From contig NZ_JYFE01000060.1 in the NCBI RefSeq assembly GCF_000877395.1, positions 248,001 through 312,000 of the forward strand: a stretch of 64,000 nucleotides of DNA. The letters are read 5' to 3'. Shown one piece after another: positions 1-64,000 of the stretch. The translations under genes were made by a program, and so were the position numbers. Under the pieces are notes generated by a model. The model did no database searches. It worked only from the letters and a program-made list of their open reading frames with translations, and was not told the origin of the DNA. The stretch is from Jannaschia aquimarina (GTDB lineage Bacteria; Pseudomonadota; Alphaproteobacteria; Rhodobacterales; Rhodobacteraceae). Position 1 is the first letter of the stretch, and each line of letters starts with the position of its first letter.

Positions 1-405
1 GACGCTGGGTTCACCGTCGACATGCAGGCGATGGACTGGGCCACCCTGACCTCTCGCCGCGCCTCGCGCGAACCGGTGGCCGACGGGGGTTGGAACATTT
101 TCCATACGTGGTGGATCGGCGCGGACGTGATCGACCCGATGGCCATCGCATTCTCGGGCGACCCGGACGGGGGCTGGTTCGGCTGGGCCGAAGATGCGGA
201 GCTGGAGGCCGCGCGCGCCGCGTTTGCCCGCGCCACGACGCCCGAAGAACGCGAGGCGTCCGCCACCGCCGTGCAGGAGCGGCTCTGGGCGATCGGGGCC
301 TCGGGACAACTCGGTCAGTTCTTCGTGCCCGTGGCCTATCGGAACAACGTCGAGGGGCTGATCAAGTCCCCGGTCCAGTTCTTCTGGAACATCTCGGTGG
401 AGTGA
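1..405 (+). CDS. Peptide-type ABC transporter solute-binding protein, C-terminal part
   Basis: Only the last 134 codons are inside the window; the frame is open from base 1 and ends at TGA 403-405. The residues resemble the end of family 5 (DppA/OppA-like) periplasmic binding proteins: a segment reading NIFHTWWIGADVIDPMA, a helical Ala/Glu-rich stretch where monomers are processed near the lobe interface, and the closing FVPVAYRNNVEGL strand. The protein would bind a peptide or similar amphipathic ligand in the periplasm and deliver it to the two permeases that follow. Fifty-one bases separate it from the first permease, so it is the probable first gene of a five-component cassette (the two ATPases are fused). 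The ligand cannot be inferred, since the binding lobes are largely outside the window. Confidence 0.85.
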   Translation, partial: DAGFTVDMQAMDWATLTSRRASREPVADGGWNIFHTWWIGADVIDPMAIAFSGDPDGGWFGWAEDAELEAARAAFARATTPEEREASATAVQERLWAIGASGQLGQFFVPVAYRNNVEGLIKSPVQFFWNISVE

Positions 406-456
406 TCCCCCCGCGCCGGCCGTCATCGGCCGGCGCATCCGCGATGGGGGCATGAG

Positions 457-1401
457 ATGCTGGTCTACATCCTGAAGCGCGTGGCGATGACGATCCCGGT
501 CATGGGGGTCGTCGCCCTGTTCGTCTTCGCGCTGTTGCGCCTGTCGCCAGGCGACCCGGCGGCCGTGATCGCGGGCGACTTCGCGACGGCCGAGGACGTG
601 GCCCGCATCCGTGAGCAGTTGGGCCTGTCCGAGCCGCTGGTCGTGCAGTTCGGGACCTGGGTCTGGTCGCTGATGCAGGGCGACCTCGGTACCTCGATCT
701 TCTCAGGCAAGCCGGTGACCGAGCTGATCGCTCAGCGCATTGAGCCGACGATGCTGCTGGCGTTGACCACCATCCTGTTCTCGGTCGCAGTGGCCGTCCC
801 TCTCGGCACGCTGGCCGCCTTCAAGGCCGGCTCCCTGATCGACCGGTTCGTGATGCTGTTCTCGGTGGGCGGCTTCTCGGTGCCGGTCTTCGTGCTGGGC
901 TACGTGCTGATCTACGTCTTCTCTCTCAATCTGCGCTGGCTGCCGGTGCAGGGCTACCGCTCGCCCTTCGAGCATGGATTGGGGCCGTTCCTCAGCCACA
1001 TCACCCTGCCGACCCTGACGCTGTCGGTGATCTTCATCGCGCTGATCGCGCGCATGACCCGCGCCAGCGTCATCGAAGTGCTCGAGGAGGACTATGTCCG
1101 CACCGCGCGCGCCAAGGGCCAGTCGGAATTGAAGGTCCTGATGCGCCACGCGGTCCGCAACGCGGCGGTGCCCATCGTGACCGTCATCGGCATCGGCATC
1201 GCGCTCTTGATCGGCGGGGTCGTCGTCACCGAGAGCGTCTACAACATCCCGGGCCTGGGCCGTCTTGTTCTGGATGCGGTGCTGGCACGGGATTACCCTA
1301 TCATCCAGGGCCTGATCCTGTTCTTCAGCTTCGTCTACATTCTGCTGAACCTGCTGATCGACCTGACTTACACCTTCCTCGATCCGCGGATCCGCTACTG
1401 A
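457..1401 (+). CDS. Peptide-type ABC transporter permease, DppB/GsiC family
   Basis: A 314-residue inner-membrane permease. The N-terminus MLVYILKRVAMTIPVMGVV is the usual first membrane helix of DppB-type subunits, followed by the family's LSPGDPA segment. A later EAA-type cytoplasmic loop (EDYVRTARAKGQSELKVLMRHAVRNA, near residues 208-235) contacts the ATPase. It ends with the typical LTYTFLDPRIRY. A purine-rich GGGGG lies just upstream; a second ATG five bases earlier is out of frame. Its TGA overlaps the ATG of the next permease by one base (TGATG), which argues for translational coupling and equal stoichiometry of the two channel subunits. Confidence 0.93.
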   Translation: MLVYILKRVAMTIPVMGVVALFVFALLRLSPGDPAAVIAGDFATAEDVARIREQLGLSEPLVVQFGTWVWSLMQGDLGTSIFSGKPVTELIAQRIEPTMLLALTTILFSVAVAVPLGTLAAFKAGSLIDRFVMLFSVGGFSVPVFVLGYVLIYVFSLNLRWLPVQGYRSPFEHGLGPFLSHITLPTLTLSVIFIALIARMTRASVIEVLEEDYVRTARAKGQSELKVLMRHAVRNAAVPIVTVIGIGIALLIGGVVVTESVYNIPGLGRLVLDAVLARDYPIIQGLILFFSFVYILLNLLIDLTYTFLDPRIRY

Positions 1402-2294
1402 TGGCCGAGGGTGTCGCCCCCGACGTCGCGGGCGCAGCGGCCCCGCTGCCTTCGGCAAGGGACGTCGCCGTCTGGCGCATCGCGTTGCGCAATCGCGGCG
1501 TCCTGTGGGGCGGCGTGGTGCTGGCGCTGATCGCGCTGGTCGCGGTGATCGGCCCGTGGTTCGTGGTCGATCCGACCAACCTGAACCCCATGACACGCCT
1601 CAGGCCGCCGGGCGAGGCGGGGCTGATGGGCACCGACCAGCTTGGCCGCGACGTATTCAGCCGAGTGCTGAGCGGGGCGCGCGTCTCGCTAGTGGTGGGG
1701 CTCGCCGTGGCGGTGATCGCCATCGCCATCGGGCTCGTCCTGGGGCTGGTGGCCGGATATGTGCGCTGGACCGACGCGATCATCATGCGGGTGATGGACG
1801 GGCTGATGTCGATCCCGGCGATCCTGCTGGCCATCGCCATGATCTCGCTGTCCGGGGCGACGCTCGGCACGGTGGTGGCCGCCATCGTCATCCCAGAGAT
1901 CCCGCGCGTTACCCGGCTGGTGCGGTCGGTCGTCCTGACCGTGCGCGAGGAGGCCTATGTCGAGGCCGCCATCGCCGCAGGTACCCGGGTCCACATGATA
2001 ATGGTGCGCCACGTCCTGCCGAACACGATCGCGCCGCTGATCGTGCAGGCGACCTATATATGCGGCTCGGCCATGCTGACCGAGGCGATCCTCGGCTTTC
2101 TCGGCGCCGGGATCCCGCCCGAGATCCCTTCCTGGGGGAACATCATGTCCGAGGGGCGCACCTTCTTTCAGCTGACGCCGTGGATCATCTTCTTCCCGGG
2201 CCTCGCGCTGGCGGTGACGGTGCTGGCGGTCAACATCGTGGGCGACGGGCTGCGCGACACGCTCGACCCGCGCATCGCCAGGACGATGCGGTGA
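1401..2294 (+). CDS. Peptide-type ABC transporter permease, DppC family
   Basis: A 297-residue partner permease. A cytoplasmic N-terminal tail of about 30 residues is followed by the first helix, then the DppC-type segment GTDQLGRDVFSRVLSGARVSL (around residue 75). The EAA loop (EEAYVEAAIAAGTRVHMIMVRHVLPNT) and the C-terminal NIVGDGLRDTLDPR complete the family pattern. It starts inside the stop codon of the upstream permease and its own TGA is shared with the GTG start of the ATPase gene (GTGA), so the three genes are almost certainly one transcript. It forms the translocation pore with the 457-1401 product. Confidence 0.93.
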   Translation: MAEGVAPDVAGAAAPLPSARDVAVWRIALRNRGVLWGGVVLALIALVAVIGPWFVVDPTNLNPMTRLRPPGEAGLMGTDQLGRDVFSRVLSGARVSLVVGLAVAVIAIAIGLVLGLVAGYVRWTDAIIMRVMDGLMSIPAILLAIAMISLSGATLGTVVAAIVIPEIPRVTRLVRSVVLTVREEAYVEAAIAAGTRVHMIMVRHVLPNTIAPLIVQATYICGSAMLTEAILGFLGAGIPPEIPSWGNIMSEGRTFFQLTPWIIFFPGLALAVTVLAVNIVGDGLRDTLDPRIARTMR

Positions 2295-3898
2295 GCGGGG
2301 CGGTTCTCTCCGTCGAGGGCCTGACGGTTTCGTTGCCGAAGGGCGCCGACCGCGCGAATGCCGTCGAGGATATCGACCTGGCCGTCGCCGCCGGAGAGAT
2401 CGTCTGCGTCGTGGGCGAAAGCGGGTCGGGCAAGTCCGTCACCGCCTTCACCGTGATGGGCCTGCAGGACAGCCGGGCGCTGAAGCCCGTGGCGGGACGG
2501 ATCATGATGGATGGCGAGGACCTGCTGCGCGTGGGCCGCCGGCGCTTGCGAAAGCTGCGCGGCGAGAAGATGTCGATGATCTTCCAAGAGCCGATGACAG
2601 CGCTGAACCCCGTCGCCCGGGTGGGCGACCAGATCGGCGAGATGCTCGAGATCCACACCGACCTGTCGGCTTCCGGCCGGAAGACGCGGGTCATCGCCGC
2701 GATGGAGGACGTCGGCCTGCCCGACCCCGCCTCGATGTACCGCGCCTTCCCGCATCAATTGTCCGGCGGGCAGCGGCAGCGGATCATGATCGCGATGGCC
2801 CTCGTGCTGGAGCCGGATCTGCTGATCGCCGATGAGCCGACCACCGCGCTGGACGTCACGACCCAGGCGCAGATCCTCGACCTGATCAAGGATATCCAGG
2901 CGCGGCGCGGCATGGGCGTTCTGTTCATCACCCACGATTTCGGCGTCGTGGCCGACATCGCTGATCGCGTGGTCGTCATGCAGCACGGCCGCATCGTCGA
3001 GCAGGGCCTCGCCGAGCAGGTGCTGCGCGCGCCCGAACACCCCTATACGAAGATGCTGATGGAGGCCGTTCCCTCCATGACCCCGCCCGAGCGTGAGGCT
3101 GCGACAGGCGCCGAGACGCTCGTCGTGGAGGGACTGGATAAGACCTACGGCCATCGCGGCCTCTTGGGTGGAGGACGGCTGGTCCACGCCGCGAAGTCGG
3201 TCGATTTCGCGCTGAGGCGCGGCGAGACGCTGGGCATCGTGGGCGAAAGCGGATCGGGCAAGTCCACCGTCGCGCGCTGCGTCATGCGGCTGATCGATCC
3301 GACCTCGGGCCGGGTGCTGCTGGATGGTCGCGACATCGCAGGCCTGAGCCAAGGGGCGCTGCGCCCCGTTCGCCGCGATATCCAGGTGGTGTTCCAAGAC
3401 CCCTACCGCTCGCTCAACCCGCGTCGAAACGTCGGGCAGTCCATTACGGAAGGCCCGGTGAATTTCGGCACGCCGCAAGCCGAGGCGATGGCCCGTGCAG
3501 AGGAGTTGATGCGCGTCGTCGGGCTGGACCCCGACGCGCTGGAGCGGTTCCCTCACCAGTTCTCGGGTGGGCAACGCCAGCGCATCGCCATCGCCCGCGC
3601 GCTTGCCATGCAGCCGCATGTGCTGATCGCGGACGAGGCGGTATCGGCGCTGGATGTTTCGGTTCAGGCACAGGTTCTGGACCTGCTGGACGACGTGCGC
3701 GACCGCTTCGATCTGGCGATGCTGTTCATCACCCACGATCTGCGCGTGGCGGCCCAGATCTGCGACCGCATCCTCGTCATGCGCCAGGGCGAGGTCGTGG
3801 AGCAGGGCCCGACGGCGGACGTCTATGCCAACCCGCAGCACGACTACACCCGCGCCCTGCTGGCCGCGGCACCCGGAGCCGCGCGCCTGACCGTCTGA
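2291..3898 (+). CDS. Fused double ATP-binding protein of a peptide-type ABC transporter
   Basis: The GTG at 2291 is chosen over upstream in-frame codons because it sits in the GTGA overlap with the permease stop and because the protein homology begins there; this gives 535 residues. Two complete ABC domains are visible: domain 1 with Walker A GESGSGKS near residue 42, signature LSGGQRQRI near 157 and Walker [13 protein letters not shown] near 177; domain 2 with a second GESGSGKST near 317, FSGGQRQRI near 424 and [11 protein letters not shown]. It therefore replaces separate DppD and DppF proteins. Each half ends in the family-specific region that follows the H-loop ([18 protein letters not shown]). 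It powers import by the two preceding permeases. It is the last gene of the operon; a gene-free stretch follows. Confidence 0.93.
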
Positions 3899-5161
3899 GC
3901 GACGGGGGCTGTGCAGCGCGCCAGGCACGTCGAGGGCCTGGCAGGCGATCGCGGAGCGATCGGCCGAGAGGGTCAGGGTGGCTTCCGGTGATCTCGACGG
4001 CCCGGCTCTTCAACGTTTTCTCGTCGACCCAAAGACGAGGTTTGCGTGAGACTCGTCACTTGGTTCGGCCCCCCTCGCGGGCGTGCCATGCGCGTGGATC
4101 CCCGACCCCTGGCCCGCCCTTCCTGCTGCCCCGACTACCGCGGTGAGCAATCGAGATCCGGATCGAGCCGGCGCGACAGACCATCCTCGGAACACAAACA
4201 CAGGGTCGAAACGTCGACTCGCCGGATCGTGCGGCCGGATTTCGATCAGGGCGCGTCGGCGTCTCCGCACTGACAGCCAACGACATCTTCAACAGCACCG
4301 GTAGTGTCATCCGGAAGGGTCCGGAAAGGAGCACCCCAATCAAGTGGACCGCGAGGCGTCATGGCATCGACGGATATGCCGATCTCTTTGAGGTGCCCCC
4401 AGGCTGCAGCTGCATCCATCTTCCGGCCTCGCAGCCGTTTCGTACTTCAGGGCGGCCATCCCGTAAGGGGGTCATGTCCTGAAAGCCAGTTGCCCGTCGC
4501 CGGCCGCGCCGGCTCCACCACCGCCCGGCGAGCGGAAAAAATGGGGGGCGAAGGATCGGACAGCCGCGCGGCGAGCGCACGACCAAGGTCCACACGTTCC
4601 CGAACCGACCGTCCGGCCGATGCTCGCGGGCGGCCGCGTCGCCGATCATGTCGCCGCCGAGGCGCGTCCGCGCCGCGTCCCGCCCGCCGCGCTCATGGTC
4701 ACCGGGAACAACGGCTCCGACGGCGAGGCCATGCGCGCGCATGCAGATGCCGAGATTTGTCCTCGGTCGGAGTCATTCGAACAGAGACAAGATGTTCCGC
4801 GCCATCCGCAAACGAGATTTCGCCGATTGTGACCGCCGAGCATTCGCCGGCCTGGCGTTCCCTCGGAAGTCGTCCGGACAGGTGAAGGAGGCTGCCCGAT
4901 CGACCGTCGCGTCGATCCACGAGCCAGATCAGGCCACCCAAGTCGCAGGAAACGGCATTGAGAGTGGAATGAACGAGGCTCGGTGGCGGACGCCGGAAGA
5001 CGGGCTCGGATGCGAGTGGCCAGACCAGGACATGCCGGATACGGACTGACCGATCGGGACCGTGTCGCGATCGCTCGTACACGCGGAAACACGCAGATTG
5101 CCACGCCGCCCTTGAAGATCTCTAACTGTGCGGTGCTGCATTTCGATGATCGGAGACTTCA
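3899..5161. other. 1.26 kb stretch without a supportable gene
   Basis: All six frames are broken into short, low-complexity Arg/Pro/Ala-rich readings with no start-site signal and no family resemblance. Third-position G/C bias typical of the neighbours is absent. The stretch begins just after the transporter ATPase and ends at the ribosome-binding site of the dehydrogenase at 5162. It may be a decayed former gene block; I could not recognise the ancestor. Confidence 0.5.
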
Positions 5162-6211
5162 ATGGCAATGCTTCGAGTGCGCTCTGGCGGACGATGCGTG
5201 GAGCTGACGGGCATCGGCGCGCCGGACGACGCGCTTCGTGTGGTCAACCGTCCCGTTCCAGAGCCTGCGGCGGGGGAGATCGTGGTCGATGTCGAAGCTG
5301 CGGGCGTCGCCTTTGCGGACGTCAAGATGCGGCACGGTATCTATCCTGGCGCGCCGTCCTTTCCTTTCGTGCCCGGCTACGACTTTGCGGGCATTGTCCG
5401 TGCAGCCGGAGCGGACGTGACGGGCTTTGCGGTCGGCGATCCGGTTGCGGGTCTGTCTTCGGTGGGTTCGTACGCCCAGACGATCGCGCTCGACCCGCGC
5501 TATGTCGCACGGCGACCCCCCGGCACGGATCCCGCTGCGGCGGCGGCGATTGTGCTGAACTACGTAACGGCGCTCCAGATGCTCGAACGCGTCGCGAAGG
5601 TGAGAGAGGGGCAGACCATCCTCGTGCATGGCGGCGGCGGTGGCGTCGGGACGGCATTGCTGGACCTGACCCGCTCGATGGGCTTGAGGGCGTTTGCGAC
5701 CGCATCGGCCGGGAAGCATGATCTCGTGCGTCGATACGGGGGCCTGCCGATCGACTACCGAACGGACGATTTCGTGGCGGTCCTGCGGGATCATGGCGGG
5801 GCAGATGCGGTCTTCGACCATCTTGGCGGCGATCATGTCCTTCGGTCGCGTTCTGCCGCCAAGCGCAAGGGTTGCGTTGTCGGTTACGGTTTCGCCGCCG
5901 CAGTCGGAGGGGCCGATGAACGGGCGGCCGTGCGTCGAACCCTTGCCGCGTTCGCCCGCATGTGGGTCACCCCGGGACCACGTGCCCGGTTCTATGCAAT
6001 CATGACCCCGCCCTTCAGCTTGCGCCGCCACATCGCGGGCGATCTGCGTATTCTTCTGGATAAACTGGCGCGCGGTGCGATCACGCCGCATGTCGGACTG
6101 AAGCTCCCGCTCGAGGCCGCGGCCGAAGCGCATGAGCGGCTGGAAGCGGGGACCGTGTCGGGAAAGATCGTTTTGACTCCTGGTGGTGATCCGAAGCCCG
6201 GTCGCCCCTAG
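5162..6211 (+). CDS. Medium-chain dehydrogenase/reductase, quinone oxidoreductase-like
   Basis: A 349-residue zinc-independent MDR protein. The N-terminal GroES-like half contains VNRPVPEPAAGEIVVDVEAAGVAFADVKMR and the FPFVPGYDFAG segment. The nucleotide-binding half has ILVHGGGGGVGTALLDL (near residue 160), the AxGGxGxxG NADPH-binding loop of this branch. No cysteine cluster for structural zinc and no catalytic Cys/His pair is present, so it should be a NADPH-dependent reductase of quinones, enones or enoyl compounds rather than an alcohol dehydrogenase. A GGAGA sequence precedes the ATG; an alternative ATG lies two codons in. It is a single gene: the upstream region is gene-free and the amidase downstream is convergent. 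The substrate is unknown. Confidence 0.87.
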   Translation: MAMLRVRSGGRCVELTGIGAPDDALRVVNRPVPEPAAGEIVVDVEAAGVAFADVKMRHGIYPGAPSFPFVPGYDFAGIVRAAGADVTGFAVGDPVAGLSSVGSYAQTIALDPRYVARRPPGTDPAAAAAIVLNYVTALQMLERVAKVREGQTILVHGGGGGVGTALLDLTRSMGLRAFATASAGKHDLVRRYGGLPIDYRTDDFVAVLRDHGGADAVFDHLGGDHVLRSRSAAKRKGCVVGYGFAAAVGGADERAAVRRTLAAFARMWVTPGPRARFYAIMTPPFSLRRHIAGDLRILLDKLARGAITPHVGLKLPLEAAAEAHERLEAGTVSGKIVLTPGGDPKPGRP

Positions 6212-6386
6212 GGCGGCATTGAAGACGCGTTCAGTTCACTCGGTTACCGGCGAGGCTCGGTCGGATCCTTCGCCTGGACCCCAAGGAGGTGCCGCCGCAC
6301 CGGATCCCTGAGTGCGTTTTACGCACGGCAGGACCTGCTGGGGGGCGGGTTCGCCCGTACCCGGGGCCAGAACTGCGGACGAATAC

Positions 6387-7883
6387 CTACGTCCCGGACC
6401 CTCTGTCTGCCGGATGGGGCGATGGTTCTGGGGCGGTTCGGCCCATCCGGTCCCAGAGCGCCGTGCAGACCGGGGCGATGCGGGCCTCGATCGCCTGCAT
6501 CGCATCCACGACAAGATCCTCGCGCCAGCGCCGTCCGGCGATCTGGACGCCGATCGGCTGCGGACCCTCGAGCAGATCCGCGACATGGGTCGGCAGGTTG
6601 CCGGCGGGCAGGCCCGTGAAGTTCATCGCAAACGACCAATGCGCGTGACCCAAAGCTTCGCGCGCGCCGTCGATCCCCTCGGCATCCCGCCCGGCCCCGA
6701 AGAAGGGCCGCAGAAGGAATGGCGTCAGGACAAGCGGATAATCCTCGAGGAAGAGCGACCAGGCCCGGGCGTAGTGGCTGCGCTGTGCGAACGCACGCAG
6801 CAGGTCGGTGCCCTCGAAGGGCGGGAACAGCTCGAAATAGGCGTCGAAGATCGCGTTGAGGGTTTCAGAGCCATGGGTTGCAATGTCGGGGCCCATCAGC
6901 GCCTTCACCTCGCCCAGCAGGGCTCGATAGCCCACTTCGCCCGTCTCGAAGGCGAGGGGTGGATCGACATCCTCGACCGCGTAGCCGGCATCCGAGAGCG
7001 CCGAGGCTGCCGCGTCGAGTGCCGTGGCCACGGCCGGATGCAGGCCGAAGCCGAAATCGTCGCGGGAGACGGCGACCTTGATCGGCCCGTCCAGGGGGGC
7101 GCCGCGCCAGGGCAGGGGCACGTGGAACGGGTCCCTCGGGTCGGGGGCGATCAGGGCCTCCATTGCCGGATGCAGATCGGACGCGGTGCGCGCGATCATG
7201 CCCTGCACCGACATGGATTGCGCCAGCAGGCCCCGCTCGGCCGGTTGGCTCGGGTTCCAGGCGGCGACCCGGCCAAGGCCCGGTTTGACTGTCACTGCGC
7301 CGTTGGCCGAGGCCGGAAACCGCAGGGAGCCGCCGATGTCGTTGCCATGGGCCAGCGCACCGATCCCCGCCATCACCGCCGCCCCCGCCCCACCGGAGGA
7401 GCCGCCCGCCGACAGGTGGCGGCCCCACGGATTGTGAGTGCGCCCGTGCAGCGGATTGTCTGTATCGGCGCGGAACGAGAATTCGGGCGTGTTGGTGCGC
7501 CCGATCACCACGGCACCGGCCGCCATGAGATGCCTGACGAGCGGTGCGTCGTCCGGCGCAACAAGATCGGCAAAGGCGGCGACACCGTTCGACGTGGGGT
7601 GCCCGGTCTGGTCCACGTTGATCTTGATCGTCACCGGAACGCCGTGAAGCGGTCCCCTCGCGCCATCATCGGCATCGAGGGCCGCGGCCCGGGCGCGCGC
7701 CTCATCGGCGAGGCTCTCGACCACCGCGTTGAGCACCGGGTTGACGGCCTCCATCCGGTCGAGCGCCGCCTCCGTGACCTCGGTCGCGGTGATCTCGCCG
7801 GCCCGCGTCGCGCGCGCGATGGCCGTCGCGCTCCACTGCCAGAGGGGACGCTCATCTTCAAGGATTGTGCTGTCCCGGGTCAT
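6387..7883 (-). CDS. Amidase signature family hydrolase
   Basis: A 498-residue enzyme of the amidase signature superfamily, which hydrolyses carboxamides through a Ser-cisSer-Lys triad. All three residues are visible: Lys87 in GVPVTIKINVDQ, Ser162 in the GGSSGG loop and the nucleophile Ser186 in NDIGGSLRFPA. Length and the C-terminal FTGLPAGNLPT and QPIGVQIAG segments fit the family. There is no signal peptide, so it should act in the cytoplasm. Its ATG overlaps the TGA of the upstream 70-residue peptide gene (ATGA), which implies translational coupling. The cognate substrate cannot be read from the sequence; indole-acetamide, nicotinamide-type, aryl-amide or peptide-amide substrates are all possible. 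GatA is unlikely because no GatC/GatB is nearby. Confidence 0.93.
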   Translation of the reverse strand: MTRDSTILEDERPLWQWSATAIARATRAGEITATEVTEAALDRMEAVNPVLNAVVESLADEARARAAALDADDGARGPLHGVPVTIKINVDQTGHPTSNGVAAFADLVAPDDAPLVRHLMAAGAVVIGRTNTPEFSFRADTDNPLHGRTHNPWGRHLSAGGSSGGAGAAVMAGIGALAHGNDIGGSLRFPASANGAVTVKPGLGRVAAWNPSQPAERGLLAQSMSVQGMIARTASDLHPAMEALIAPDPRDPFHVPLPWRGAPLDGPIKVAVSRDDFGFGLHPAVATALDAAASALSDAGYAVEDVDPPLAFETGEVGYRALLGEVKALMGPDIATHGSETLNAIFDAYFELFPPFEGTDLLRAFAQRSHYARAWSLFLEDYPLVLTPFLLRPFFGAGRDAEGIDGAREALGHAHWSFAMNFTGLPAGNLPTHVADLLEGPQPIGVQIAGRRWREDLVVDAMQAIEARIAPVCTALWDRMGRTAPEPSPHPADRGSGT

Positions 7884-8092
7884 ACCAGCCTGATCGAGCA
7901 GCAGGCTTCGCCGTTGCTGCCCACCAGCACGGACGCGCCCACGATCAGGGTCGCGCTCGTGACGGGAAGGCGGTCGAGTTGGGCCATGTCCTCCGACACT
8001 TCTCGATCTGTCGAGAGCGTGTCAACGCTCATGTCTTCGATCCCGGCTTCGCTCGAAGGGCTCTCAACCGAGTCCATTCTGGCGTGGCACAT
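7880..8092 (-). CDS. Small 70-residue peptide ending in a Cys-Cys segment, unknown function
   Basis: Start ATG at 8092-8090 has a strong ribosome-binding site (GGGAGG, four bases upstream on the minus strand). The stop TGA overlaps the amidase ATG as ATGA. Most codons, especially in the second half, end in G or C, as in neighbouring genes. The product has an acidic, Ser/Asp/Glu-rich N-terminal part (about residues 9-37), then a hydrophobic stretch LPVTSATLIVGASVLVG and a short tail SNGEACCSIRLV. I know of no family match. The leader-like acidic part plus Cys/Ser-containing tail recalls ribosomally made modified peptide precursors, but no recognisable modification enzyme is adjacent. An internal ATG at codon 21 would give a 50-residue product. 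It lies 51 bases downstream of the phosphodiesterase gene. Confidence 0.6.
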   Translation of the reverse strand: MCHARMDSVESPSSEAGIEDMSVDTLSTDREVSEDMAQLDRLPVTSATLIVGASVLVGSNGEACCSIRLV

Positions 8093-8143
8093 GCGTCCTC
8101 CCGTGGCATCGGTATGGCGGGCTCGGGGAGGTCATCACCGCGG

Positions 8144-8944
8144 TCATGCGCCGTGTGCCGATCCCTGATCGGTCTCGTGCGCAGCGCGAGGTTCGGGGTA
8201 GGGCCCGATATGCGACAGGTGGGTCACGAGCTCCGCCCCGTCCATCAGGTGCAGCAGGACTCCCGGCGGCTCCAGCGCGAAAGCGGGGGGCGCGTCGGTC
8301 TCAAGATGAAGCGCCACGGCATCGGCCGAGGATGGCGCGACGAGGACGGGCACGCCGCCGAGCCGGCCCTGTATCGTCCGATGAGCATGGCCGCACAGGA
8401 TCGCATGTGGCGGGCGCGGCTGGAGCGCGGCCGTCAGCGCATCAAGGTCTTCGAGGCCGATCCGGTCCATATGCGCGATCCCGGTTCGGATCGGCGGATG
8501 GTGCATCGCCAGAAGCGTCGGGAGGTCCGCATCAAGCGCTTCGGCGAGCCAACCGGCGCGGGCGGCATCGACGCGGCCGAACGGGTCGCCCTCCACCCGT
8601 GTGTCCAGCAGGACGAGGCGCAGGCCGGGCAGATCGACGACATGGCCGATCTCCCGCGCCGGGTCGGTCATCCGGTCGTCGAAGACGTCCCAGAAAGCGG
8701 GACCGTCATGGTTGCCCGGGATCGGCCACCACGGAGCCGCGAGCCTGTCGAGCTCCGGGCGCAGGGTGGCGTAGCTATCGGCACTGCTGTCCTCGACCAG
8801 ATCCCCGGTGATGATCACACCGTCCAGGGGCAGAGCGTTCAGGTGATCGACCGCCCGGCGCAGGTGACCCAGCGTGTCGACGCGGCCATATGCGGGGGCG
8901 CCATCGGCCAGAACGTGAAGGTCGGTGAGCTGGGCAATGAGCAT
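8144..8944 (-). CDS. Class III cyclic-nucleotide phosphodiesterase-like metallophosphoesterase (CpdA/Rv0805 type)
   Basis: A 266-residue calcineurin-like phosphoesterase. The complete dinuclear metal-site motif set is present in order: D8-x-H10 (TDLH), G-D48 (ITGDLVEDS), GNHD with N78, H79 and D80, H149 in AMHHPP, and H187/H189 in GHAH. That arrangement, with GNHD followed by a 70-residue spacer and MHHPP, is typical of CpdA-like enzymes that hydrolyse cyclic AMP or other phosphodiesters. No signal peptide is present. It is the first gene of a minus-strand run with the small peptide gene and the amidase. A 208-base divergent region separates it from the L,D-transpeptidase-like gene. Specificity for cAMP is inferred from the family only. 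Confidence 0.85.
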   Translation of the reverse strand: MLIAQLTDLHVLADGAPAYGRVDTLGHLRRAVDHLNALPLDGVIITGDLVEDSSADSYATLRPELDRLAAPWWPIPGNHDGPAFWDVFDDRMTDPAREIGHVVDLPGLRLVLLDTRVEGDPFGRVDAARAGWLAEALDADLPTLLAMHHPPIRTGIAHMDRIGLEDLDALTAALQPRPPHAILCGHAHRTIQGRLGGVPVLVAPSSADAVALHLETDAPPAFALEPPGVLLHLMDGAELVTHLSHIGPYPEPRAAHETDQGSAHGA

Positions 8945-9152
8945 TCGGTCCTCGAAGTGCTGACCTGTGGTCCGGTGGACTTCTACTTCGGAACCGCCGC
9001 CATGCGCGAGGCCGGGTCACGCGCGACAATTCCGGGACGGGTCGCCGAATTGGCTCTGCGGCAACATCGACAGCGCGCCGTGGAGAAACACGGGCTCGGC
9101 AACGGGATCCTGTGTTAGCCTTTCACCCAGGCAGATCGAACCGGAGAAGGGC

Positions 9153-10127
9153 ATGACGTTTACGAACTTTCGTCGGATCGGTCTGGCCCTCGTCCTGGCT
9201 CTGGCCGCGGTGCCGTCAAAAACGGCTGCACAATCCTCGGACATCCCCGGATGGCTTCGGTCTCATGTAGGCCTCGAGGATGGCCAGATCGCACCGATCG
9301 TCCTGGAACGAGCCCGCGCGCTCTATCAGGAGAAGCGCCGTGCGGGGACCGTCCGAAATCCCTGCTATCTGGCGATGGACGCCACGCGCCCCAGCCTTTC
9401 GCCCAGCGGCCAACCGAGCCGCCGCTTCTACATCATCTGTGAAGACAGACAGTCGTTCCGAGCGATCTCTTCGGGGTATGGCAACGGTCGCAAGCTGCCG
9501 CGCGCCGATTTCTCGAACGGCCGGCAATGCGCGAGGAATTTCAGCAATGCCGAAGGTTCCAAGCTGACGATGGGTGGCGCGTACCGCACGGCGGAGACCC
9601 GGACCTCCTTCAAGGGCTATTACCGCCGGGGCGGCGTGACGCGGGCGTTCAACCGCACCTTCCTTCTGTTCGACGGAGAGGGCGAGACGCGAAACGCGCG
9701 GGAACGGGCGATCGGCGGGCACAGGGCGATGTTCCTGAAGTGGCAATGCCGCCTGAGAAAGCCCGACAGCCCGCATGCAGATCAGGACGGCTACGTTCCG
9801 TTCGGGGAACTGGTCGACTACACGTCCGGCCGGAGCAACGGATGCACGACATGGTCTGCCAGTGCCACGCAGGAGGTGCTGTCGCTCGTGGAGGGCAATC
9901 CGACCTCGCTCTATGTCTATCCCGAGGGGCGGGACATCGAAGCTGTCGCGAATGCCGTCCGCGCCGGGAGGCAGCCGTCGCAGGTCGGACTCTACTGGAA
10001 CAGCACATGCCTTCGCTCGATCGGCGCGCCCAAGTTCTGGCCGAAGCGCCAGCTTCAGCCCGTCATCGACCGATGGCGCCAATCGCTTCCGGCGCAGCCA
10101 GCGCGCGTCCTTCCGATCTGCCGATAG
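9153..10127 (+). CDS. Exported L,D-transpeptidase-like protein (YkuD_2 type)
   Basis: A 324-residue protein whose start at 9153 follows GGAGAAGG and opens a signal peptide (FRRIGLALVLALAAV, cleavage probably after the TAAQ region near residue 27). The body carries the ordered marks of the murein L,D-transpeptidase catalytic family: a FSNAEGSKLTMGGAYRT segment, NARERAIGGH where the family has a conserved His, and SGRSNGCTTWS with the presumed nucleophile Cys231, followed by LYVYPEGRD. It would act in the periplasm on tetrapeptide stems of peptidoglycan. Compared with canonical YkuD enzymes the His-x-G and SxGC motifs are relaxed, so activity is likely but not certain. Monocistronic; the next gene is convergent. 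Confidence 0.7.
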   Translation: MTFTNFRRIGLALVLALAAVPSKTAAQSSDIPGWLRSHVGLEDGQIAPIVLERARALYQEKRRAGTVRNPCYLAMDATRPSLSPSGQPSRRFYIICEDRQSFRAISSGYGNGRKLPRADFSNGRQCARNFSNAEGSKLTMGGAYRTAETRTSFKGYYRRGGVTRAFNRTFLLFDGEGETRNARERAIGGHRAMFLKWQCRLRKPDSPHADQDGYVPFGELVDYTSGRSNGCTTWSASATQEVLSLVEGNPTSLYVYPEGRDIEAVANAVRAGRQPSQVGLYWNSTCLRSIGAPKFWPKRQLQPVIDRWRQSLPAQPARVLPICR

Positions 10128-10209
10128 GGCCGACGCGGGCTGGCTGCTCGGTCTCCGCACGCATATGATGGGAGGGGGGCGTCAGACGTCGTCAGTGACA
10201 GGCGTCCGA

Positions 10210-10887
10210 TCAGTCGCCCATCTCGCCCAGCGGGCTGGGCTCTGAGGGCGGCGCGACGTCGAAGATGTCGAGCGTGTCGAAGCCCCCGAGGATCGCATCC
10301 ATCGCGATCGTCGCCAGAACGATGCCCATCACGCGGCTGATGACGGATGCTCCGGTGTCGCCGATCAGGCGATGGATGAAGCTGGCCATCAGGAGGAGCG
10401 CCAGCGTCAGAAGGAGGACGACCACCAGAAGGCCCGCGGTGACGGCCTGCTCGACCAACGTGTTCGCGCTGTTCTCGGTCAGGATCACGACGGCAAGCAT
10501 CGCCCCCGGAGACGCGGTCGGCGGCATCGCAAGAGGGAAGACGGCGCGCGACAGATGCTCCCCGTCGTCGCAGCTTTGGGACTCGGCGATCTCGGCAGCG
10601 GCCTTCGTCTCGCCGAAGATCATGCTGAGCGCGAAGATGAACAGGATGATCCCGCCCGCGATCTGGAATGAGCCGAGACGGAGGCCCAGCGTCTCCAGCA
10701 CGACCTGTCCGCCCACGAGAAACAGGAGCAGCACCACGGCGGCGATCGCGACGTCGCGTAGCGCAAAGCGCCGGTGCACGCGTTGCGGCACACCCGCGAC
10801 GGCATCGAGATGGAAGGGGATCGTCCCCACGGGGTCGATCACGACCAGCAGGGTGACGAATTCGCGGACGAGGAAAGTCACGTCCAT
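10210..10887 (-). CDS. MarC family integral membrane protein
   Basis: A 225-residue membrane protein, starting at MDVTFLVREFVTLLVVIDPVG; an in-frame TTG 17 codons upstream is a less likely start. Six hydrophobic segments can be drawn, with the family's VVIDPVGTIPF near the N-terminus, LGSFQIAGGIILFIFAL in the third helix, and FPLAMPPTASPGAM in the second half, where MarC proteins have PLAxPxxxGPG. MarC proteins were once linked to multiple antibiotic resistance, but that link is not supported; the transport substrate is unknown. The PTASPG segment departs from the usual GPG. It is convergent with the gene at 9153. Confidence 0.85.
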   Translation of the reverse strand: MDVTFLVREFVTLLVVIDPVGTIPFHLDAVAGVPQRVHRRFALRDVAIAAVVLLLFLVGGQVVLETLGLRLGSFQIAGGIILFIFALSMIFGETKAAAEIAESQSCDDGEHLSRAVFPLAMPPTASPGAMLAVVILTENSANTLVEQAVTAGLLVVVLLLTLALLLMASFIHRLIGDTGASVISRVMGIVLATIAMDAILGGFDTLDIFDVAPPSEPSPLGEMGD

Positions 10888-11317
10888 GACGCCGATTCTC
10901 GCATGTCCGGCGCGGCGGCGTATGTGTCTTTGGCTCAATCAACGCTCCGGAAGCGGAGCATCCCAAGCCTCGCTTACCGAATGGGCGATGGTGCACCACC
11001 TTCTACGAGGCAGGCGAAATCCAAAGGCTTCAGCCCTCTTTCCACGGGTGGGTCAGGCGGCGCGCTTGTCCTGAACGAGGTCCTTATGGGCAGCCTCGCC
11101 GCGGCGGGGCGGCGGGGTCAGGGCCAGGCATCCGGAACTTCGACGTCGGACCAGGCCGCAACGATTGGGGCCCGCCCATACGGGCGTTTCTGCCCTGTCA
11201 CCCGCAGATCGTGTTCGGTCTTACCAAAGCCGATAGCGGCAGGGCTTGAGACATCGGCACGAAACGCGGCAAGACTCGTTCCGCGCAGCCAGCAAAATCG
11301 GACCCGGAGGGATCGCA
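10888..11317. other. 430-base intergenic region
   Basis: This lies between the divergent MarC gene (minus) and the VOC gene (plus), so it should hold both promoters. I see no tRNA cloverleaf, no credible small gene and no strong hairpin with a T run. A GC-rich run around 11096-11123 is the only notable feature. Confidence 0.4.
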
Positions 11318-11698
11318 ATGGAGATCGACCGCCTGGATCATCTTGTCCTCACCGTCGCCTCGATCGACGCGACCGTGGGGTTCTACACCCGCATCCTCGG
11401 CATGGAGGCGGAGACGTTCGGAGAAGGACGCCGCGCGCTGAAGTTCGGGCGGCAGAAGATCAACCTCCACCAGGCGGGGCGGGAGTTCGAGCCGAAGGCG
11501 AAGGCGCCCACACCCGGCTCGGCGGACCTGTGCTTCATCGCCAACGGCACCCTCGTGGATGTCGAAGCCTATCTGGTGGATCACGGCGTCGCCATCGAGG
11601 AAGGTCCGGTTGACCGGACGGGCGCGACGGGGCCGATCCGTTCGGTCTATTTCCGCGACCCGGATTTCAACCTGATCGAGGTGTCCGTCTACCTCTGA
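11318..11698 (+). CDS. VOC family (glyoxalase/bleomycin-resistance fold) protein
   Basis: A 126-residue single-domain vicinal oxygen chelate protein. The ATG at 11318 is preceded by CCGGAGGGATCGCA, a strong ribosome-binding site; an in-frame codon at 11246 lacks one. The two beta-alpha-beta-beta-beta modules are evident. Likely metal ligands are His8 (LDHLVLTV), the His in KINLHQAG and the Glu in NLIEVSVYL. This ligand pattern is shared by small lyase or isomerase VOC members (virulence protein STM3117-like), but the reaction cannot be assigned. It lies 141 bases upstream of nasT on the same strand and could be read with it, though it has no known role in nitrate use. Confidence 0.85.
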   Translation: MEIDRLDHLVLTVASIDATVGFYTRILGMEAETFGEGRRALKFGRQKINLHQAGREFEPKAKAPTPGSADLCFIANGTLVDVEAYLVDHGVAIEEGPVDRTGATGPIRSVYFRDPDFNLIEVSVYL

Positions 11699-11839
11699 TG
11701 CTCCGGCATCAGCGGCAGCGCCGGTCCGAAGGCTCGCTCCTCTGCGCGCGGCATGCCCTGTCCGGCATCGTACGGCACGCCGGATTCCGCGCTGCAGAAG
11801 ATTATTGATGCATCCGCAGCATTGGCACATACTCCGCCG

Positions 11840-12424
11840 ATGTCCGAGCCTCTTTCGATCATCGTCGTCGAACCCGACCGAGATCGAGCCCTGATGATCG
11901 TCGACAGTCTGCGCGAGGCGGGGGACGACCGCATCACCGTCATCTCCGAGATATCCTCACTGTCACGGCGCATCACCGAACAGGCCCCCGATATCGTGAT
12001 CGTCGACATAACCAGCCCGACCCGAGACATGCTGGAGGAACTGACGCTGGCGACGTCGCCGCTCGACCGGCCGGTCGCGATGTTCGTGGACAAGAGCGAC
12101 GACAACCTGACGAAAGCCGCGATCGAGGCCGGCGTCTCGGCCTATGTCGTCGATAACCTGAGGCCGGAACGTCTGACCCCGGTCATTTCGGCCGCGATCA
12201 CACGGTTCAACATGTTCCGCCGAATGCGGGACGAACTGACCGAAACCAAGCGCGCGCTGGAGGAGCGGAAGCTGATCGACCGCGCCAAGGGCATTCTGAT
12301 GAAGGCGCGCGGCATCGGTGAAGACGAGGCCTATGCGATCCTCCGCCGGACCGCGATGGACAAGGGCAAGAAGATTTCCGAGGTCGCGGCGGCGCTGGTC
12401 ACGGCTGCGGATCTGCTGTCGTGA
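11840..12424 (+). CDS. nasT: NasT: ANTAR-domain antiterminator of nitrate assimilation
   Basis: A 194-residue response-regulator-like protein. Residues 5-125 form a receiver domain with the phosphoacceptor-position Asp56 (IVIVDITSPTRD) and VDKSD at the switch position. Residues about 143-194 form an ANTAR RNA-binding domain (ERKLIDRAKGILMKARG, then the EDEAYAILRRTAMDKGKKI segment). In known NasS/NasT systems, NasT binds a hairpin in the leader mRNA and prevents termination, and NasS sequesters it when nitrate and nitrite are absent. The final TGA overlaps the GTG of nasS (GTGA), matching the usual co-expression of sensor and antiterminator. The likely target leader, at 13597-13854, is immediately downstream of nasS. 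Confidence 0.92.
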   Translation: MSEPLSIIVVEPDRDRALMIVDSLREAGDDRITVISEISSLSRRITEQAPDIVIVDITSPTRDMLEELTLATSPLDRPVAMFVDKSDDNLTKAAIEAGVSAYVVDNLRPERLTPVISAAITRFNMFRRMRDELTETKRALEERKLIDRAKGILMKARGIGEDEAYAILRRTAMDKGKKISEVAAALVTAADLLS

Positions 12425-13596
12425 CGGCCCATCTGTCGATCGCCTTCATGCCGCTCGTCGATGCGGCCCCGTTGATTGTCGCAGAAGAGATGGGCTTCGC
12501 GCGCGAGGAAGGGCTGAGCCTGGACCTGGTCCGGGCGCCGTCATGGTCATCGCTGCGCGACATGCTGGCCTTCGGGCGGGTCGAAGCCGCCCACATGCTT
12601 GCGCCAGTGCCCGTCGCGATGGCGCTGGGGATCGGCGGAGTCGCGTCCTCCATCTCCGCCCTGATGGTGACGTCGGTCAACGGGACGGTGGTCGGTGTCA
12701 GCATGGCGTTGGCCGAACGGATGCGCGGGGCGGGGCATCTGTTCGGATTCGACGACGCCTCTGCGGCGGGGCGCGCGCTTGTCGCGGAGGGGGGCGACCG
12801 GCTGAGGATCGGCGTCCCTTTCCCGTTCTCGATGCATGCGGAGCTGCTCTATTACTGGCTCTCGGCCAGCGGATTGCCCGCGCCGCAGGGCATCGAGATC
12901 CGGACCGTCCCCCCGCCATTGATGGCCGACGCGATCAGTGCCGGCGAGATCGATGCCTTCTGCGTTGGCGAGCCTTGGGGCTCTCGCGCGGTAGAGATCG
13001 GGGCAGGCACGCTCCTCATTCCGGGCCGCGCGATCTGGAGCTTCGCGCCCGAGAAAGTGCTCGCCGTGAGGACCGAGTGGGCCCAGAACGAGCCCGACCT
13101 GACCGGCCGACTGATGCGCGCCGTCTGGAAGGCGTGCCGATGGCTCGACCACGGCGGGGCGCAGACCACGGCCGCCGAATTGCTGGCGCGCGCGCCCTAT
13201 CTCGACCTTCCGTCCGAGATGATCGACCGCGCCTTTTCGGGCCGGCTGGTCATCAGTGCCAAGGGGGAGGTGCGCGAGTGCCGCGGCTTTGTCGTTTTCC
13301 ACGACGGTGCGGCGACCTTCCCCTGGCGAAGCCAGGCGGCATGGATCGCGCGCCAGATGGCCGCCCGCCTCGGCCTGGAACGTGCCGCATCGCTCGACAG
13401 CGCCCGCAACGTGTTCCGGACCGATCTCTATCGCGCGCATCTGCGCGAGGCCGGGGCGATTCTGCCTGGCGCCTCCGAAAAGGTGGAGGGAGCGACCGGC
13501 GCCGATACCGCCGTCGCGTCGGAAACCGGCCGGCTGATCCTGGCGGAGAACCGGTTCTTCGATGGCCAGCTTTTTGATCCGACGCCGGCAAGCTGA
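12421..13596 (+). CDS. nasS: NasS: cytoplasmic nitrate/nitrite sensor, NrtA-like
   Basis: A 391-residue protein of the NrtA/CmpA ligand-binding family without any signal peptide; it begins directly with LSIAFMPLVDAAPLIVAEEMG. That absence, and translational coupling to nasT through the GTGA overlap, identify it as the sensor rather than a transporter component. Family marks include AHMLAPVPVAMALGIGG, FPFSMHAELLYYWL and the GEIDAFCVGEPWG segment that contributes to anion binding in NrtA. By analogy with Azotobacter, Paracoccus and Bradyrhizobium NasS, it holds NasT in an inactive complex and releases it on binding nitrate or nitrite. GTG is the only start compatible with the overlap. Confidence 0.92.
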   Translation: MTAHLSIAFMPLVDAAPLIVAEEMGFAREEGLSLDLVRAPSWSSLRDMLAFGRVEAAHMLAPVPVAMALGIGGVASSISALMVTSVNGTVVGVSMALAERMRGAGHLFGFDDASAAGRALVAEGGDRLRIGVPFPFSMHAELLYYWLSASGLPAPQGIEIRTVPPPLMADAISAGEIDAFCVGEPWGSRAVEIGAGTLLIPGRAIWSFAPEKVLAVRTEWAQNEPDLTGRLMRAVWKACRWLDHGGAQTTAAELLARAPYLDLPSEMIDRAFSGRLVISAKGEVRECRGFVVFHDGAATFPWRSQAAWIARQMAARLGLERAASLDSARNVFRTDLYRAHLREAGAILPGASEKVEGATGADTAVASETGRLILAENRFFDGQLFDPTPAS

Positions 13597-13854
13597 TTAA
13601 CGATTGTGCAGCTGCAGCATGACGGGCGGCCCTGAGAGGCGAAATGCGGAACTTGTCGTGAAAGTCTCTTGAAAGCGACTGATCATCCGGGTCAGTGATC
13701 GAACCAGAGGGCAAGGGCGTCCTCTGACATTCCCCACGACTGGGCGAACCGAGCAAAGCCGCTCGACCGACCTGCGCAACCGCGTGGGCCAGGTCTTGCG
13801 GCTTTTTTTTGTTTTTCGCGCCGCCCGCGGGGTGGCCGAAGGAGGGACGACCAA
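13597..13854 (+). promoter_or_regulatory. Nitrate-operon leader with ANTAR-type hexaloop hairpin and attenuator
   Basis: This 258-base leader lies between nasS and nrtA. A hairpin at 13705-13726 has stem CAGAGGGC/GTCCTCTG (one G-T wobble) closing the six-base loop AAGGGC, which has A at position 1 and G at position 4, the key bases of ANTAR target loops. A second stem just upstream (13678-13696, ACTGATC/GGTCAGT with one wobble) is placed like the first hairpin of the two-hexaloop motif, but its loop reads as five bases. An intrinsic terminator follows at 13755-13810. The arrangement is that of NasT-controlled antitermination. Confidence 0.8.
13755..13810 (+). terminator. Intrinsic terminator (attenuator) of the nitrate operon leader
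   Basis: An eight-base perfect outer stem AAAGCCGC (13755-13762) pairs with GCGGCTTT (13798-13805), and a nested six-base stem GACCTG (13769-13774) pairs with CAGGTC (13790-13795). The outer stem runs into an uninterrupted T tract to 13810. It ends 44 bases before the nrtA start, so it would block transcription of the structural genes unless antiterminated. Confidence 0.85.
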
Positions 13855-15222
13855 ATGAAGAGTTTTCTGACAGGCCTCGCCGCCGCAGCCGTGAGCGCGA
13901 CCGCCGTGTCGGCCGAGCTGCTCGATCTGGAGAAGGACGAGTTGACCTTCGGCTTCATCAAACTGACGGACATGGCACCGCTCGCCGTAGCCTACGAGCA
14001 GGGCTATTTCCTTGAAGAGGGCCTCTTCGTCACGCTGGAAGCGCAGGCCAACTGGAAGGTGCTGCTCGATGGCGTGATCGACGGACAGCTCGACGGCGCG
14101 CACATGCTGGCCGGGCAGCCGCTCGCCGCGACCATCGGCTACGGCACGCAGGCGCATATCGTCACGCCCTTTTCGATGGACCTGAACGGCAACGGGATCA
14201 CGGTCTCGAACGAGGTCTGGGAGGCGATGAAGCCGAACGTCCCGACGATGGAGGACGGCCGTCCGCAGCACCCGATCAGCGCCTCGGCCATGGCGCCGGT
14301 CGTCGAGGAGTACAACGCCTCCGGCCGGCCCTTCAACATGGGCATGGTCTTCCCGGTCTCGACCCACAATTATGAACTGCGCTACTGGCTGGCCGCCGGC
14401 GGGCTGGAGCCGGGCTACTACTCGCCGCAGGACAATTCCGGCCAGATCGGCGCCGATGTCTTCCTGTCCGTGACTCCGCCGCCGCAAATGCCCGCCACCC
14501 TCGAAGCCGGCACGATCTACGGTTATTGCGTGGGCGAGCCCTGGAACCAGCAGGCCGTGGCCAAGGGCATCGGCGTCCCGGTCATCACCGACTACCAGAT
14601 CTGGAAGAACAACCCCGAGAAGGTGTTCGGCATCACCGCCGAATTCGCCGAGCAATACCCGAACACCACCAAGGCCGTGGTCAAGGCCCTGATCCGCGCC
14701 GCGATCTGGCTGGACGAGAACGACAACGCCAACCGCATGGAAGCGGTCGAGATGCTGTCGCGGCCCGAATATGTGGGGGCGGATGCCGACGTCATCGCCG
14801 CCTCGATGACAGGCACCTTCGAGTTCGAGAAGGGCGACGTGCGCGAGATCCCGGATTTCAATGTCTTCTTCCGCTACAACGCCACTTATCCGTTCTACTC
14901 CGACGCCATCTGGTACCTGACGCAGATGCGCCGCTGGGGGCAGATCGCCGAGCCGCGGACCGACGAATGGTTCATCGAGACCGCGCAATCGGTCTACCGG
15001 CCGGATATCTATCTGGAAGCGGCGCGGATGCTGGTCGATCAGGGTTTGGCCAACGAGGCGGATTTCCCCTGGGACAGCGACGGCTTCAAGGCGCCGACGC
15101 CCGCCGAGGATATCATCGACGGTATTCCCTATGACGGGCGGACGCCCAATGCCTACCTCGAAAGCCTGCCGATCGGCCTGAAGGGCGAGCAGCGGGTCGT
15201 CGACGGCGAGGTGCAGGGCTGA
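13855..15222 (+). CDS. nrtA: Nitrate ABC transporter periplasmic binding protein NrtA/NasF
   Basis: A 455-residue secreted member of the same family as NasS. The N-terminus [20 protein letters not shown] is a Sec signal peptide (cleavage probably after Ala20). The mature part starts [26 protein letters not shown], aligning by eye with the NasS start, and contains [31 protein letters not shown] and [13 protein letters not shown], segments typical of NrtA. GGAGGGACGACCAA precedes the ATG. It binds nitrate and/or nitrite in the periplasm and feeds the NrtB permease. A GC-rich hairpin follows it, perhaps setting higher expression than for the downstream permease. Confidence 0.92.
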
Positions 15223-15231
15223 CACGCCCGG

Positions 15232-15260
15232 AGCGGCGCGCACGTCAAGCGCGCGCCGCT
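15232..15260 (+). terminator. GC-rich hairpin after nrtA (partial terminator or mRNA stabiliser)
   Basis: AGCGGCGCGC (15232-15241) pairs perfectly with GCGCGCCGCT (15251-15260) around a nine-base loop, ten bases after the nrtA stop. No T tract follows, so it is more likely an mRNA 3'-end stabiliser or weak attenuator that raises binding protein over membrane components. Confidence 0.5.
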
Positions 15261-15298
15261 TCCATGCCGCAGCACAGCAAACAGGCATGTCACAGCCA

Positions 15299-15338
15299 GT
15301 GCACCCCGCGTGCACCCCCTGTGCACCCCCTGTGCACC
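15299..15338. repeat. Four GTGCACC copies at exact 11-base spacing
   Basis: GTGCACC occurs at 15299, 15310, 15321 and 15332, each exactly 11 bases from the next, with C/T-rich spacers. GTGCAC is itself palindromic. The array lies in the nrtA-nrtB gap, about 100 bases before nrtB. One helical turn spacing would place the sites on one face of the DNA; replication slippage is an equally simple origin. Confidence 0.7.
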
Positions 15339-15436
15339 GCCGCGCTGCAGCAATCGACTAACCGACCCGCCGCACGAATTTTGGGCGGCCCCGCCATTCC
15401 TTCGCTGCGACGCAGCAAAACCGAGAGATCGACGCC

Positions 15437-16513
15437 ATGACAGCCATCGACCCCGGCACGGACGCCGCACTGGAGCGCGAGGCGAGACGAGCCCGGCTTT
15501 TCACCCGCATCAACGCCGCCGACAAATGGTTTCAGGTCCTCGGCCTGAGCTGGCTAACCCCGGTCCTGAAAGCCGTGGCCGGCGAGAACCCCAAGGGCCA
15601 GCTCGGAGAGATCTGGCGCCTGCTGGGCGTCCCGCTGGTCGCAATCGCAGCCTTCCTGACGATGTGGTCGGTGCTGGCGCCGCAGGTCCAGACATCCCTG
15701 GGCGCGATACCCGGTCCCGCGCAGGTCTGGGAGCAGGCCGTCGCATTGCATGAGGACGCCGCGTCGAAGGCCGAGAGCAAGGCGCGGTTCCAGGAACAGG
15801 TCGCGACCCTCAACGAGCGCCGCGTGGCCCAGGGGCAGGAGCCCATCGAGCGGTCCTATACCGGCGCGCCCAGCTATTACGAGCAGATCCGCACCAGCAT
15901 CGGAACCGTCTTCTTCGGCTTCCTGATCGCGACGGTGGTGGCCGTGCCGCTGGGCATCGCCGCAGGTCTGTCGCCCACCGCCAATGCCGCGCTGAACCCG
16001 CTGATCCAGATCTTCAAGCCGGTCAGCCCGCTGGCTTGGCTGCCCATCGTCACCATGGTGGTCAGTGCCGTCTACGTCACGCAGGACGGGCTGTTCGCCA
16101 AGTCGTTCCTGGTCTCGGCGATCACGGTCACGCTGTGCTCGCTCTGGCCCACGCTGATCAACACGGCCTTGGGCGTGGCAAGCATCGACAAGGATCTGGT
16201 GAACGTCTCGAAGGTGCTGAAGATGGGCACCTGGACCAAGATCACCAAGCTGGTCCTGCCCTCGGCCCTGCCGCTGATCTTCACCGGGCTGCGCCTGAGC
16301 CTGGGCGTCGGCTGGATGGTCCTGATCGCGGCCGAGATGCTGGCGCAGAACCCCGGTCTGGGCAAGTTCGTCTGGGACGAGTTCCAGAACGGGTCGTCGC
16401 AGAGCCTCGCACGGATCATGGTCGCGGTACTGACCATCGGGATCATCGGCTTCCTTCTGGACCGGCTGATGTACGCGATCCAGTCGCTCTTCACCTTCAC
16501 GAACCATCGGTGA
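15437..16513 (+). CDS. nrtB: Nitrate ABC transporter permease NrtB
   Basis: A 358-residue inner-membrane permease. A long N-terminal cytoplasmic part of about 60 residues precedes the first helix (LVAIAAFLTMWSVLAP). A polar insertion around residues 95-140 (ALHEDAASKAESKARF, then PSYYEQIRTSIGTVFFG) is characteristic of the proteobacterial NrtB subgroup. The permease core contains PVSPLAWLPIVTMV, the usual site in the nitrate/taurine/bicarbonate permease family, and an EAA loop ending LPSALPLIFTGLRLSLGVGW. It forms a homodimeric channel for nitrate. The TGA overlaps the following ATG (TGATG). No typical strong ribosome-binding site is visible before its ATG. Confidence 0.92.
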   Translation: MTAIDPGTDAALEREARRARLFTRINAADKWFQVLGLSWLTPVLKAVAGENPKGQLGEIWRLLGVPLVAIAAFLTMWSVLAPQVQTSLGAIPGPAQVWEQAVALHEDAASKAESKARFQEQVATLNERRVAQGQEPIERSYTGAPSYYEQIRTSIGTVFFGFLIATVVAVPLGIAAGLSPTANAALNPLIQIFKPVSPLAWLPIVTMVVSAVYVTQDGLFAKSFLVSAITVTLCSLWPTLINTALGVASIDKDLVNVSKVLKMGTWTKITKLVLPSALPLIFTGLRLSLGVGWMVLIAAEMLAQNPGLGKFVWDEFQNGSSQSLARIMVAVLTIGIIGFLLDRLMYAIQSLFTFTNHR

Positions 16514-18201
16514 TGCCCATGTCGGTCCTTCAATTCGACGGCTTGTCCAAGTCCTACGGGGACACGCCCGTCCTGCGCGACATCGACCTGGAGGTGCGCG
16601 AAGGTGAGTTCCTGGTCCTGCTGGGCTTTTCGGGCACTGGCAAGACGACCCTGATCAACCTGATGGCCGGTCTGGACCGGCCGACCAGGGGCTGTGTCAC
16701 CTTCAAGGGCGCCCCCGTCACGGGGCCGGGTCCCGAGCGGGGCGTGATCTTCCAGTCCTATTCCCTGATGCCGTGGCTCACGGTGGACGGGAATGTGGGT
16801 CTGGCGGTGGACACCCTGTTCCCGGGCCTGCCTCGCGCCGAGCGGAAGGCGAAGGTCGACCATTATGTCAGTATGGTGGGATTGAGCCACGCCGCCACGC
16901 GCCGCCCGGCCGAGTTGTCGGGCGGAATGCGCCAGCGGGTCAACGTGGCCCGCGCGCTGGCCATGGATCCCGAAGTGCTGCTTCTGGACGAGCCCCTGTC
17001 GGCGCTGGACGCCCTGACCCGCGCCAACCTCGCCGACGAGATCGAGCGCATCTGGGAGGCCGAGAAGAAGACCTGCGTTCTGATCACCAACGACGTGGAC
17101 GAGGCCATCGTGCTGGCCGACCGGATCATCGCGCTGCGGCCCGACGGCACGCTGGGCGCCGAATACGAGGTCGATATCCCGCGCCCCCGCGAACGGAGCG
17201 AGATGAACCATCACGAGGGCTTCAAGGCGCTGCGGGCCGAAGTGACGCGGTATCTGATGGACGTGGGTATCGAGGCCAAGGTCGAGGGCGCGCGCGTCCT
17301 GCCCGACGTGACGCCCATCCACGGGGTGCCCAGCGCCGTGGCCAAGGCGCAGGAAGGGCTGATCGACAACCGCTTCCTGGATTTCAGCCAGCTCCACAAG
17401 GTCTACCCGACGCCCAAGGGGCCCCTGACGGTGGTCGAGGATTTCGACCTCAAGATGGATCGCGGCGAGTTCATCAGCCTGATCGGCCATTCCGGTTGCG
17501 GCAAGTCGACCGTGCTGACGATGGCGGCGGGGCTCAACGAGATCTCGAAGGGCGCGATCAAGCTGGACGGCCGCCACGTGGAGGGCGCCGATCCCGAGCG
17601 GGCGGTCGTGTTCCAGTCGCCCAGCCTCTTTCCCTGGCTGACGGCGCGGGAAAACTGCGCCATCGGCGTCGACCGGGTCTATCCGCGCGCCAGCCGGGCC
17701 GAGCGGCAGGATGTGGTGGATTACTATCTCGAACGGGTCGGCCTCGCGGATGCGATGGACAAGCAGGCCGCAGCGCTCTCGAACGGGATGAAGCAGCGGG
17801 TCGGCATCGCGCGGGCCTTCGCGCTGAGCCCGAAGCTGCTGCTGCTCGATGAGCCTTTCGGGATGCTGGACAGCCTGACGCGGTGGGAATTGCAGGAAGT
17901 GCTGATGGAGGTGTGGTCGCGCACCAAGGTCACCGCCATCTGCGTCACCCACGACGTGGACGAGGCGATCCTGCTGGCCGACCGCGTGGTGATGATGACC
18001 AACGGCCCGCGGGCCACCATCGGCAAGATTGTCGATGTGGACCTGCCGCGCCCGCGTACGCGCAAGGCCCTGCTGGAGCATCCGGACTACTACGCCTACC
18101 GGCAGGACGTGCTCGATTTCCTCGAGGAATACGAGCACGGCGCCAAGCCGAACTCATCCAAGACATCCGAAACGGCCGCATCGGCCATCGCAGCGGAGTG
18201 A
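16513..18201 (+). CDS. Fused double ATPase of the nitrate ABC transporter (NrtC/NrtD-like)
   Basis: A 562-residue protein made of two ABC domains. The ATG at 16513 overlaps the nrtB stop; a GTG one codon upstream is also in frame. Domain 1 has Walker A GFSGTGKTT near residue 37, signature LSGGMRQRV near 135 and LLLDEPLSALDAL. After a linker around residues 255-290, domain 2 has GHSGCGKST near 323, signature LSNGMKQRV near 422 and LLLDEPFGMLDSL. Both belong to the nitrate/sulfonate/taurine group. Unlike cyanobacterial NrtC, there is no fused substrate-binding domain; the fusion simply guarantees one of each ATPase half. It energises nitrate uptake through NrtB. Confidence 0.9.
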   Translation: MPMSVLQFDGLSKSYGDTPVLRDIDLEVREGEFLVLLGFSGTGKTTLINLMAGLDRPTRGCVTFKGAPVTGPGPERGVIFQSYSLMPWLTVDGNVGLAVDTLFPGLPRAERKAKVDHYVSMVGLSHAATRRPAELSGGMRQRVNVARALAMDPEVLLLDEPLSALDALTRANLADEIERIWEAEKKTCVLITNDVDEAIVLADRIIALRPDGTLGAEYEVDIPRPRERSEMNHHEGFKALRAEVTRYLMDVGIEAKVEGARVLPDVTPIHGVPSAVAKAQEGLIDNRFLDFSQLHKVYPTPKGPLTVVEDFDLKMDRGEFISLIGHSGCGKSTVLTMAAGLNEISKGAIKLDGRHVEGADPERAVVFQSPSLFPWLTARENCAIGVDRVYPRASRAERQDVVDYYLERVGLADAMDKQAAALSNGMKQRVGIARAFALSPKLLLLDEPFGMLDSLTRWELQEVLMEVWSRTKVTAICVTHDVDEAILLADRVVMMTNGPRATIGKIVDVDLPRPRTRKALLEHPDYYAYRQDVLDFLEEYEHGAKPNSSKTSETAASAIAAE

Positions 18202-18278
18202 TCCCATGACGCCGCAATTTACGCTTTCGCAACGCGAAGTCCTTATCGGGGGCGGGTCCGCCACGCCGAGGGTCTTCG

Positions 18279-18704
18279 ATGATAATGGTCCCGCCCAAGC
18301 AGTTCCGCCTGCTGGATCGCTCCCTTCGCCGGGTCGTCGATGCGCGGCTGCCGCTGGCCACGCATTTCTACGGTCGGCTCTTCGCCGCGCATCCGGCCTT
18401 GCGGCCGCTCTTCCCCACAGATCTGACGGCGCAGCAGCGCAAGTTCGAGGATATGCTGGTCGTGCTCGTCTCGGGGCTGACGGTGCCGGACGGGGTGGCC
18501 GGCGCCCTGCGCCAGTTGGCGGTCAGCCATATCGGCTACGGCGCCAAGCCGGAGCATTACCCGGTCGTGGCCGAGGTGCTGATGGACAGCCTGCGGACCT
18601 TGCCGGGCGCCGGACTTTTGCCAGAGGAACTCGGTGCGTGGTCCGGCCTTCTGGATACGATGGTCTACGTGCTGGTGGAAGAGACGCGCGCCGCCATGAC
18701 GTAG
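18279..18704 (+). CDS. Single-domain haemoglobin of the nitrate assimilation operon
   Basis: A 141-residue globin of the Vitreoscilla-type/flavohaemoglobin N-terminal class, without a reductase domain. Diagnostic residues are Phe45 at the CD1 position (RPLFPTDL), Gln52/Gln53 in the E-helix region and the proximal His84 in LAVSHIGYGAKPEHYPVV, which closely follows VHb. In Bradyrhizobium a similar globin in the nas operon protects against nitric oxide formed during nitrate/nitrite reduction; the same role is inferred here. It would need an external reductase, perhaps NirB or another flavoprotein. It lies 77 bases after the transporter ATPase and 106 bases before nirB. An alternative ATG lies two codons downstream. 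Confidence 0.88.
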   Translation: MIMVPPKQFRLLDRSLRRVVDARLPLATHFYGRLFAAHPALRPLFPTDLTAQQRKFEDMLVVLVSGLTVPDGVAGALRQLAVSHIGYGAKPEHYPVVAEVLMDSLRTLPGAGLLPEELGAWSGLLDTMVYVLVEETRAAMT

Positions 18705-18810
18705 CGTGGCGGGTCGATCCCGGCGCGGACCTGTCGCGCGTCGGCCATGCGCCCGACCCGGGCCGCGTCATGGTTGCCGGCATGTCCCCTCTGACGATCG
18801 GGGGTGACGC

Positions 18811-21243
18811 ATGAGCCGCCATCTCGTCATCGTCGGGGGCGGGATGGCCGCCGGACGCCTGATCGACCACGTTTTGGCCGAGGGCGGCTGGACGGTCACG
18901 CTGTTCAACGCCGAACCGCGCGGCACCTACAACCGCATCATGCTCTCGCCGGTCCTGTCGGGCGACAAGACCTACGAGGACATCGTCACCCACGATGACG
19001 ACTTCTACCGGCAGGCGGGGGTCACCTGCCGCTTTGGCGAGCGCGTTACCGCCATCGACCGGGCGGCGAAGACCGTGACCGGAGAGGACGGTGTGCCGGT
19101 GGCCTATGACAAGCTCGTGCTGGCCACCGGGTCCGATCCGTTCATGATCCCGCTGCCCGGCCACGACCTGGACGGCGTGATCGCCTACCGCGACCTGGAA
19201 GACACCCGGCGGATGATGGGTCTGGGCGAGGGATCGCGCGCCGTCGTCATCGGCGGCGGCCTTCTGGGGCTGGAAGCGGCGGCGGGGATGCATGCCCGCG
19301 GCGTCGATGTCACGGTCGTGCACCTGATGGGGCACCTGATGGAACGCCAGCTCGACGAGGCGGCGGGCTACCTGTTGCGCCGGGAGCTGGTGAGCCGCGG
19401 GATCAAGGTCCTGTGCTCTTCGAATTCCAAGGAGATCGTGGGCCGTGACGGCCGCGTCGCGGCGCTGCGCCTGGAGGACGGAACGGAACTGCCCTGCGAC
19501 CTTCTGGTGATGGCCGTGGGCATCCGCCCCTCGGTCGCTCTGGCCAGGGCGGCCGGGCTGGCGGTCGGGCGCGGCATCCATGTGGACGACCAGATGGTCA
19601 CGTCTGATCCGGACGTGCTGGCCGTGGGCGAGTGCGTGGAGCATGACGGACAGCTCTTCGGGCTGGTCGCCCCGCTCTACGATCAGGCCAAGGTGGCCGC
19701 CGAGACGCTGGCCGGCCGCGACGCCGCCTTTGCCAACCGCGAGACGGCGACCAAGCTGAAGGTCACCGGCTGCGACCTGTTCAGCGCGGGCGATTTCGCC
19801 GAGGGCGAGGACCGCGAGGACATCGTGTTCCGCGACCCGGCGCGCGGTGTCTACAAGCGGCTGGTCCTGCAGGGCGAGCGGTTGATCGGCGCCGTCATGT
19901 ACGGCGACACCGCAGACGGTTCGTGGTTCCACGGGCTTATCAAGGACGGCACCGACGTCTCGGAGATGCGCGAGACACTGATCTTCGGGCCGGCCTTCCA
20001 GGGAGGAGAGCCGCTGGACCCTATGGCGGCCGTTGCAGCCTTACCGGCTGACGCAGAAATCTGCGGCTGCAACGGCGTGTGCAAGGGGCAGATCACCGAG
20101 GCGATCCTGGGCGGCGCGCAGGATCTGGGCGCTGTCCGGACGGTGACGAAGGCGTCCTCGTCCTGCGGCACCTGTACGGGTCTGGTCGAGCAGCTTCTGT
20201 CGGTCACGCTGGGCGACGAATACGAGGCGCCCGCCGCGCAGCCGGTCTGCGGCTGCACCGACCTGACCCACGAGGACGTCCGCCGCCTCATCAAGGCGCA
20301 GGAGCTGCAATCCCAGCAGGCCGTCTGGCAGGAACTCGGCTGGACCACGCCCAATGGCTGTCATGTCTGCCGCCCGGCGGTGAACTACTACCTGCTGGCC
20401 GACTGGCCGGTCGAATATCAGGACGACCCGCAATCGCGCTTCGTCAACGAGCGCAAGCACGCCAACATCCAGAAGGACGGCACCTTCAGCGTCGTGCCGC
20501 GGATGTGGGGCGGCGTGACTACCGCCGCCGAGTTGCGCGCCATCGCGGACGCCGCCGACAAGTACAACGTTCCAACCGTGAAGGTGACGGGCGGGCAACG
20601 CATCGACCTGCTGGGCGTCAGGGGCGAGGACCTGCCCGCGATGTGGGCCGATCTGGGCCGGGCGGGCCTCGTTTCGGGCCATGCCTATGCCAAGGGGCTG
20701 CGCACGGTGAAGACCTGTGTGGGCACGGACCATTGCCGGTTCGGCACGCAGGATTCGACCGGGCTGGGCATCAAGCTGGAAAAGCGCCTCTGGGGGTCGT
20801 GGACGCCCCACAAGGTCAAGATGGCCGTGTCGGGCTGCCCCCGGAACTGCGCCGAGGCGACCTGCAAGGATCTGGGCATCGTCTGCGTCGACAGCGGCTA
20901 CGAGATCGGCGTGGGCGGCGCGGCGGGCATGGACCTCAAGGAGATCCAGCCGCTGGTCAAGGTCGCCACCGAGGCCGAGGCGATGGATCACGTGGTCGCC
21001 TTCGTTCAGCTCTACCGGGAGAACGCCAAGTATCTGGACCGGCCCTACAAGTGGATCGCGAAGGTCGGGATGGATTGGGTGCGCGAGCGGGTGGGCGACC
21101 CCCAAGAGCGCGCGCGCCTGATCGCGGCCTTCGACCTGAGCCAGTCCATCTACCAGAAGGACCCGTGGGCCGAACGGACCGAAGACGAGGAAGCGCGGCA
21201 ATTCGGACCCCTGGCCGACCTGACGCTGGAGGCGGCCGAATGA
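18811..21243 (+). CDS. nirB: Assimilatory nitrite reductase large subunit NirB
   Basis: An 810-residue cytoplasmic NAD(P)H-dependent nitrite reductase subunit that makes ammonium. In order: an FAD/NADH-binding region (HLVIVGGGMAAGRLI at the start; VVIGGGLLGLEAA near residue 145); a first BFD-like cysteine domain (CGCNGVCKG near 418, with CGTC); a second cysteine domain (CGCTDLTHEDV near 480, with GCHVC); and the ferredoxin-like sulfite/nitrite reductase repeats. The latter bind coupled [4Fe-4S]-sirohaem through cysteines in CVGTDHCRFGT (near 636) and SGCPRNCAEATC (near 676). All iron-sulfur cysteines appear intact. Its stop overlaps the nirD start (ATGA). Confidence 0.95.
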   Translation: MSRHLVIVGGGMAAGRLIDHVLAEGGWTVTLFNAEPRGTYNRIMLSPVLSGDKTYEDIVTHDDDFYRQAGVTCRFGERVTAIDRAAKTVTGEDGVPVAYDKLVLATGSDPFMIPLPGHDLDGVIAYRDLEDTRRMMGLGEGSRAVVIGGGLLGLEAAAGMHARGVDVTVVHLMGHLMERQLDEAAGYLLRRELVSRGIKVLCSSNSKEIVGRDGRVAALRLEDGTELPCDLLVMAVGIRPSVALARAAGLAVGRGIHVDDQMVTSDPDVLAVGECVEHDGQLFGLVAPLYDQAKVAAETLAGRDAAFANRETATKLKVTGCDLFSAGDFAEGEDREDIVFRDPARGVYKRLVLQGERLIGAVMYGDTADGSWFHGLIKDGTDVSEMRETLIFGPAFQGGEPLDPMAAVAALPADAEICGCNGVCKGQITEAILGGAQDLGAVRTVTKASSSCGTCTGLVEQLLSVTLGDEYEAPAAQPVCGCTDLTHEDVRRLIKAQELQSQQAVWQELGWTTPNGCHVCRPAVNYYLLADWPVEYQDDPQSRFVNERKHANIQKDGTFSVVPRMWGGVTTAAELRAIADAADKYNVPTVKVTGGQRIDLLGVRGEDLPAMWADLGRAGLVSGHAYAKGLRTVKTCVGTDHCRFGTQDSTGLGIKLEKRLWGSWTPHKVKMAVSGCPRNCAEATCKDLGIVCVDSGYEIGVGGAAGMDLKEIQPLVKVATEAEAMDHVVAFVQLYRENAKYLDRPYKWIAKVGMDWVRERVGDPQERARLIAAFDLSQSIYQKDPWAERTEDEEARQFGPLADLTLEAAE

Positions 21244-21575
21244 CCTGGACCGACATCGGACATATCGACGAGATCCCCCTGCGGGGCGCGCGCAAGGTCA
21301 AGACGATCGGCGGCTGCGTGGCCGTGTTCCGCACCGCCGAGGCGGAGGTCTTCGCCACCGGCGGGTCCTGCCCCCACAAGGGCGGACCGCTGGCCGACGG
21401 GATCGTGCACGACCGCAAGGTGACCTGCCCCTTGCACAACTGGGTGATCGACCTGACCAGCGGCGCGGTGCTGGGCGCCGATGACGGGCAGGTGCCGACC
21501 TATCCCGTCCGGGTCGAGGAGGACGGGCGGCTCTTGATCGACCTGGGCGAGCTGCGCCTCAGGCGCAGCGCCTGA
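21240..21575 (+). CDS. nirD: Nitrite reductase small subunit NirD
   Basis: A 111-residue Rieske-fold protein, ATG inside the nirB stop. It keeps a full [2Fe-2S] ligand set, CPHKGG and CPLHNW (Cys-x-His and Cys-x2-His). Many enterobacterial NirD proteins have lost these ligands, so here it could carry an actual Rieske cluster and take part in electron transfer. It pairs with NirB in the assimilatory enzyme. Seven bases separate it from nasA. The alternative, an unrelated Rieske ferredoxin, is less likely because of position and length. Confidence 0.93.
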   Translation: MTWTDIGHIDEIPLRGARKVKTIGGCVAVFRTAEAEVFATGGSCPHKGGPLADGIVHDRKVTCPLHNWVIDLTSGAVLGADDGQVPTYPVRVEEDGRLLIDLGELRLRRSA

Positions 21576-21582
21576 GGGTGCG

Positions 21583-24207
21583 ATGACCGGACGTTCCGAG
21601 ATCCGCTCTACCTGCCCCTATTGCGGTGTGGGATGCGGCGTATTGCTGAGCCCGGAAGGCGAAGGCGGCCTGGCGGTGCGGGGCGACCCTGAGCATCCGG
21701 CGAACCGGGGGCGGCTCTGCTCCAAGGGTCTGGCCCTCGGGGAGACGGTGGGGGACGATGGGCGATTGCTGGCCCCGCAGGTGGACGGGGCGCCCGCCGG
21801 GTGGGACGATGCGCTGGATCTGGTGGCGCGCCGCTTCTCCGAGACGATCGAGGCGCACGGGCCCGACAGCGTGGCCTTCTACGTCTCGGGTCAGCTTCTG
21901 ACCGAGGATTACTACGTCGCCAACAAGTTGATGAAGGGCTTCATCGGGTCCGGCAACATCGACACCAATTCTCGGCTCTGCATGGCCTCGACGGTCGCAG
22001 GCCAAAAGCGCGCCTTCGGGACCGACACCGTCCCCGGCACCTATGACGATCTGGAAGAGGCGGATCTGGTCGTGCTGGTGGGGTCGAACCTCGCCTGGTG
22101 CCACCCGGTCCTCTACCAGCGGCTGGTCGCGGCGCGGAAGGCGCGGGGCACCAAGGTCGTTGTCGTCGATCCGCGCCGCACCGCCACCTGCGATATCGCG
22201 GATCTGCATCTCCGCATCCGTCCGGGGACCGACGTGGCGCTGTTCAACGGGCTGCTGCTGCACCTCTGGGAGGTCGGCGCACTCGACGAGCAATTCGTGC
22301 GGACCCACACGGAGGGGTTTGAGGCGGCTTTGTCCCGCGCGTCGGGATCGGATCCGGCGGCCACGGGATTGACCCGGCCCGAACTGGCCGAGTTCTTCTC
22401 CCTTTTCGCCAGGACCGAACGCGCCGTCACGGTGTTCAGCCAAGGCGTGAACCAGTCGAGCCAGGGGACGGACAAGGTCAACGCCATCCTCAATTGCCAC
22501 CTGGCGACCGGCCGGATCGGAAAGCCGGGCATGGGACCGTTCAGCGTGACCGGCCAGCCCAACGCGATGGGCGGGCGGGAAACGGGCGGGCTTGCCAACA
22601 TGCTGGCCGCGCATCTGGATATCGAGGACGCGCGGCATCGCTCGGTCGTGCGCGACTTCTGGGCCGCGCCGCGCCTGACCGAGACCGCGGGTCTGAAGGC
22701 GGTCGACATATTCCGTGCCGCGGGCGATGGCCGGATCAAGGCGCTGTGGATCGCGTGTACGAACCCTGCCGTTTCGATGCCGGGCGCCGACGAGGTGGCC
22801 GCCGCGATCCGGGCCTGCGAGTTCGTCGTGGTCAGCGACATGTTCGCGGACACGGATACCGCGCGCCTCGCCGACGTCGTCCTTCCGGCCACGGGCTGGG
22901 GCGAGAAGGACGGGACGGTCACCAATTCGGACCGGACCATCAGCCGCCAGCGCGCGGCCCTCGCTGCGCCCGGGCAGGCGCGGCCGGACTGGGCGATCTT
23001 TGCCGATGTCGCGCGGCGGATGGGATGGGCGGACGCCTTCGACTACTGCAAGCCCGCCGAGGTTTTCCGTGAGCATGCGGCGCTTTCGGGGCTTGCAGGT
23101 GCGCTCGGGCGTGACTTCGACATCTCGGCGCTGGCCGACATCTCCGATGGCGACTACGACGCGCTGGCTCCCGCGCGCTGGCCTCTTTCGGCGACGCGGA
23201 CGGGCGGGCGGTTCTTCGGTGACGGCGCATTCTTCACCCCGTCGGGACGCGCCCGCTTCGTGGCGGTCGAGCAGGGCGACTTCGCGGCGCTTCGGTCGCC
23301 GCGCTTCCCCTACCGGCTGAACACGGGCCGAAACCGGGACCAGTGGCACACGATGACCCGGACGGCGCTGGCGGCGCGCTTGTCCCGCCATCTGGCCGAG
23401 CCGTATCTGCAGATCCATCCCGGCGACGCCGCCCGCCTGGGCCTAGCCCCCGCCGATCTGGCCGAGGTCAGCGGACCGGACGGGGGCCGGGCGATCCTCC
23501 GGGTGCTCGTCTCGGCGGACGTGGCCGAGGGCGCGCCCTTCGCGCCGTTTCACTGGACGGGGGAAACCGCCGCGGCGGCCCGGATAGGCCCGCTGATCTC
23601 GGCCGCGACCGATCCCGTTTCGGGCCAGCCCGAGAGCAAGGGCGCTGTCGTCGCGATCTCGAAGTTCCCCGCTGCGTGGCATGGTTTCGCGGTCTCGGCC
23701 GCGCCGCTGACCCCGGAGGCCCGGTACTGGGCGCGGGTCCGTTCGGAAACGGGATGGCGCGCCGAACTAGCCGATACCGAGGAGGTCACGGACTGGACCG
23801 GCTATGCCCGGGCGCTCTTCGGCCTGACCGGGGATCCCCAGATCGTGACCGACGCGGCCCGCTCGGAGATCCGGCTGGCGTTCCGGGACGGGGACCGTCT
23901 GGCGGCGGCGCTCTTCATCGCGCCCGGACCCGTTTCCGTCGCGCGCGACTTCGTGGTCGGCCGCATCGGCGAGCCCGGAGAGGATCTGCTGGCTGCCCGC
24001 CCCGGTGCCGGCCGCATCGATCCCGGACCCACCGTCTGTTCCTGCATGAATGTCGGTCGGAACACGATCCTGGCCGCCGCCGCCGATCTGGGTGCGGATC
24101 TAAAAGGGGTCTGCGCGGCCACCGGCGCGGGTACCAATTGCGGGTCCTGCCGCCCCGAGATCGCCGATCTGATCCAGCGCTTCGTCCCGCGCGAAGCCGC
24201 CGAATAG
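21583..24207 (+). CDS. nasA: Assimilatory nitrate reductase catalytic subunit NasA
   Basis: An 874-residue molybdopterin oxidoreductase. The N-terminal [4Fe-4S] motif has Cys11, Cys14, Cys18 (CPYCGVGC) and Cys46 (NRGRLCSKG). Typical bis-MGD segments follow (GSGNIDTNSRLCMAS, VSVMPGADEV-like region near 395, FTVTGQPNAMGGRE-like region near 325), then the C-terminal beta-barrel domain starting near residue 575 (LNTGRNRDQWHTMTRT). The last 55 residues are a BFD-type [2Fe-2S] domain (CSCMNVGRN near 819, then GTNCGSCRPEI). This is the architecture of NasA/NarB with a fused electron-entry domain. No separate NADH-dependent NasB flavoprotein is encoded in the island, so the electron donor (ferredoxin, flavodoxin or NirB) is open. 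Confidence 0.94.
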   Translation: MTGRSEIRSTCPYCGVGCGVLLSPEGEGGLAVRGDPEHPANRGRLCSKGLALGETVGDDGRLLAPQVDGAPAGWDDALDLVARRFSETIEAHGPDSVAFYVSGQLLTEDYYVANKLMKGFIGSGNIDTNSRLCMASTVAGQKRAFGTDTVPGTYDDLEEADLVVLVGSNLAWCHPVLYQRLVAARKARGTKVVVVDPRRTATCDIADLHLRIRPGTDVALFNGLLLHLWEVGALDEQFVRTHTEGFEAALSRASGSDPAATGLTRPELAEFFSLFARTERAVTVFSQGVNQSSQGTDKVNAILNCHLATGRIGKPGMGPFSVTGQPNAMGGRETGGLANMLAAHLDIEDARHRSVVRDFWAAPRLTETAGLKAVDIFRAAGDGRIKALWIACTNPAVSMPGADEVAAAIRACEFVVVSDMFADTDTARLADVVLPATGWGEKDGTVTNSDRTISRQRAALAAPGQARPDWAIFADVARRMGWADAFDYCKPAEVFREHAALSGLAGALGRDFDISALADISDGDYDALAPARWPLSATRTGGRFFGDGAFFTPSGRARFVAVEQGDFAALRSPRFPYRLNTGRNRDQWHTMTRTALAARLSRHLAEPYLQIHPGDAARLGLAPADLAEVSGPDGGRAILRVLVSADVAEGAPFAPFHWTGETAAAARIGPLISAATDPVSGQPESKGAVVAISKFPAAWHGFAVSAAPLTPEARYWARVRSETGWRAELADTEEVTDWTGYARALFGLTGDPQIVTDAARSEIRLAFRDGDRLAAALFIAPGPVSVARDFVVGRIGEPGEDLLAARPGAGRIDPGPTVCSCMNVGRNTILAAAADLGADLKGVCAATGAGTNCGSCRPEIADLIQRFVPREAAE

Positions 24208-24218
24208 GAGTTGAGCCG

Positions 24219-25601
24219 ATGAAATCCTTCCCCATGTTCCTCCGCACCTCCGACAGAACGGTGGTGATCGTCGGCGGCGGCGAGCAGGCTGCGCAGAAGG
24301 CCCGCCTCATGCTGAAGACCGATGCCGCGCTCAGGCTGGTCGCCCCGTCGCTGGACGCCGAGCTTGCCGGAGCGGTGTCGCAGGGGCGGGCGGTCCATCA
24401 TGACGGGCCCGTCACCGCCGACACGTTCTCGGACGCGGCCTTCGCCTTCGTCGCGACGGGCTGCGTGGGTGCCGACGCGGCATTCCACGCGCTTGCCAAG
24501 CAGGCGGGCGTTCTGGTGAACGTCGTGGACCGGCCCGATCTCTGCGACATGACCACCCCGTCCATCGTCGACCGCGATCCGGTCGTCGTGGCGATCGGGA
24601 CGGAAGGCACGGCCCCCGTCCTCGCCCGCGCCATCAAGACCCGGGTCGAGACGCTTCTGCCTCAGGGCGTCGGCGGTCTGGCCGCCTTGGCCGGGCGCCT
24701 CCGCGGCGCGGTGGCCGAGCGCCTGCCGGAAAGCACGCGGCGCGCCTTCTGGGCGTGGGTCTTCAACGGGGAACCCGCGCGCCTGCATGCGTCGGGGTCC
24801 GAGAAGGCGGCGGCCGAAATGGTGAAATCCGCCATCGCCGAGGCGCGCTTGCCCGAGGGCGCGGGCGAGGGCCATATCGCGCTGGTCGGCGCCGGTCCGG
24901 GTGCGCGCGATCTGCTGACGCTGCGCGCGGTGCAGCGGCTGCAGGAGGCCGACATCATTTTCTACGACCGCCTCGTGGATCCGGGGGTGCTGGAACTGGC
25001 GCGGCGCGATGCGGAACGGGTGTTCGTCGGCAAGGCCGTGGGCGCCTGCGCCTGGCCGCAGGAGCGGATCTGCGCACTGATCGCGGCGGAGGCCCGCAAG
25101 GGGCGCCGCGTGGTCCGACTGAAATCGGGCGACCCCTCGATCTTCGGGCGGGCGACAGAGGAACTGGATGCGGCTCGCAGGTCCGGCATCGCGGTCGAGA
25201 TCGTGCCTGGCGTGACCGCGGCCAGCGCTGCCGCCTCCGCGATCGGCCGAAGCCTGACGGAGCGCGGAGAGACCGACACGCTGATCATCGCAACCGGGAC
25301 CTGCCGTCCGGACGATGCGGGGGTCGACTGGGCGCATCACGTCCGGCCCGGCACGACGCTTGCGATCTACATGGGGGTCCGGGCCGCGCCGCAGATCGCG
25401 GCGGATCTGCAGGCGGGCGGGGCGGGCCCGGCAACGCCCGTCGACATCGTGGCGAATGCCTCGACCGCGGCGGAGCGCGTCATGACCTGCACGCTCTCGT
25501 CGCTGGGCGCGACGCTGGCCGAGAACGGGGTGGGGGGCGTGGCGCTGATCCTCGTGCGGCTTCCCAAGAGCCTGGCGGCGTCCGCCGTGATCGCCGCCTG
25601 A
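24219..25601 (+). CDS. cysG: Sirohaem synthase CysG
   Basis: A 460-residue multifunctional enzyme that makes sirohaem from uroporphyrinogen III, the cofactor of NirB. Residues 1-200 are the precorrin-2 dehydrogenase/sirohydrochlorin ferrochelatase part with the NAD-binding RTVVIVGGGEQAAQKA. Residues about 217-455 are the S-adenosylmethionine-dependent uroporphyrinogen methyltransferase with HIALVGAGPGARDLLTL, RLKSGDPSIFGR and EIVPGVTAASAAA. The start at 24219 follows AGGAGTTGAGCC. It closes the nitrate/nitrite operon, an arrangement that matches cofactor supply to the reductase. The gene convergent to it is only 25 bases away, with no clear terminator between. Confidence 0.94.
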   Translation: MKSFPMFLRTSDRTVVIVGGGEQAAQKARLMLKTDAALRLVAPSLDAELAGAVSQGRAVHHDGPVTADTFSDAAFAFVATGCVGADAAFHALAKQAGVLVNVVDRPDLCDMTTPSIVDRDPVVVAIGTEGTAPVLARAIKTRVETLLPQGVGGLAALAGRLRGAVAERLPESTRRAFWAWVFNGEPARLHASGSEKAAAEMVKSAIAEARLPEGAGEGHIALVGAGPGARDLLTLRAVQRLQEADIIFYDRLVDPGVLELARRDAERVFVGKAVGACAWPQERICALIAAEARKGRRVVRLKSGDPSIFGRATEELDAARRSGIAVEIVPGVTAASAAASAIGRSLTERGETDTLIIATGTCRPDDAGVDWAHHVRPGTTLAIYMGVRAAPQIAADLQAGGAGPATPVDIVANASTAAERVMTCTLSSLGATLAENGVGGVALILVRLPKSLAASAVIAA

Positions 25602-25626
25602 CGCGCACCGGAGGGTCGGGCAGCCG

Positions 25627-27432
25627 CTAGCGGAAGGCCGGGCCGAGGATCAGGGCGAGCCCCGCGAGGCCGAATGCCAGTCGCAAGGTCGCAGGACCGG
25701 GGGCGATCACAGCACGGCTGAGCGCCGCGAGCCCGGCCGCCATCATCGCGAAGGCCAGCGCGGCGGCGCCGGGTGCCTCGGCCATTCCGATCAGCGCGGG
25801 CTGGGCGATCATCCCAAGGGGGATCAGGTAGAGCCCGAGCCCCAGCGCCATAGCCGCCAGCGCCACGCGCAGCCAGTTCTCGCCGACCATGCCGGCGGCG
25901 ATGAACACCGCGCCGCAGACCGGCGGCGTGATCGTCGACAGGAGCGCGAACCAGAAGACGAAGAGATGCGCCTGAAGGGGCGCCAGCCCCAGCCGCTCCA
26001 GTGCCGGGCCCGCGACGGAGATGCAGATGACGTAGGCCGCCGTCGTGGGCACCTCCATGCCCAGCAGAAGGCAGGCCAGCGCCGTCAGCAGCAGCGCGCC
26101 CCATAGGGTCCCGCCGCCGCCCTCGAGGATCGCCGAAGTCAGCTTCACGCCAAGCCCGGTCGCGCCCAGCACGCCGATCACCAGCGAGGCGCAGAGGATG
26201 ATCGAGCCGATCATCGCGACCTGCCGACCGGCGGCGAGGCAAGCCTCGGCCAGTCGCCCGGGCAGGCGCGCGGGCGCGGGCCCTCTGCCATCGAAGGCGA
26301 GCAGCGCCGCGCCTGACGCGATTGCCGCGACAGCGGCATACTGGGGCGTGAAGCCGCCGACGAACATCATCGTGAGCAGGATGGTGAACGGCACGAGGAA
26401 GAAGGCCGAGGTCACGATCACGTCGCGCCGGGCGGGCCGGTCCTCTGGCACGAGGCCGCGCAGGTCGTGGCGCTTGGAGAAGCCGTCGATGCCGACCCAG
26501 ACCGCCCAGAAATAGAGGATCGCGGGCAGAAGGGCGGCCGCCATGATCCCGGTATAGGGAATGCCCGTCAGCTCGACCATGACGAAGGCGCCCGCACCCA
26601 TCAGGGGCGGCATGATCTGTCCGCCCGATGACGCAACTGCCTCGACCGCCGCCGAGATGCGCCTGGGATAGCCGAGCCGGGTCATCGTCGGCAGCGTGAC
26701 GGCTCCGGTCGAGGCGACATTGGCCGAAGCCGATCCCGAGATCGACCCGAAGAGCGCCGAGGACAGGACCGACACCTTGGCCGCGCCGCCCCTGAGCCGC
26801 CCCGCCGCGGCGGCCGCGACGTTCATGAAGCCCGCGCCCGCCTCGCCCGCGTTCAGCACCGCGCCGAAGATCACGAAGGGCGCGACCACGCCGACCGAGA
26901 CCCCGGTGAGCGACCCCCAGAGCCCGCCCTCGGCAATGGTCAGCGTGCCAAGGAACGACGCGACGGGCAGGCCCGCATGGCCGAACGTGCCCGGCAGGTA
27001 CTGACCCAACAGGCCATAGGCCAGCGCAAGGGCGGCGACGAGAGGCAGGGGCCAGCCGATCATCCGCCGCGCGCCTTCCAGAACGAGGGCGATCAGCAGG
27101 ACCGCGACGGCAATCTGTCCTGGTGTCTCCAGGAAGCCATACTGGTTGCGCAGATCGTCATGGGTCCAGGCGATCCAGAGGCACGCGGCGATCCCGGCGC
27201 CCGCCAGTACCCAACCGGTCACGGCCTGCCGTCGCGAGGCCGCCGCCGCGACGAAGACCCAGGGCAGGAGCAGCGCCATGTGCAGGGGACGCGCGACGAG
27301 GTTCGGAACGAGACCGTAGAGCACGAGGCCCAGATGCGCCACGACGATCGCCGCGCCCAGCCCGACCCAGAGGATCCGGGGCCCGGTTGGGGCGCGTGTC
27401 GCGGGGATGGCGCCCGCGGCCTGGCTCGTCAT
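25627..27432 (-). CDS. TRAP transporter fused permease, TAXI type (DctQM fusion)
   Basis: A 601-residue inner-membrane protein with about 16-18 hydrophobic helices. The N-terminal third corresponds to the small DctQ-like subunit and the remainder to the large DctM-like permease, with the family segments SALFGSISGSASANVASTGAVTLPTM and EAVASSGGQIMPPLMGAGAF, which mark TAXI-class fused permeases. Such systems use a sodium or proton gradient, not ATP, to import small carboxylates such as glutamate or other acids. The partner binding protein is encoded just upstream on the same strand. Substrate unknown. Confidence 0.92.
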   Translation of the reverse strand: MTSQAAGAIPATRAPTGPRILWVGLGAAIVVAHLGLVLYGLVPNLVARPLHMALLLPWVFVAAAASRRQAVTGWVLAGAGIAACLWIAWTHDDLRNQYGFLETPGQIAVAVLLIALVLEGARRMIGWPLPLVAALALAYGLLGQYLPGTFGHAGLPVASFLGTLTIAEGGLWGSLTGVSVGVVAPFVIFGAVLNAGEAGAGFMNVAAAAAGRLRGGAAKVSVLSSALFGSISGSASANVASTGAVTLPTMTRLGYPRRISAAVEAVASSGGQIMPPLMGAGAFVMVELTGIPYTGIMAAALLPAILYFWAVWVGIDGFSKRHDLRGLVPEDRPARRDVIVTSAFFLVPFTILLTMMFVGGFTPQYAAVAAIASGAALLAFDGRGPAPARLPGRLAEACLAAGRQVAMIGSIILCASLVIGVLGATGLGVKLTSAILEGGGGTLWGALLLTALACLLLGMEVPTTAAYVICISVAGPALERLGLAPLQAHLFVFWFALLSTITPPVCGAVFIAAGMVGENWLRVALAAMALGLGLYLIPLGMIAQPALIGMAEAPGAAALAFAMMAAGLAALSRAVIAPGPATLRLAFGLAGLALILGPAFR

Positions 27433-27492
27433 GCGTCCGGTGCCCTTGCGATGGTTGCGGACCGATGCGTGCCGGTCCGCAACGGATCCGGT

Positions 27493-28425
27493 TCAGCCTT
27501 CGGGCAGGTCGACGCCGATCTCCTGGTAATAGCGCGCCGCGCCGGGATGGATCTGCGTCGTGACATTGCCGATCATGTCCGGCGTCACGCCGTTCCACCA
27601 TGCGGCCGTGCCGCCCAGATTCTCCTTGTTTTCCCAGAAGGCCTTGGTCAGCGCATAGGCCGTGTCCTCCGACATCGCCTCGGTCGCATAGGCGACGACG
27701 GGCAGGGAGGTGGTGACGATGTCCTGATCCTGGCCTGCATAGGTGCCTGCGGGGATTACGAGGCGGGTGCGTCCGGTTTCCTCGACCTGTGCATCGGTCA
27801 GGGACAGGACGCGGACGCCGGTGGACGCGGCGGCCTCGATGACGTTCGGTGCCGGATAGGAGCCGGCGGTCACGAAGGCGTCGATCTGCCCGTTCTTCAG
27901 CGCGGCCACCGCGTTCGACAATTCCGCATCGGCGACGGTCACCTGATCGGCGACGCCGAAGAGGCCCAGATATTTCTCGCCCTCCCGCGCGCCGAAGGTG
28001 CCGGAGCCCAGAAGCACGGTCTTGCCGGCCATGTCCTCGAAGCTCTCGATGCCGCTGTCGGTGGAGGCCACGAAGTGCATCGTCAGCGAGGGGATCGGGA
28101 ACAGCGCGCGGATGCCGTCGAATTCTGGTGCGCCGCGATCTTCGAACGGCCCGGCCGCGTTCTGCGCCGCTGCCACCAGGCCGGGCGGCGTGGTGAAGAC
28201 GTAGTCGGCGCCGCGGGCTCGCACCTCCATCACGTTCTGGACCGATCCCTGGCTCTCTTCGACGGTGACGTTCGCCGTTCCCTTGAGGGCCTCGGCAAGC
28301 TGCACCCCCATCTGGAAGTAGCTCGTCCCCGCACGCGCGGACTTGTAGGTGATGCGTTCCTGCGCGAAGGCCGGCAGCGTGCTTGCGGCCAGCGCGAAAA
28401 CCGCGGCGGTGATGCGGATCATCAT
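27493..28425 (-). CDS. TAXI family TRAP transporter solute-binding protein
   Basis: A 310-residue periplasmic binding protein. The chosen start has GGGGAGGAGATATC before two tandem ATG codons and opens a Sec signal peptide (IRITAAVFALAASTLPAFA, cleavage after FAQ). Mature sequence features include YKSARAGTSYFQMGVQLAEAL at the N-terminus, QGSVQNVMEVRARGADY, VLLGSGTFGAREGEKYL and ALKNGQIDAFVTAGSYP, all placed as in TRAP-T TAXI binding proteins. It lies 60 bases upstream of the fused permease gene and forms a two-component transporter with it. Ligand not predictable from sequence alone. Confidence 0.92.
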   Translation of the reverse strand: MMIRITAAVFALAASTLPAFAQERITYKSARAGTSYFQMGVQLAEALKGTANVTVEESQGSVQNVMEVRARGADYVFTTPPGLVAAAQNAAGPFEDRGAPEFDGIRALFPIPSLTMHFVASTDSGIESFEDMAGKTVLLGSGTFGAREGEKYLGLFGVADQVTVADAELSNAVAALKNGQIDAFVTAGSYPAPNVIEAAASTGVRVLSLTDAQVEETGRTRLVIPAGTYAGQDQDIVTTSLPVVAYATEAMSEDTAYALTKAFWENKENLGGTAAWWNGVTPDMIGNVTTQIHPGAARYYQEIGVDLPEG

Positions 28426-28491
28426 GATATCTCCTCCCCTGTGGCCCGACAGGGTGCGGGCGCGGGGCGGGATGTCAAGCGGGAGGTCGGC

Positions 28492-28507
28492 GGGCCCCAC
28501 GGGGCCC
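28492..28507 (-). terminator. GC palindrome after PEP synthase
   Basis: GGGCCCC and GGGGCCC arms separated by two bases lie 10 bases beyond the PEP synthase stop. There is no T tract, so it may only stabilise the 3' end; it would separate PEP synthase from the TRAP genes on the same strand. Confidence 0.4.
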
Positions 28508-28517
28508 TGCCTTTGCG

Positions 28518-30902
<2,385 letters not shown>

Positions 30903-31042
30903 GGCTTGCCTCCGACCGTTTGCCGTTTCTCCGTTCGGATCAGTAGCCGAGTGCGGCGGCGGCACGCTGATTTCGATCAAGGTGGCAAAACGGGGCCGGA
31001 ATAGGGTAGGAGCAATCCTGTTGAAGATTGGACATCCGCCAC

Positions 31043-31390
31043 ATGAACACAGCGCTCGCCGCCCTCGCCCATGACATCGAATCCTCTTTCGATCTCTCCG
31101 ACGAATTGATGGCACGGGTTCGTGACGCCCTGGCCGCCAACATGGACACGCCCCCCTCGATCGAGGATTTCCGGTCCACGGACGCGGTTCTCGGCCTGGT
31201 GCGGCAGTGCCTGCCCGGCTGGACCATCCGCATCCGCGGCACGGCCACCACGCCCAACGGGCACTGGCATTGCAGCCTGAGGCAATCGGCGATCCGGGAC
31301 AACGATCCCTATGTCGGGATCGGGCAGGGGCCGACCCTTCCCCACGCGCTGCTGGCGGCCGTTCTGGGCGCGCTGGCGCAGGCGGGATAG
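31043..31390 (+). CDS. Conserved-looking hypothetical protein, small alpha/beta domain
   Basis: A 115-residue cytoplasmic protein with no signal peptide or membrane segment. It is helical and acidic at the N-terminus (ALAALAHDIESSFDLSDEL), followed by a strand-rich region (GWTIRIRGTATTPNGHWHC) and a C-terminal helix (LPHALLAAVLGALAQ). The pattern of strands, a Trp-His-Cys core and a terminal Ala-rich helix recalls small alpha/beta sandwich proteins, but I cannot assign a family. An in-frame TTG at 31028, nearer to AGGAGCAATCC, is an alternative start. It is divergent from ppsA, sharing a 140-base upstream region. Confidence 0.7.
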   Translation: MNTALAALAHDIESSFDLSDELMARVRDALAANMDTPPSIEDFRSTDAVLGLVRQCLPGWTIRIRGTATTPNGHWHCSLRQSAIRDNDPYVGIGQGPTLPHALLAAVLGALAQAG

Positions 31391-31427
31391 ACGGCGGGGG
31401 CCGCGCCCTAGGGTGGGCCATGCACAA

Positions 31428-31479
31428 GCCCCGCCAGTCGGGGACTGACGGGGCCGCACGCTCTCGGCCGAAAGCCGAG
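31428..31479 (-). terminator. Two adjacent hairpins after the RTX gene
   Basis: Nearest the gene is a six-base stem CTCGGC/GCCGAG (31463-31479). Beyond it is a larger hairpin at 31428-31454 with GCCCCG and CGGGGC outer arms plus CAGT/ACTG inner pairs and a five-base loop. They lie 20-70 bases past the RTX stop and could terminate both that gene and the convergent gene at 31043. Confidence 0.6.
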
Positions 31480-31497
31480 CTACCGCTTACACAACTC

Positions 31498-33135
31498 TCA
31501 CGCCATCAAGAGATCGCTGGCACCGAGATCCGCGATATTCGCGTCTTCGATCATGATCGACCGACCATTGATCGAGAGTTCGATGTCGTCGCCGACCTGT
31601 TCCATGCTCTGGACCATGGCCGCCGGCGCGAGTTCCGCACCGATCCCTTCGAAAACGATGCTGTCCACGCCGACTTCGAAGTCCAGAATGACGTCGACGC
31701 CTTCATCTCCGAAGTCGAAGACGAACGTGTCAGCGCCCGCTCCGCCGCTCATGATGTCGTTCCCGCTCCCGCTGCGGATCACGTTGTCGCCGTCATCGCC
31801 TCGGATCGTGTCGTCGAAGGCCGTGCCGGTGACGTTCTCGAAGTTTACCGCCGTCGAGCCGTCCATCGTGCCCGCAGACAGGTCGACCTCGATGCCCGCC
31901 GCGGCCTGGCTCAGGTCCAGCGTGTCGATGCCGTCGCCGCCGTCCAGATCCAGCCGGATCTCGTCCAGCACCAGATCGACGATCACCGCGGTGTCGTCCC
32001 CGCCGCCGAAGTTCGTTTCCAGGTCTTCGGTCTTGCGGATGTCGAGCTGGAACAGCCCCCGCTCGGTCTGATCGTTCACTTCGATCCGGGCGAACTGGAC
32101 GCCTTTGTCCGTTACCGAAAACTCGGCCACGTCCTTGTTCTGGAGGTCGTCGTTGACGAGGTCGGTGTCGAAGTTGACCTGCACGCGGTCGTAGCCGCTG
32201 CCGCCGTTCATCTTGTCGGACCCGTCGCCGTTGTTCCAGACGAGCAGGTCGTTACCCGCCCCACCGGACATCTTGTCGTCGCCCTTGTTGCCGACGATGC
32301 GATCGTCGCCGCCGCGGCCGTTGAGACGGTCTTCGCCGTCCCCGCCCGATAGGACGTTGTCCTCGCGATCGCCGCGGATCCTGTCATCGAACGCGGTGCC
32401 GACGACGTTCTCGAAGTTCACCGCAGCCGAGTCGCCAAGCTGGCCCTTGCCCAGATCGACCTTGCCGACGGGCCCCGCGGCCTGGCTCAGGTCCAGCGTG
32501 TCGATGCCGTCGCCGCCGTCCAGGTCGAGTGTGATCTCGTCCAGCACCAGATCGACGATCACCGCGGTGTCGTCCCCGCCGCCGAAGTTCGTCTCCAGGT
32601 CTTCGGTCTTGCGGATGTCGAGCTGGAACAGCCCCCGCTCGGTCTGATCGTTCACTTCGATCCGGGCGAACTGGACGCCTTTGTCCGTTACCGAAAACTC
32701 GGCCACGTCCTTGTTCTGCAGGTCGTCGTTGACGAGGTCGGTGTCGAAGTTGACCTGCACGCGGTCGTAGCCGCTGCCGCCGTTCATCTTGTCGGACCCG
32801 TCGCCGTTGTTCCAGACCAGCAGGTCGTTCCCCGAGCCGCCGGACATCCGGTCGTTGCCCTTGTTACCGACGATGCGGTCGTCGCGCGACCCGCCACGCA
32901 GGTCGTCCTCGCCGTCGCCGCCTTCGACCGTGTCGTCGCCGGCACCACCGAAGATTGTGTCGTCGCCCAGGCCCCCAAGCAGCTTGTCGTGACCGGCAAG
33001 GCCGAAGATCTGGTCGTCGCCGCCCTGTCCGTCGATGTTGTCGGCGGCGAGTGTTCCGACGAGCAACTCCGCGGCGTCGGTGCCGCGGGACAGGGGGCCA
33101 CCTTCGAGGAGTTCTTTGGTGGTGATGATAGGCAT
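31498..33135 (-). CDS. RTX-type calcium-binding secreted protein with internal duplication
   Basis: A 545-residue acidic protein. Start at 33135 is preferred because GGAGATTCCA precedes it; upstream in-frame ATG (33147) and GTG (33180) lack a site. Residues about 45-115 carry nonapeptide-like repeats (GGDDQIFGLAGHDKLLGG, GGAGDDTVEGG). Two nearly identical modules of roughly 140 residues follow, each containing DLLVWNNGDGSDKMNGG, VQFARIEVNDQTERGLFQLD and GGDDTAVIVDLVLDEI, 192 residues apart. Between and after them are further GGxGxDxx turns. The C-terminus (GADTFVFDFGDEGVDVILDF, then a beta-rich tail) resembles type I secretion signals. No signal peptide. No type I exporter is encoded in the window. 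Confidence 0.88.
   Translation of the reverse strand: MPIITTKELLEGGPLSRGTDAAELLVGTLAADNIDGQGGDDQIFGLAGHDKLLGGLGDDTIFGGAGDDTVEGGDGEDDLRGGSRDDRIVGNKGNDRMSGGSGNDLLVWNNGDGSDKMNGGSGYDRVQVNFDTDLVNDDLQNKDVAEFSVTDKGVQFARIEVNDQTERGLFQLDIRKTEDLETNFGGGDDTAVIVDLVLDEITLDLDGGDGIDTLDLSQAAGPVGKVDLGKGQLGDSAAVNFENVVGTAFDDRIRGDREDNVLSGGDGEDRLNGRGGDDRIVGNKGDDKMSGGAGNDLLVWNNGDGSDKMNGGSGYDRVQVNFDTDLVNDDLQNKDVAEFSVTDKGVQFARIEVNDQTERGLFQLDIRKTEDLETNFGGGDDTAVIVDLVLDEIRLDLDGGDGIDTLDLSQAAAGIEVDLSAGTMDGSTAVNFENVTGTAFDDTIRGDDGDNVIRSGSGNDIMSGGAGADTFVFDFGDEGVDVILDFEVGVDSIVFEGIGAELAPAAMVQSMEQVGDDIELSINGRSIMIEDANIADLGASDLLMA
31901..32896. repeat. Direct in-frame duplication within the RTX gene, offset 576 bases
   Basis: The segment from 31901 to about 32240 recurs almost base for base at 32477 to about 32816, an exact 576-base (192-codon) offset; similarity continues at a lower level to about 32320 and 32896. 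The two copies differ by scattered, largely synonymous changes. The copies can be aligned by eye at many points, for example GATCACCGCGGTGTCGTCC at 31981 and 32557. Confidence 0.9.
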
Positions 33136-33495
33136 TGGAATCTCCATGCGTGAATGGGTTTCAATCAGGTTCCTCTTCACCGACCGGGCTGGCCCGATCC
33201 TTCGCTCGGTGCGCTGCCAGCCGGTGAGATACCCGTTGGTCGTCGCCGCCCCCGCTCCGGTTCAAAAAATTTTCGGAAAGGTTTTCCGACCCGGTTGATC
33301 CGGTCCCGGAGGTGGGATTTCAGCGAGCGGTCGGGTGGCGTGCATCGGCGGGCGCCGACCTTGCCGATCGCTCCGCTGCAGGGGTTTGCCCGACTGGCAG
33401 GCTGGGTTAACCTCCGTCCGGGGCCGACCAGCGCGGATCCGCCCCTTCCCCGCGATGGGTACTCCATCCGAGTGAGACGACGGCGAGTTCCGGCC
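33136..33495. promoter_or_regulatory. Divergent upstream region of the RTX gene and the ECF sigma operon
   Basis: No gene is supported here. Near its middle is an inverted repeat TCGGAAA (33273-33279) and TTTCCGA (33283-33289) preceded by an A/T-rich run (CAAAAAATTTT), the only such low-GC patch in the neighbourhood. It is a plausible promoter/operator zone for one or both divergent genes, possibly autoregulated by the ECF sigma factor, but no promoter element is certain. Confidence 0.4.
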
Positions 33496-34071
33496 ATGCG
33501 TGCTTCCGACGAGGCTCTTTCCAGACAAAAGCGCGCGAACGACGCGGCGCTTCTGTCGCGCGTGGCCGATGGGGACACAGCGGCGATGAAGGCGCTTTAC
33601 ATGGCCCATGCCGACGCGGTGGGCCGTTTCGTGCGCGCCCGCGTGCGCGACGACGCGGAGGCGGCCGATATCGTCCACGACACGATGATGAGCGTCTGGC
33701 GCGGCGCGGCGGGCTTCGAGGGCCGCTCCAGCGTCCTGTCGTGGATCCTGACGCTGGCCCGGAACCGGACAGTGGATCACATCCGCAAGCAGGCGCGTGT
33801 CACTCTCGGAGAACCGGACGACACGATCCCGGACGGAGACCCCGATCCCGAACAGGTGCTGGGCGCCGCCCAGGATGCCGAGCGCCTGCGCATCTGCGTC
33901 GAGAAGCTGCCGGAGCGCCAGCGCGCCGCGATCCACCTCGCCTTCTTCCAGGAGATGACCTGCGCCGAGATCGCGGAGGTCGAGGACGTCCCGGAAGGCA
34001 CGGTCAAAAGCCGCATCTACCACGCCAAGCAACTGCTGATGCGATGCCTGTCCCGGGGTGGGATCACATGA
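33496..34071 (+). CDS. ECF-family RNA polymerase sigma factor
   Basis: A 191-residue extracytoplasmic-function sigma factor. Region 2 spans about residues 30-100 (DAEAADIVHDTMMSVWRGA, then SWILTLARNRTVDHIRKQ). Region 4 spans about 135-185 (LPERQRAAIHLAFFQEMTCAEIAEV and GTVKSRIYHAKQLL), with its helix-turn-helix. An acidic linker with DDTIPDGDPDPEQ joins them. The ATG at 33496 fits the family start; weak GAG upstream. It is the first gene of a three-gene operon with a membrane anti-sigma factor and a lipoprotein subtilase. It would direct polymerase to a small regulon, probably including its own promoter. Confidence 0.9.
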   Translation: MRASDEALSRQKRANDAALLSRVADGDTAAMKALYMAHADAVGRFVRARVRDDAEAADIVHDTMMSVWRGAAGFEGRSSVLSWILTLARNRTVDHIRKQARVTLGEPDDTIPDGDPDPEQVLGAAQDAERLRICVEKLPERQRAAIHLAFFQEMTCAEIAEVEDVPEGTVKSRIYHAKQLLMRCLSRGGIT

Positions 34072-34129
34072 TTTTGAACCGGATTGCCGCTCGTTCGTCC
34101 AACGGACAGACGCCGCGATGGAGGTGGCC

Positions 34130-34705
34130 ATGGACCGGCCCGACGGACTGAACGAGGATGACCTGCTCGCCTATGCGCGCGGCGATGCCACACCGGACGA
34201 GGCGGCACGGATCGAAGCCGCCGCCGCCCGCGATCCTGCACTGAAGGCGGAACTGGCGTTGATGGCCGGCCTCAAGGGCGCGCTTGCCGCGTCCACCGAC
34301 CGGCCCGATGCCCGCGCCTTCGGTTGGAAACGCCTGGAGGCCGAGATCGGGCGGGCCCCCGCCGAGACCCAGGCCGCGCCGCGTGGGCGGATCTGGCAAT
34401 TGGCGGCCGTCTTCCTGGGTGCGATCGTCTTGGTGCAGGGCTCCTACATCGCCCTCGGCCCCGACGCGCCGCTTTATCGCACCGTGTCCGAAGAGACGGA
34501 TGGCGCGACCCTTGGCATCGCCTTCGCGCCCGGCGCGGCCGCCGCCGATATCGAAGCGCTCCTTCGGGAGACGGGCGCACGCATCGTGGATGGGCCAAGC
34601 GCCATCGGCCTCTATCGCATCGCCTTCGAGGACGAGGTCGCGCGGACGGAGGCGCGCGCCGCGCTCGAGGCGTCCGCGCTTGTCGAACTCGTGGCGGAGG
34701 AATGA
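34130..34705 (+). CDS. Membrane anti-sigma factor with propeptide-like periplasmic domain
   Basis: A 191-residue protein; the ATG at 34130 follows GGAGGTGGCC, while an ATG four codons earlier has no site. Residues 1-50 resemble cytoplasmic sigma-binding domains of the RskA/ZAS type (LLAYARGDATPDEAARIEA), but without zinc-binding His/Cys. One membrane helix follows at about 89-109 (QLAAVFLGAIVLVQGSYIAL). The exported part, 110-191, reads as beta-alpha-beta-beta-alpha-beta: LGIAFAPG, ADIEALLRETGARIV, IGLYRIAF, ARTEARAALEAS, LVELVAEE. That order matches the ferredoxin-like propeptides of subtilases, and the next gene is a subtilase. Inferred: cytoplasmic part holds the sigma factor, periplasmic part senses or contacts the protease. 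Confidence 0.75.
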   Translation: MDRPDGLNEDDLLAYARGDATPDEAARIEAAAARDPALKAELALMAGLKGALAASTDRPDARAFGWKRLEAEIGRAPAETQAAPRGRIWQLAAVFLGAIVLVQGSYIALGPDAPLYRTVSEETDGATLGIAFAPGAAAADIEALLRETGARIVDGPSAIGLYRIAFEDEVARTEARAALEASALVELVAEE

Positions 34706-34709
34706 TCCG

Positions 34710-35846
34710 ATGCGTCTGTTCGTGATCCTTTGCCTCGCGCTCGCCGCCTGCACGACGGCCGGGGGGCAGGCTCCGCGGGTCGCGGGACCGAACGGTCTGC
34801 CGCTGGCCGTCGTCGACGCCCGCGAGCTCATCGTGCTGACGGCCGAGGCGCCCGAAACCCTGATCTCGCGCGCCGAGGGGCTGGGCTACACACTGCGCGC
34901 CGTCCACCCCTTGCCCGAACTCGACGACACGCTCGTTTCGCTCCGCATCCCTGACGGTCGGTCCATCCCGGAGGCGATCGCCGAGATCGAGGCGGCCGTG
35001 CCCGGTGTCACGGCCGGTGCCAACCATGTCTACCGCCTGCAGGCCACTGACGGAGGGGGCGGCCGCGATTACGCCGCCGCGATGATCGGCTGGCCTCCGG
35101 ACGGATGCCGCGCCCGGGCCAGCGTGGGTATGATCGACGCCGCGATCACGCCCGGCCATCCGGCACTTCGGGCGGGGCGCATCGTCCAGCGGGCCTTCAC
35201 CGACGGTGGGACAGCACCTGCCACGTCTCACGGCGCCCTCGTGGCCGACCTCCTGATCGGAGAGGACCGGTTGCGCGACACGACCCTGCTCAGCGCCGCG
35301 GTCGTCGATCCCGGTCTCGACGGGGGTGGGGCGAGCGGGGTCGTCGCGATCCTGCGGGCGGTGGACTGGCTGTCCGCCGAGGGGGCGGACGTGGTCAATA
35401 TCAGCCTCGCCGGCCCTTACAACAAGCTGTTGGATCGCGCCCTGGGTCAGGCGGCGTCACAGGGCATGACGTTCGTCGCCGCAGTGGGCAATGCCGGGCC
35501 GAGGCGCCCGCCGCAATATCCGGCGGCCTTCCCCTTCGCCCTTGCCGTGACGGCCGTGGATCGTGACGGCGCGATCTATCGCAATGCCATCCGCGGCCCC
35601 CATGTCGACATCGCCGCACCGGGCGTCGACATCCTGGCCGCGCCCGGCGGCCGTCTGACCGTGTCGAGTGGAACATCGCTCGCCGCGCCCTTCGTCACCG
35701 CGACCGTCGCGTCCGATCCCGCTCTGGCCCGGCTCGCCCCCGCGCGCCTGCGGGCGGAGCTCGCCCGCCGCGCCCGCGATCTTGGCGAAGCGGGGCGGGA
35801 CGATATCTTCGGCGCGGGCCTGTTGCGCGTCGGCGCGGCCTGCTGA
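34710..35846 (+). CDS. Lipoprotein subtilisin-like serine protease (S8 family)
   Basis: A 378-residue exported protease. The N-terminus MRLFVILCLALAAC is a lipoprotein signal with Cys14 as acylation site. Residues about 38-110 look like a propeptide domain (ELIVLTAEAPETLISRAE, then LVSLRIPDG and PEAIAEIEAAVPGV). The catalytic set is complete: Asp143 (VGMIDAAITPGH), His174 (SHGALVAD), Asn261 of the oxyanion hole (AVGNAGP) and Ser323 (SSGTSLAAPF). The usual D-[ST]-G and HGT contexts are changed to DAA and HGA. It is the third gene of the operon, four bases after the anti-sigma stop, and should be anchored to a membrane facing the periplasm. A hairpin follows 58 bases downstream. Confidence 0.88.
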   Translation: MRLFVILCLALAACTTAGGQAPRVAGPNGLPLAVVDARELIVLTAEAPETLISRAEGLGYTLRAVHPLPELDDTLVSLRIPDGRSIPEAIAEIEAAVPGVTAGANHVYRLQATDGGGGRDYAAAMIGWPPDGCRARASVGMIDAAITPGHPALRAGRIVQRAFTDGGTAPATSHGALVADLLIGEDRLRDTTLLSAAVVDPGLDGGGASGVVAILRAVDWLSAEGADVVNISLAGPYNKLLDRALGQAASQGMTFVAAVGNAGPRRPPQYPAAFPFALAVTAVDRDGAIYRNAIRGPHVDIAAPGVDILAAPGGRLTVSSGTSLAAPFVTATVASDPALARLAPARLRAELARRARDLGEAGRDDIFGAGLLRVGAAC

Positions 35847-35904
35847 CGGCGGATCCCGGGCGGTGGTCCCGGTCTGCTCGGCGATTAAGGCTGTTGCATC
35901 AAAC

Positions 35905-35925
35905 GGAACCTCCGGCGGAGGTTCC
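35905..35925 (+). terminator. Hairpin terminating the sigma/anti-sigma/protease operon
   Basis: GGAACCTCC (35905-35913) pairs perfectly with GGAGGTTCC (35917-35925) around a three-base loop; CCTCTTT follows. The T run is short, so termination may be partial. Confidence 0.6.
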
Positions 35926-36605
35926 CCTCTTTGGAGCCCGGGGTGCTGTGCGGATCGTAGCGCAAAGGACGTCGTCCGACGCGTCCCGTACGCCGGCCAT
36001 CCGGATCAATTCGGGTGGGGTGCGTGCGCTAGATTCGACACTCGCGGTGCGCACGAGTTGCTCGATGGCGGCGGACAGCGCAGCGAGCGTTGGGCAAAGA
36101 CAGAAATCAGGCGGACTTTCTCCAGAGGACGGCTCTGACGGCTGGTGAAGCCGGATGCTGTCCCCGCTTTGACTTGCCCGATCGAGACAGGCTCAAGCTG
36201 CGTTTCTACGCGGCGCTAGTTCGTGCGGATGACACCACGCAGCGTGCTTCACGTTCCGCTCGACCTGCCCTCTGGAAAGGAGCCACGAGAGCTTCGTGTC
36301 GGGACCTGAGCGTATCAGGAGGAGCAGGTCGGGCCTCGACCCAGCGATGGCGCAATCCGGCCAAAGAGATCTTGAACCTTAAAGAGCGCAGTCAACAGGC
36401 GGCGCCGGGGCGGACACGATGTTGCCGACCAAAGATGCTATCCACGCTTGCCTCGCCTCTATGGCTCCTCATCACGTACACGTTCTCACAGCCGGAGAAG
36501 TGGTCCTCGAGCGCAACTTGCAGCCGAGGCGCAGCGCCTGACATGGCCGTATTGCAGCCCAATTGGCCGCGCGCATCCGCACGGCGTCGACAGCCATTGG
36601 TGGCG
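35926..36605. other. 680-base stretch without a supportable gene
   Basis: Readings in all frames are short and unlike any family I know; codon composition is flat compared with neighbours. It lies between the operon hairpin and the end of the convergent alcohol dehydrogenase. It looks like decayed DNA similar in character to 3899-5161 and 43764-44513. Confidence 0.45.
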
Positions 36606-37589
36606 TCAGGGCACCAGCACGGCAGCGCCCTGGATCCGTCCCGCCCGCAGATCATTGAGCGCCACGTTCGCCTGATCGAGGGGGTAGGGGACGGTCGTGG
36701 TCCGCACGCCCGCCTTGCTGGCCAGCGGCAAGAAGGCCTCGCCGTCGGCCCGCGTCAGGTTCGCGACCGAGACGATCCTCCGCTCGCCCCACAGATCGGC
36801 ATAGGGAAACGACGGAATGTCGCTCATGTGGATGCCGCCACAGATGACGGTGCCGCCTTTTCGGACGGCTTTCAGCGCCGCAGGCACGAGCGCGCCGACC
36901 GGCGCAAAAAGGATCGCCGAGTCGAGTGGCTCGGGCGAAGCCTGGTCCGAACCACCCGCCCAGACGGCGCCCGATTCGCGTGCGAACGCTTGCGCGGCCG
37001 TGTCGCCAGGGCGCGTGAAGGCCAGCACCTCCCGCCCTTGCCAGACCGCCACCTGCGCCAGGATATGCGCGGCGGCGCCAAAGCCATAGAAACCGATCCG
37101 TCGCGCATCCCCGGCCATCGCGAGGCTCCGGTAGCCAATCAGCCCGGCGCATAGCAGCGGCGCTTGGGCAACCGGGTCCCCGTCGGCAGGCAGGGGAAAG
37201 ACGTAGCGCGCGTCGGCTGTGCAGCGCTCGGCGAAGCCGCCGTTGAGCGTGTAGCCCGTGAAGCCCGGTGCATCGCAGAGGTTTTCTCGACCGTCGCGGC
37301 AATAGGGACAGGCCCCGCAGGTCCGTCCGAGCCACGGCACGCCGACGCGATCGCTGATCGAAATCCCCGCCACTCCGGGACCAAGCGAGCGGATACGGCC
37401 AACGATCTCGTGGCCCGGTATCAGGGGAAGGGCGGGATCGGGCAGGTCGCCGTCGACGACATGCAGATCCGTTCGGCAGACGCCGCAGGCTTCGACCGTT
37501 ATCTCCACTGCACCCCGACCGGGCGGCGGTAGATCGACCCGCTCGGCCTGCAGCCGACGCGCGCCCGCATGAAGAACCATCGCACGCAT
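36606..37589 (-). CDS. Zinc-dependent alcohol dehydrogenase family protein
   Basis: A 327-residue MDR-type dehydrogenase. The catalytic zinc site is visible as Cys in EACGVCRTDLHVVDGD and HE in PLIPGHEIVG. The structural zinc lobe has four cysteines (CGACPYCRDGRENLC). The nucleotide-binding loop is weaker than usual, IGFYGFGAAAHILAQVA. Closest family type by eye is the AdhP/AdhA-like group acting on small alcohols and aldehydes, with NAD(P). The ATG at 37589 is chosen; an in-frame GTG at 37595 overlaps the stop of the upstream small membrane-protein gene (GTGA), so either start gives tight coupling. Confidence 0.88.
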   Translation of the reverse strand: MRAMVLHAGARRLQAERVDLPPPGRGAVEITVEACGVCRTDLHVVDGDLPDPALPLIPGHEIVGRIRSLGPGVAGISISDRVGVPWLGRTCGACPYCRDGRENLCDAPGFTGYTLNGGFAERCTADARYVFPLPADGDPVAQAPLLCAGLIGYRSLAMAGDARRIGFYGFGAAAHILAQVAVWQGREVLAFTRPGDTAAQAFARESGAVWAGGSDQASPEPLDSAILFAPVGALVPAALKAVRKGGTVICGGIHMSDIPSFPYADLWGERRIVSVANLTRADGEAFLPLASKAGVRTTTVPYPLDQANVALNDLRAGRIQGAAVLVP

Positions 37590-37591
37590 GG

Positions 37592-38071
37592 TCACACGAC
37601 TCTGTTCGGATAGGCTCGCGTCACCGAGAGCGCCGCTACCTCATGCGAGAGCCGAACCTCGAAAACAGACTGATGGTCCCCACCGGAGATGTGTTCGCCG
37701 GTGGCGAGACCGGAACTCCGCATCCGCACCGAGCGGCCGTCACTTGGCGCCGCGACACGCGTCATATTGCGCGCCTGCCCGCGGCCATGGTCTTTGGCGG
37801 GGTTCCGGATACCGGCGCAGGAACACGGCCGGTCCGTATTCGGCAAGAGGTCGGAGAGCCTCCCCCGGAAGTCACAGGGGTGGGCGGCGTTGCGGCGGGC
37901 CAGTGGCGCGCCGTCGGGGCCTGTCTGCACGGCAGCCATGCGAGGCAATCGGACGGTGCCGGGACGGTGGATGTCGTTGAGGGACACCAGCAGCGCGGCG
38001 ATCGCGATGGCCGTGCAGCCGACGATCTGACTCGTGAAGGCATGCCCGCGCTTGCTGGCGTGATCTGGCAC
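37592..38071 (-). CDS. Hypothetical 159-residue protein with one N-terminal membrane helix
   Basis: The GTG start at 38071 has an excellent AGGAGG six bases upstream on the minus strand, and the first two thirds of the frame have third-position G/C bias like real genes. A membrane helix (SQIVGCTAIAIAALLVSL, about residues 14-31) follows a short basic N-terminus, so the rest is probably periplasmic. Two Cys pairs appear in the middle (AHPCDFRG and RPCSCAG), then a Ser/Gly-rich tail. No family is recognised. The stop overlaps the possible GTG start of the alcohol dehydrogenase, suggesting one transcript. The 3' third has weaker codon bias and could be recently altered. Confidence 0.5.
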   Translation of the reverse strand: MPDHASKRGHAFTSQIVGCTAIAIAALLVSLNDIHRPGTVRLPRMAAVQTGPDGAPLARRNAAHPCDFRGRLSDLLPNTDRPCSCAGIRNPAKDHGRGQARNMTRVAAPSDGRSVRMRSSGLATGEHISGGDHQSVFEVRLSHEVAALSVTRAYPNRVV

Positions 38072-38530
38072 GGCGTCCTCCTGAGGGATCGGATCCGGGG
38101 GACCAGTACCGCGAACCGGTGTAAAGCACTTTGATGGAGGTCAAGGGGTCGTACGATCCGTTCGATAAAGCTCGATTCTTTCGCGACGGATGAGCTGCTG
38201 CAACGAAACCTAAGCTCGGACCCACTGAATGTGACGGCGTCCATTGTTCGATGTCGTGATGATCTCTGCCCGTTACCTGCCGGGCCGCTTCGCCCCATGC
38301 CATCGCTGGGCGTGACCAAACGCGGCGTCGTCGCGATGGAAGCTCGGCCCAAAAAACGGGCGTTCAGGTGACCGCACTTTTGGCAAGATGCGGACGGTCC
38401 GTCTTGGGTTGTCGATGTCGGCCCGCAGGATTGTCTTTAATCTTTACAGGACCATCGGGACCATGCTCACAGTCGTTTCCGTAGCGTTAACAAAAAGTGT
38501 AACCGGTCCGGTTGCGTTCCGAGGATACAG
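38072..38530. promoter_or_regulatory. Divergent upstream region of the giant Calx-beta gene
   Basis: 459 bases without a supportable gene between the minus-strand membrane protein and the plus-strand giant gene. The last 100 bases are relatively A/T-rich (TTGTCTTTAATCTTTACAGG, then GCGTTAACAAAAAGTG), as expected of a promoter zone, and GAGGATACAG precedes the ATG as ribosome-binding site. No operator could be identified. Confidence 0.4.
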
Positions 38531-41500
38531 ATGCCGACAATTTCCGTCTCCCGTATTACCATCGACGAAGGTAATTTCTCCCGCCCGACCGTCGAGTTTC
38601 GTGTCACCCTGTCTGAGCCGACGCTCGACGCGGTCACGATGGATTACCGCGCGTTCGGCGATACGGCTTGGGACAGCGATTTCTTTGGCGGCTTCGCATC
38701 CAGCAGCAACTTCGGAACACTCACGATCCCGCCGGGCGACACGACCGGGATCATAACGCTCTCGATTCAGCCCGACAGTGTCGATGAGAGGGACGAGAAT
38801 TTCGGACTGCAGCTCGAAAACCTGTCGAGCAACGCCGAGTTCGACAATGGCGAGACCGTGTTGCGGACTGGTGGCATCATTCGCGATGACGACGGAACAG
38901 GGCAGAACCGGTCGATCTTCGTCTCCGACGTCGTTCTGGTCGAGGGGGACAGCGGCAGCAAGGAAGCGGTCTTCGACATCCGTCTTTCCCGCGAGGCGAC
39001 ATCGACCTTCAGCGTCAGCTACGCGACGAAGGATATCAGCGCCGTCGCGGGGCAGGATTATTCAGCGAGGTCCGGCACACTGACCTTCCGGCCGGGCGAC
39101 GACTTCAAGCAGGTCCGCGTTCCGGTCACATCGGACAGTGTCGCCGAGATCACCGAAAGCTTCGGCCTGACCCTTGGTGTGTCTTCATCCTTGAACATCG
39201 ACATCAGCGGCGCGTCCGGCGAGGCCTTCATCCGCGACGACGACAGCGGGTCGGGCCCGGTCGTTTCGGTCAAGCGCGCGGTGATCGAGGAAGACGATTT
39301 CTCGAACAAGCCTCTCGCATTCGAGATCAGCCTGTCAGAAGCTGCCATCGACGTCGTCACATTGGAATATCAGGTCTTTGCCGGGACCATCGACGAGTTG
39401 GACGTCGCCTCGCGGCTGCCATCGACGACCAATGCGGCGCAGGTGACCTTCGATCCGGGCGAAACGACCAAGGTCGTCTATATCCGAACGCGCGGCGACC
39501 TAGAGGAAGAACGCGACGAAGACCTGATCTTCCAGCTCGAGAACCTGTCTTCGAATGCCACGTTCGCTGGTGGCGAAGACATCATCCGGACGACCGGTGT
39601 AATTCAGGACGATGACGGGGTGGGACCTGACCTCTCCCTCTTCGTGTCTGACCCGATCCTCGTGGAAGGGGACAGCGGCACCAAGGAGGCGGTTTTCGAA
39701 ATCGTCCTCTCCCGGCCCGCGACCTCATCCTTCCGGGTCGATTACGAAACTCAGGACGGCAGCGCGGTTGCGGGGCAAGACTATACCCGCACCACGGGCA
39801 CGCTCAGCTTTCAGCCCGGCGAAGACATCAAGGTCGTTCGGGTTCCCGTCAATGGCGACACCCGGATCGAAACGTCGGAGACGTTCTCGCTTGTCCTGGA
39901 CGCTCCGAGTACGCCGAGCATCACGGTCGGCGGCGGTCTGGCCGGCGAGGCGACGATCCGGGACGACGATGCTGCCAACGGCCGACCCGTGATCTCGATT
40001 GCACCGGCCGTCGTGGACGAGTCGGACTTTTCGACACACACGCTGGCCTTCCAGGTCACGCTCTCCGAGCCGGCGCTGGACGAAGTGACGGTGGCGTACG
40101 AAGCCCTGCGGGGCACGTCCGAAGACGTGGATCTGATCAGCTTGTTCGGAGATCGGGGCACGGTCGGAACCGTCAGCTTCGCACCAGGGGAAACCAGCCA
40201 GACGATCCTCCTGAATGTTCGGGGCGACCGGGACGACGAGCGAGACGAGAGCATCGTGATGCAATTGTCGGAGCCGTCCTCGAATGCGGCGCTTGCCGGA
40301 GGCGGCCCGGTTCTGAGGGCAACCGGCGTCATCCGCGACAATGACGGTCTTGGTCCGAACCTCTCGCTGCTCGTCTCCGATCCGATCCTTCTGGAAGGTG
40401 ACGGCAGGACGCAGGAGGCGGTTTTCGAGCTTCGGCTTTCCCGGCCCGCGACCACGGACATCTCAGTCGATTACGCCACAAGCGACATCGAGGCGGTGGC
40501 GGGGCAGGACTACCGGTCGGTGACGGGCACCGCCTCTTTCGCACCGGGCGAAGAGGTCAAGTATGTCCGCGTCCCCGTAATCGGGGATCAGACCGTCGAG
40601 GCGTCCGAGAGCTTCGCGCTGACCGCGAGCCTCCGCTCCGGTCCGAGCATCGGAACCGAAGGGCTGAGTGGGACAGCGGTGATCCGCGACGATGATGGCG
40701 GAGCCGGGCCGGTCGTCACCATCCGGCCAGCCGTCGTGGACGAGGCCAGCGGCAGCCGTTCCCTTCTGTTTTCCGTCTCCCTCTCCGAAGCGACCACCGA
40801 TCCTGTCACCTTCGACTACAAGCCGATCGCCAATACCGCCCAGGAAGGCGATCTCGGATCGACGTTCGATACCCGTACCAACACATCCACGCTGACCTTC
40901 GAGCCCGGGGAGACCGAGAAGACGATCCGGATCCTGGCGCTGAGCGATCGGGTCGACGAGCGCGACGAGGGTCTGACGCTTCAGGCCTCGAACCTCAGCA
41001 CCAACGCGCGGTTCGCAGGCGGTGAAGACATCGTGCGGCTGAACGGCGTGATCCGGGATACAGACGGAACGGGGCTGGACCTGGCCGTCATCGTGTCCGA
41101 GCCGATCCTGCTTGAAGGTGACCGGGGCCGGGGCGAAGCCGTCTTCGAGCTGCGACTGTCGCGGCCCGCGACGGAAGACCTGCAGATCCGGTACGAAACG
41201 CGCGACATCACCGCGACCGCCGGAGAGGATTACGTCGCCGTGTCCGGAACCGCTACGTTCGCGCCGGGTGAAGAGGTCAAGAGCGTTCGCGTCCCGATCA
41301 TCGCAGACACGATCCCCGAATTGTCGGAATCGTTCGGTCTGGCCGTGACCTCCCCGAGCAGCCCGCGCCTCGACGACGCGGCGCGGGTCGGCGAGGCGCT
41401 GATCCGGGATGACGACGGCGCCACCAGCTCCGGATCCATCCTGACCGTGGAGGATGCGGTCACGATCGAGGGAAGGACCCTTCTCTATACGGTGTCGCTC

Positions 41501-43366
41501 TCGGAGCCGAGCCAGGACGTCGTCACGGCCGAGTACCGCCTCATCGCGGGAACGGCGACGGATCCGGATATCTCGGGAGGACTTGGCAGGAATACGGGAA
41601 CCGTTCAGATCGACCCGGGCGACACGACGGCCACGATCGCCATCCGGACGAACCGCGACTTCACCGATGAGCGGGACGAAAGCCTGTTTCTGCGACTGGA
41701 CAATATCGCGGGCGCTTCGTTCTCGGGCGGAACCGACAGTGTCACGACCGTCGGCTTCATCAGGGATACCGACGGCGTCGGTGCGAACCGCGCCGCCGCG
41801 GTCACGCCGACACTCGTCAGCGAAGCCGGAGCCGGCGCCACGGCCTACGAGATCAAGGTCAACCTGTCACAGCCTGCGACCGGCCGGACTACGTTCGAGG
41901 TCGAGGCACTGGACCAGACCGCGCGGATCGGACGCGACTACCGCCTGATCGACGAGACCGTGACGTTCGAGGTGGGCGACGACAGTGCCGGGATCCGGAT
42001 CGAGGTGCTGGGCGACGGACGTGCGAATGAGGGCACCGAGACCTTCGCCCTCTCGCTGACCCCCGCCCCCAACGCACCGTTCGTCGGCAACGTCCAGGAT
42101 GCGGTGATCTCGATAGCCGATGGCCCCTCCGTTCCCACGGACGCTCCGGACGACCGCGTCGGAACCGGCGGGAACGATGCCATCCGGCTTCTGGGCGGAA
42201 ACGACCGCTTCGACGGGTTGGCAGGCAACGACGACATCCGCGGCGATGGCGGTCGTGACACGTTGATCGGAGGCAGCGGCGAAGACACGCTGAGAGGCGG
42301 CTCCGGCGCCGACCTTCTGATCGGAGGGGTGGTGACGGACGTCTCGACCGGCGCGAAGGGGCAGGTCTTTCGGGTCTACCAGGCCACGCTGGACAGACTA
42401 CCGGACACGGGCGGCTTCGAGAACTGGACGGGGCGGATCGAGCGCGGAGAGCGCAGCCTGGTCGAGGTCATCTCGGGTTTTACCAACTCTCCTGAATTTC
42501 AGTCGACCTACGGCGCTTTGAACAACACGCAATTCGTCAATCTGCTCTACAACAATGTCCTCGGACGGGATGCGGATGCCGGTGGCCTGGCCCGCTGGAC
42601 CGGGGAGTTGGCCGCCGGCGCCTCGCGGGCGGAAGTCGTGCGCGGCTTTTCCGAAAGCCAGGAGTTCAAGAACAACACGAATGACGAGGCCAGCGCCTTC
42701 GCGGAAGCCCGCGACCAGGCGGAATTCATCGACGATGTCTTCCGCCTCTATCGCGCGACCCTCGATCGGTCACCGGACACGACGGGCCTGCTGAACTGGT
42801 CGGGCCGGTTGGCCGACGGCCGGTCCCTCGAAAGCGTGGCACAGGGGTTCGTGAACTCGCCGGAGTTCCAGCGCGACTATGGCGGTCAGGACGACAGAGG
42901 CTTCGTGACGCTCCTTTATAACAACGTTCTCGGCCGAGAACCTGACGACCGGGGGCTGGCGCGCTGGACCGGAGAGCTGGCCAATGGCGCGTCCCGTGCC
43001 GAAGTCGTGCTGGGGTTCTCCCAGAGCCCCGAATTCGTAAGGTCGACCTCCTCCGCGGTGGACCGATACATGCAGCGCCGGGACGGCGACGTACTCGAAG
43101 GTGGGCCCGGCAACGACGTGCTGGCAGGATCGCTCTTCGCGGACGAGTTCGTCTTCGACGCGGATCATGACGGGCGCGATCTCGTGCTCCAGCTCGACCC
43201 GTGGGACGCGCTGCGGTTCCGGGATTTCGGGTACGATTCCCGTGCCGACGTCCTGGCCGAGATGCGGCAGGCCGGGCCCGATCTCGTCTTTGCGGATCAG
43301 GGCGTGACCATCACCTTCGCCGATCGGACGTTGGCGGATCTGGACGACGTACAGTTCATCTTCTGA
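38531..43366 (+). CDS. Giant secreted Calx-beta / RTX / DUF4214 protein
   Basis: A 1611-residue acidic protein without a Sec signal. Residues 1-1200 hold ten Calx-beta-like repeats in five alternating pairs: type A starts near 1, 242, 485, 727 and 968; type B starts near 127, 366, 610, 850 and 1086. Type A contains IDERDE-like and NLSSNAxF segments and ends in GVIRDDDG; type B opens with SDPILVEGD. Residues about 1205-1268 are RTX nonapeptides (GGNDRFDGLAGNDDIRGDGG). Two DUF4214 domains follow (about 1276-1395 and 1396-1513; VFRVYQATLDRLPD, LLYNNVLGRDAD). The last 90 residues resemble type I secretion signals. Probably an exported, calcium-dependent adhesin or matrix protein; no exporter gene is in the window. 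Confidence 0.9.
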   Translation: MPTISVSRITIDEGNFSRPTVEFRVTLSEPTLDAVTMDYRAFGDTAWDSDFFGGFASSSNFGTLTIPPGDTTGIITLSIQPDSVDERDENFGLQLENLSSNAEFDNGETVLRTGGIIRDDDGTGQNRSIFVSDVVLVEGDSGSKEAVFDIRLSREATSTFSVSYATKDISAVAGQDYSARSGTLTFRPGDDFKQVRVPVTSDSVAEITESFGLTLGVSSSLNIDISGASGEAFIRDDDSGSGPVVSVKRAVIEEDDFSNKPLAFEISLSEAAIDVVTLEYQVFAGTIDELDVASRLPSTTNAAQVTFDPGETTKVVYIRTRGDLEEERDEDLIFQLENLSSNATFAGGEDIIRTTGVIQDDDGVGPDLSLFVSDPILVEGDSGTKEAVFEIVLSRPATSSFRVDYETQDGSAVAGQDYTRTTGTLSFQPGEDIKVVRVPVNGDTRIETSETFSLVLDAPSTPSITVGGGLAGEATIRDDDAANGRPVISIAPAVVDESDFSTHTLAFQVTLSEPALDEVTVAYEALRGTSEDVDLISLFGDRGTVGTVSFAPGETSQTILLNVRGDRDDERDESIVMQLSEPSSNAALAGGGPVLRATGVIRDNDGLGPNLSLLVSDPILLEGDGRTQEAVFELRLSRPATTDISVDYATSDIEAVAGQDYRSVTGTASFAPGEEVKYVRVPVIGDQTVEASESFALTASLRSGPSIGTEGLSGTAVIRDDDGGAGPVVTIRPAVVDEASGSRSLLFSVSLSEATTDPVTFDYKPIANTAQEGDLGSTFDTRTNTSTLTFEPGETEKTIRILALSDRVDERDEGLTLQASNLSTNARFAGGEDIVRLNGVIRDTDGTGLDLAVIVSEPILLEGDRGRGEAVFELRLSRPATEDLQIRYETRDITATAGEDYVAVSGTATFAPGEEVKSVRVPIIADTIPELSESFGLAVTSPSSPRLDDAARVGEALIRDDDGATSSGSILTVEDAVTIEGRTLLYTVSLSEPSQDVVTAEYRLIAGTATDPDISGGLGRNTGTVQIDPGDTTATIAIRTNRDFTDERDESLFLRLDNIAGASFSGGTDSVTTVGFIRDTDGVGANRAAAVTPTLVSEAGAGATAYEIKVNLSQPATGRTTFEVEALDQTARIGRDYRLIDETVTFEVGDDSAGIRIEVLGDGRANEGTETFALSLTPAPNAPFVGNVQDAVISIADGPSVPTDAPDDRVGTGGNDAIRLLGGNDRFDGLAGNDDIRGDGGRDTLIGGSGEDTLRGGSGADLLIGGVVTDVSTGAKGQVFRVYQATLDRLPDTGGFENWTGRIERGERSLVEVISGFTNSPEFQSTYGALNNTQFVNLLYNNVLGRDADAGGLARWTGELAAGASRAEVVRGFSESQEFKNNTNDEASAFAEARDQAEFIDDVFRLYRATLDRSPDTTGLLNWSGRLADGRSLESVAQGFVNSPEFQRDYGGQDDRGFVTLLYNNVLGREPDDRGLARWTGELANGASRAEVVLGFSQSPEFVRSTSSAVDRYMQRRDGDVLEGGPGNDVLAGSLFADEFVFDADHDGRDLVLQLDPWDALRFRDFGYDSRADVLAEMRQAGPDLVFADQGVTITFADRTLADLDDVQFIF

Positions 43367-43445
43367 CACCGACTTGCGGAACTATCGGGGAGCGCCGGGA
43401 GGCCCCGTGTCAGAGGACCGCGGGGCAATGATGCGCGTGCGGTTC

Positions 43446-43646
43446 ATCGAGCCAGGCAAGGCCAGGCAGAACGCCTTCGTGGAGAGGTTCAACGGCAAGT
43501 TCCGGGACGAGTGCCTGAACCTTCGCTGGTTCCGCTCGCTACGTCATGCGCGCGGGGAAATCGGACGAGGACGCTATCGCTACAGACCCAAGCGCCCTCG
43601 TTCGTCGCTCGGATACCCGTCCCCGACGGAGGTCCTGAAGAAAACC
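43446..43646 (+). pseudogene. IS3-family transposase (OrfB integrase core) C-terminal remnant
   Basis: The reading includes PGKARQNAFVERFNGKFRDE, which contains the last acidic residue of the DDE motif (the E of FVERFNG), and ends RPRSSLGYPSPTEVLKK, equivalent to the usual RPHSSLGYLTPAEF. The two earlier catalytic Asp residues, the N-terminal part and OrfA are missing, and the middle is altered (GEIGRGRYRYRPKRP). No flanking inverted repeats were found. It lies 80 bases after the giant secreted-protein gene and marks past insertion-sequence activity in the accessory region. Confidence 0.8.
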
Positions 43647-43763
43647 ACCGCGCCAGCGCTTGAGCCTTTTGCGGTCCCACGCTGCCGCTCGACCCTGAAA
43701 CCCGACCGGGACATTCCAGATCAAGCCGGCCCCGTGTTGGAGAAGGTCAGCAGGATGGACTGA

Positions 43764-44513
43764 TCAGACAGGACATCGATGACGTCGGTCGATCTCGACC
43801 GCCGATCGATCCGGATCGTCAGGCACTCCCGCAGGAACTTATGGCTGGAGGCGGTCATCGAAGCCGACCTCCTCGCCCATCCTTGCGTCGCAGCACACGC
43901 CCGCTTCGGACGGATGATCGCGCCAACGTGGTGCAGGGCGAGGACGCCGCTCCGGACGCGCTCAAATGTCCCCTTGTTACGAGCGGGACGCGCCGGTCCA
44001 TCCGGTTCAAACGCCCCAGCGCGTTCAATATCCTGCGCGGCTGGTTGCAGCCCCATCATCCCATGAAGAATCCGGGACTAATACGGGATTTGGCTCGCCA
44101 GAGAGCGCTCGAAATTTCCTCCCTCCACCCGGAGAACGTCGAATGCGGAAAGGCCCTGCCCGACCCTCCGGTGACGAGCCTGTCGACCATCACGACCCGC
44201 GTCCGCGTCGGCATGGCGAAGCTGCGCGGCCGGTTTCTCCTGCGCGGCACCCTCACCGACGAAGACACCGCAGGTCCATAATCGGAGATCCTCGTGGACT
44301 GGCCGATCGCCAGGAAAGAAGCGGAACGGGTGAAATGGGGCGTATCGCTCGGGGCAGCGTCCACTCGGTTGAAAACCCCCGAGGAGGTCGTTCGAAGATT
44401 CTTGAATGCTGAGTGCCCCGGCCATCTCGAAATCGACAATCCGGACCAGATATCCGCCAGGGAGTTTCGAAAGCCCAAGCCTGACCATCCCTCCCAAGCG
44501 CGAACGAAACGAA
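43764..44513. other. 750-base stretch without a supportable gene
   Basis: Follows the transposase remnant. No frame shows family resemblance, start signals or codon bias of the host. Probably insertion-sequence debris and decayed DNA up to the terminator of the OmpA-like gene. Confidence 0.45.
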
Positions 44514-44535
44514 GGCGCCACCTCTCGGTGGCACC
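44514..44535 (-). terminator. Intrinsic terminator of the OmpA-like lipoprotein gene
   Basis: Read on the minus strand, GGTGCCACC and GGTGGCGCC pair around a GAGA loop, followed by TTCGTTTCG. The single irregular pair is a G-U wobble on the minus strand but an A-C mismatch on the plus strand, which indicates function for the minus-strand gene ending at 44607. Confidence 0.75.
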
Positions 44536-44606
44536 CTCTCCTTTGTCTCTCGATCACACTTAACCAGTCGACAGCTTCGGGGCCGTCGCGATCGGGTGCT
44601 GCCAGA

Positions 44607-45269
44607 TCAGTTCGGGATGATGATGATCTCGACCCGGCGGTTCTGCTGACGGCCTTCCGGTGTCTGGTTCGACGCGATCGGCTGGCTTTCGCCCCGGCCG
44701 ATGGGCTGGACGCGGCCGGCGGGCACACCAACTTCGTACAGCACCCCGGCGACGGCGCGGGCGCGACGCTCGGACAGATCCTGATTGTAGGCCGCAGAGC
44801 CCTGATTGTCGGTGTGGCCGATCACCTGCACGGTGGAGTTCGGATATTGCAGCAGGTTCTGCCCGATCGCACGGATGTCGGATTGCAGATCGGCCCGCAG
44901 CGAGGCGCTGTCGGTGGCGAACAGGATGTCCTGAGGCGCCGTCACAACGAGGCGGTCACCGGTATTCGTGACGGTGATGCGGTTGTCGACGCTGTTGCGC
45001 AGATCCTGGGCCTGGCGGTCCAGTTCCTGACCGATGCCCGCGCCGATCAGTCCGCCGACGGCGGCTCCGGCCGCGATTTCGTCCGCGCGGCTGCCATCGC
45101 CAAGGATCGCGCCGGCGGCGGCCCCGATCCCGGCTCCGATCAGGGCGCCGTCGCGGGTGCGGGTCCTGTCCTCCAGCGTGGGGTCGCAGGCGGCGAGGGT
45201 CATCGCTCCGCCGAGGACAAGAATGAGGGGGGTCTTGGCAAGGGTCATCTGCATCGCTTCCATGGTCAT
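44607..45269 (-). CDS. OmpA-family lipoprotein with glycine-zipper segment
   Basis: A 220-residue outer-membrane-type lipoprotein. A signal peptide with lipobox ends at LAAC (ILVLGGAMTLAAC). A glycine zipper follows (GALIGAGIGAAAGAILG and AAGAAVGGLIGAGIG), then an OmpA C-terminal domain binding peptidoglycan: FATDSASLRADLQSDI, VQVIGHTDNQGS and NQDLSERRARAV carry the diaminopimelate-binding Asp and Arg of the family. This is the YiaD-like architecture. Several ATG codons lie close together (45269, 45263, 45254, 45248); 45269 is chosen because GGAG precedes it. Expressed alone, with a clear terminator. Confidence 0.88.
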   Translation of the reverse strand: MTMEAMQMTLAKTPLILVLGGAMTLAACDPTLEDRTRTRDGALIGAGIGAAAGAILGDGSRADEIAAGAAVGGLIGAGIGQELDRQAQDLRNSVDNRITVTNTGDRLVVTAPQDILFATDSASLRADLQSDIRAIGQNLLQYPNSTVQVIGHTDNQGSAAYNQDLSERRARAVAGVLYEVGVPAGRVQPIGRGESQPIASNQTPEGRQQNRRVEIIIIPN

Positions 45270-45405
45270 GCGCTCCACGCGCAACTCGTTCACGCAGGCC
45301 TTGTTCCAGCCGCGCCGTGCGCGCGCCAGACGGATCCCGCGTTCGACGTCACAAGTGGCGAACGGATGCCGATAGGCAATAACGCAAGGTTGCAAGCCCG
45401 TATCT

Positions 45406-46275
45406 TCAGGCGCGCTCCAGCCGCGCGGCTTCCCAAGCCAGGATGGCGCGTTTCACCGGAAGACCCCAGTGGTATCCGCCCAACCCGCCGGATTTTCGCA
45501 GTGCGCGGTGGCAGGGGATCAGGTAGCTGACCGGATTGCGCCCGACGGCGGTTCCGACGGCCCGCACGGCCTTGGGGTGGCCGATGGCCCGCGCGACCTC
45601 GGAGTAGGTGGTCACATGACCTGACGGGATGCGCATCAAGGCCTCCCAGACCTTGATCTGGAACGGCGCCCCGATGAGGTGCAACCTCGCCTCGCCCCCG
45701 TCGAACAGGCCGTCGATGAAAGGAGCGACCGCATCTCGATCCGGGACGAAGCGCGCCTTCGGCCAGCGGGCGCGCATGTCCGCGATGGCCGCCTCGCGCC
45801 CGGTCTCCTCGCTGAAGGCAAGGCCACAGAGGCCCCGGTCGGTGGCCAGGGCAAGCCCTTCACCGAACGGCGTCTGGAACCACCCCTCGCGGATCACCAG
45901 CCCCTCGCCCCCACGCGCGTAGTCGCCCGGAGACATGGCTTCCCAGCGAAGAAAGAGATCGTGAAGACGAGAGGACCCGGACAGCCCGACCGAATGCGCG
46001 GTCTCCAGCGTCGTGAAACGATCCGACAGCAGGGCCTTGGCATGGCCGAGCGCAAGATACTGCCCCAGCCGCTTCGGGCTGATCCCCGCCCAGGCGCTGA
46101 AGATGCGCTGAAAATGGGCCGGGCTCAGCCCGATGGCGGCGGAGAGTTCGTCCAGCGATGCCTGCGGCGTGGCGTCCACCGCTTCGATCGCGCGACGCAT
46201 GACGTGGTAGTGGTAGCGGCCCTCGTCCGGGTCGGAGGCGGGCGGATCCAAGAGGGTGGGACTAAGCTCGGTCAT
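45406..46275 (-). CDS. Ada-like fusion: AraC-type DNA-binding domain plus methylguanine-DNA methyltransferase
   Basis: A 289-residue protein. Residues about 15-110 form an AraC/XylS helix-turn-helix region (LSAAIGLSPAHFQRIFSAWAGISPKRLGQYL). Residues about 120-285 form an O6-alkylguanine-DNA alkyltransferase with the acceptor Cys255 in IPCHRAL and the preceding VGRNPVSYL. The N-terminal zinc domain of classical Ada, which accepts methyl groups from phosphotriesters, is absent, so induction by that route cannot occur. It should repair O6-methylguanine and may still bind DNA through the AraC part. Ten bases separate its start from the stop of the Hint-protein gene on the same strand. Confidence 0.9.
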   Translation of the reverse strand: MTELSPTLLDPPASDPDEGRYHYHVMRRAIEAVDATPQASLDELSAAIGLSPAHFQRIFSAWAGISPKRLGQYLALGHAKALLSDRFTTLETAHSVGLSGSSRLHDLFLRWEAMSPGDYARGGEGLVIREGWFQTPFGEGLALATDRGLCGLAFSEETGREAAIADMRARWPKARFVPDRDAVAPFIDGLFDGGEARLHLIGAPFQIKVWEALMRIPSGHVTTYSEVARAIGHPKAVRAVGTAVGRNPVSYLIPCHRALRKSGGLGGYHWGLPVKRAILAWEAARLERA

Positions 46276-46284
46276 GGCGCGAGA

Positions 46285-47349
46285 TTAGGCCGCCCGGCTC
46301 TCCCGCGCGACCCGCTTCTTGCGCCTTCGGTCCGTGCGCCCCACAGGGCCGAGCAGCGCGGCAACCTCCTGCCCGCCGATGACGGGACGCGCCGTGCGCC
46401 TGTGGCCCCGAGCCAGTTCGAGGCGCAACGCCTCCGGTACAGTCATGCCATCCGGGTCGGCCGCACGGTCCCCCAGAAAGAGGCTTTCCACCCAGAGGCC
46501 GTTCGCACGGATGACGGCATGGCGATCGAGAAGGATGTGGAAAAAGCACATCCATCGGTCGAGCCGTCCGCTCCGCGCACGGCCGGCATCCATAAGATGG
46601 CGCGCCGCGGCGAGGACCTCCGGCTCTCCGAACAGGAGGGGACAGGTCGGTGCGTCGAGCAGAACCCGGTGCGACCGCGACAGGACGAGCGGCCCGCGAG
46701 GTGCATCGAAGGTCACCGCGGGCGCCCCTCCCGCCGCGAAGCGGCCTACCCACCTCACCGGAAGGGATCCGCCGTCCCGCGTCAGCACCTCGTGTCCGGG
46801 CCGCAGCCAGGCGATAGGCACCTCCCCCACAGGGGTCGCGATGCTGGCCGTCGGACCGAAACAGGGCACGCTTTGAAATTCGGAGTATTCCTGACGTGTG
46901 TCCGCACGACTCTCGTCGAAATCCTCCGTCTCCGGATCGTCCGCCTGGGCCCGGGTGACATTGTATGAGCCCAGAAACTGATATGTCGTATCCGGGTCGA
47001 GCGGCGCGGTCGTCATGTAGCCGACGACCTGGCCGGCGATTTCCACGCGGGTGATCTCTATCCGGGATCCGTCTGGTGCTTCGAAGACGTCGACCTTTTC
47101 CGCGTAGACCTGACCGGACGCGACCGGGTTGCCGTACATGTCCGTAACGACGGCATCCTGGGTGTCGTCATCACCCACCTCGTCGAAATCACCGTCGCCG
47201 TCGAGGTATCGCCCGGTACTCTGATCGTCGATGTCGATCCGGACCCGGTCGTCCTTGTGACTGTAGGTCGAGGCGAGCGTCAGTTCGCCCGTCGCGGAAT
47301 CGTAGGAAAACGCATCGATCGTGTAGGCATTGAAGGAATAGGTGGGCAT
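46285..47349 (-). CDS. Hint-domain protein (Hint_2 type) with N-terminal beta-rich region
   Basis: A 354-residue protein, ATG at 47349. Residues 1-155 are acidic and strand-rich, with a Ca-binding-like DGDGDFDEVGDDD stretch (about 50-62). A Hint (hedgehog/intein) domain starts at Cys163 in SVPCFGPTASIATPVG and includes EVLTRDGG, VRWVG and the conserved SRSHRVLL. Such proteins are abundant in Rhodobacteraceae and are usually linked to type I-secreted proteins. An intein C-terminal His-Asn is not obvious, so classical splicing is unlikely; N-S acyl shift and self-cleavage at Cys163 are possible. The C-terminus is basic (RRRKKR). It is divergent from nth. Confidence 0.85.
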   Translation of the reverse strand: MPTYSFNAYTIDAFSYDSATGELTLASTYSHKDDRVRIDIDDQSTGRYLDGDGDFDEVGDDDTQDAVVTDMYGNPVASGQVYAEKVDVFEAPDGSRIEITRVEIAGQVVGYMTTAPLDPDTTYQFLGSYNVTRAQADDPETEDFDESRADTRQEYSEFQSVPCFGPTASIATPVGEVPIAWLRPGHEVLTRDGGSLPVRWVGRFAAGGAPAVTFDAPRGPLVLSRSHRVLLDAPTCPLLFGEPEVLAAARHLMDAGRARSGRLDRWMCFFHILLDRHAVIRANGLWVESLFLGDRAADPDGMTVPEALRLELARGHRRTARPVIGGQEVAALLGPVGRTDRRRKKRVARESRAA

Positions 47350-47457
47350 CGTGGTTCCACGTCCGGCGCCTGCCTCGGCTAACAGCGGAACCTTTCCCGA
47401 ACATGAATCGCACGCCGCACGGCTTGCAGCCCTCGTCTCGCGCAGCCAGAAGAGCCC

Positions 47458-48111
47458 ATGGCCAAGCTCCCCGCCCCCCTGCCTTATGCCGCCCAACGCG
47501 CGATCTTCGAGAGGTTCCGCGAAGGCGAGCCCGAGCCGGTCGGCGAACTTGAACACGTGAACGCCTACACGCTCGTCGTTGCCGTCGCGCTCTCGGCTCA
47601 GGCGACGGATGCGGGCGTGAACAAGGCGACCCGCACCCTATTCGCCGTTGCCGACACGCCCGAGAAGATGCTGGAGCTGGGCCTCGAGGGCGTGACCGAG
47701 CACATCAAGTCCATCGGCCTCTATCGCAACAAGGCCAAGAACGTGATCGCGCTGAGCCGCATTCTGGTCGAGGAATATAACGGTCAGGTCCCGTCCTCTC
47801 GGGCCGCCCTGCAATCGCTGCCGGGGGTCGGGCGAAAGACCGCGAATGTCGTCCTGCAGATGTGGTTCGGACATCCCGCCCAGGCCGTCGACACGCATAT
47901 CTTCCGGGTGGGCAACCGCACGCGGATCGCGCCTGGCAAGGACGTCGATGCCGTCGAACGCGCGATCGAGGACAATGTCCCCGTCGAATACCAGAGCCAT
48001 TCCCATCACTGGCTGATCCTGCACGGCCGCTACATCTGCGTCGCCCGCAAGCCGAAATGTGGGGCCTGTCCGATCGCCGATCTCTGCCCCTACGAGGAGA
48101 AGACCGAATGA
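47458..48111 (+). CDS. nth: Endonuclease III (DNA glycosylase/AP lyase)
   Basis: A 217-residue base-excision repair enzyme removing oxidised pyrimidines. The helix-hairpin-helix LPGVGRKTANVV carries the catalytic Lys127, and Asp145 lies in AVDTHIFR. The C-terminal [4Fe-4S] cluster has the exact spacing C194-x6-C201-x2-C204-x5-C210. Length matches the family. Only a weak purine stretch precedes the ATG. The stop overlaps the next gene's ATG (ATGA), so the downstream small exported protein is co-translated. Confidence 0.95.
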   Translation: MAKLPAPLPYAAQRAIFERFREGEPEPVGELEHVNAYTLVVAVALSAQATDAGVNKATRTLFAVADTPEKMLELGLEGVTEHIKSIGLYRNKAKNVIALSRILVEEYNGQVPSSRAALQSLPGVGRKTANVVLQMWFGHPAQAVDTHIFRVGNRTRIAPGKDVDAVERAIEDNVPVEYQSHSHHWLILHGRYICVARKPKCGACPIADLCPYEEKTE

Positions 48112-48506
48112 GGGCGCTCGTTTTGGCGGCCACCTATGTTGCCGGTCCTGCCTCCGCCGACCTCGCTCGGACCGCGTGCAAGACGGCTCTCTCAGACATG
48201 CGGGTCTCCTCCGGTGGACCGGCCGGGGTCCGAATGACAGCGGATCGCGTCACCGCCGCGCTCGGCGGGCTGCATTGCGACGACGCTTCCCTTGTCGAGA
48301 CGATGGCCCGGAAAGGATATGTGCCGGATGTCGATGGGCCCGCGCCCGATGGCAGGTCGGCGCGAACGGTCTCCTTCGTGCCCACAGATGGCGCGCTGCG
48401 CTTACTCTGGCGCGGCGAGCCGCCCCTCGACCCCCGCTGCGCGCGGGGCATCGACTTGCACTTCAACGGCGACCGCTTCGTCGTCGCCACTCCCTCATCC
48501 TGCTAG
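48108..48506 (+). CDS. Small exported hypothetical protein coupled to nth
   Basis: A 132-residue protein starting inside the nth stop codon. MRALVLAATYVAGPASA is a short signal peptide, cleavage likely after Ala17. The mature part contains four cysteines (RTACKTAL, LHCDDA, DPRCARG and the C-terminal PSSC), consistent with two disulfides in the periplasm. No family recognised. The coupling to a DNA repair gene is probably an expression arrangement rather than a functional link. Confidence 0.7.
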   Translation: MRALVLAATYVAGPASADLARTACKTALSDMRVSSGGPAGVRMTADRVTAALGGLHCDDASLVETMARKGYVPDVDGPAPDGRSARTVSFVPTDGALRLLWRGEPPLDPRCARGIDLHFNGDRFVVATPSSC

Positions 48507-48522
48507 AAATATCCCGGGGGGT

Positions 48523-48542
48523 CCGGGGGGCTGGCCCCCCGG
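48523..48542. terminator. GC-rich hairpin between the small exported gene and the PfkB kinase
   Basis: CCGGGGGG (48523-48530) pairs with CCCCCCGG (48535-48542) with a four-base CTGG loop. No T tract; may slow transcription or stabilise the upstream mRNA. It sits 28 bases before the kinase ATG. Confidence 0.45.
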
Positions 48543-48569
48543 CGCTCGCCCCACTCGAAAGGCCCGACC

Positions 48570-49556
48570 ATGACCCAGACCTACGACGTGATCGGTATCG
48601 GAAACGCCGTCGTCGACATCATCTGCCATTCCGATGACGCCTTCCTGGACCGGATGGGGATCGAGAAGGGCATCATGCAACTGATCGAACGCGACCGGGC
48701 CGAGATGCTCTATTCCGAGATGGACGAGCATATCCGCGCGCCCGGCGGCTCGGTCGCCAACACGCTCGCCGGGATCGGCGCGCTCGGCCTGCGGACGGCC
48801 TTTATCGGCAAGGTCAAGGACGACGAGCTGGGCCGCTTCTACGCCGCGTCGATGCGCGCGTCCCACACCGATTTTCCCAACGATCCGATGGACGTCGAGC
48901 TGCCGACTACCCGATCGATGATCTTCGTGACCCCGGACGGCGAGCGGTCGATGAACACCTATCTGGGTGCCGGCGCCGACATCTCCTCGCGTGACGTGCC
49001 CGACGTCTTCGCCGGCGGCGGGCTCCTGTTCCTCGAAGGCTATCTCTTCGACAAGGATGACGGGAAGACCGCCTTTTCAGAGGCCGCCGCCAAGATGAAG
49101 GCCGCGGGCGGGCGCAGCGCCATCACCATTTCCGACCCGTTCTGTGCCGAGCGGCATCGCGCGGACTTCCAGCGCCTCATCGCCGAAGACATGGACATCG
49201 CGATCGGCAACGCGGCCGAATGGACGACGCTCTATCAGACCGATGACTTGGAGCGGGCCGTAGGTATGGCCGCCGAGGTCTGCGAGATCGTCGCCTGCAC
49301 CCGGTCGGGCGACGATGTGTGGGTCCGCTCCGGCGGCGAGACGGTCGTCGCGCCCGTGACGCGCGCCCCGGTCGTCGATGCGACGGGCGCAGGCGACCAG
49401 TTCGCGGCCGGGTTCCTCTACGGCGTGACTGCGGGTCACGATCTCGACGTCGCGGCCCGAATGGGCGTCCTCTGCGCGCGCGAGGTCATCGGCCATATCG
49501 GTCCCCGCCCCCACACGCCGCTGATGGATGTCTTCCGCGCCGAAGGCCTCGCCTGA
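48570..49556 (+). CDS. PfkB-family carbohydrate kinase, adenosine kinase-like
   Basis: A 328-residue ribokinase-fold enzyme. The start YDVIGIGNAVVDIICH, the GGSVANTLAGIGALG sugar-contact loop, SMNTYLGAGADIS and the catalytic/anion-hole motif DATGAGDQFAAGFLYG define the family. The pattern of the first motif and AGGSVANT matches bacterial enzymes annotated as adenosine kinase in alphaproteobacteria, which phosphorylate adenosine to AMP; another nucleoside or sugar is possible. GAAAGG lies upstream. It is followed 78 bases later by the denD-like gene on the same strand. Confidence 0.9.
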   Translation: MTQTYDVIGIGNAVVDIICHSDDAFLDRMGIEKGIMQLIERDRAEMLYSEMDEHIRAPGGSVANTLAGIGALGLRTAFIGKVKDDELGRFYAASMRASHTDFPNDPMDVELPTTRSMIFVTPDGERSMNTYLGAGADISSRDVPDVFAGGGLLFLEGYLFDKDDGKTAFSEAAAKMKAAGGRSAITISDPFCAERHRADFQRLIAEDMDIAIGNAAEWTTLYQTDDLERAVGMAAEVCEIVACTRSGDDVWVRSGGETVVAPVTRAPVVDATGAGDQFAAGFLYGVTAGHDLDVAARMGVLCAREVIGHIGPRPHTPLMDVFRAEGLA

Positions 49557-49634
49557 GCAGACAGCCTGTGCCCGGCACCACCTTGCCCCCGGGCACGAAT
49601 GGATCACAATCGGCGAAAGCCAGGGAGGCACCTC

Positions 49635-50618
49635 ATGAACATCCTCATCACCGGCGCCGCAGGCATGGTCGGACGCAAACTGACCGAAGAGCTCGTCCGG
49701 AGGGGTGAGATCGGGGGAAGGGCGCTCACCGGTCTTACCCTCATCGATATCGTTCCACCCATCGTCCCGGACGGGGTACCCGGCGCGGCCTTGTCGGTCG
49801 ACATGGCCGACCCGGCCGCGGCACAAGCCCTGATTGAGCAGCGGCCCGACGTGATCTTTCACCTCGCCGCAATCGTCTCGGGCGAGGCGGAGGCGGATTT
49901 CGAGAAGGGCTATGGGGTCAATCTCGACGGCACGCTGGCGCTTCTGCGGGCTGTCGCGGCACAGCCAGACTATTGTCCGCGCTTTGTCTTCACGTCGTCC
50001 ATCGCCGTTTTCGGGGCGCCTCTGCCGGATCCGATCCCCGACGACCACACGCCCGAGCCTCTCACGAGCTACGGCACCCAGAAGGCGATGGGTGAGCTGA
50101 TGGTCAACGATCTCAGCCGGCGAGGCCTGATCGACGGGATCTCGCTGCGCTTCCCGACGATCTGCATCCGTCCGGGCAAGCCGAATGCCGCGGCGTCCGG
50201 GTTCTTTTCGGGCATCCTGCGGGAGCCGCTCAACGGTCAGGAAGCGATACTGCCGGTTCCGGATGACGTGAAGCACTGGCATGCCAGCCCGCGCGCGGCC
50301 GTGGCCTTTCTGATCCAGGCCGCCGAGATGGATCTGACGCCGATGGGTCCGCGGCGCGCCCTGTCTCTGCCGGGCGTCGCCGCCACCGTCGGAGAGCAGA
50401 TCGCCGCTCTCGAACGCGTCGCCGGGCCCGAGGCCGTGGCCCTTATCCGGCGCGAACCGGACGAGACGATCATGCGCATCGTGGAAGGCTGGCCCAGATC
50501 CTTCGACCCGGCCCGCGCCCGAAAGCTGGGCTTCGAGGCCGAACCGGACATGGATACGATCATTCGCGTCTATATCGAGGACGAGCTGGACGGCCGCCTC
50601 CCTGTCCAGCAAGGCTGA
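49635..50618 (+). CDS. denD: D-erythronate dehydrogenase-like NAD-dependent epimerase/dehydratase family protein
   Basis: A 327-residue extended short-chain dehydrogenase. The ATG at 49635 follows GGGAGGCACCTC. It has the NAD-binding ILITGAAGMVGRKLTEEL, the Asp of TLIDI, and the active-site TSYGTQKAMGEL with Tyr-x3-Lys, preceded by FTSSIAVFG. The segments SLRFPTICIRPGKPNAAASGFFSGI and PVPDDVKHWHASPRAAV are characteristic of DenD-type proteins that oxidise C2 of D-erythronate or related four-carbon sugar acids. The usual partner kinase and isomerase genes (DenK/OtnC-like) are not in the window, so the pathway is not established here. It is convergent with the sugar ABC transporter. Confidence 0.8.
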   Translation: MNILITGAAGMVGRKLTEELVRRGEIGGRALTGLTLIDIVPPIVPDGVPGAALSVDMADPAAAQALIEQRPDVIFHLAAIVSGEAEADFEKGYGVNLDGTLALLRAVAAQPDYCPRFVFTSSIAVFGAPLPDPIPDDHTPEPLTSYGTQKAMGELMVNDLSRRGLIDGISLRFPTICIRPGKPNAAASGFFSGILREPLNGQEAILPVPDDVKHWHASPRAAVAFLIQAAEMDLTPMGPRRALSLPGVAATVGEQIAALERVAGPEAVALIRREPDETIMRIVEGWPRSFDPARARKLGFEAEPDMDTIIRVYIEDELDGRLPVQQG

Positions 50619-50708
50619 CCTCCCCCCTGGGAGATCGTGGGGGCTTCGCCCGCTGACGCCCCGCCCGGTCCACTGGACCGGTCGCCGGGCCTCCGGCCCA
50701 GACCGGGG

Positions 50709-51596
50709 TCAGCCCTTCACCGCGCCTGCCGTGAGGCCGCTGACGATCTGCCGCTGGAAGAACAGGACCAGCACGAAGAGGGGCGCCGTGGCCGAGACGA
50801 CGGCCGCGACGGCAAACATCACGTTGCCCGCCTCGAAGGTCGATCCCAGGAAGCTCGCGATCTTGGGCACCATCGTCTGGTTTTCCTGGCTCAGCACGAG
50901 CGCGGTCACCTGGAAGTCGTTATATGCCAGCAGGAACGAGAACAGCCCCGTCGTGATCACGCCCGGCCACATGACCGGCACGATCACCCTCCAGAACGCC
51001 TCGAACCGGGAACATCCGTCGACCATCGCGCTCTCGTCCAAATCCTTGGGGATTTGCAGGAAGAACGAGTGCAGCATCCAGAGCGTGAACGGCTGGTTGA
51101 TCGCCACCAGCACGATGATCGCCGTCGGAAGGTGCCCCCAGACGTTCCATTCGAAAAACGGCAGCAGATAGCCCGACACGAGCGTGATATGCGGCATCGC
51201 CCGGAAGATCAGCGCCAGCATCAGCAGCCAGAACGCGTACCGGTAGCCGGACCTCGCCAGGGCATAGCCACCCAGCGTGCCCAGGGTCAGCGAGATCACC
51301 ACCGTGGAGAACACGACGATGGTTGTGTTCAACGCCGCGCGCCAGAATTCCTCGCGGATCCAGGCCCCCTCGTAGGCCTGCCCAGTGAAGGCGCCGCCCG
51401 TCTCGATCTGCGTACGGATTCCGGTCAGCGCATTGGTCCAGTCGTTGCGCGAGAAGAAATCGCTCTCCACCTTGAAGCTGCCCCAGAGCGTCCAGAAGAA
51501 CGGAAAGGCGGCGATCAACACCCACAGAACCACGAATGTCGTCGAGACCACGACGAGGGCAGTGGATTTCCTCTGAGAGGAGACGGTTGCCGACAT
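50709..51596 (-). CDS. Carbohydrate ABC transporter permease, MalG type
   Basis: A 295-residue permease with six predicted helices and a large periplasmic loop after the first. The cytoplasmic EAA loop (DGCSRFEAFWRVIVPVMWPGV) and the C-terminal FFQRQIVSGLTAGAVKG are those of the second permease of sugar ABC systems. It follows the first permease with one base between stop and start. It is the last gene of the three-gene set; the expected ATPase is absent, so a shared MsmK/UgpC-like ATPase elsewhere is inferred. Confidence 0.92.
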   Translation of the reverse strand: MSATVSSQRKSTALVVVSTTFVVLWVLIAAFPFFWTLWGSFKVESDFFSRNDWTNALTGIRTQIETGGAFTGQAYEGAWIREEFWRAALNTTIVVFSTVVISLTLGTLGGYALARSGYRYAFWLLMLALIFRAMPHITLVSGYLLPFFEWNVWGHLPTAIIVLVAINQPFTLWMLHSFFLQIPKDLDESAMVDGCSRFEAFWRVIVPVMWPGVITTGLFSFLLAYNDFQVTALVLSQENQTMVPKIASFLGSTFEAGNVMFAVAAVVSATAPLFVLVLFFQRQIVSGLTAGAVKG

Positions 51597-51597
51597 C

Positions 51598-52629
51598 TCA
51601 GTGCCCCCGCTTCGCGTTGAAGTCGCGCCAAGTGCGGATGAGCACGGGCGTCAGCAGGATCGACACCCCGATGATCGTCAGCATGCTCGTCGCGGCCGCC
51701 GAATTGAAGAGCGCAATCTCGCCGCGCAGGTCCGAATAGATGCTGTAGGCGAGCGACGGCGCGTTGGCGCCGGCATTGAAGCTGATGACCGGCTCCAGCA
51801 CCCGGAAATTGTCCATCAGCTGGATCAGCGCGATGAAGACCGTCAGCGGCGCGAGATGCGGAATCACGACGTAGCGGATGCGCTGCCAGCGCGAGGCTCC
51901 GTCGACCATCGCCGCCTCCAGCGGATCCTGCGGCACGGTCTGCAGACCCGCGTAATACACGATGAAGGCGAAGGGCGCTGACGACCAGACGCCATAGGCG
52001 AACAACGTGATCCAGGTGAGCGGTGTCGAAGCCCGAAGCGAAAGGGTCGGGTCACCGGTCAGGGACTGGAGCGCCGATCCCAGAATGCCGTTCTGCTCCA
52101 GCATCCAGTAGAGGACCAGCGCGCCGACCAGCGGCGTCACCATCATCGGCAGCAGCGAGACAAAGATCGTCGGGCCCTTGAACATGCGCGGCAACCCGTT
52201 GACGCCCAGCGCGACGGCCAGACCCAGAAGGATCGTCAGCGGTGTCACGACGATGACGTAGGTCAGCGTGAAGATCAGCGCCCGGTAAAAGGGCAGGTTC
52301 ATCAGCCGGTCGACGAATGCGCCGATGCTGTCGGTCGCCGCCCAGGCCTGGCCGACCTCCTCGACTGCGAGATGCGCGCGGTCGAAATAGACATCCAGCC
52401 CGACGAAGCGCCCCAGAGGTTCGGCCTCGCGCAGGGCGCGGGTCGCCTCCTGATCCACGACGGTCGAGGTGGTCGTGCCGAACGGTCCCTGATTCTCTAC
52501 AGTCCGCAGCACCTGCTCGTGCTGCTGGTGGACGGATTGCACGATGACCGATCCGATCGGCAGGGCGATGAAGAGAAGCATCGCCAGAAGGGAGGGAAAG
52601 ATGAACCAGAAGAATGTTCTGTGCGGCAT
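51598..52629 (-). CDS. Carbohydrate ABC transporter permease, MalF type
   Basis: A 343-residue permease. The first helix (FFWFIFPSLLAMLLFIALPIGSV) is followed by an extended periplasmic region of about 90 residues, then the core helices. The EAA loop reads DGASRWQRIRYVVIPHLAPL. It pairs with the downstream MalG-type permease. The first periplasmic region is rather polar and may contact the binding protein. It begins 57 bases after the binding-protein stop. Confidence 0.9.
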   Translation of the reverse strand: MPHRTFFWFIFPSLLAMLLFIALPIGSVIVQSVHQQHEQVLRTVENQGPFGTTTSTVVDQEATRALREAEPLGRFVGLDVYFDRAHLAVEEVGQAWAATDSIGAFVDRLMNLPFYRALIFTLTYVIVVTPLTILLGLAVALGVNGLPRMFKGPTIFVSLLPMMVTPLVGALVLYWMLEQNGILGSALQSLTGDPTLSLRASTPLTWITLFAYGVWSSAPFAFIVYYAGLQTVPQDPLEAAMVDGASRWQRIRYVVIPHLAPLTVFIALIQLMDNFRVLEPVISFNAGANAPSLAYSIYSDLRGEIALFNSAAATSMLTIIGVSILLTPVLIRTWRDFNAKRGH

Positions 52630-52686
52630 GGCCCCCTCCGGCGCACGGGTGGCGGGGCCGGCGCGTTGGCGCCGGCCCGTCCTTCG

Positions 52687-53931
52687 TCAGCGCAGGAAGC
52701 CCTGCTCGGTCGCGGCGGTCGTGTAGGCCGCCTCGACGTCGGCCAGCGCCTGCTCGGCCGATTCCTTGCCTTGCATGAAATCAGCGAGCTCGTTGCCCAA
52801 AGCCGTGTGCAGCAGCCCCATATAGGGCAGCATCGGGTAAGGCGTGGCACCCCCGGCCGCCGACTCGGCGACGCCTTGGGCGACCGGCGTGGGCTCATAG
52901 CCCTCGACCAGCCAGACAGCCTGCTCGGATGCCGTCTCTAGGATCGCGGGGTCGATGCCGTGGACCATCGCCTGGAACGAGGCGGCGGCGTCCTCGTCGG
53001 AGGCGTTGGCTGCGATCGTGAATCCGTCCCACCAGAGGGTCGTGGCCGGCGTATCGCCGCCGCCGACCGTGGGCGCACCGGCCAGCACGGTGTTCGTGGT
53101 CACCTGCTCGGTCGAGCCTTCGTCATCAAGGATGTTCGTTCCGCGCGAGCCCCAGAGAAGGCCCAGCGCCGCATCGCCGGCCTCCCAGATGGCGGAGGTC
53201 GCGTTGGAATCGAAGGTCAGGAAATCCGGGTTCGACAGATCGGCGAGCGCCTTCAGCGTCTCCAGCGTCTGCATCCCGACCTCGTTGTTGATCGAGACCT
53301 GCGCGGTACCCGGCTCGAAGAACTGGCCCCCGTAGCCGAGATACATGTTGTTGAACTCCTGGCCGAGGTTCCAGCCCGTGGCCGAGTTCATAACGAAGGG
53401 ATGCTCCATGATCCCCGCCTCGCGGATCGCCTGACCGGCGGCGATGACGTCTTCGATGGTGCGAGGCGGCTCGACGCCAGCCTCTTCCAGGAGGTCCTGG
53501 CGATAAAACAGGTGCTGGGCATTCGCCATGAAGGCGACGGCCACGATGTCGTCACCCACCCGGATCAGCTGGGTCGGGCTGAGGTCCTGGCCGTATTGCT
53601 CGACCAGATCGTTCAGGGGCCGTACGAGCCCTTCGTTCAGCAGCGGCACGAGGCTGCCATTGGCCACGATGGCCACCGTGTATTCCGCAGGGTCGGCGGT
53701 CAGCGCCGCGACCTGGATATCCTTGTGTTCGGTGGTCAGGTTCGACGTCATCTCGCCCGAGGTCGTGCATTCCATCGCCCGGTCCACGACCGAGTTGATG
53801 GCGCCGAAGTCGTTTCCGAGGATCCGGACGTTGCCCGATCCCAGGTCGCACCCATGGGCGTCGGCCCAGGCGGCGCCCGAACCGGCCAGCAGGCCTCCGA
53901 CCAGAAGGCCGGTAACTTTCGTCATCTTCAT
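52687..53931 (-). CDS. Carbohydrate ABC transporter solute-binding protein
   Basis: A 414-residue periplasmic protein. Start at 53931 opens a signal peptide (VTGLLVGGLLAGSGAAWADA, cleavage after AWA or ADA); an ATG two codons later is also possible. The fold marks are of cluster 1 sugar-binding proteins: VAFMANAQHLFYRQDLLEEAG, ATGWNLGQEFNNMYLGYGG, AGDAALGLLWGSRG and TPATTLWWDGFTIAANA. It is the first gene of the transporter set. The sugar is unknown; the denD-like gene nearby hints at sugar-acid or polyol use, a weak inference. Confidence 0.88.
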   Translation of the reverse strand: MKMTKVTGLLVGGLLAGSGAAWADAHGCDLGSGNVRILGNDFGAINSVVDRAMECTTSGEMTSNLTTEHKDIQVAALTADPAEYTVAIVANGSLVPLLNEGLVRPLNDLVEQYGQDLSPTQLIRVGDDIVAVAFMANAQHLFYRQDLLEEAGVEPPRTIEDVIAAGQAIREAGIMEHPFVMNSATGWNLGQEFNNMYLGYGGQFFEPGTAQVSINNEVGMQTLETLKALADLSNPDFLTFDSNATSAIWEAGDAALGLLWGSRGTNILDDEGSTEQVTTNTVLAGAPTVGGGDTPATTLWWDGFTIAANASDEDAAASFQAMVHGIDPAILETASEQAVWLVEGYEPTPVAQGVAESAAGGATPYPMLPYMGLLHTALGNELADFMQGKESAEQALADVEAAYTTAATEQGFLR

Positions 53932-54057
53932 CTCTTGCAAACTCCCTATCGTGTCGACTCGTCTTGTCGCGGTCTCACGGCTCTCTGTCGGGGCGAGGCC
54001 CCTCGGGGACCGATGTAACCGGCCCTTTGCATACGAATGCAAGCCTTTTCCCCGGCG

Positions 54058-54252
54058 TCACCAGTGGGGCGGCCGCTGATCCGCCAGAGGGATGCCTCCT
54101 CCGGTCTCGGCCTCCGCCTCGGCGGCGCGCTCCATCAGCAATGCGACGCGGCGGGTCAGTCTTTCGATCTCGGCCGCCTGACGCGTGACGACGTCGGACA
54201 GGTCGTCGACGGTGCGCTCCAGATGGGCGATGCGTTCCTGAAGGTCCTGCAT
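54058..54252 (-). CDS. slyX: SlyX family protein
   Basis: A 64-residue coiled-coil protein: [21 protein letters not shown] gives continuous heptads up to about residue 45, followed by the short tail [10 protein letters not shown]; a closing PPHY/W is typical of SlyX. Function is not established beyond its old association with slyD. GGAGG lies seven bases before the ATG on the minus strand. It is divergent from hisS, from which it is separated by 62 bases. Confidence 0.88.
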
Positions 54253-54314
54253 GGTCTGCCTCCTTGCGACGGGGGGGACGCGCCTTTATGGCCTCGGCCC
54301 CAAGAGAGGGCGCG

Positions 54315-55871
54315 ATGGCGAAGAAAGACAAGATCAGACGGCCCCGGGCCGAGACGCCCAAGGGCTTCCGCGACTATTTCGGCGGCGATGTCACGCGTCG
54401 GGCCGAGATGCTGGCGAAGGTGGCCGAGGTCTATCACCGCTACGGGTTCGAGGCGCTCGAGACGTCGGCCGTCGAGACGGTCGAGGCGCTGGGCAAGTTC
54501 CTCCCCGACGTGGACCGCCCGAACGAGGGCGTGTTCGCTTGGAAGGAGGGCGCGCAGGAGGGCGGAGAGCAGGACGGCGACTGGATGGCGCTCCGCTACG
54601 ACCTGACCGCGCCGCTGGCCCGTGTCTACGCCCAGCACCGCAACGACCTGCCGACCCCCTATCGCCGCTACGCGATGGGCCCGGTCTGGCGCAACGAGAA
54701 GCCGGGGCCGGGTCGGTTCCGCCAGTTCTACCAATGCGACGCCGACACGGTCGGCGCGGCCTCGGTCGCCGCGGATGCCGAAATGGCGATGCTGCTGGCC
54801 GATGTGCTGGAGGCGGTCGGGATCGCGCGCGGCGACTACGTCGTCCGGGTGAACAACCGGAAGGTGCTGAACGGGGTGATGGAGGCCGCGGGGATCGCCG
54901 AGGACGACGAGCGGACCAGGGGGATCGTGCTGCGGGCCGTCGACAAGCTGGACCGGCTGGGCGAGGCGGGCGTGCACGCGTTGCTCGGGGAGGGTCGGAA
55001 GGACGAGAGCGGGGATTTTACGGAGGGGGCGAGGCTTGATATAGACGCCGTCAGGACGATCGAGAAGTTCGTCCATGGGACGCGGATCATCCAAGACCAA
55101 CTTGAAGACGTTGCTAATCAATCCAGGGCTGACCCACTGCCTACGTCCGATGTGAACAATGTCGAAGCTGTAAGGTATCTGCGTGATCTCGTGTCAGGAT
55201 CAGAGATAGGGCTCGAAGGCGTCGCTGAACTGGAACAGATCGCCGCCCTCCTCGAAGCACAAGGCTACGGCCCAGACCGCATCGTCATCGACCCCTCCAC
55301 CGTGCGCGGCCTCGGCTACTACACGGGCCCCGTGCTCGAGGCCGAGTTGACCTTCGAGATCACCGACGAAAAGGGCCGCCCGCGGCAGTTCGGCTCCGTC
55401 GCGGGCGGAGGGCGCTACGACGATCTGGTGAAGCGCTTCACCGGGCAGGCCGTCCCCGCCACCGGCGTCTCGCTGGGGGTCGACCGTCTGCTTGCGGCAC
55501 TCGAAATGCAGTCCGTCGCCCCGGCCGCGCCCGGTCCCGTCGTCGTCACCGTCATGGATCGCGACCGGATGGGCGAGTACCAGTCCATCTGTGCCCGCCT
55601 CCGCGCCGAAGGCATCCGGGCCGAGGTTTATCTGGGCAATCCCAAGAACTTCGGCAACCAATTGAAATACGCGGACAAGCGTGGCTCTCCCGCGGCGATC
55701 ATCCAAGGCTCCGACGAAGCCGCGCGCGGTGTGGTGCAGGTCAAGGACCTGATCCTGGGCGCCCGGCTGGCCGAAGGGGCCAGTCTGGAAGAATGGAAGA
55801 GCCATGAGGCCCAGACCGAAGTGCCGCTGGATGGGCTCGTGGACTACGTGAAGGCCCTGCTGGCGCGATGA
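54315..55871 (+). CDS. hisS: Histidyl-tRNA synthetase
   Basis: A 518-residue class II synthetase charging tRNA-His. The ATG at 54315 follows GAGAGGG; an upstream ATG lacks a site. Motifs: [13 protein letters not shown] near the N-terminus, motif 2 [20 protein letters not shown], the His-A region [11 protein letters not shown], motif 3 VSLGVDRLL, and a C-terminal anticodon-binding domain from about residue 410. It is longer than the E. coli enzyme, as is usual for this alphaproteobacterial type. A stretch around 55010-55215 uses many A/T-ending codons, unlike the rest of the gene. Its stop overlaps hisZ. Confidence 0.95.
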
Positions 55872-56887
55872 TCGCGCCCGACACCCGCGCCCGTGCCGGC
55901 CGATTGCTGGACGGTTTCCTTGCCGCCGGCGCCGTGCGGGTGGAGCCGCCCATCCTGCTGCCCGCCGGCCCCCTGCTGGACCTCTACGGCGAGGATATCC
56001 GCGCCCGCGCCTTCACCACCCACGACCCCCTGCGCGGCGAGGCGATGCTGCGGCCCGACTTCACCGTCCCGGTCGTCCTGACCCATCTCGAAGGAAGCGC
56101 CACCGAGGCCGCCTATGCCTACGCGGGCGAGGTCTTCCGCCGACAGGAGGATGACGAGGGGCGGCCCCGCGAATATCTTCAGGTCGGCTACGAGCGGATG
56201 GGCGGCGACCCCGCTCAGGCCGACGCCGAGGTTCTCAGCCTGATCGCGCGCGCCGTGGGTCGGGCCATTCCGGCGACCGGCGATCTGGGCCTGCTGATCG
56301 CGGCGGTGGACTCGCTGGATACGACCCGGGCCCGCCGCGCCGCACTGCGCCGCCATCTCTGGCGACCGCGCCGGTTCCGGCGGCTGATGGAACGCTTCAC
56401 GGCAACCGTGCAGCGTGATTTGCCAGAGGCGGCGTGCGACGCGCCCGTGATCGGATTGCGAAGCGCGGAAGAGATCGCCGCCCGCCACGCCGCGCTGATC
56501 GAAGACGCATCGGCCCCGCCGATCCCGGCGACGCAGGCCGACGCGATCGAGGAATTGCTCGACCTCGCCGCCCCGATGCAGGCAGCTCTGTCGCCCCTTC
56601 GCGACATGGCTGTCGACCTGCCCGGCCTCGACCCGGCCGTCGATCGGTTCGAGGCCCGGATGGAAGCGCTGGCCGCCCGCGGCGTCGACGTCGCCACGCT
56701 GCCCTTCGCGCTGGCCAAGGGACGCAGCGCCCTGGAATATTACGACGGCTTCACCTTCACCTTTTCGAACGGACGGGACGTGGTCGCCACGGGCGGCCGC
56801 TACGACGCGCTGACCGCCGCGCTGGGGCGCGCCGTGCCCGCGGTAGGCGGTGTGATCCGGCCGGGCCTCTTGGAGGACGCGCCATGA
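55868..56887 (+). CDS. hisZ: ATP phosphoribosyltransferase regulatory subunit HisZ
   Basis: A 339-residue paralogue of the HisRS catalytic core lacking the anticodon-binding domain and aminoacylation residues. Visible features: [36 protein letters not shown] (degenerate motif 2 region), [12 protein letters not shown] and [13 protein letters not shown] near the end. It forms a hetero-octamer with short HisG and is needed for its activity and histidine feedback. ATGA overlaps on both sides (hisS stop, hisG start) put hisS-hisZ-hisG in one transcript, coupling charging and synthesis of histidine. Confidence 0.93.
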
Positions 56888-57576
56888 TCCGGCTGGGAGT
56901 TCCGTCCAAGGGGCGGCTGATGGAGAAGACGTTTCAATGGTTCGCCGATCGCGGTCTGACCCTGTCGCGCACGGGATCGGATCGGGAATATGCCGGGGCC
57001 GTCGAAGGCGCGGATATCGCGCTCGTCCTTCTATCGGCGGGCGAAGTGCCGCGCGAACTGGCCGCGGGACGTCTGCATCTGGGCGTGACCGGCAGCGACC
57101 TGATCCGCGAGAAGGTCACCGCCTGGGACCAGCGACTGGAAGAGGTCGCGCCGATGGGCTTCGGACAGGCCGACCTGATCCTCGCCGTTCCGTCGGCCTG
57201 GACGGATTGCCGGACGCTCGATGATTTCGACGCCGTCGCCGCCGCGTTCCGCGCCCGCCACGGTCATCGCCTGCGGATCGCGACCAAGTACCATCGCCTC
57301 GTGCGGGAGTTTTTGCGCGACGCGCAGGTGGCGGATTGGGCGCTGGTCGACAGCCAGGGCGCGACCGAAGGGACCGTCGCCAACGGTGTGGCCGAAGCCA
57401 TCGCCGACATCACCTCCACCGGAGAGACGCTGCGGGCCAATCACCTGCGCCCGCTGGATGACGGGCTGATCCATGCCAGTCAGGCGACGCTCTTCCGCTC
57501 GCGGGTCGCAGGCTGGGATGACGCCGAATTGTCCGAGATGGCGCGTCTGCGCGGGATGTTGGATCGGTCATCGTGA
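56884..57576 (+). CDS. hisG: ATP phosphoribosyltransferase, short form HisG
   Basis: A 230-residue catalytic subunit for the first step of histidine synthesis (ATP plus PRPP). Features: RLGVPSKGRLMEKT at the start, HLGVTGSDLIRE, RIATKYHRLVREFL and the PRPP-binding loop DSQGATEGTVANGVAEAI. The C-terminal ACT-like domain of long-form HisG is missing, consistent with the adjacent hisZ. It begins within the hisZ stop codon. A hairpin with ATCTTGC arms follows 25 bases after its stop. Confidence 0.95.
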   Translation: MIRLGVPSKGRLMEKTFQWFADRGLTLSRTGSDREYAGAVEGADIALVLLSAGEVPRELAAGRLHLGVTGSDLIREKVTAWDQRLEEVAPMGFGQADLILAVPSAWTDCRTLDDFDAVAAAFRARHGHRLRIATKYHRLVREFLRDAQVADWALVDSQGATEGTVANGVAEAIADITSTGETLRANHLRPLDDGLIHASQATLFRSRVAGWDDAELSEMARLRGMLDRSS

Positions 57577-57600
57577 TTTGACGCGGGGCCTGTCTGCGGC

Positions 57601-57619
57601 ATCTTGCCTCGAGCAAGAT
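57601..57619. promoter_or_regulatory. Perfect inverted repeat between hisG and the peptide transporter operon
   Basis: ATCTTGC (57601-57607) and GCAAGAT (57613-57619) flank a CTCGA centre. No T tract follows, so it is better read as a possible operator or mRNA hairpin immediately ahead of the binding-protein ribosome-binding site (GGGGGAGACATCC) than as a terminator. Confidence 0.5.
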
Positions 57620-57634
57620 CTGGGGGAGACATCC

Positions 57635-59185
57635 ATGCGCATCACTTTCACCGTTCTCGCGCTCGCCGCGGCTCTGCCCGCGGGTGCAGCCGAGCTGCGT
57701 TTCGCCTCGACGACCGATCCGAATACGCTGGACCCCCATGCGGGCAACTCGGCGCCGAACTTTTCCCTGCTGGGCAACGTCTACGAGGGTCTCGTCCGCC
57801 GCGGGCGCGACATGTCGATCGAACCGGCGCTGGCCACGGCATGGGAGCCAATCGGCGACGGCGAGGGGTGGCGCTTCACCCTGCGCGAAGGCGTGACGTT
57901 CCACGGCGGCGAGGCGTTCGACGCCGAAGACGTGGTGTTCAGCTACGAGCGGGCCGCCTCGGAGCAGTCGGACGTGGCGAGCTGGTTCGCCAGCGTCGAC
58001 CGGGTCGAGGCGCCGGATGCGACCACTGTCGAGATCTACACGACCGCACCGAACCCAATCTTCCCCGACAGCATCGCCAACTGGATGATGATGGATAGCG
58101 GCTGGGTCAGCGAAAACGGGGCGGACCGCCCGAATATCGAGCAGGGCAACTTCGCCACCACGAATGCCAACGGCACCGGCCCCTACCGCATCACGGAACG
58201 TCAGCCCGGCCTGCGCACCGAGATGGAGGCCTTCGACGGCTGGTGGGGCGAGGATCGCGGCAACGTCACCGCCGCGACGTTCCAGCCGGTGCAGAACTCG
58301 GCCACGGCCGTGGCCGCGCTGCTGTCCGGCGAGTTGGACCTGATCGAGCCGGTGCCGGTGCAAGACGCCGCGCGGGTCGAGCAGGCCGACGGCGTCCAGG
58401 TGATCCGGGGCGTCGAGGCACGAGTCATCATGCTGGGCTTTCCCCATGACCGCACGGACCTCTATGGCGGCGGCGACGAGAACCCGTTCGCCGACCCGCG
58501 CGTTCGGCAGGCCGTGGCCCATGCGATCAACGTGCCCGCGATCCTGCAGACGGTGATGCGCGGATCGGCCGAACCGGTGAACCAGCTCGTCAGCCCGGCC
58601 ATGCGCGGCTTCACCGAGGGGCTGTCGGGCTACGGGTACGACCCCGATCGCGCGATGGAGCTGCTGGCCGAGGCTGGCCATGGCGACGGCTTCCAGTTCA
58701 GCTTCCGCTGCCCGAACGACCGCTACCTGAACGACGAGGCGGTCTGCACGGCCATCACCACGATGCTGAGCCAGGTCGGGCTGGATCCGCAATTCGAAAC
58801 GATGCCCGTCGCGAATTACTGGCCGACGCTGCGCGCCGACGAGCATGACGTCTACCTGCTGGGCTGGTCGCCCGGCACGTTCGACGCCGAGCATCCGATC
58901 CGCTTCCTTCTGGCCACACCCGACGAGGAGGCGCGGCTGGGCTCGTGGAACTTCGGCGGCTATTCCAACGCCCGAGTGGACGAGTTGCTGCCAGCCATTC
59001 AGTCGGAGATCGACGACGTGGCCCGGCAGGCGATGCTGGACGAGGTGGCGACACTGACGCTGGAAGACGTGGCCTATGTGCCGCTCTACGTGCAGCCGCT
59101 GCTCTGGGGCGCCCGCGAGGGGCTCGAGGTCGTGCAGCGGCCGGACAACTTCGTGAACCTGCGGTGGATCACGGTGCCGGAATAG
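57635..59185 (+). CDS. Peptide-type ABC transporter solute-binding protein
   Basis: A 516-residue family 5 binding protein. Start at 57635 follows GGGGGAGACATCC and opens a signal peptide (RITFTVLALAAALPAGAA). Mature features: LRFASTTDPNTLDPHAG, NVYEGLVRRGRDMSIEPALATAWEP, WRFTLREGVTFHGGEAFDAEDVVFSYERA and DPRVRQAVAHAINVPAIL, all typical of DppA/OppA-like proteins. First gene of a second peptide-type operon with a HAD hydrolase, two permeases and a fused double ATPase. Ligand not predictable; dipeptides, opines or glycosides are all transported by relatives. Confidence 0.92.
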   Translation: MRITFTVLALAAALPAGAAELRFASTTDPNTLDPHAGNSAPNFSLLGNVYEGLVRRGRDMSIEPALATAWEPIGDGEGWRFTLREGVTFHGGEAFDAEDVVFSYERAASEQSDVASWFASVDRVEAPDATTVEIYTTAPNPIFPDSIANWMMMDSGWVSENGADRPNIEQGNFATTNANGTGPYRITERQPGLRTEMEAFDGWWGEDRGNVTAATFQPVQNSATAVAALLSGELDLIEPVPVQDAARVEQADGVQVIRGVEARVIMLGFPHDRTDLYGGGDENPFADPRVRQAVAHAINVPAILQTVMRGSAEPVNQLVSPAMRGFTEGLSGYGYDPDRAMELLAEAGHGDGFQFSFRCPNDRYLNDEAVCTAITTMLSQVGLDPQFETMPVANYWPTLRADEHDVYLLGWSPGTFDAEHPIRFLLATPDEEARLGSWNFGGYSNARVDELLPAIQSEIDDVARQAMLDEVATLTLEDVAYVPLYVQPLLWGAREGLEVVQRPDNFVNLRWITVPE

Positions 59186-59205
59186 GATCCGCTGGACCTT
59201 TTCGC

Positions 59206-59231
59206 GCATGGGGGGCGTTCGCCCCCCATGC
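59206..59231 (+). promoter_or_regulatory. Perfect 11-base hairpin overlapping the start codon of the HAD gene
   Basis: GCATGGGGGGC (59206-59216) pairs with GCCCCCCATGC (59221-59231) around GTTC. The 3' arm includes the ATG at 59228-59230. It begins 21 bases after the binding-protein stop and could both stabilise that mRNA and limit translation of the next gene. Confidence 0.7.
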
Positions 59232-60067
59232 AAACGACACGCCCCCACATCCCCCGCATCCTGCTGGCCTTCGATTACGACCGGACGCTGGCCTCCGACT
59301 CAATCGACGCGATCTGTGCCGCCTACGAGATCGACCGAAGCGAATGGGAGCGGACCCACGAAGAACCGCTGGGTACGAACTGGGACAACATCATCCGGCG
59401 CGGGCAGGCGTTGATCGACATGGGTCGCGCCCGCGAACGGCCCTTGTCGAAGGACCTTTTCGAGGCCGCTGCCGGGCATATCGAGTTGTTTCCCGGTGTT
59501 CTCGACATGCCGGAGCGCTTGCGCGCAGCGGCCAACGACGTCGCCGACGGGATCGAGATGGAATTCGTCATCCTGTCGTCGGGCTATGACGAGTTGATCT
59601 CCCGGACCGGAGTCGTCGACGTGTTCGACCGCATCCTCGCCTCCGGGTTCGAGAGCGACGAGGACGGCAACATGATCTGCGTGAAACGCATCATCGGACA
59701 TCCGGAAAAGGCGCTGTATCTCGAAGCGCTGGGCAAGGGCGCAGACATCGACGGCCAGAACGGACCGGAGCGGGCGGGCGACCATGTGGAGCCGGACAAG
59801 ATGCATGTCCCGTTCGACCAGATGATCTATCTCGGCGACGGGCTGAGCGATCTTCAGGCGTTCGAATTCCTCCACAGGGCGGGCGGCCTGACCATTGCCG
59901 TCGCCGCTGGTGGCAGTTTCGATCCGGGCGAGATCACCGACCCGCAGCGTGTCGACGCGGCACCGACGCCCAACTACGAGGCGGGCCGGCCGCTGATGCA
60001 GGCCCTGGAGCATGCCACCCGGGCCTGTGCCCACAGGATCGCGTTGCGTCGGATCGGGGCAGCTTGA
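59228..60067 (+). CDS. HAD-superfamily hydrolase within the peptide transporter operon
   Basis: A 279-residue HAD-like phosphatase. Motif I is AFDYDRTLASD with nucleophile Asp16 and acid/base Asp18; motif II lies in FVILSSGYDELI; the Lys of motif III is in HPEKALYL; motif IV is IYLGDGLSDLQAF. It resembles phosphoserine phosphatase-like or haloacid dehalogenase-like proteins, but I cannot name the substrate. The ATG at 59228 lacks a normal ribosome-binding site and is embedded in an 11-base hairpin; no better start is seen before motif I. Its place inside the operon suggests dephosphorylation of the imported compound or of a downstream metabolite. Confidence 0.8.
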   Translation: MQTTRPHIPRILLAFDYDRTLASDSIDAICAAYEIDRSEWERTHEEPLGTNWDNIIRRGQALIDMGRARERPLSKDLFEAAAGHIELFPGVLDMPERLRAAANDVADGIEMEFVILSSGYDELISRTGVVDVFDRILASGFESDEDGNMICVKRIIGHPEKALYLEALGKGADIDGQNGPERAGDHVEPDKMHVPFDQMIYLGDGLSDLQAFEFLHRAGGLTIAVAAGGSFDPGEITDPQRVDAAPTPNYEAGRPLMQALEHATRACAHRIALRRIGAA

Positions 60068-60098
60068 CCCGGCCCGGCGGGGGGGACAGAGAGAAACG

Positions 60099-61076
60099 AT
60101 GGTTTCCTACATCCTCCGCCGCGTGCTGCAGTCGATCATCGTGCTTCTGGTGGTCGGTCTGGTGGCGTTCTCGATGTTCCGCTTCGTCGGCGACCCGATC
60201 GAGCAGCTTCTGGGCCAGGAACGGACCCAGCAGGACGTGGAACGTCTGCGCGAGGCTCTGGGACTGAACGATCCCTTCATCGTGCAATATGCCGACTTCC
60301 TCGCGCGCGCGTTGCAGGGCGATTTCGGCATCTCCTACCGCCAGTCGCGGCCCGTGGCCGAAATCCTGCTGGAGCGGTTGCCCGCGACGCTGGAACTGGC
60401 CTTCATCTCCGGCTTTCTGGCGGTGACGCTCGGGATCGCACTGGGCGTCTTTACCGCGATCCGGCGAAAAGGGGTCGCGGCGAACGTGATCATGTCGACC
60501 TCGCTGATCGGGGTCAGCCTGCCGACCTTCCTGATCGGCATCCTGCTGATCTACGTCTTCGGGGTGCAGCTCAGGTGGCTGCCCACTTTCGGGCGCGGAG
60601 AGGTCGTGGATCTGGGCTGGTGGACCACCGGGCTCCTGACGGAGAGCGGGCTGAAATCGCTGATCCTGCCGGCGATCACGCTGGGCCTCTACCAGATGAC
60701 TCTGATCATGCGACTGGTGCGTGCCGAGATGCTGGAGGTGCTGCGACAGGACTATATCCGATTTGCCCGCGCGCGGGGGCTTTCGGCCAAGGCGGTCAAT
60801 TTCCGCCACGCGCTCAAGAACACCATGGTCCCCGTGATCACGGTGACCGGCCTGCAACTCGGCAGCATCATCGCCTTCGCCATCATCACCGAGACCGTGT
60901 TCCAATGGCCGGGCGTCGGCCTGCTGTTCATCAACGCGGTCCAGTTCGTCGATATCCCGGTCATGGCCGCCTACCTGATGCTGATCTCTGTGATGTTCGT
61001 GGCGATCAACCTGATCGTCGACCTGCTCTATGTCTGGGTCGACCCCCGCCTGCGCGTCGACGGGAGGACCGCATGA
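60099..61076 (+). CDS. Peptide-type ABC transporter permease, DppB family
   Basis: A 325-residue permease starting MVSYILRRVLQSIIVLLVVG after GAGAGAAACG. Family marks: GLNDPFIVQYADFL, GDFGISYRQSRPV, the EAA loop (RQDYIRFARARGLSAKAVNFRHALKN) and a C-terminal DLLYVWVDPRLR. It forms the channel with the downstream DppC-type subunit, whose ATG overlaps its stop (ATGA). Confidence 0.93.
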   Translation: MVSYILRRVLQSIIVLLVVGLVAFSMFRFVGDPIEQLLGQERTQQDVERLREALGLNDPFIVQYADFLARALQGDFGISYRQSRPVAEILLERLPATLELAFISGFLAVTLGIALGVFTAIRRKGVAANVIMSTSLIGVSLPTFLIGILLIYVFGVQLRWLPTFGRGEVVDLGWWTTGLLTESGLKSLILPAITLGLYQMTLIMRLVRAEMLEVLRQDYIRFARARGLSAKAVNFRHALKNTMVPVITVTGLQLGSIIAFAIITETVFQWPGVGLLFINAVQFVDIPVMAAYLMLISVMFVAINLIVDLLYVWVDPRLRVDGRTA

Positions 61077-62047
61077 CCCATCTGCCCGCCGATCCCGAGA
61101 CGGAGACGGGTCTCGCTCCGTCCGCTCACCGGCCGTCGCGCTGGCGCGCGGCCTGGGACAGCGACATCGCCTATTCGTTCCGCCATTCGCCCGTGGCGAT
61201 GGTGGCCGCGTTCGTCACGGCGCTGCTGATCCTGTCGGCCATCTTCGCGCCCCTGATCGCGCCGACGAACCCGTTCGACCCCTCATCGCTGAACCTGATG
61301 AACGGCTTCTCCCAACCGATGGAGCCCAATGCCTTCACCGGCGACACCTTCCTGATGGGGACGGACGACCAGGGGCGGGACGTGTTCTCGACCATCCTTT
61401 ACGGCATGCGTATCTCCCTCTTCGTGGGGGCGATGGCGGTCCTGCTGGCGATGGTGCTGGGCATCACGCTGGGACTGATCGCCGGATATTTCCGCGGCTG
61501 GACCGACACGATCATCATGCGGATCGCGGATGTGCAGCTCACCTTCCCGTCGATCCTCGTGGCGATGCTGATCTTCGGGATCGCGCGCGGGATCATTCCG
61601 ATCCAGTACCGGGACGAGATGGCGATCTGGGTCCTGATCCTGGCCATCGGCCTGTCCGACTGGGTGCAGTTCGCCCGCGTCGTGCGCGGCGCCACGATGG
61701 TCGAGCGGGGCAAGGAATATGTGCAGGCGGCGCAACTGATCGGCCGGTCGCCCTTGTCCATCATGGTGGGGCACATCCTGCCCAACGTGCTGTCACCGGT
61801 TCTGGTGATCGCCACCATTTCTCTGGCGCTGGCGATCATTGCCGAGGCGACGCTGTCCTTCCTGGGCGTGGGCGCCCCGCCGACGCAGCCGAGCTTGGGC
61901 ACCCTCATCCGCATCGGGCAGGACTTCCTGTTTTCGGGCGAGTGGTGGATCCTGTTCTTCCCGGCTTGCACCCTGCTCGCCCTGGCACTGTCGGTGAACC
62001 TGCTGGGCGACTGGCTGCGCGACGCGCTGAACCCGAAGCTGAATTGA
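61073..62047 (+). CDS. Peptide-type ABC transporter permease, DppC family
   Basis: A 324-residue permease. A long cytoplasmic N-terminal tail (about 50 residues, Pro/Arg-rich) precedes the first helix MVAAFVTALLILSAIFAP. It then shows MGTDDQGRDVFSTILYGMRISL, the EAA loop (RGKEYVQAAQLIGRSPLSIMVGHILPNV) and NLLGDWLRDALNPKLN. It begins in the stop codon of the DppB-type gene and is followed 57 bases later by the ATPase gene. Confidence 0.93.
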   Translation: MTHLPADPETETGLAPSAHRPSRWRAAWDSDIAYSFRHSPVAMVAAFVTALLILSAIFAPLIAPTNPFDPSSLNLMNGFSQPMEPNAFTGDTFLMGTDDQGRDVFSTILYGMRISLFVGAMAVLLAMVLGITLGLIAGYFRGWTDTIIMRIADVQLTFPSILVAMLIFGIARGIIPIQYRDEMAIWVLILAIGLSDWVQFARVVRGATMVERGKEYVQAAQLIGRSPLSIMVGHILPNVLSPVLVIATISLALAIIAEATLSFLGVGAPPTQPSLGTLIRIGQDFLFSGEWWILFFPACTLLALALSVNLLGDWLRDALNPKLN

Positions 62048-62104
62048 TGTGGGCGGACTTGCGATACCGTCCCGCCCGGCAAGGCGCGTGAGAGGACCAG
62101 ACCG

Positions 62105-63793
62105 ATGACCTCCCCCCTCACCATCACCGATCTGACCGTCGAGTTCCCTACCCGGCGGAAGCTCTTCACCGCCGTGGATGACGCCACGCTGACCGTCGAG
62201 CCCGGCGAGATCCATGGGCTGGTGGGCGAATCCGGGGCGGGCAAATCCACCATCGGCGCCGCTATCATGGGGCTGCTCGACAAGCCGGGCCGGATCGCCG
62301 CCGGAACCATCAAACTGGGCGAGCGAGAGATCTCGGGCCTCGATCCGGCGGCGATGCGTGCGCTGCGCGGCAAGCAGCTTTCGATGATCTTCCAGGACCC
62401 TCTGACCTCGCTGAACCCGCTCTTCACCGTGGGAGAGCAGCTGGTCGAGACGATTGAAGCGCATCTGAAACTGTCGGGCGGCGCGGCACGAAAGCGGGCG
62501 ATCGAGCTTCTGGACCGGGTCGGCATCCCGAACCCGGACACGCGTGTGGATCAGTACCCGCATCAATTCTCGGGCGGGATGCGGCAGCGGGTGGTGATCG
62601 CGCTGGCCCTCTGCTCGGAGCCGGACATCATCATTGCCGACGAGCCGACGACGGCGCTGGACGTGTCGATCCAGGCCCAGATCCTCGACCTGATCCGGGA
62701 ACTCGCCCGCGAGCGGCAGGTCGGCGTCATCCTGATCACCCACGATATGGGTGTGATCGCCGAGACGACGGATCGGGTCACTGTCATGTATGACGGGCGC
62801 ATCGTCGAGAGCGGCCCGACCGCCCAGGTCTTGGGCCATCCGCAGCACGAATATACCCGCAGCCTGATCGCCGCCGTTCCGCGGCCGGGCCTGAAGCTCG
62901 ACCGCTTTCCGCAGATCAGCTACGGCGGGCGCGAGACGACGTTCAAGATCGAGGATCTGGCCCGCGACTGGCCCGCCCAGCCACGGACCGAGGGGCCGCT
63001 GCTCGAGGTGCGCGGCATCACCAAGCGGTTTCTCGACAAGGGCAGCCTGATCCCGTCGCGCCGGACCTACTTCACCGCCGTGGACGAGGTCAGCTTCGAT
63101 ATCCGCGCGGGCGAGGTGTTCGGGCTGGTCGGTGAGAGCGGGTCGGGAAAGTCGACCATCGCGCGGATGATCGCGGGCCTCTATCCGCTGGACGGGGGCG
63201 AGGTGATCTTCGATGGAACCCCGATCAGCGAGGATCCGGAGGCGTTCCGCCGCCAGGTCCAGATGATCTTTCAGGATCCCTATTCGTCGCTGAACCCACG
63301 TCACCGGGTCGACCGTATCGTGGCCGAGCCGGCTCTGCATCTGGGCGTGATCCCGAAGGAAAACGTCAAGGCGCGCGTCGCCGAACTGCTGGATCGCGTG
63401 GGGCTGGGTGCCGAAGCGGGGCTGAAATACCCCCACGAGTTCTCGGGGGGCCAGCGGCAGCGCATCTCGATCGCGCGTGCGCTGGCGACGCAGCCGCGCT
63501 TCCTCATCTGCGACGAGCCGACCAGCGCGCTGGACGTGTCGATCCAGGCGCAGATCCTGAACATCCTGAAGGACCTCCAGGAGCATCTGGGCCTTACGAT
63601 GCTGTTCATCAGCCACGATCTGCCGGTCGTGCGCCAGATGTGCGACCGGGTCGGCGTCCTGAAGGGCGGACAGCTGGTCGAAGTGCAGGAGACGGGGCGC
63701 CTGTTCGAAGCACCGGACCACCCCTACACCAAGGAATTGATCCGCCTCATGCCCAAGACCGATCTTCTGTCCACCGAGGGCCTCACCGGCTAG
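62105..63793 (+). CDS. Fused double ATP-binding protein of the second peptide-type ABC transporter
   Basis: A 562-residue protein with two ABC domains. Domain 1: Walker A GESGAGKST near residue 41, signature FSGGMRQRV near 155, Walker [12 protein letters not shown] near 176. Domain 2: GESGSGKST near 341, signature FSGGQRQRI near 445, LICDEPTSALD. Each half continues into the oligopeptide-type C-terminal segment (HPQHEYTRSLIAAVP; DHPYTKELIRLMP). It is the same fused layout as the protein at 2291-3898 but not a recent copy. Last gene of its operon; malic enzyme follows 54 bases later with its own site. Confidence 0.93.
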   Translation: MTSPLTITDLTVEFPTRRKLFTAVDDATLTVEPGEIHGLVGESGAGKSTIGAAIMGLLDKPGRIAAGTIKLGEREISGLDPAAMRALRGKQLSMIFQDPLTSLNPLFTVGEQLVETIEAHLKLSGGAARKRAIELLDRVGIPNPDTRVDQYPHQFSGGMRQRVVIALALCSEPDIIIADEPTTALDVSIQAQILDLIRELARERQVGVILITHDMGVIAETTDRVTVMYDGRIVESGPTAQVLGHPQHEYTRSLIAAVPRPGLKLDRFPQISYGGRETTFKIEDLARDWPAQPRTEGPLLEVRGITKRFLDKGSLIPSRRTYFTAVDEVSFDIRAGEVFGLVGESGSGKSTIARMIAGLYPLDGGEVIFDGTPISEDPEAFRRQVQMIFQDPYSSLNPRHRVDRIVAEPALHLGVIPKENVKARVAELLDRVGLGAEAGLKYPHEFSGGQRQRISIARALATQPRFLICDEPTSALDVSIQAQILNILKDLQEHLGLTMLFISHDLPVVRQMCDRVGVLKGGQLVEVQETGRLFEAPDHPYTKELIRLMPKTDLLSTEGLTG

Positions 63794-63847
63794 CGGTTGC
63801 GTCCACGGCGCCTGTCGGGCCTTACTCACCCGACAGGGAGGACCGGC

Positions 63848-64000
63848 ATGCCGAAGACGAAGCTCACCGCCGAAGAGGCGCTGCAATACCATCTTGAGCC
63901 GCGGCCCGGGAAGCTGGACATCAGCGCCTCGACGCCCATGGCGACGCAGCGCGATCTGAGCCTCGCCTATTCCCCCGGCGTCGCCGTGCCATGCGAGCGG
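63848..64000 (+). CDS. maeB: NADP-dependent malic enzyme, N-terminal part
   Basis: The first 51 codons of a gene running off the window. AGGGAGGACCGGC precedes the ATG. The segment LTAEEALQYHLEPRPGKLDI followed by TQRDLSLAYSPGVAVPCE is the standard N-terminus of the bacterial malic enzyme/phosphotransacetylase fusion type (MaeB), which decarboxylates malate to pyruvate. The presence of the phosphotransacetylase-like half cannot be checked here. Confidence 0.9.
   Translation, partial: MPKTKLTAEEALQYHLEPRPGKLDISASTPMATQRDLSLAYSPGVAVPCER

Follow-up and report, generated by a model that had tools for sequence, protein, structure and literature searches.

How does an anti-sigma factor at the inner membrane receive its signal when its gene lies between those of an ECF sigma factor and a subtilase? 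To our knowledge, signal sensing by most ECF anti-sigma factors is unknown, and we addressed this question at a locus within a 64,000-nucleotide stretch of Jannaschia aquimarina DNA (the window). A module that joins a conserved, catalytically intact protease to a prodomain-like sensor would provide a concrete and testable signal, namely free protease. If true, the enzyme's own inhibitory domain would have been reused as a sensor. The features of the locus are as follows.

33496-34071, + strand: ECF sigma factor, 191 aa (Pfam and NCBIfam matches)
34118-34705, + strand: anti-sigma factor, 195 aa (adjoins the sigma gene, hydrophobic segment, weak family matches)
34472-34702, + strand: exported subtilase-prodomain-like domain, anti-sigma residues 119-195 (AlphaFold2, Foldseek, PF22148 matches, conservation)
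34710-35846, + strand: S8 subtilase, predicted lipoprotein, 378 aa (Pfam S8, alignment, AlphaFold2)

The first-pass annotation had read these as three consecutive genes, for an ECF sigma factor, an anti-sigma-like protein with one membrane span and a subtilase of lipoprotein type whose catalytic triad is intact, and Pfam searches together with the sequence itself bore this out. The sigma gene product is short (191 aa) and matched Sigma70 regions 2 (Sigma70_r2; 8.2e-16, 58 bits versus a curated cut-off of 24) and 4 (r4_2; 2.4e-14, 53.1 versus 25.7 bits), as well as the NCBIfam sigma70-ECF superfamily (2.7e-28), identifying it as an ECF sigma factor. Read from its sequence, the anti-sigma factor has a cytoplasmic part (approximately residues 1-91), a single hydrophobic membrane segment (approximately residues 92-113) and an exported part C-terminal to it; alternative starts at an in-frame ATG (34130) or GTG (34058) are possible. 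The single span (by eye), the exported C-terminal domain and the adjoining ECF sigma gene correspond to the layout of Class I (zf-HC2 type) anti-sigma factors. The protein matched an NCBIfam anti-sigma family at 2.9e-6 but below the family cut-off (27.5 versus 100 bits), and Pfam zf-HC2 at E 0.081 (13.5 bits versus a cut-off of 22.2). At E-values up to 10, zf-HC2 and the fervidolysin prodomain family PF22148 were its sole Pfam matches, with no RseA family and no RsiV-type family among them. Since the genes are separated by gaps of 46 bp (sigma/anti-sigma) and 4 bp (anti-sigma/subtilase), their arrangement suggests an operon.

The third gene product matched Peptidase S8 (PF00082) at 3e-24 (86.3 bits versus a cut-off of 21.8), and its triad D143/H174/S323 was invariant across 45 aligned sequences, including that of the window. 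A lipobox recognised by eye (L-A-A-C, residues 11-14) would supply a lipid-anchor cysteine, Cys14, and is followed by a propeptide (approximately residues 36-108) and a catalytic domain (approximately residues 135-378). Because C133 and C378 are conserved in at least 90% of the alignment, they may form a disulphide, which suggests that the subtilase is periplasmic. AlphaFold2 modelled the protein with a mean pLDDT of 90.0 (mostly 93-98 in propeptide residues 39-104), and a comparison of the model with the PDB ranked pro-subtilisin E first and fervidolysin third. A search for a role in anti-phage defence gave only a generic subtilase match.

Conservation of the three-gene arrangement was examined with searches of increasing breadth. 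Within the window's order, the anti-sigma query matched 45/390 genomes and, outside the window's own genome, 49 places, 40 of which were fetched. Within ~4 kb, 38 of these 40 loci had an S8 gene, 39 a sigma gene and 37 all three genes. The two without S8 were L060, whose genome encodes another anti-sigma factor (L050) that does have an S8 neighbour, and L062, near a contig end. Nine named loci (L003-L011), tallied separately for possible overlap with other loci (L009 resembles L066), had S8 in eight cases, and the ninth (L010) is truncated where its contig stops. Relatives by name included Sulfitobacter, Tabrizicola, Fuscibacter and Aliiroseovarius, which indicate that the order searched is Rhodobacterales. 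A phylum-wide search with a profile restricted to the exported domain matched 37/398 genomes and gave 35 new loci, of which one (L143) was false and 30 of the other 34 contained S8. A class-wide search matched 18/385 genomes and gave 16 new loci; after L162 and L163 were dropped as false, S8 was present in 13/14 and sigma in 12/14. Overall, S8 lay within ~4 kb of the anti-sigma gene in 81/88 loci, a C14 gene took its place in four, and neither was found in three (L060, L062 and L155); nine of the 49 order places, mostly weak or secondary matches, fall outside the 88. Three of these nine were also examined. L181 is a class 1 locus (the window's anti-sigma type) with S8, and the L180 anti-sigma belongs to a second class described below. 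At L179, S8 directly follows a 77-aa open frame holding part of the sensor domain.

This linkage far exceeds chance. Twenty-eight module-bearing genomes had 74 S8 matches, or ~2.6 each (a few genes counted twice), so that by chance any one gene would have an S8 gene within 4 kb in ~0.5% of cases. Gene order was variable: the genes are co-directional in the window, and at L045, L046, L051 and L053 the sigma and anti-sigma genes are convergent and S8 is divergent, so S8 linkage outlasts gene rearrangement. Three-gene co-occurrence, which the first-pass annotation had named among its checks, was accordingly found to be conserved, also beyond the window's family. By the search counts, in which the genome that holds the window and a small number of weak or false matches are included, the module occurs in ~5 to 12% of sampled genomes. 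No reading frame in the order, phylum or class loci matched both the sensor and S8 profiles, and tblastn gave no match for plasmid copies of the anti-sigma gene.

The exported domain was originally proposed to resemble a protease propeptide in its secondary structure. AlphaFold2 predicted a beta-alpha-beta-beta-alpha-beta fold for it (mean pLDDT 81.7, the start being of low confidence), and the element order was identical to that of residues 39-104 of the window subtilase's own propeptide. In a Foldseek search of the PDB, the prosubtilisin prodomain 3cnq_P ranked first at E 0.01, which is not significant, and no match was obtained at E up to 0.001. Among the 50 matches listed, seven were subtilase proforms, prodomains or the stand-alone inhibitor POIA1 (three of these assigned as prodomains by their length of 90-95 residues), and most were RRM-type or ribosomal proteins. 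Conservation in the sensor is highest in a hairpin loop, G-P-x-x-x-G (residues 159-164), in which G159, P160 and G164 were invariant in 49 sequences; the GP pair was present in 88/100 anti-sigma domains. The structural search therefore did not refute propeptide likeness: the proposed topology and the first Foldseek rank favour it, whereas the E-value of 0.01 and the many RRM proteins among the matches temper it.

Sequence comparisons pointed in the same direction, faintly. With E allowed up to 1, 16/49 sensor members matched PF22148 (the strongest at 6.5e-5) and 33/49 did not. Under a limit of 0.1, 10/50 members of a wider set, which overlaps the first by 19 rows, matched it too (the strongest at 4.3e-6). 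PF22148 was the sole Pfam family matched by more than one sensor member, every other family being matched by one. The window's exported domain scored 15.9 bits against PF22148, under the curated cut-off of 21. The family also recognises true propeptides here only patchily, since it matched 10/31 of the proteases' own propeptides in a distant set (E up to 0.1) and 1/45 order-set proteases scanned as whole proteins (E up to 1). A profile comparison of the sensor with the propeptides of its own proteases gave a probability of 13%, with one of 10 shuffles reaching 11.6%, and wider sets gave 6.8%. Pairwise, sensor and own propeptide had an average z of 0.73, exceeding 3 in 8/75 loci. Scores hardly rose above the controls: the mean across all pairs was 37.9, compared with 35.5 for shuffled sequences, 36.9 for reversed sequences and 37.0 for five catalytic segments. 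A sensor-profile sequence search of PDB chains gave nothing credible. The proteases' own propeptides likewise gave nothing credible, so this search is blind to such relationships. A recent copying of the neighbouring propeptide was also considered and rejected, as the own propeptide had a median rank of 33 across 75 loci. The claimed likeness to the protease's own propeptide is thus upheld in predicted element order and weak in profile and pairwise sequence comparison. Together, these data support a remote prodomain likeness for the exported domain, probably reflecting homology and not a recent duplication.

The sensor differs from true propeptides at its C-terminus. In the protease propeptides, Tyr or Phe occupies the position of residue 108 in 44/45 sequences, with Asn or His three places earlier in 43; by analogy with subtilisin, residue 108 would be the P1 residue. 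An N/H-x-x-Y/F-type motif was found in the last 14 residues of 0/100 anti-sigma domains. Any Tyr or Phe occurred in that stretch in 26/100, and an aromatic residue in the last five in 3/100. Most order-set sensor domains end a few residues past the last strand, and some distant ones extend 10-20 residues. The anti-sigma domains hence lack the C-terminal tail with an active-site aromatic residue that is characteristic of I9 inhibitors and, because the tail motif is absent, the domain, judged by its sequence, is no intact inhibitory propeptide. The idea of the sensor as a complete propeptide-type inhibitor was accordingly abandoned.

Variants of the module were found at both ends of the coupling. 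Four of the seven loci without S8 have another protease as neighbour: the phylum loci L120, L124, L126 and L129 each have a C14 gene of the caspase family in the vicinity (Pfam E-values across the four of 2.2e-39, 1.8e-32, 2.5e-32 and 1.6e-8), and each C14 protein has a signal-peptide-like start by eye. At L129, neither an anti-sigma domain in the sensor-bearing protein nor a sigma domain in its upstream neighbour was recognised. L124 (4014-4430) and L126 (3948-4451) also encode a second small protein with a single hydrophobic segment and a further copy of the sensor domain, its gene lying beside the C14 gene and one for a sulphate permease. In a search of the order with the protease as query, S8 relatives turned up in 73/390 genomes. 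Twenty of these loci were fetched, mostly from genomes without a clear class 1 anti-sigma gene, plus some second copies; a sigma gene lay near S8 in 19 and an anti-sigma was detected in 17. One of the 17 (L181) is class 1, and in the other 16 the exported sequence is of another kind, marked by a Cys-Arg ... Cys pattern that was recognised by eye:

L164-L169, L171-L178, L180 and L183: second-class loci, two-cysteine exported sequence (by eye)

One of six second-class sequences scanned weakly matched a 17-kDa antigen family (0.026). The ECF pairs linked to S8 genes thus carry exported sequences of at least two kinds, which strengthens protease coupling as a theme. Because related S8 genes pair with a different exported domain, the prodomain-like domain is not needed for such coupling. 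The three-gene coupling seen at first pass is conserved, but not exclusive to this sensor or, at the four C14 loci, to S8.

The reading that we prefer, to which we give slightly less than an even chance, is a protease-coupled ECF module in which the subtilase docks on a tailless prodomain-like sensor and triggers sigma release. At rest, the sigma factor would be kept at the inner membrane by the anti-sigma factor, whose tailless prodomain-fold domain would face the periplasm. The partner subtilase would leave the cytoplasm as a zymogen that carries its own propeptide (in the window, likely as a lipoprotein) and would recognise the sensor through the surface used for its own prodomain. As the sensor tail is missing, docking would leave the active site free. 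The docked protease might then make the site-1 cut in the anti-sigma factor itself or, by binding as a ligand, open it to attack by another protease, after which intramembrane proteolysis would free the sigma factor. The signal would be mature, unoccupied protease. The data show the gene order, its linkage across genomes, the catalytic residues, the predicted fold and the missing tail motif, and we infer docking, cleavage, sigma release and the direction of control.

An unlikely but serious alternative is that the subtilase is a mere output of the sigma factor, with the exported ferredoxin-like module dimerising or binding another ligand and its likeness to prodomains reflecting a common fold or old ancestry with no present contact. 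This would fit the preponderance of RRM-type proteins, which have the same general fold, among the Foldseek matches listed, the weak profile and pairwise links between sensor and propeptide, the replacement of S8 by C14 in four loci and the pairing of related S8 genes with another sensor domain. It sits less easily with a subtilase prodomain family being the sole recurrent Pfam match, and with a linkage that is kept despite rearrangement. Co-divergence also bears on it. Mirror-tree correlations were calculated for 40 loci, excluding L066, L068 and L073 as near-identical and loci missing one of the five parts, with permutations that do not remove shared descent. The anti-sigma cytoplasmic half and sigma, a yardstick for a known kind of contact, gave a partial r of 0.40 given S8. 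The exported domain and the S8 catalytic domain gave 0.28 (conditioned on sigma and the cytoplasmic half), compared with 0.16 for the cytoplasmic half and the S8 catalytic domain. The exported domain thus co-diverges with S8 somewhat more than the cytoplasmic half does, a difference that is suggestive only and stands against an output-only role. This link is not exclusive, because conditioning on S8 leaves the exported domain correlated with sigma as well (partial r 0.25). A promoter scan upstream of sigma with one ECF-type pattern gave one candidate in 48 loci, and six near relatives had no clear conserved block there. Output control is therefore not supported either by the one pattern tried.

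We consider it fairly improbable that the domain instead acts on the protease, as a membrane-tethered folding helper or a holder that captures mature subtilase after propeptide loss, with bound protease stabilising the anti-sigma factor in a negative feedback on protease production. The predicted prodomain-like fold and the operon-like spacing with the protease gene agree with this, a tailless domain would presumably not be cut at the usual place, and RsiV both senses and inhibits its enzyme (PMC5014341). However, the protease already has its own propeptide, and inhibition should be weak without the tail. Finally, chance neighbourhood combined with an over-read secondary-structure pattern has a negligible probability: the pattern alone, as first noticed, would be weak, and the observed linkage against its expectation refutes this explanation.

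Beyond the preferred docking model for this locus, it is possible, if somewhat doubtful, that protease-sensing sigma circuits are widespread, an anti-sigma factor having captured a tail-stripped subtilase prodomain that reports free mature periplasmic protease, and variants having swapped the protease (C14) or the sensor (the two-cysteine domain). If true, exported proteases would be a common input for a whole family of ECF systems.

Several known systems share parts of the proposed circuit, and two serve as precedents: RsiV for an anti-sigma factor that binds an enzyme, and Csx29/Csx30 for a protease of the locus that cuts the inhibitor of an ECF-like sigma factor. In the SigV-RsiV system of Bacillus, the outer domain of the anti-sigma factor recognises, binds and inhibits the enzyme that is sensed, and binding leads to sensitivity to site-1 cleavage and to sigma release (PMC5014341); there, lysozyme is the enzyme sensed and signal peptidase makes the cut, whereas the enzyme proposed here is the cell's own protease from the same gene group. 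The type III-E CRISPR Csx29-Csx30-CASP-sigma system likewise combines a locus-encoded protease, an inhibitor-of-sigma substrate and an ECF-like sigma factor, with cleavage relieving inhibition (PMC10028731). Its protease is of the CHAT type and is activated by target RNA through Cas7-11, and the parts of that report drawn on here describe neither a membrane anchor nor a prodomain-like sensor (PMC10028731). In SigE-RseA-DegS-RseP, sigma is freed from a membrane anti-sigma factor by sequential site-1 and site-2 proteolysis (PMC10202637); there the DegS PDZ domain senses outer-membrane proteins, whereas here the S8 gene is the usual neighbour. ECF54 loci have subtilase and CHAT genes nearby, and sigma control by locus-encoded proteases has been proposed for them (PMC8999054). 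ECF54 is described there as anti-sigma-free, whereas the present loci were found through their anti-sigma genes (PMC8999054). In predicted fold and recurrent family matches, the sensor resembles the fervidolysin prodomain (PF22148) and POIA1, a stand-alone I9-type protein, but it is located on an anti-sigma factor instead of in front of a protease and lacks the tail motif. No paper describing the three-gene module was found by title or abstract among the matches listed, in a search that did not cover the main ECF reclassification and does not establish absence from print.

In the window, the module is flanked by RTX-type proteins, encoded at 31498-33180 (RTX repeats by Pfam) and at 38531-43366 (1611 aa; by eye, repeats resembling those of RTX and Calx-beta type). 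Of 85 clustered loci, 13 (the window included) contained a family represented by an RTX protein, and such neighbours could be targets or substrates. By eye, the protein encoded at 31498-33180 has an internal duplication, in which a segment longer than 100 residues recurs with hardly any change. Further downstream, a short reading frame at 43407-43760 resembles the end of an IS3-type transposase and is probably a remnant, and 46285-47556 encodes a protein with a Hint-like (hedgehog/intein) segment, both recognised by eye.
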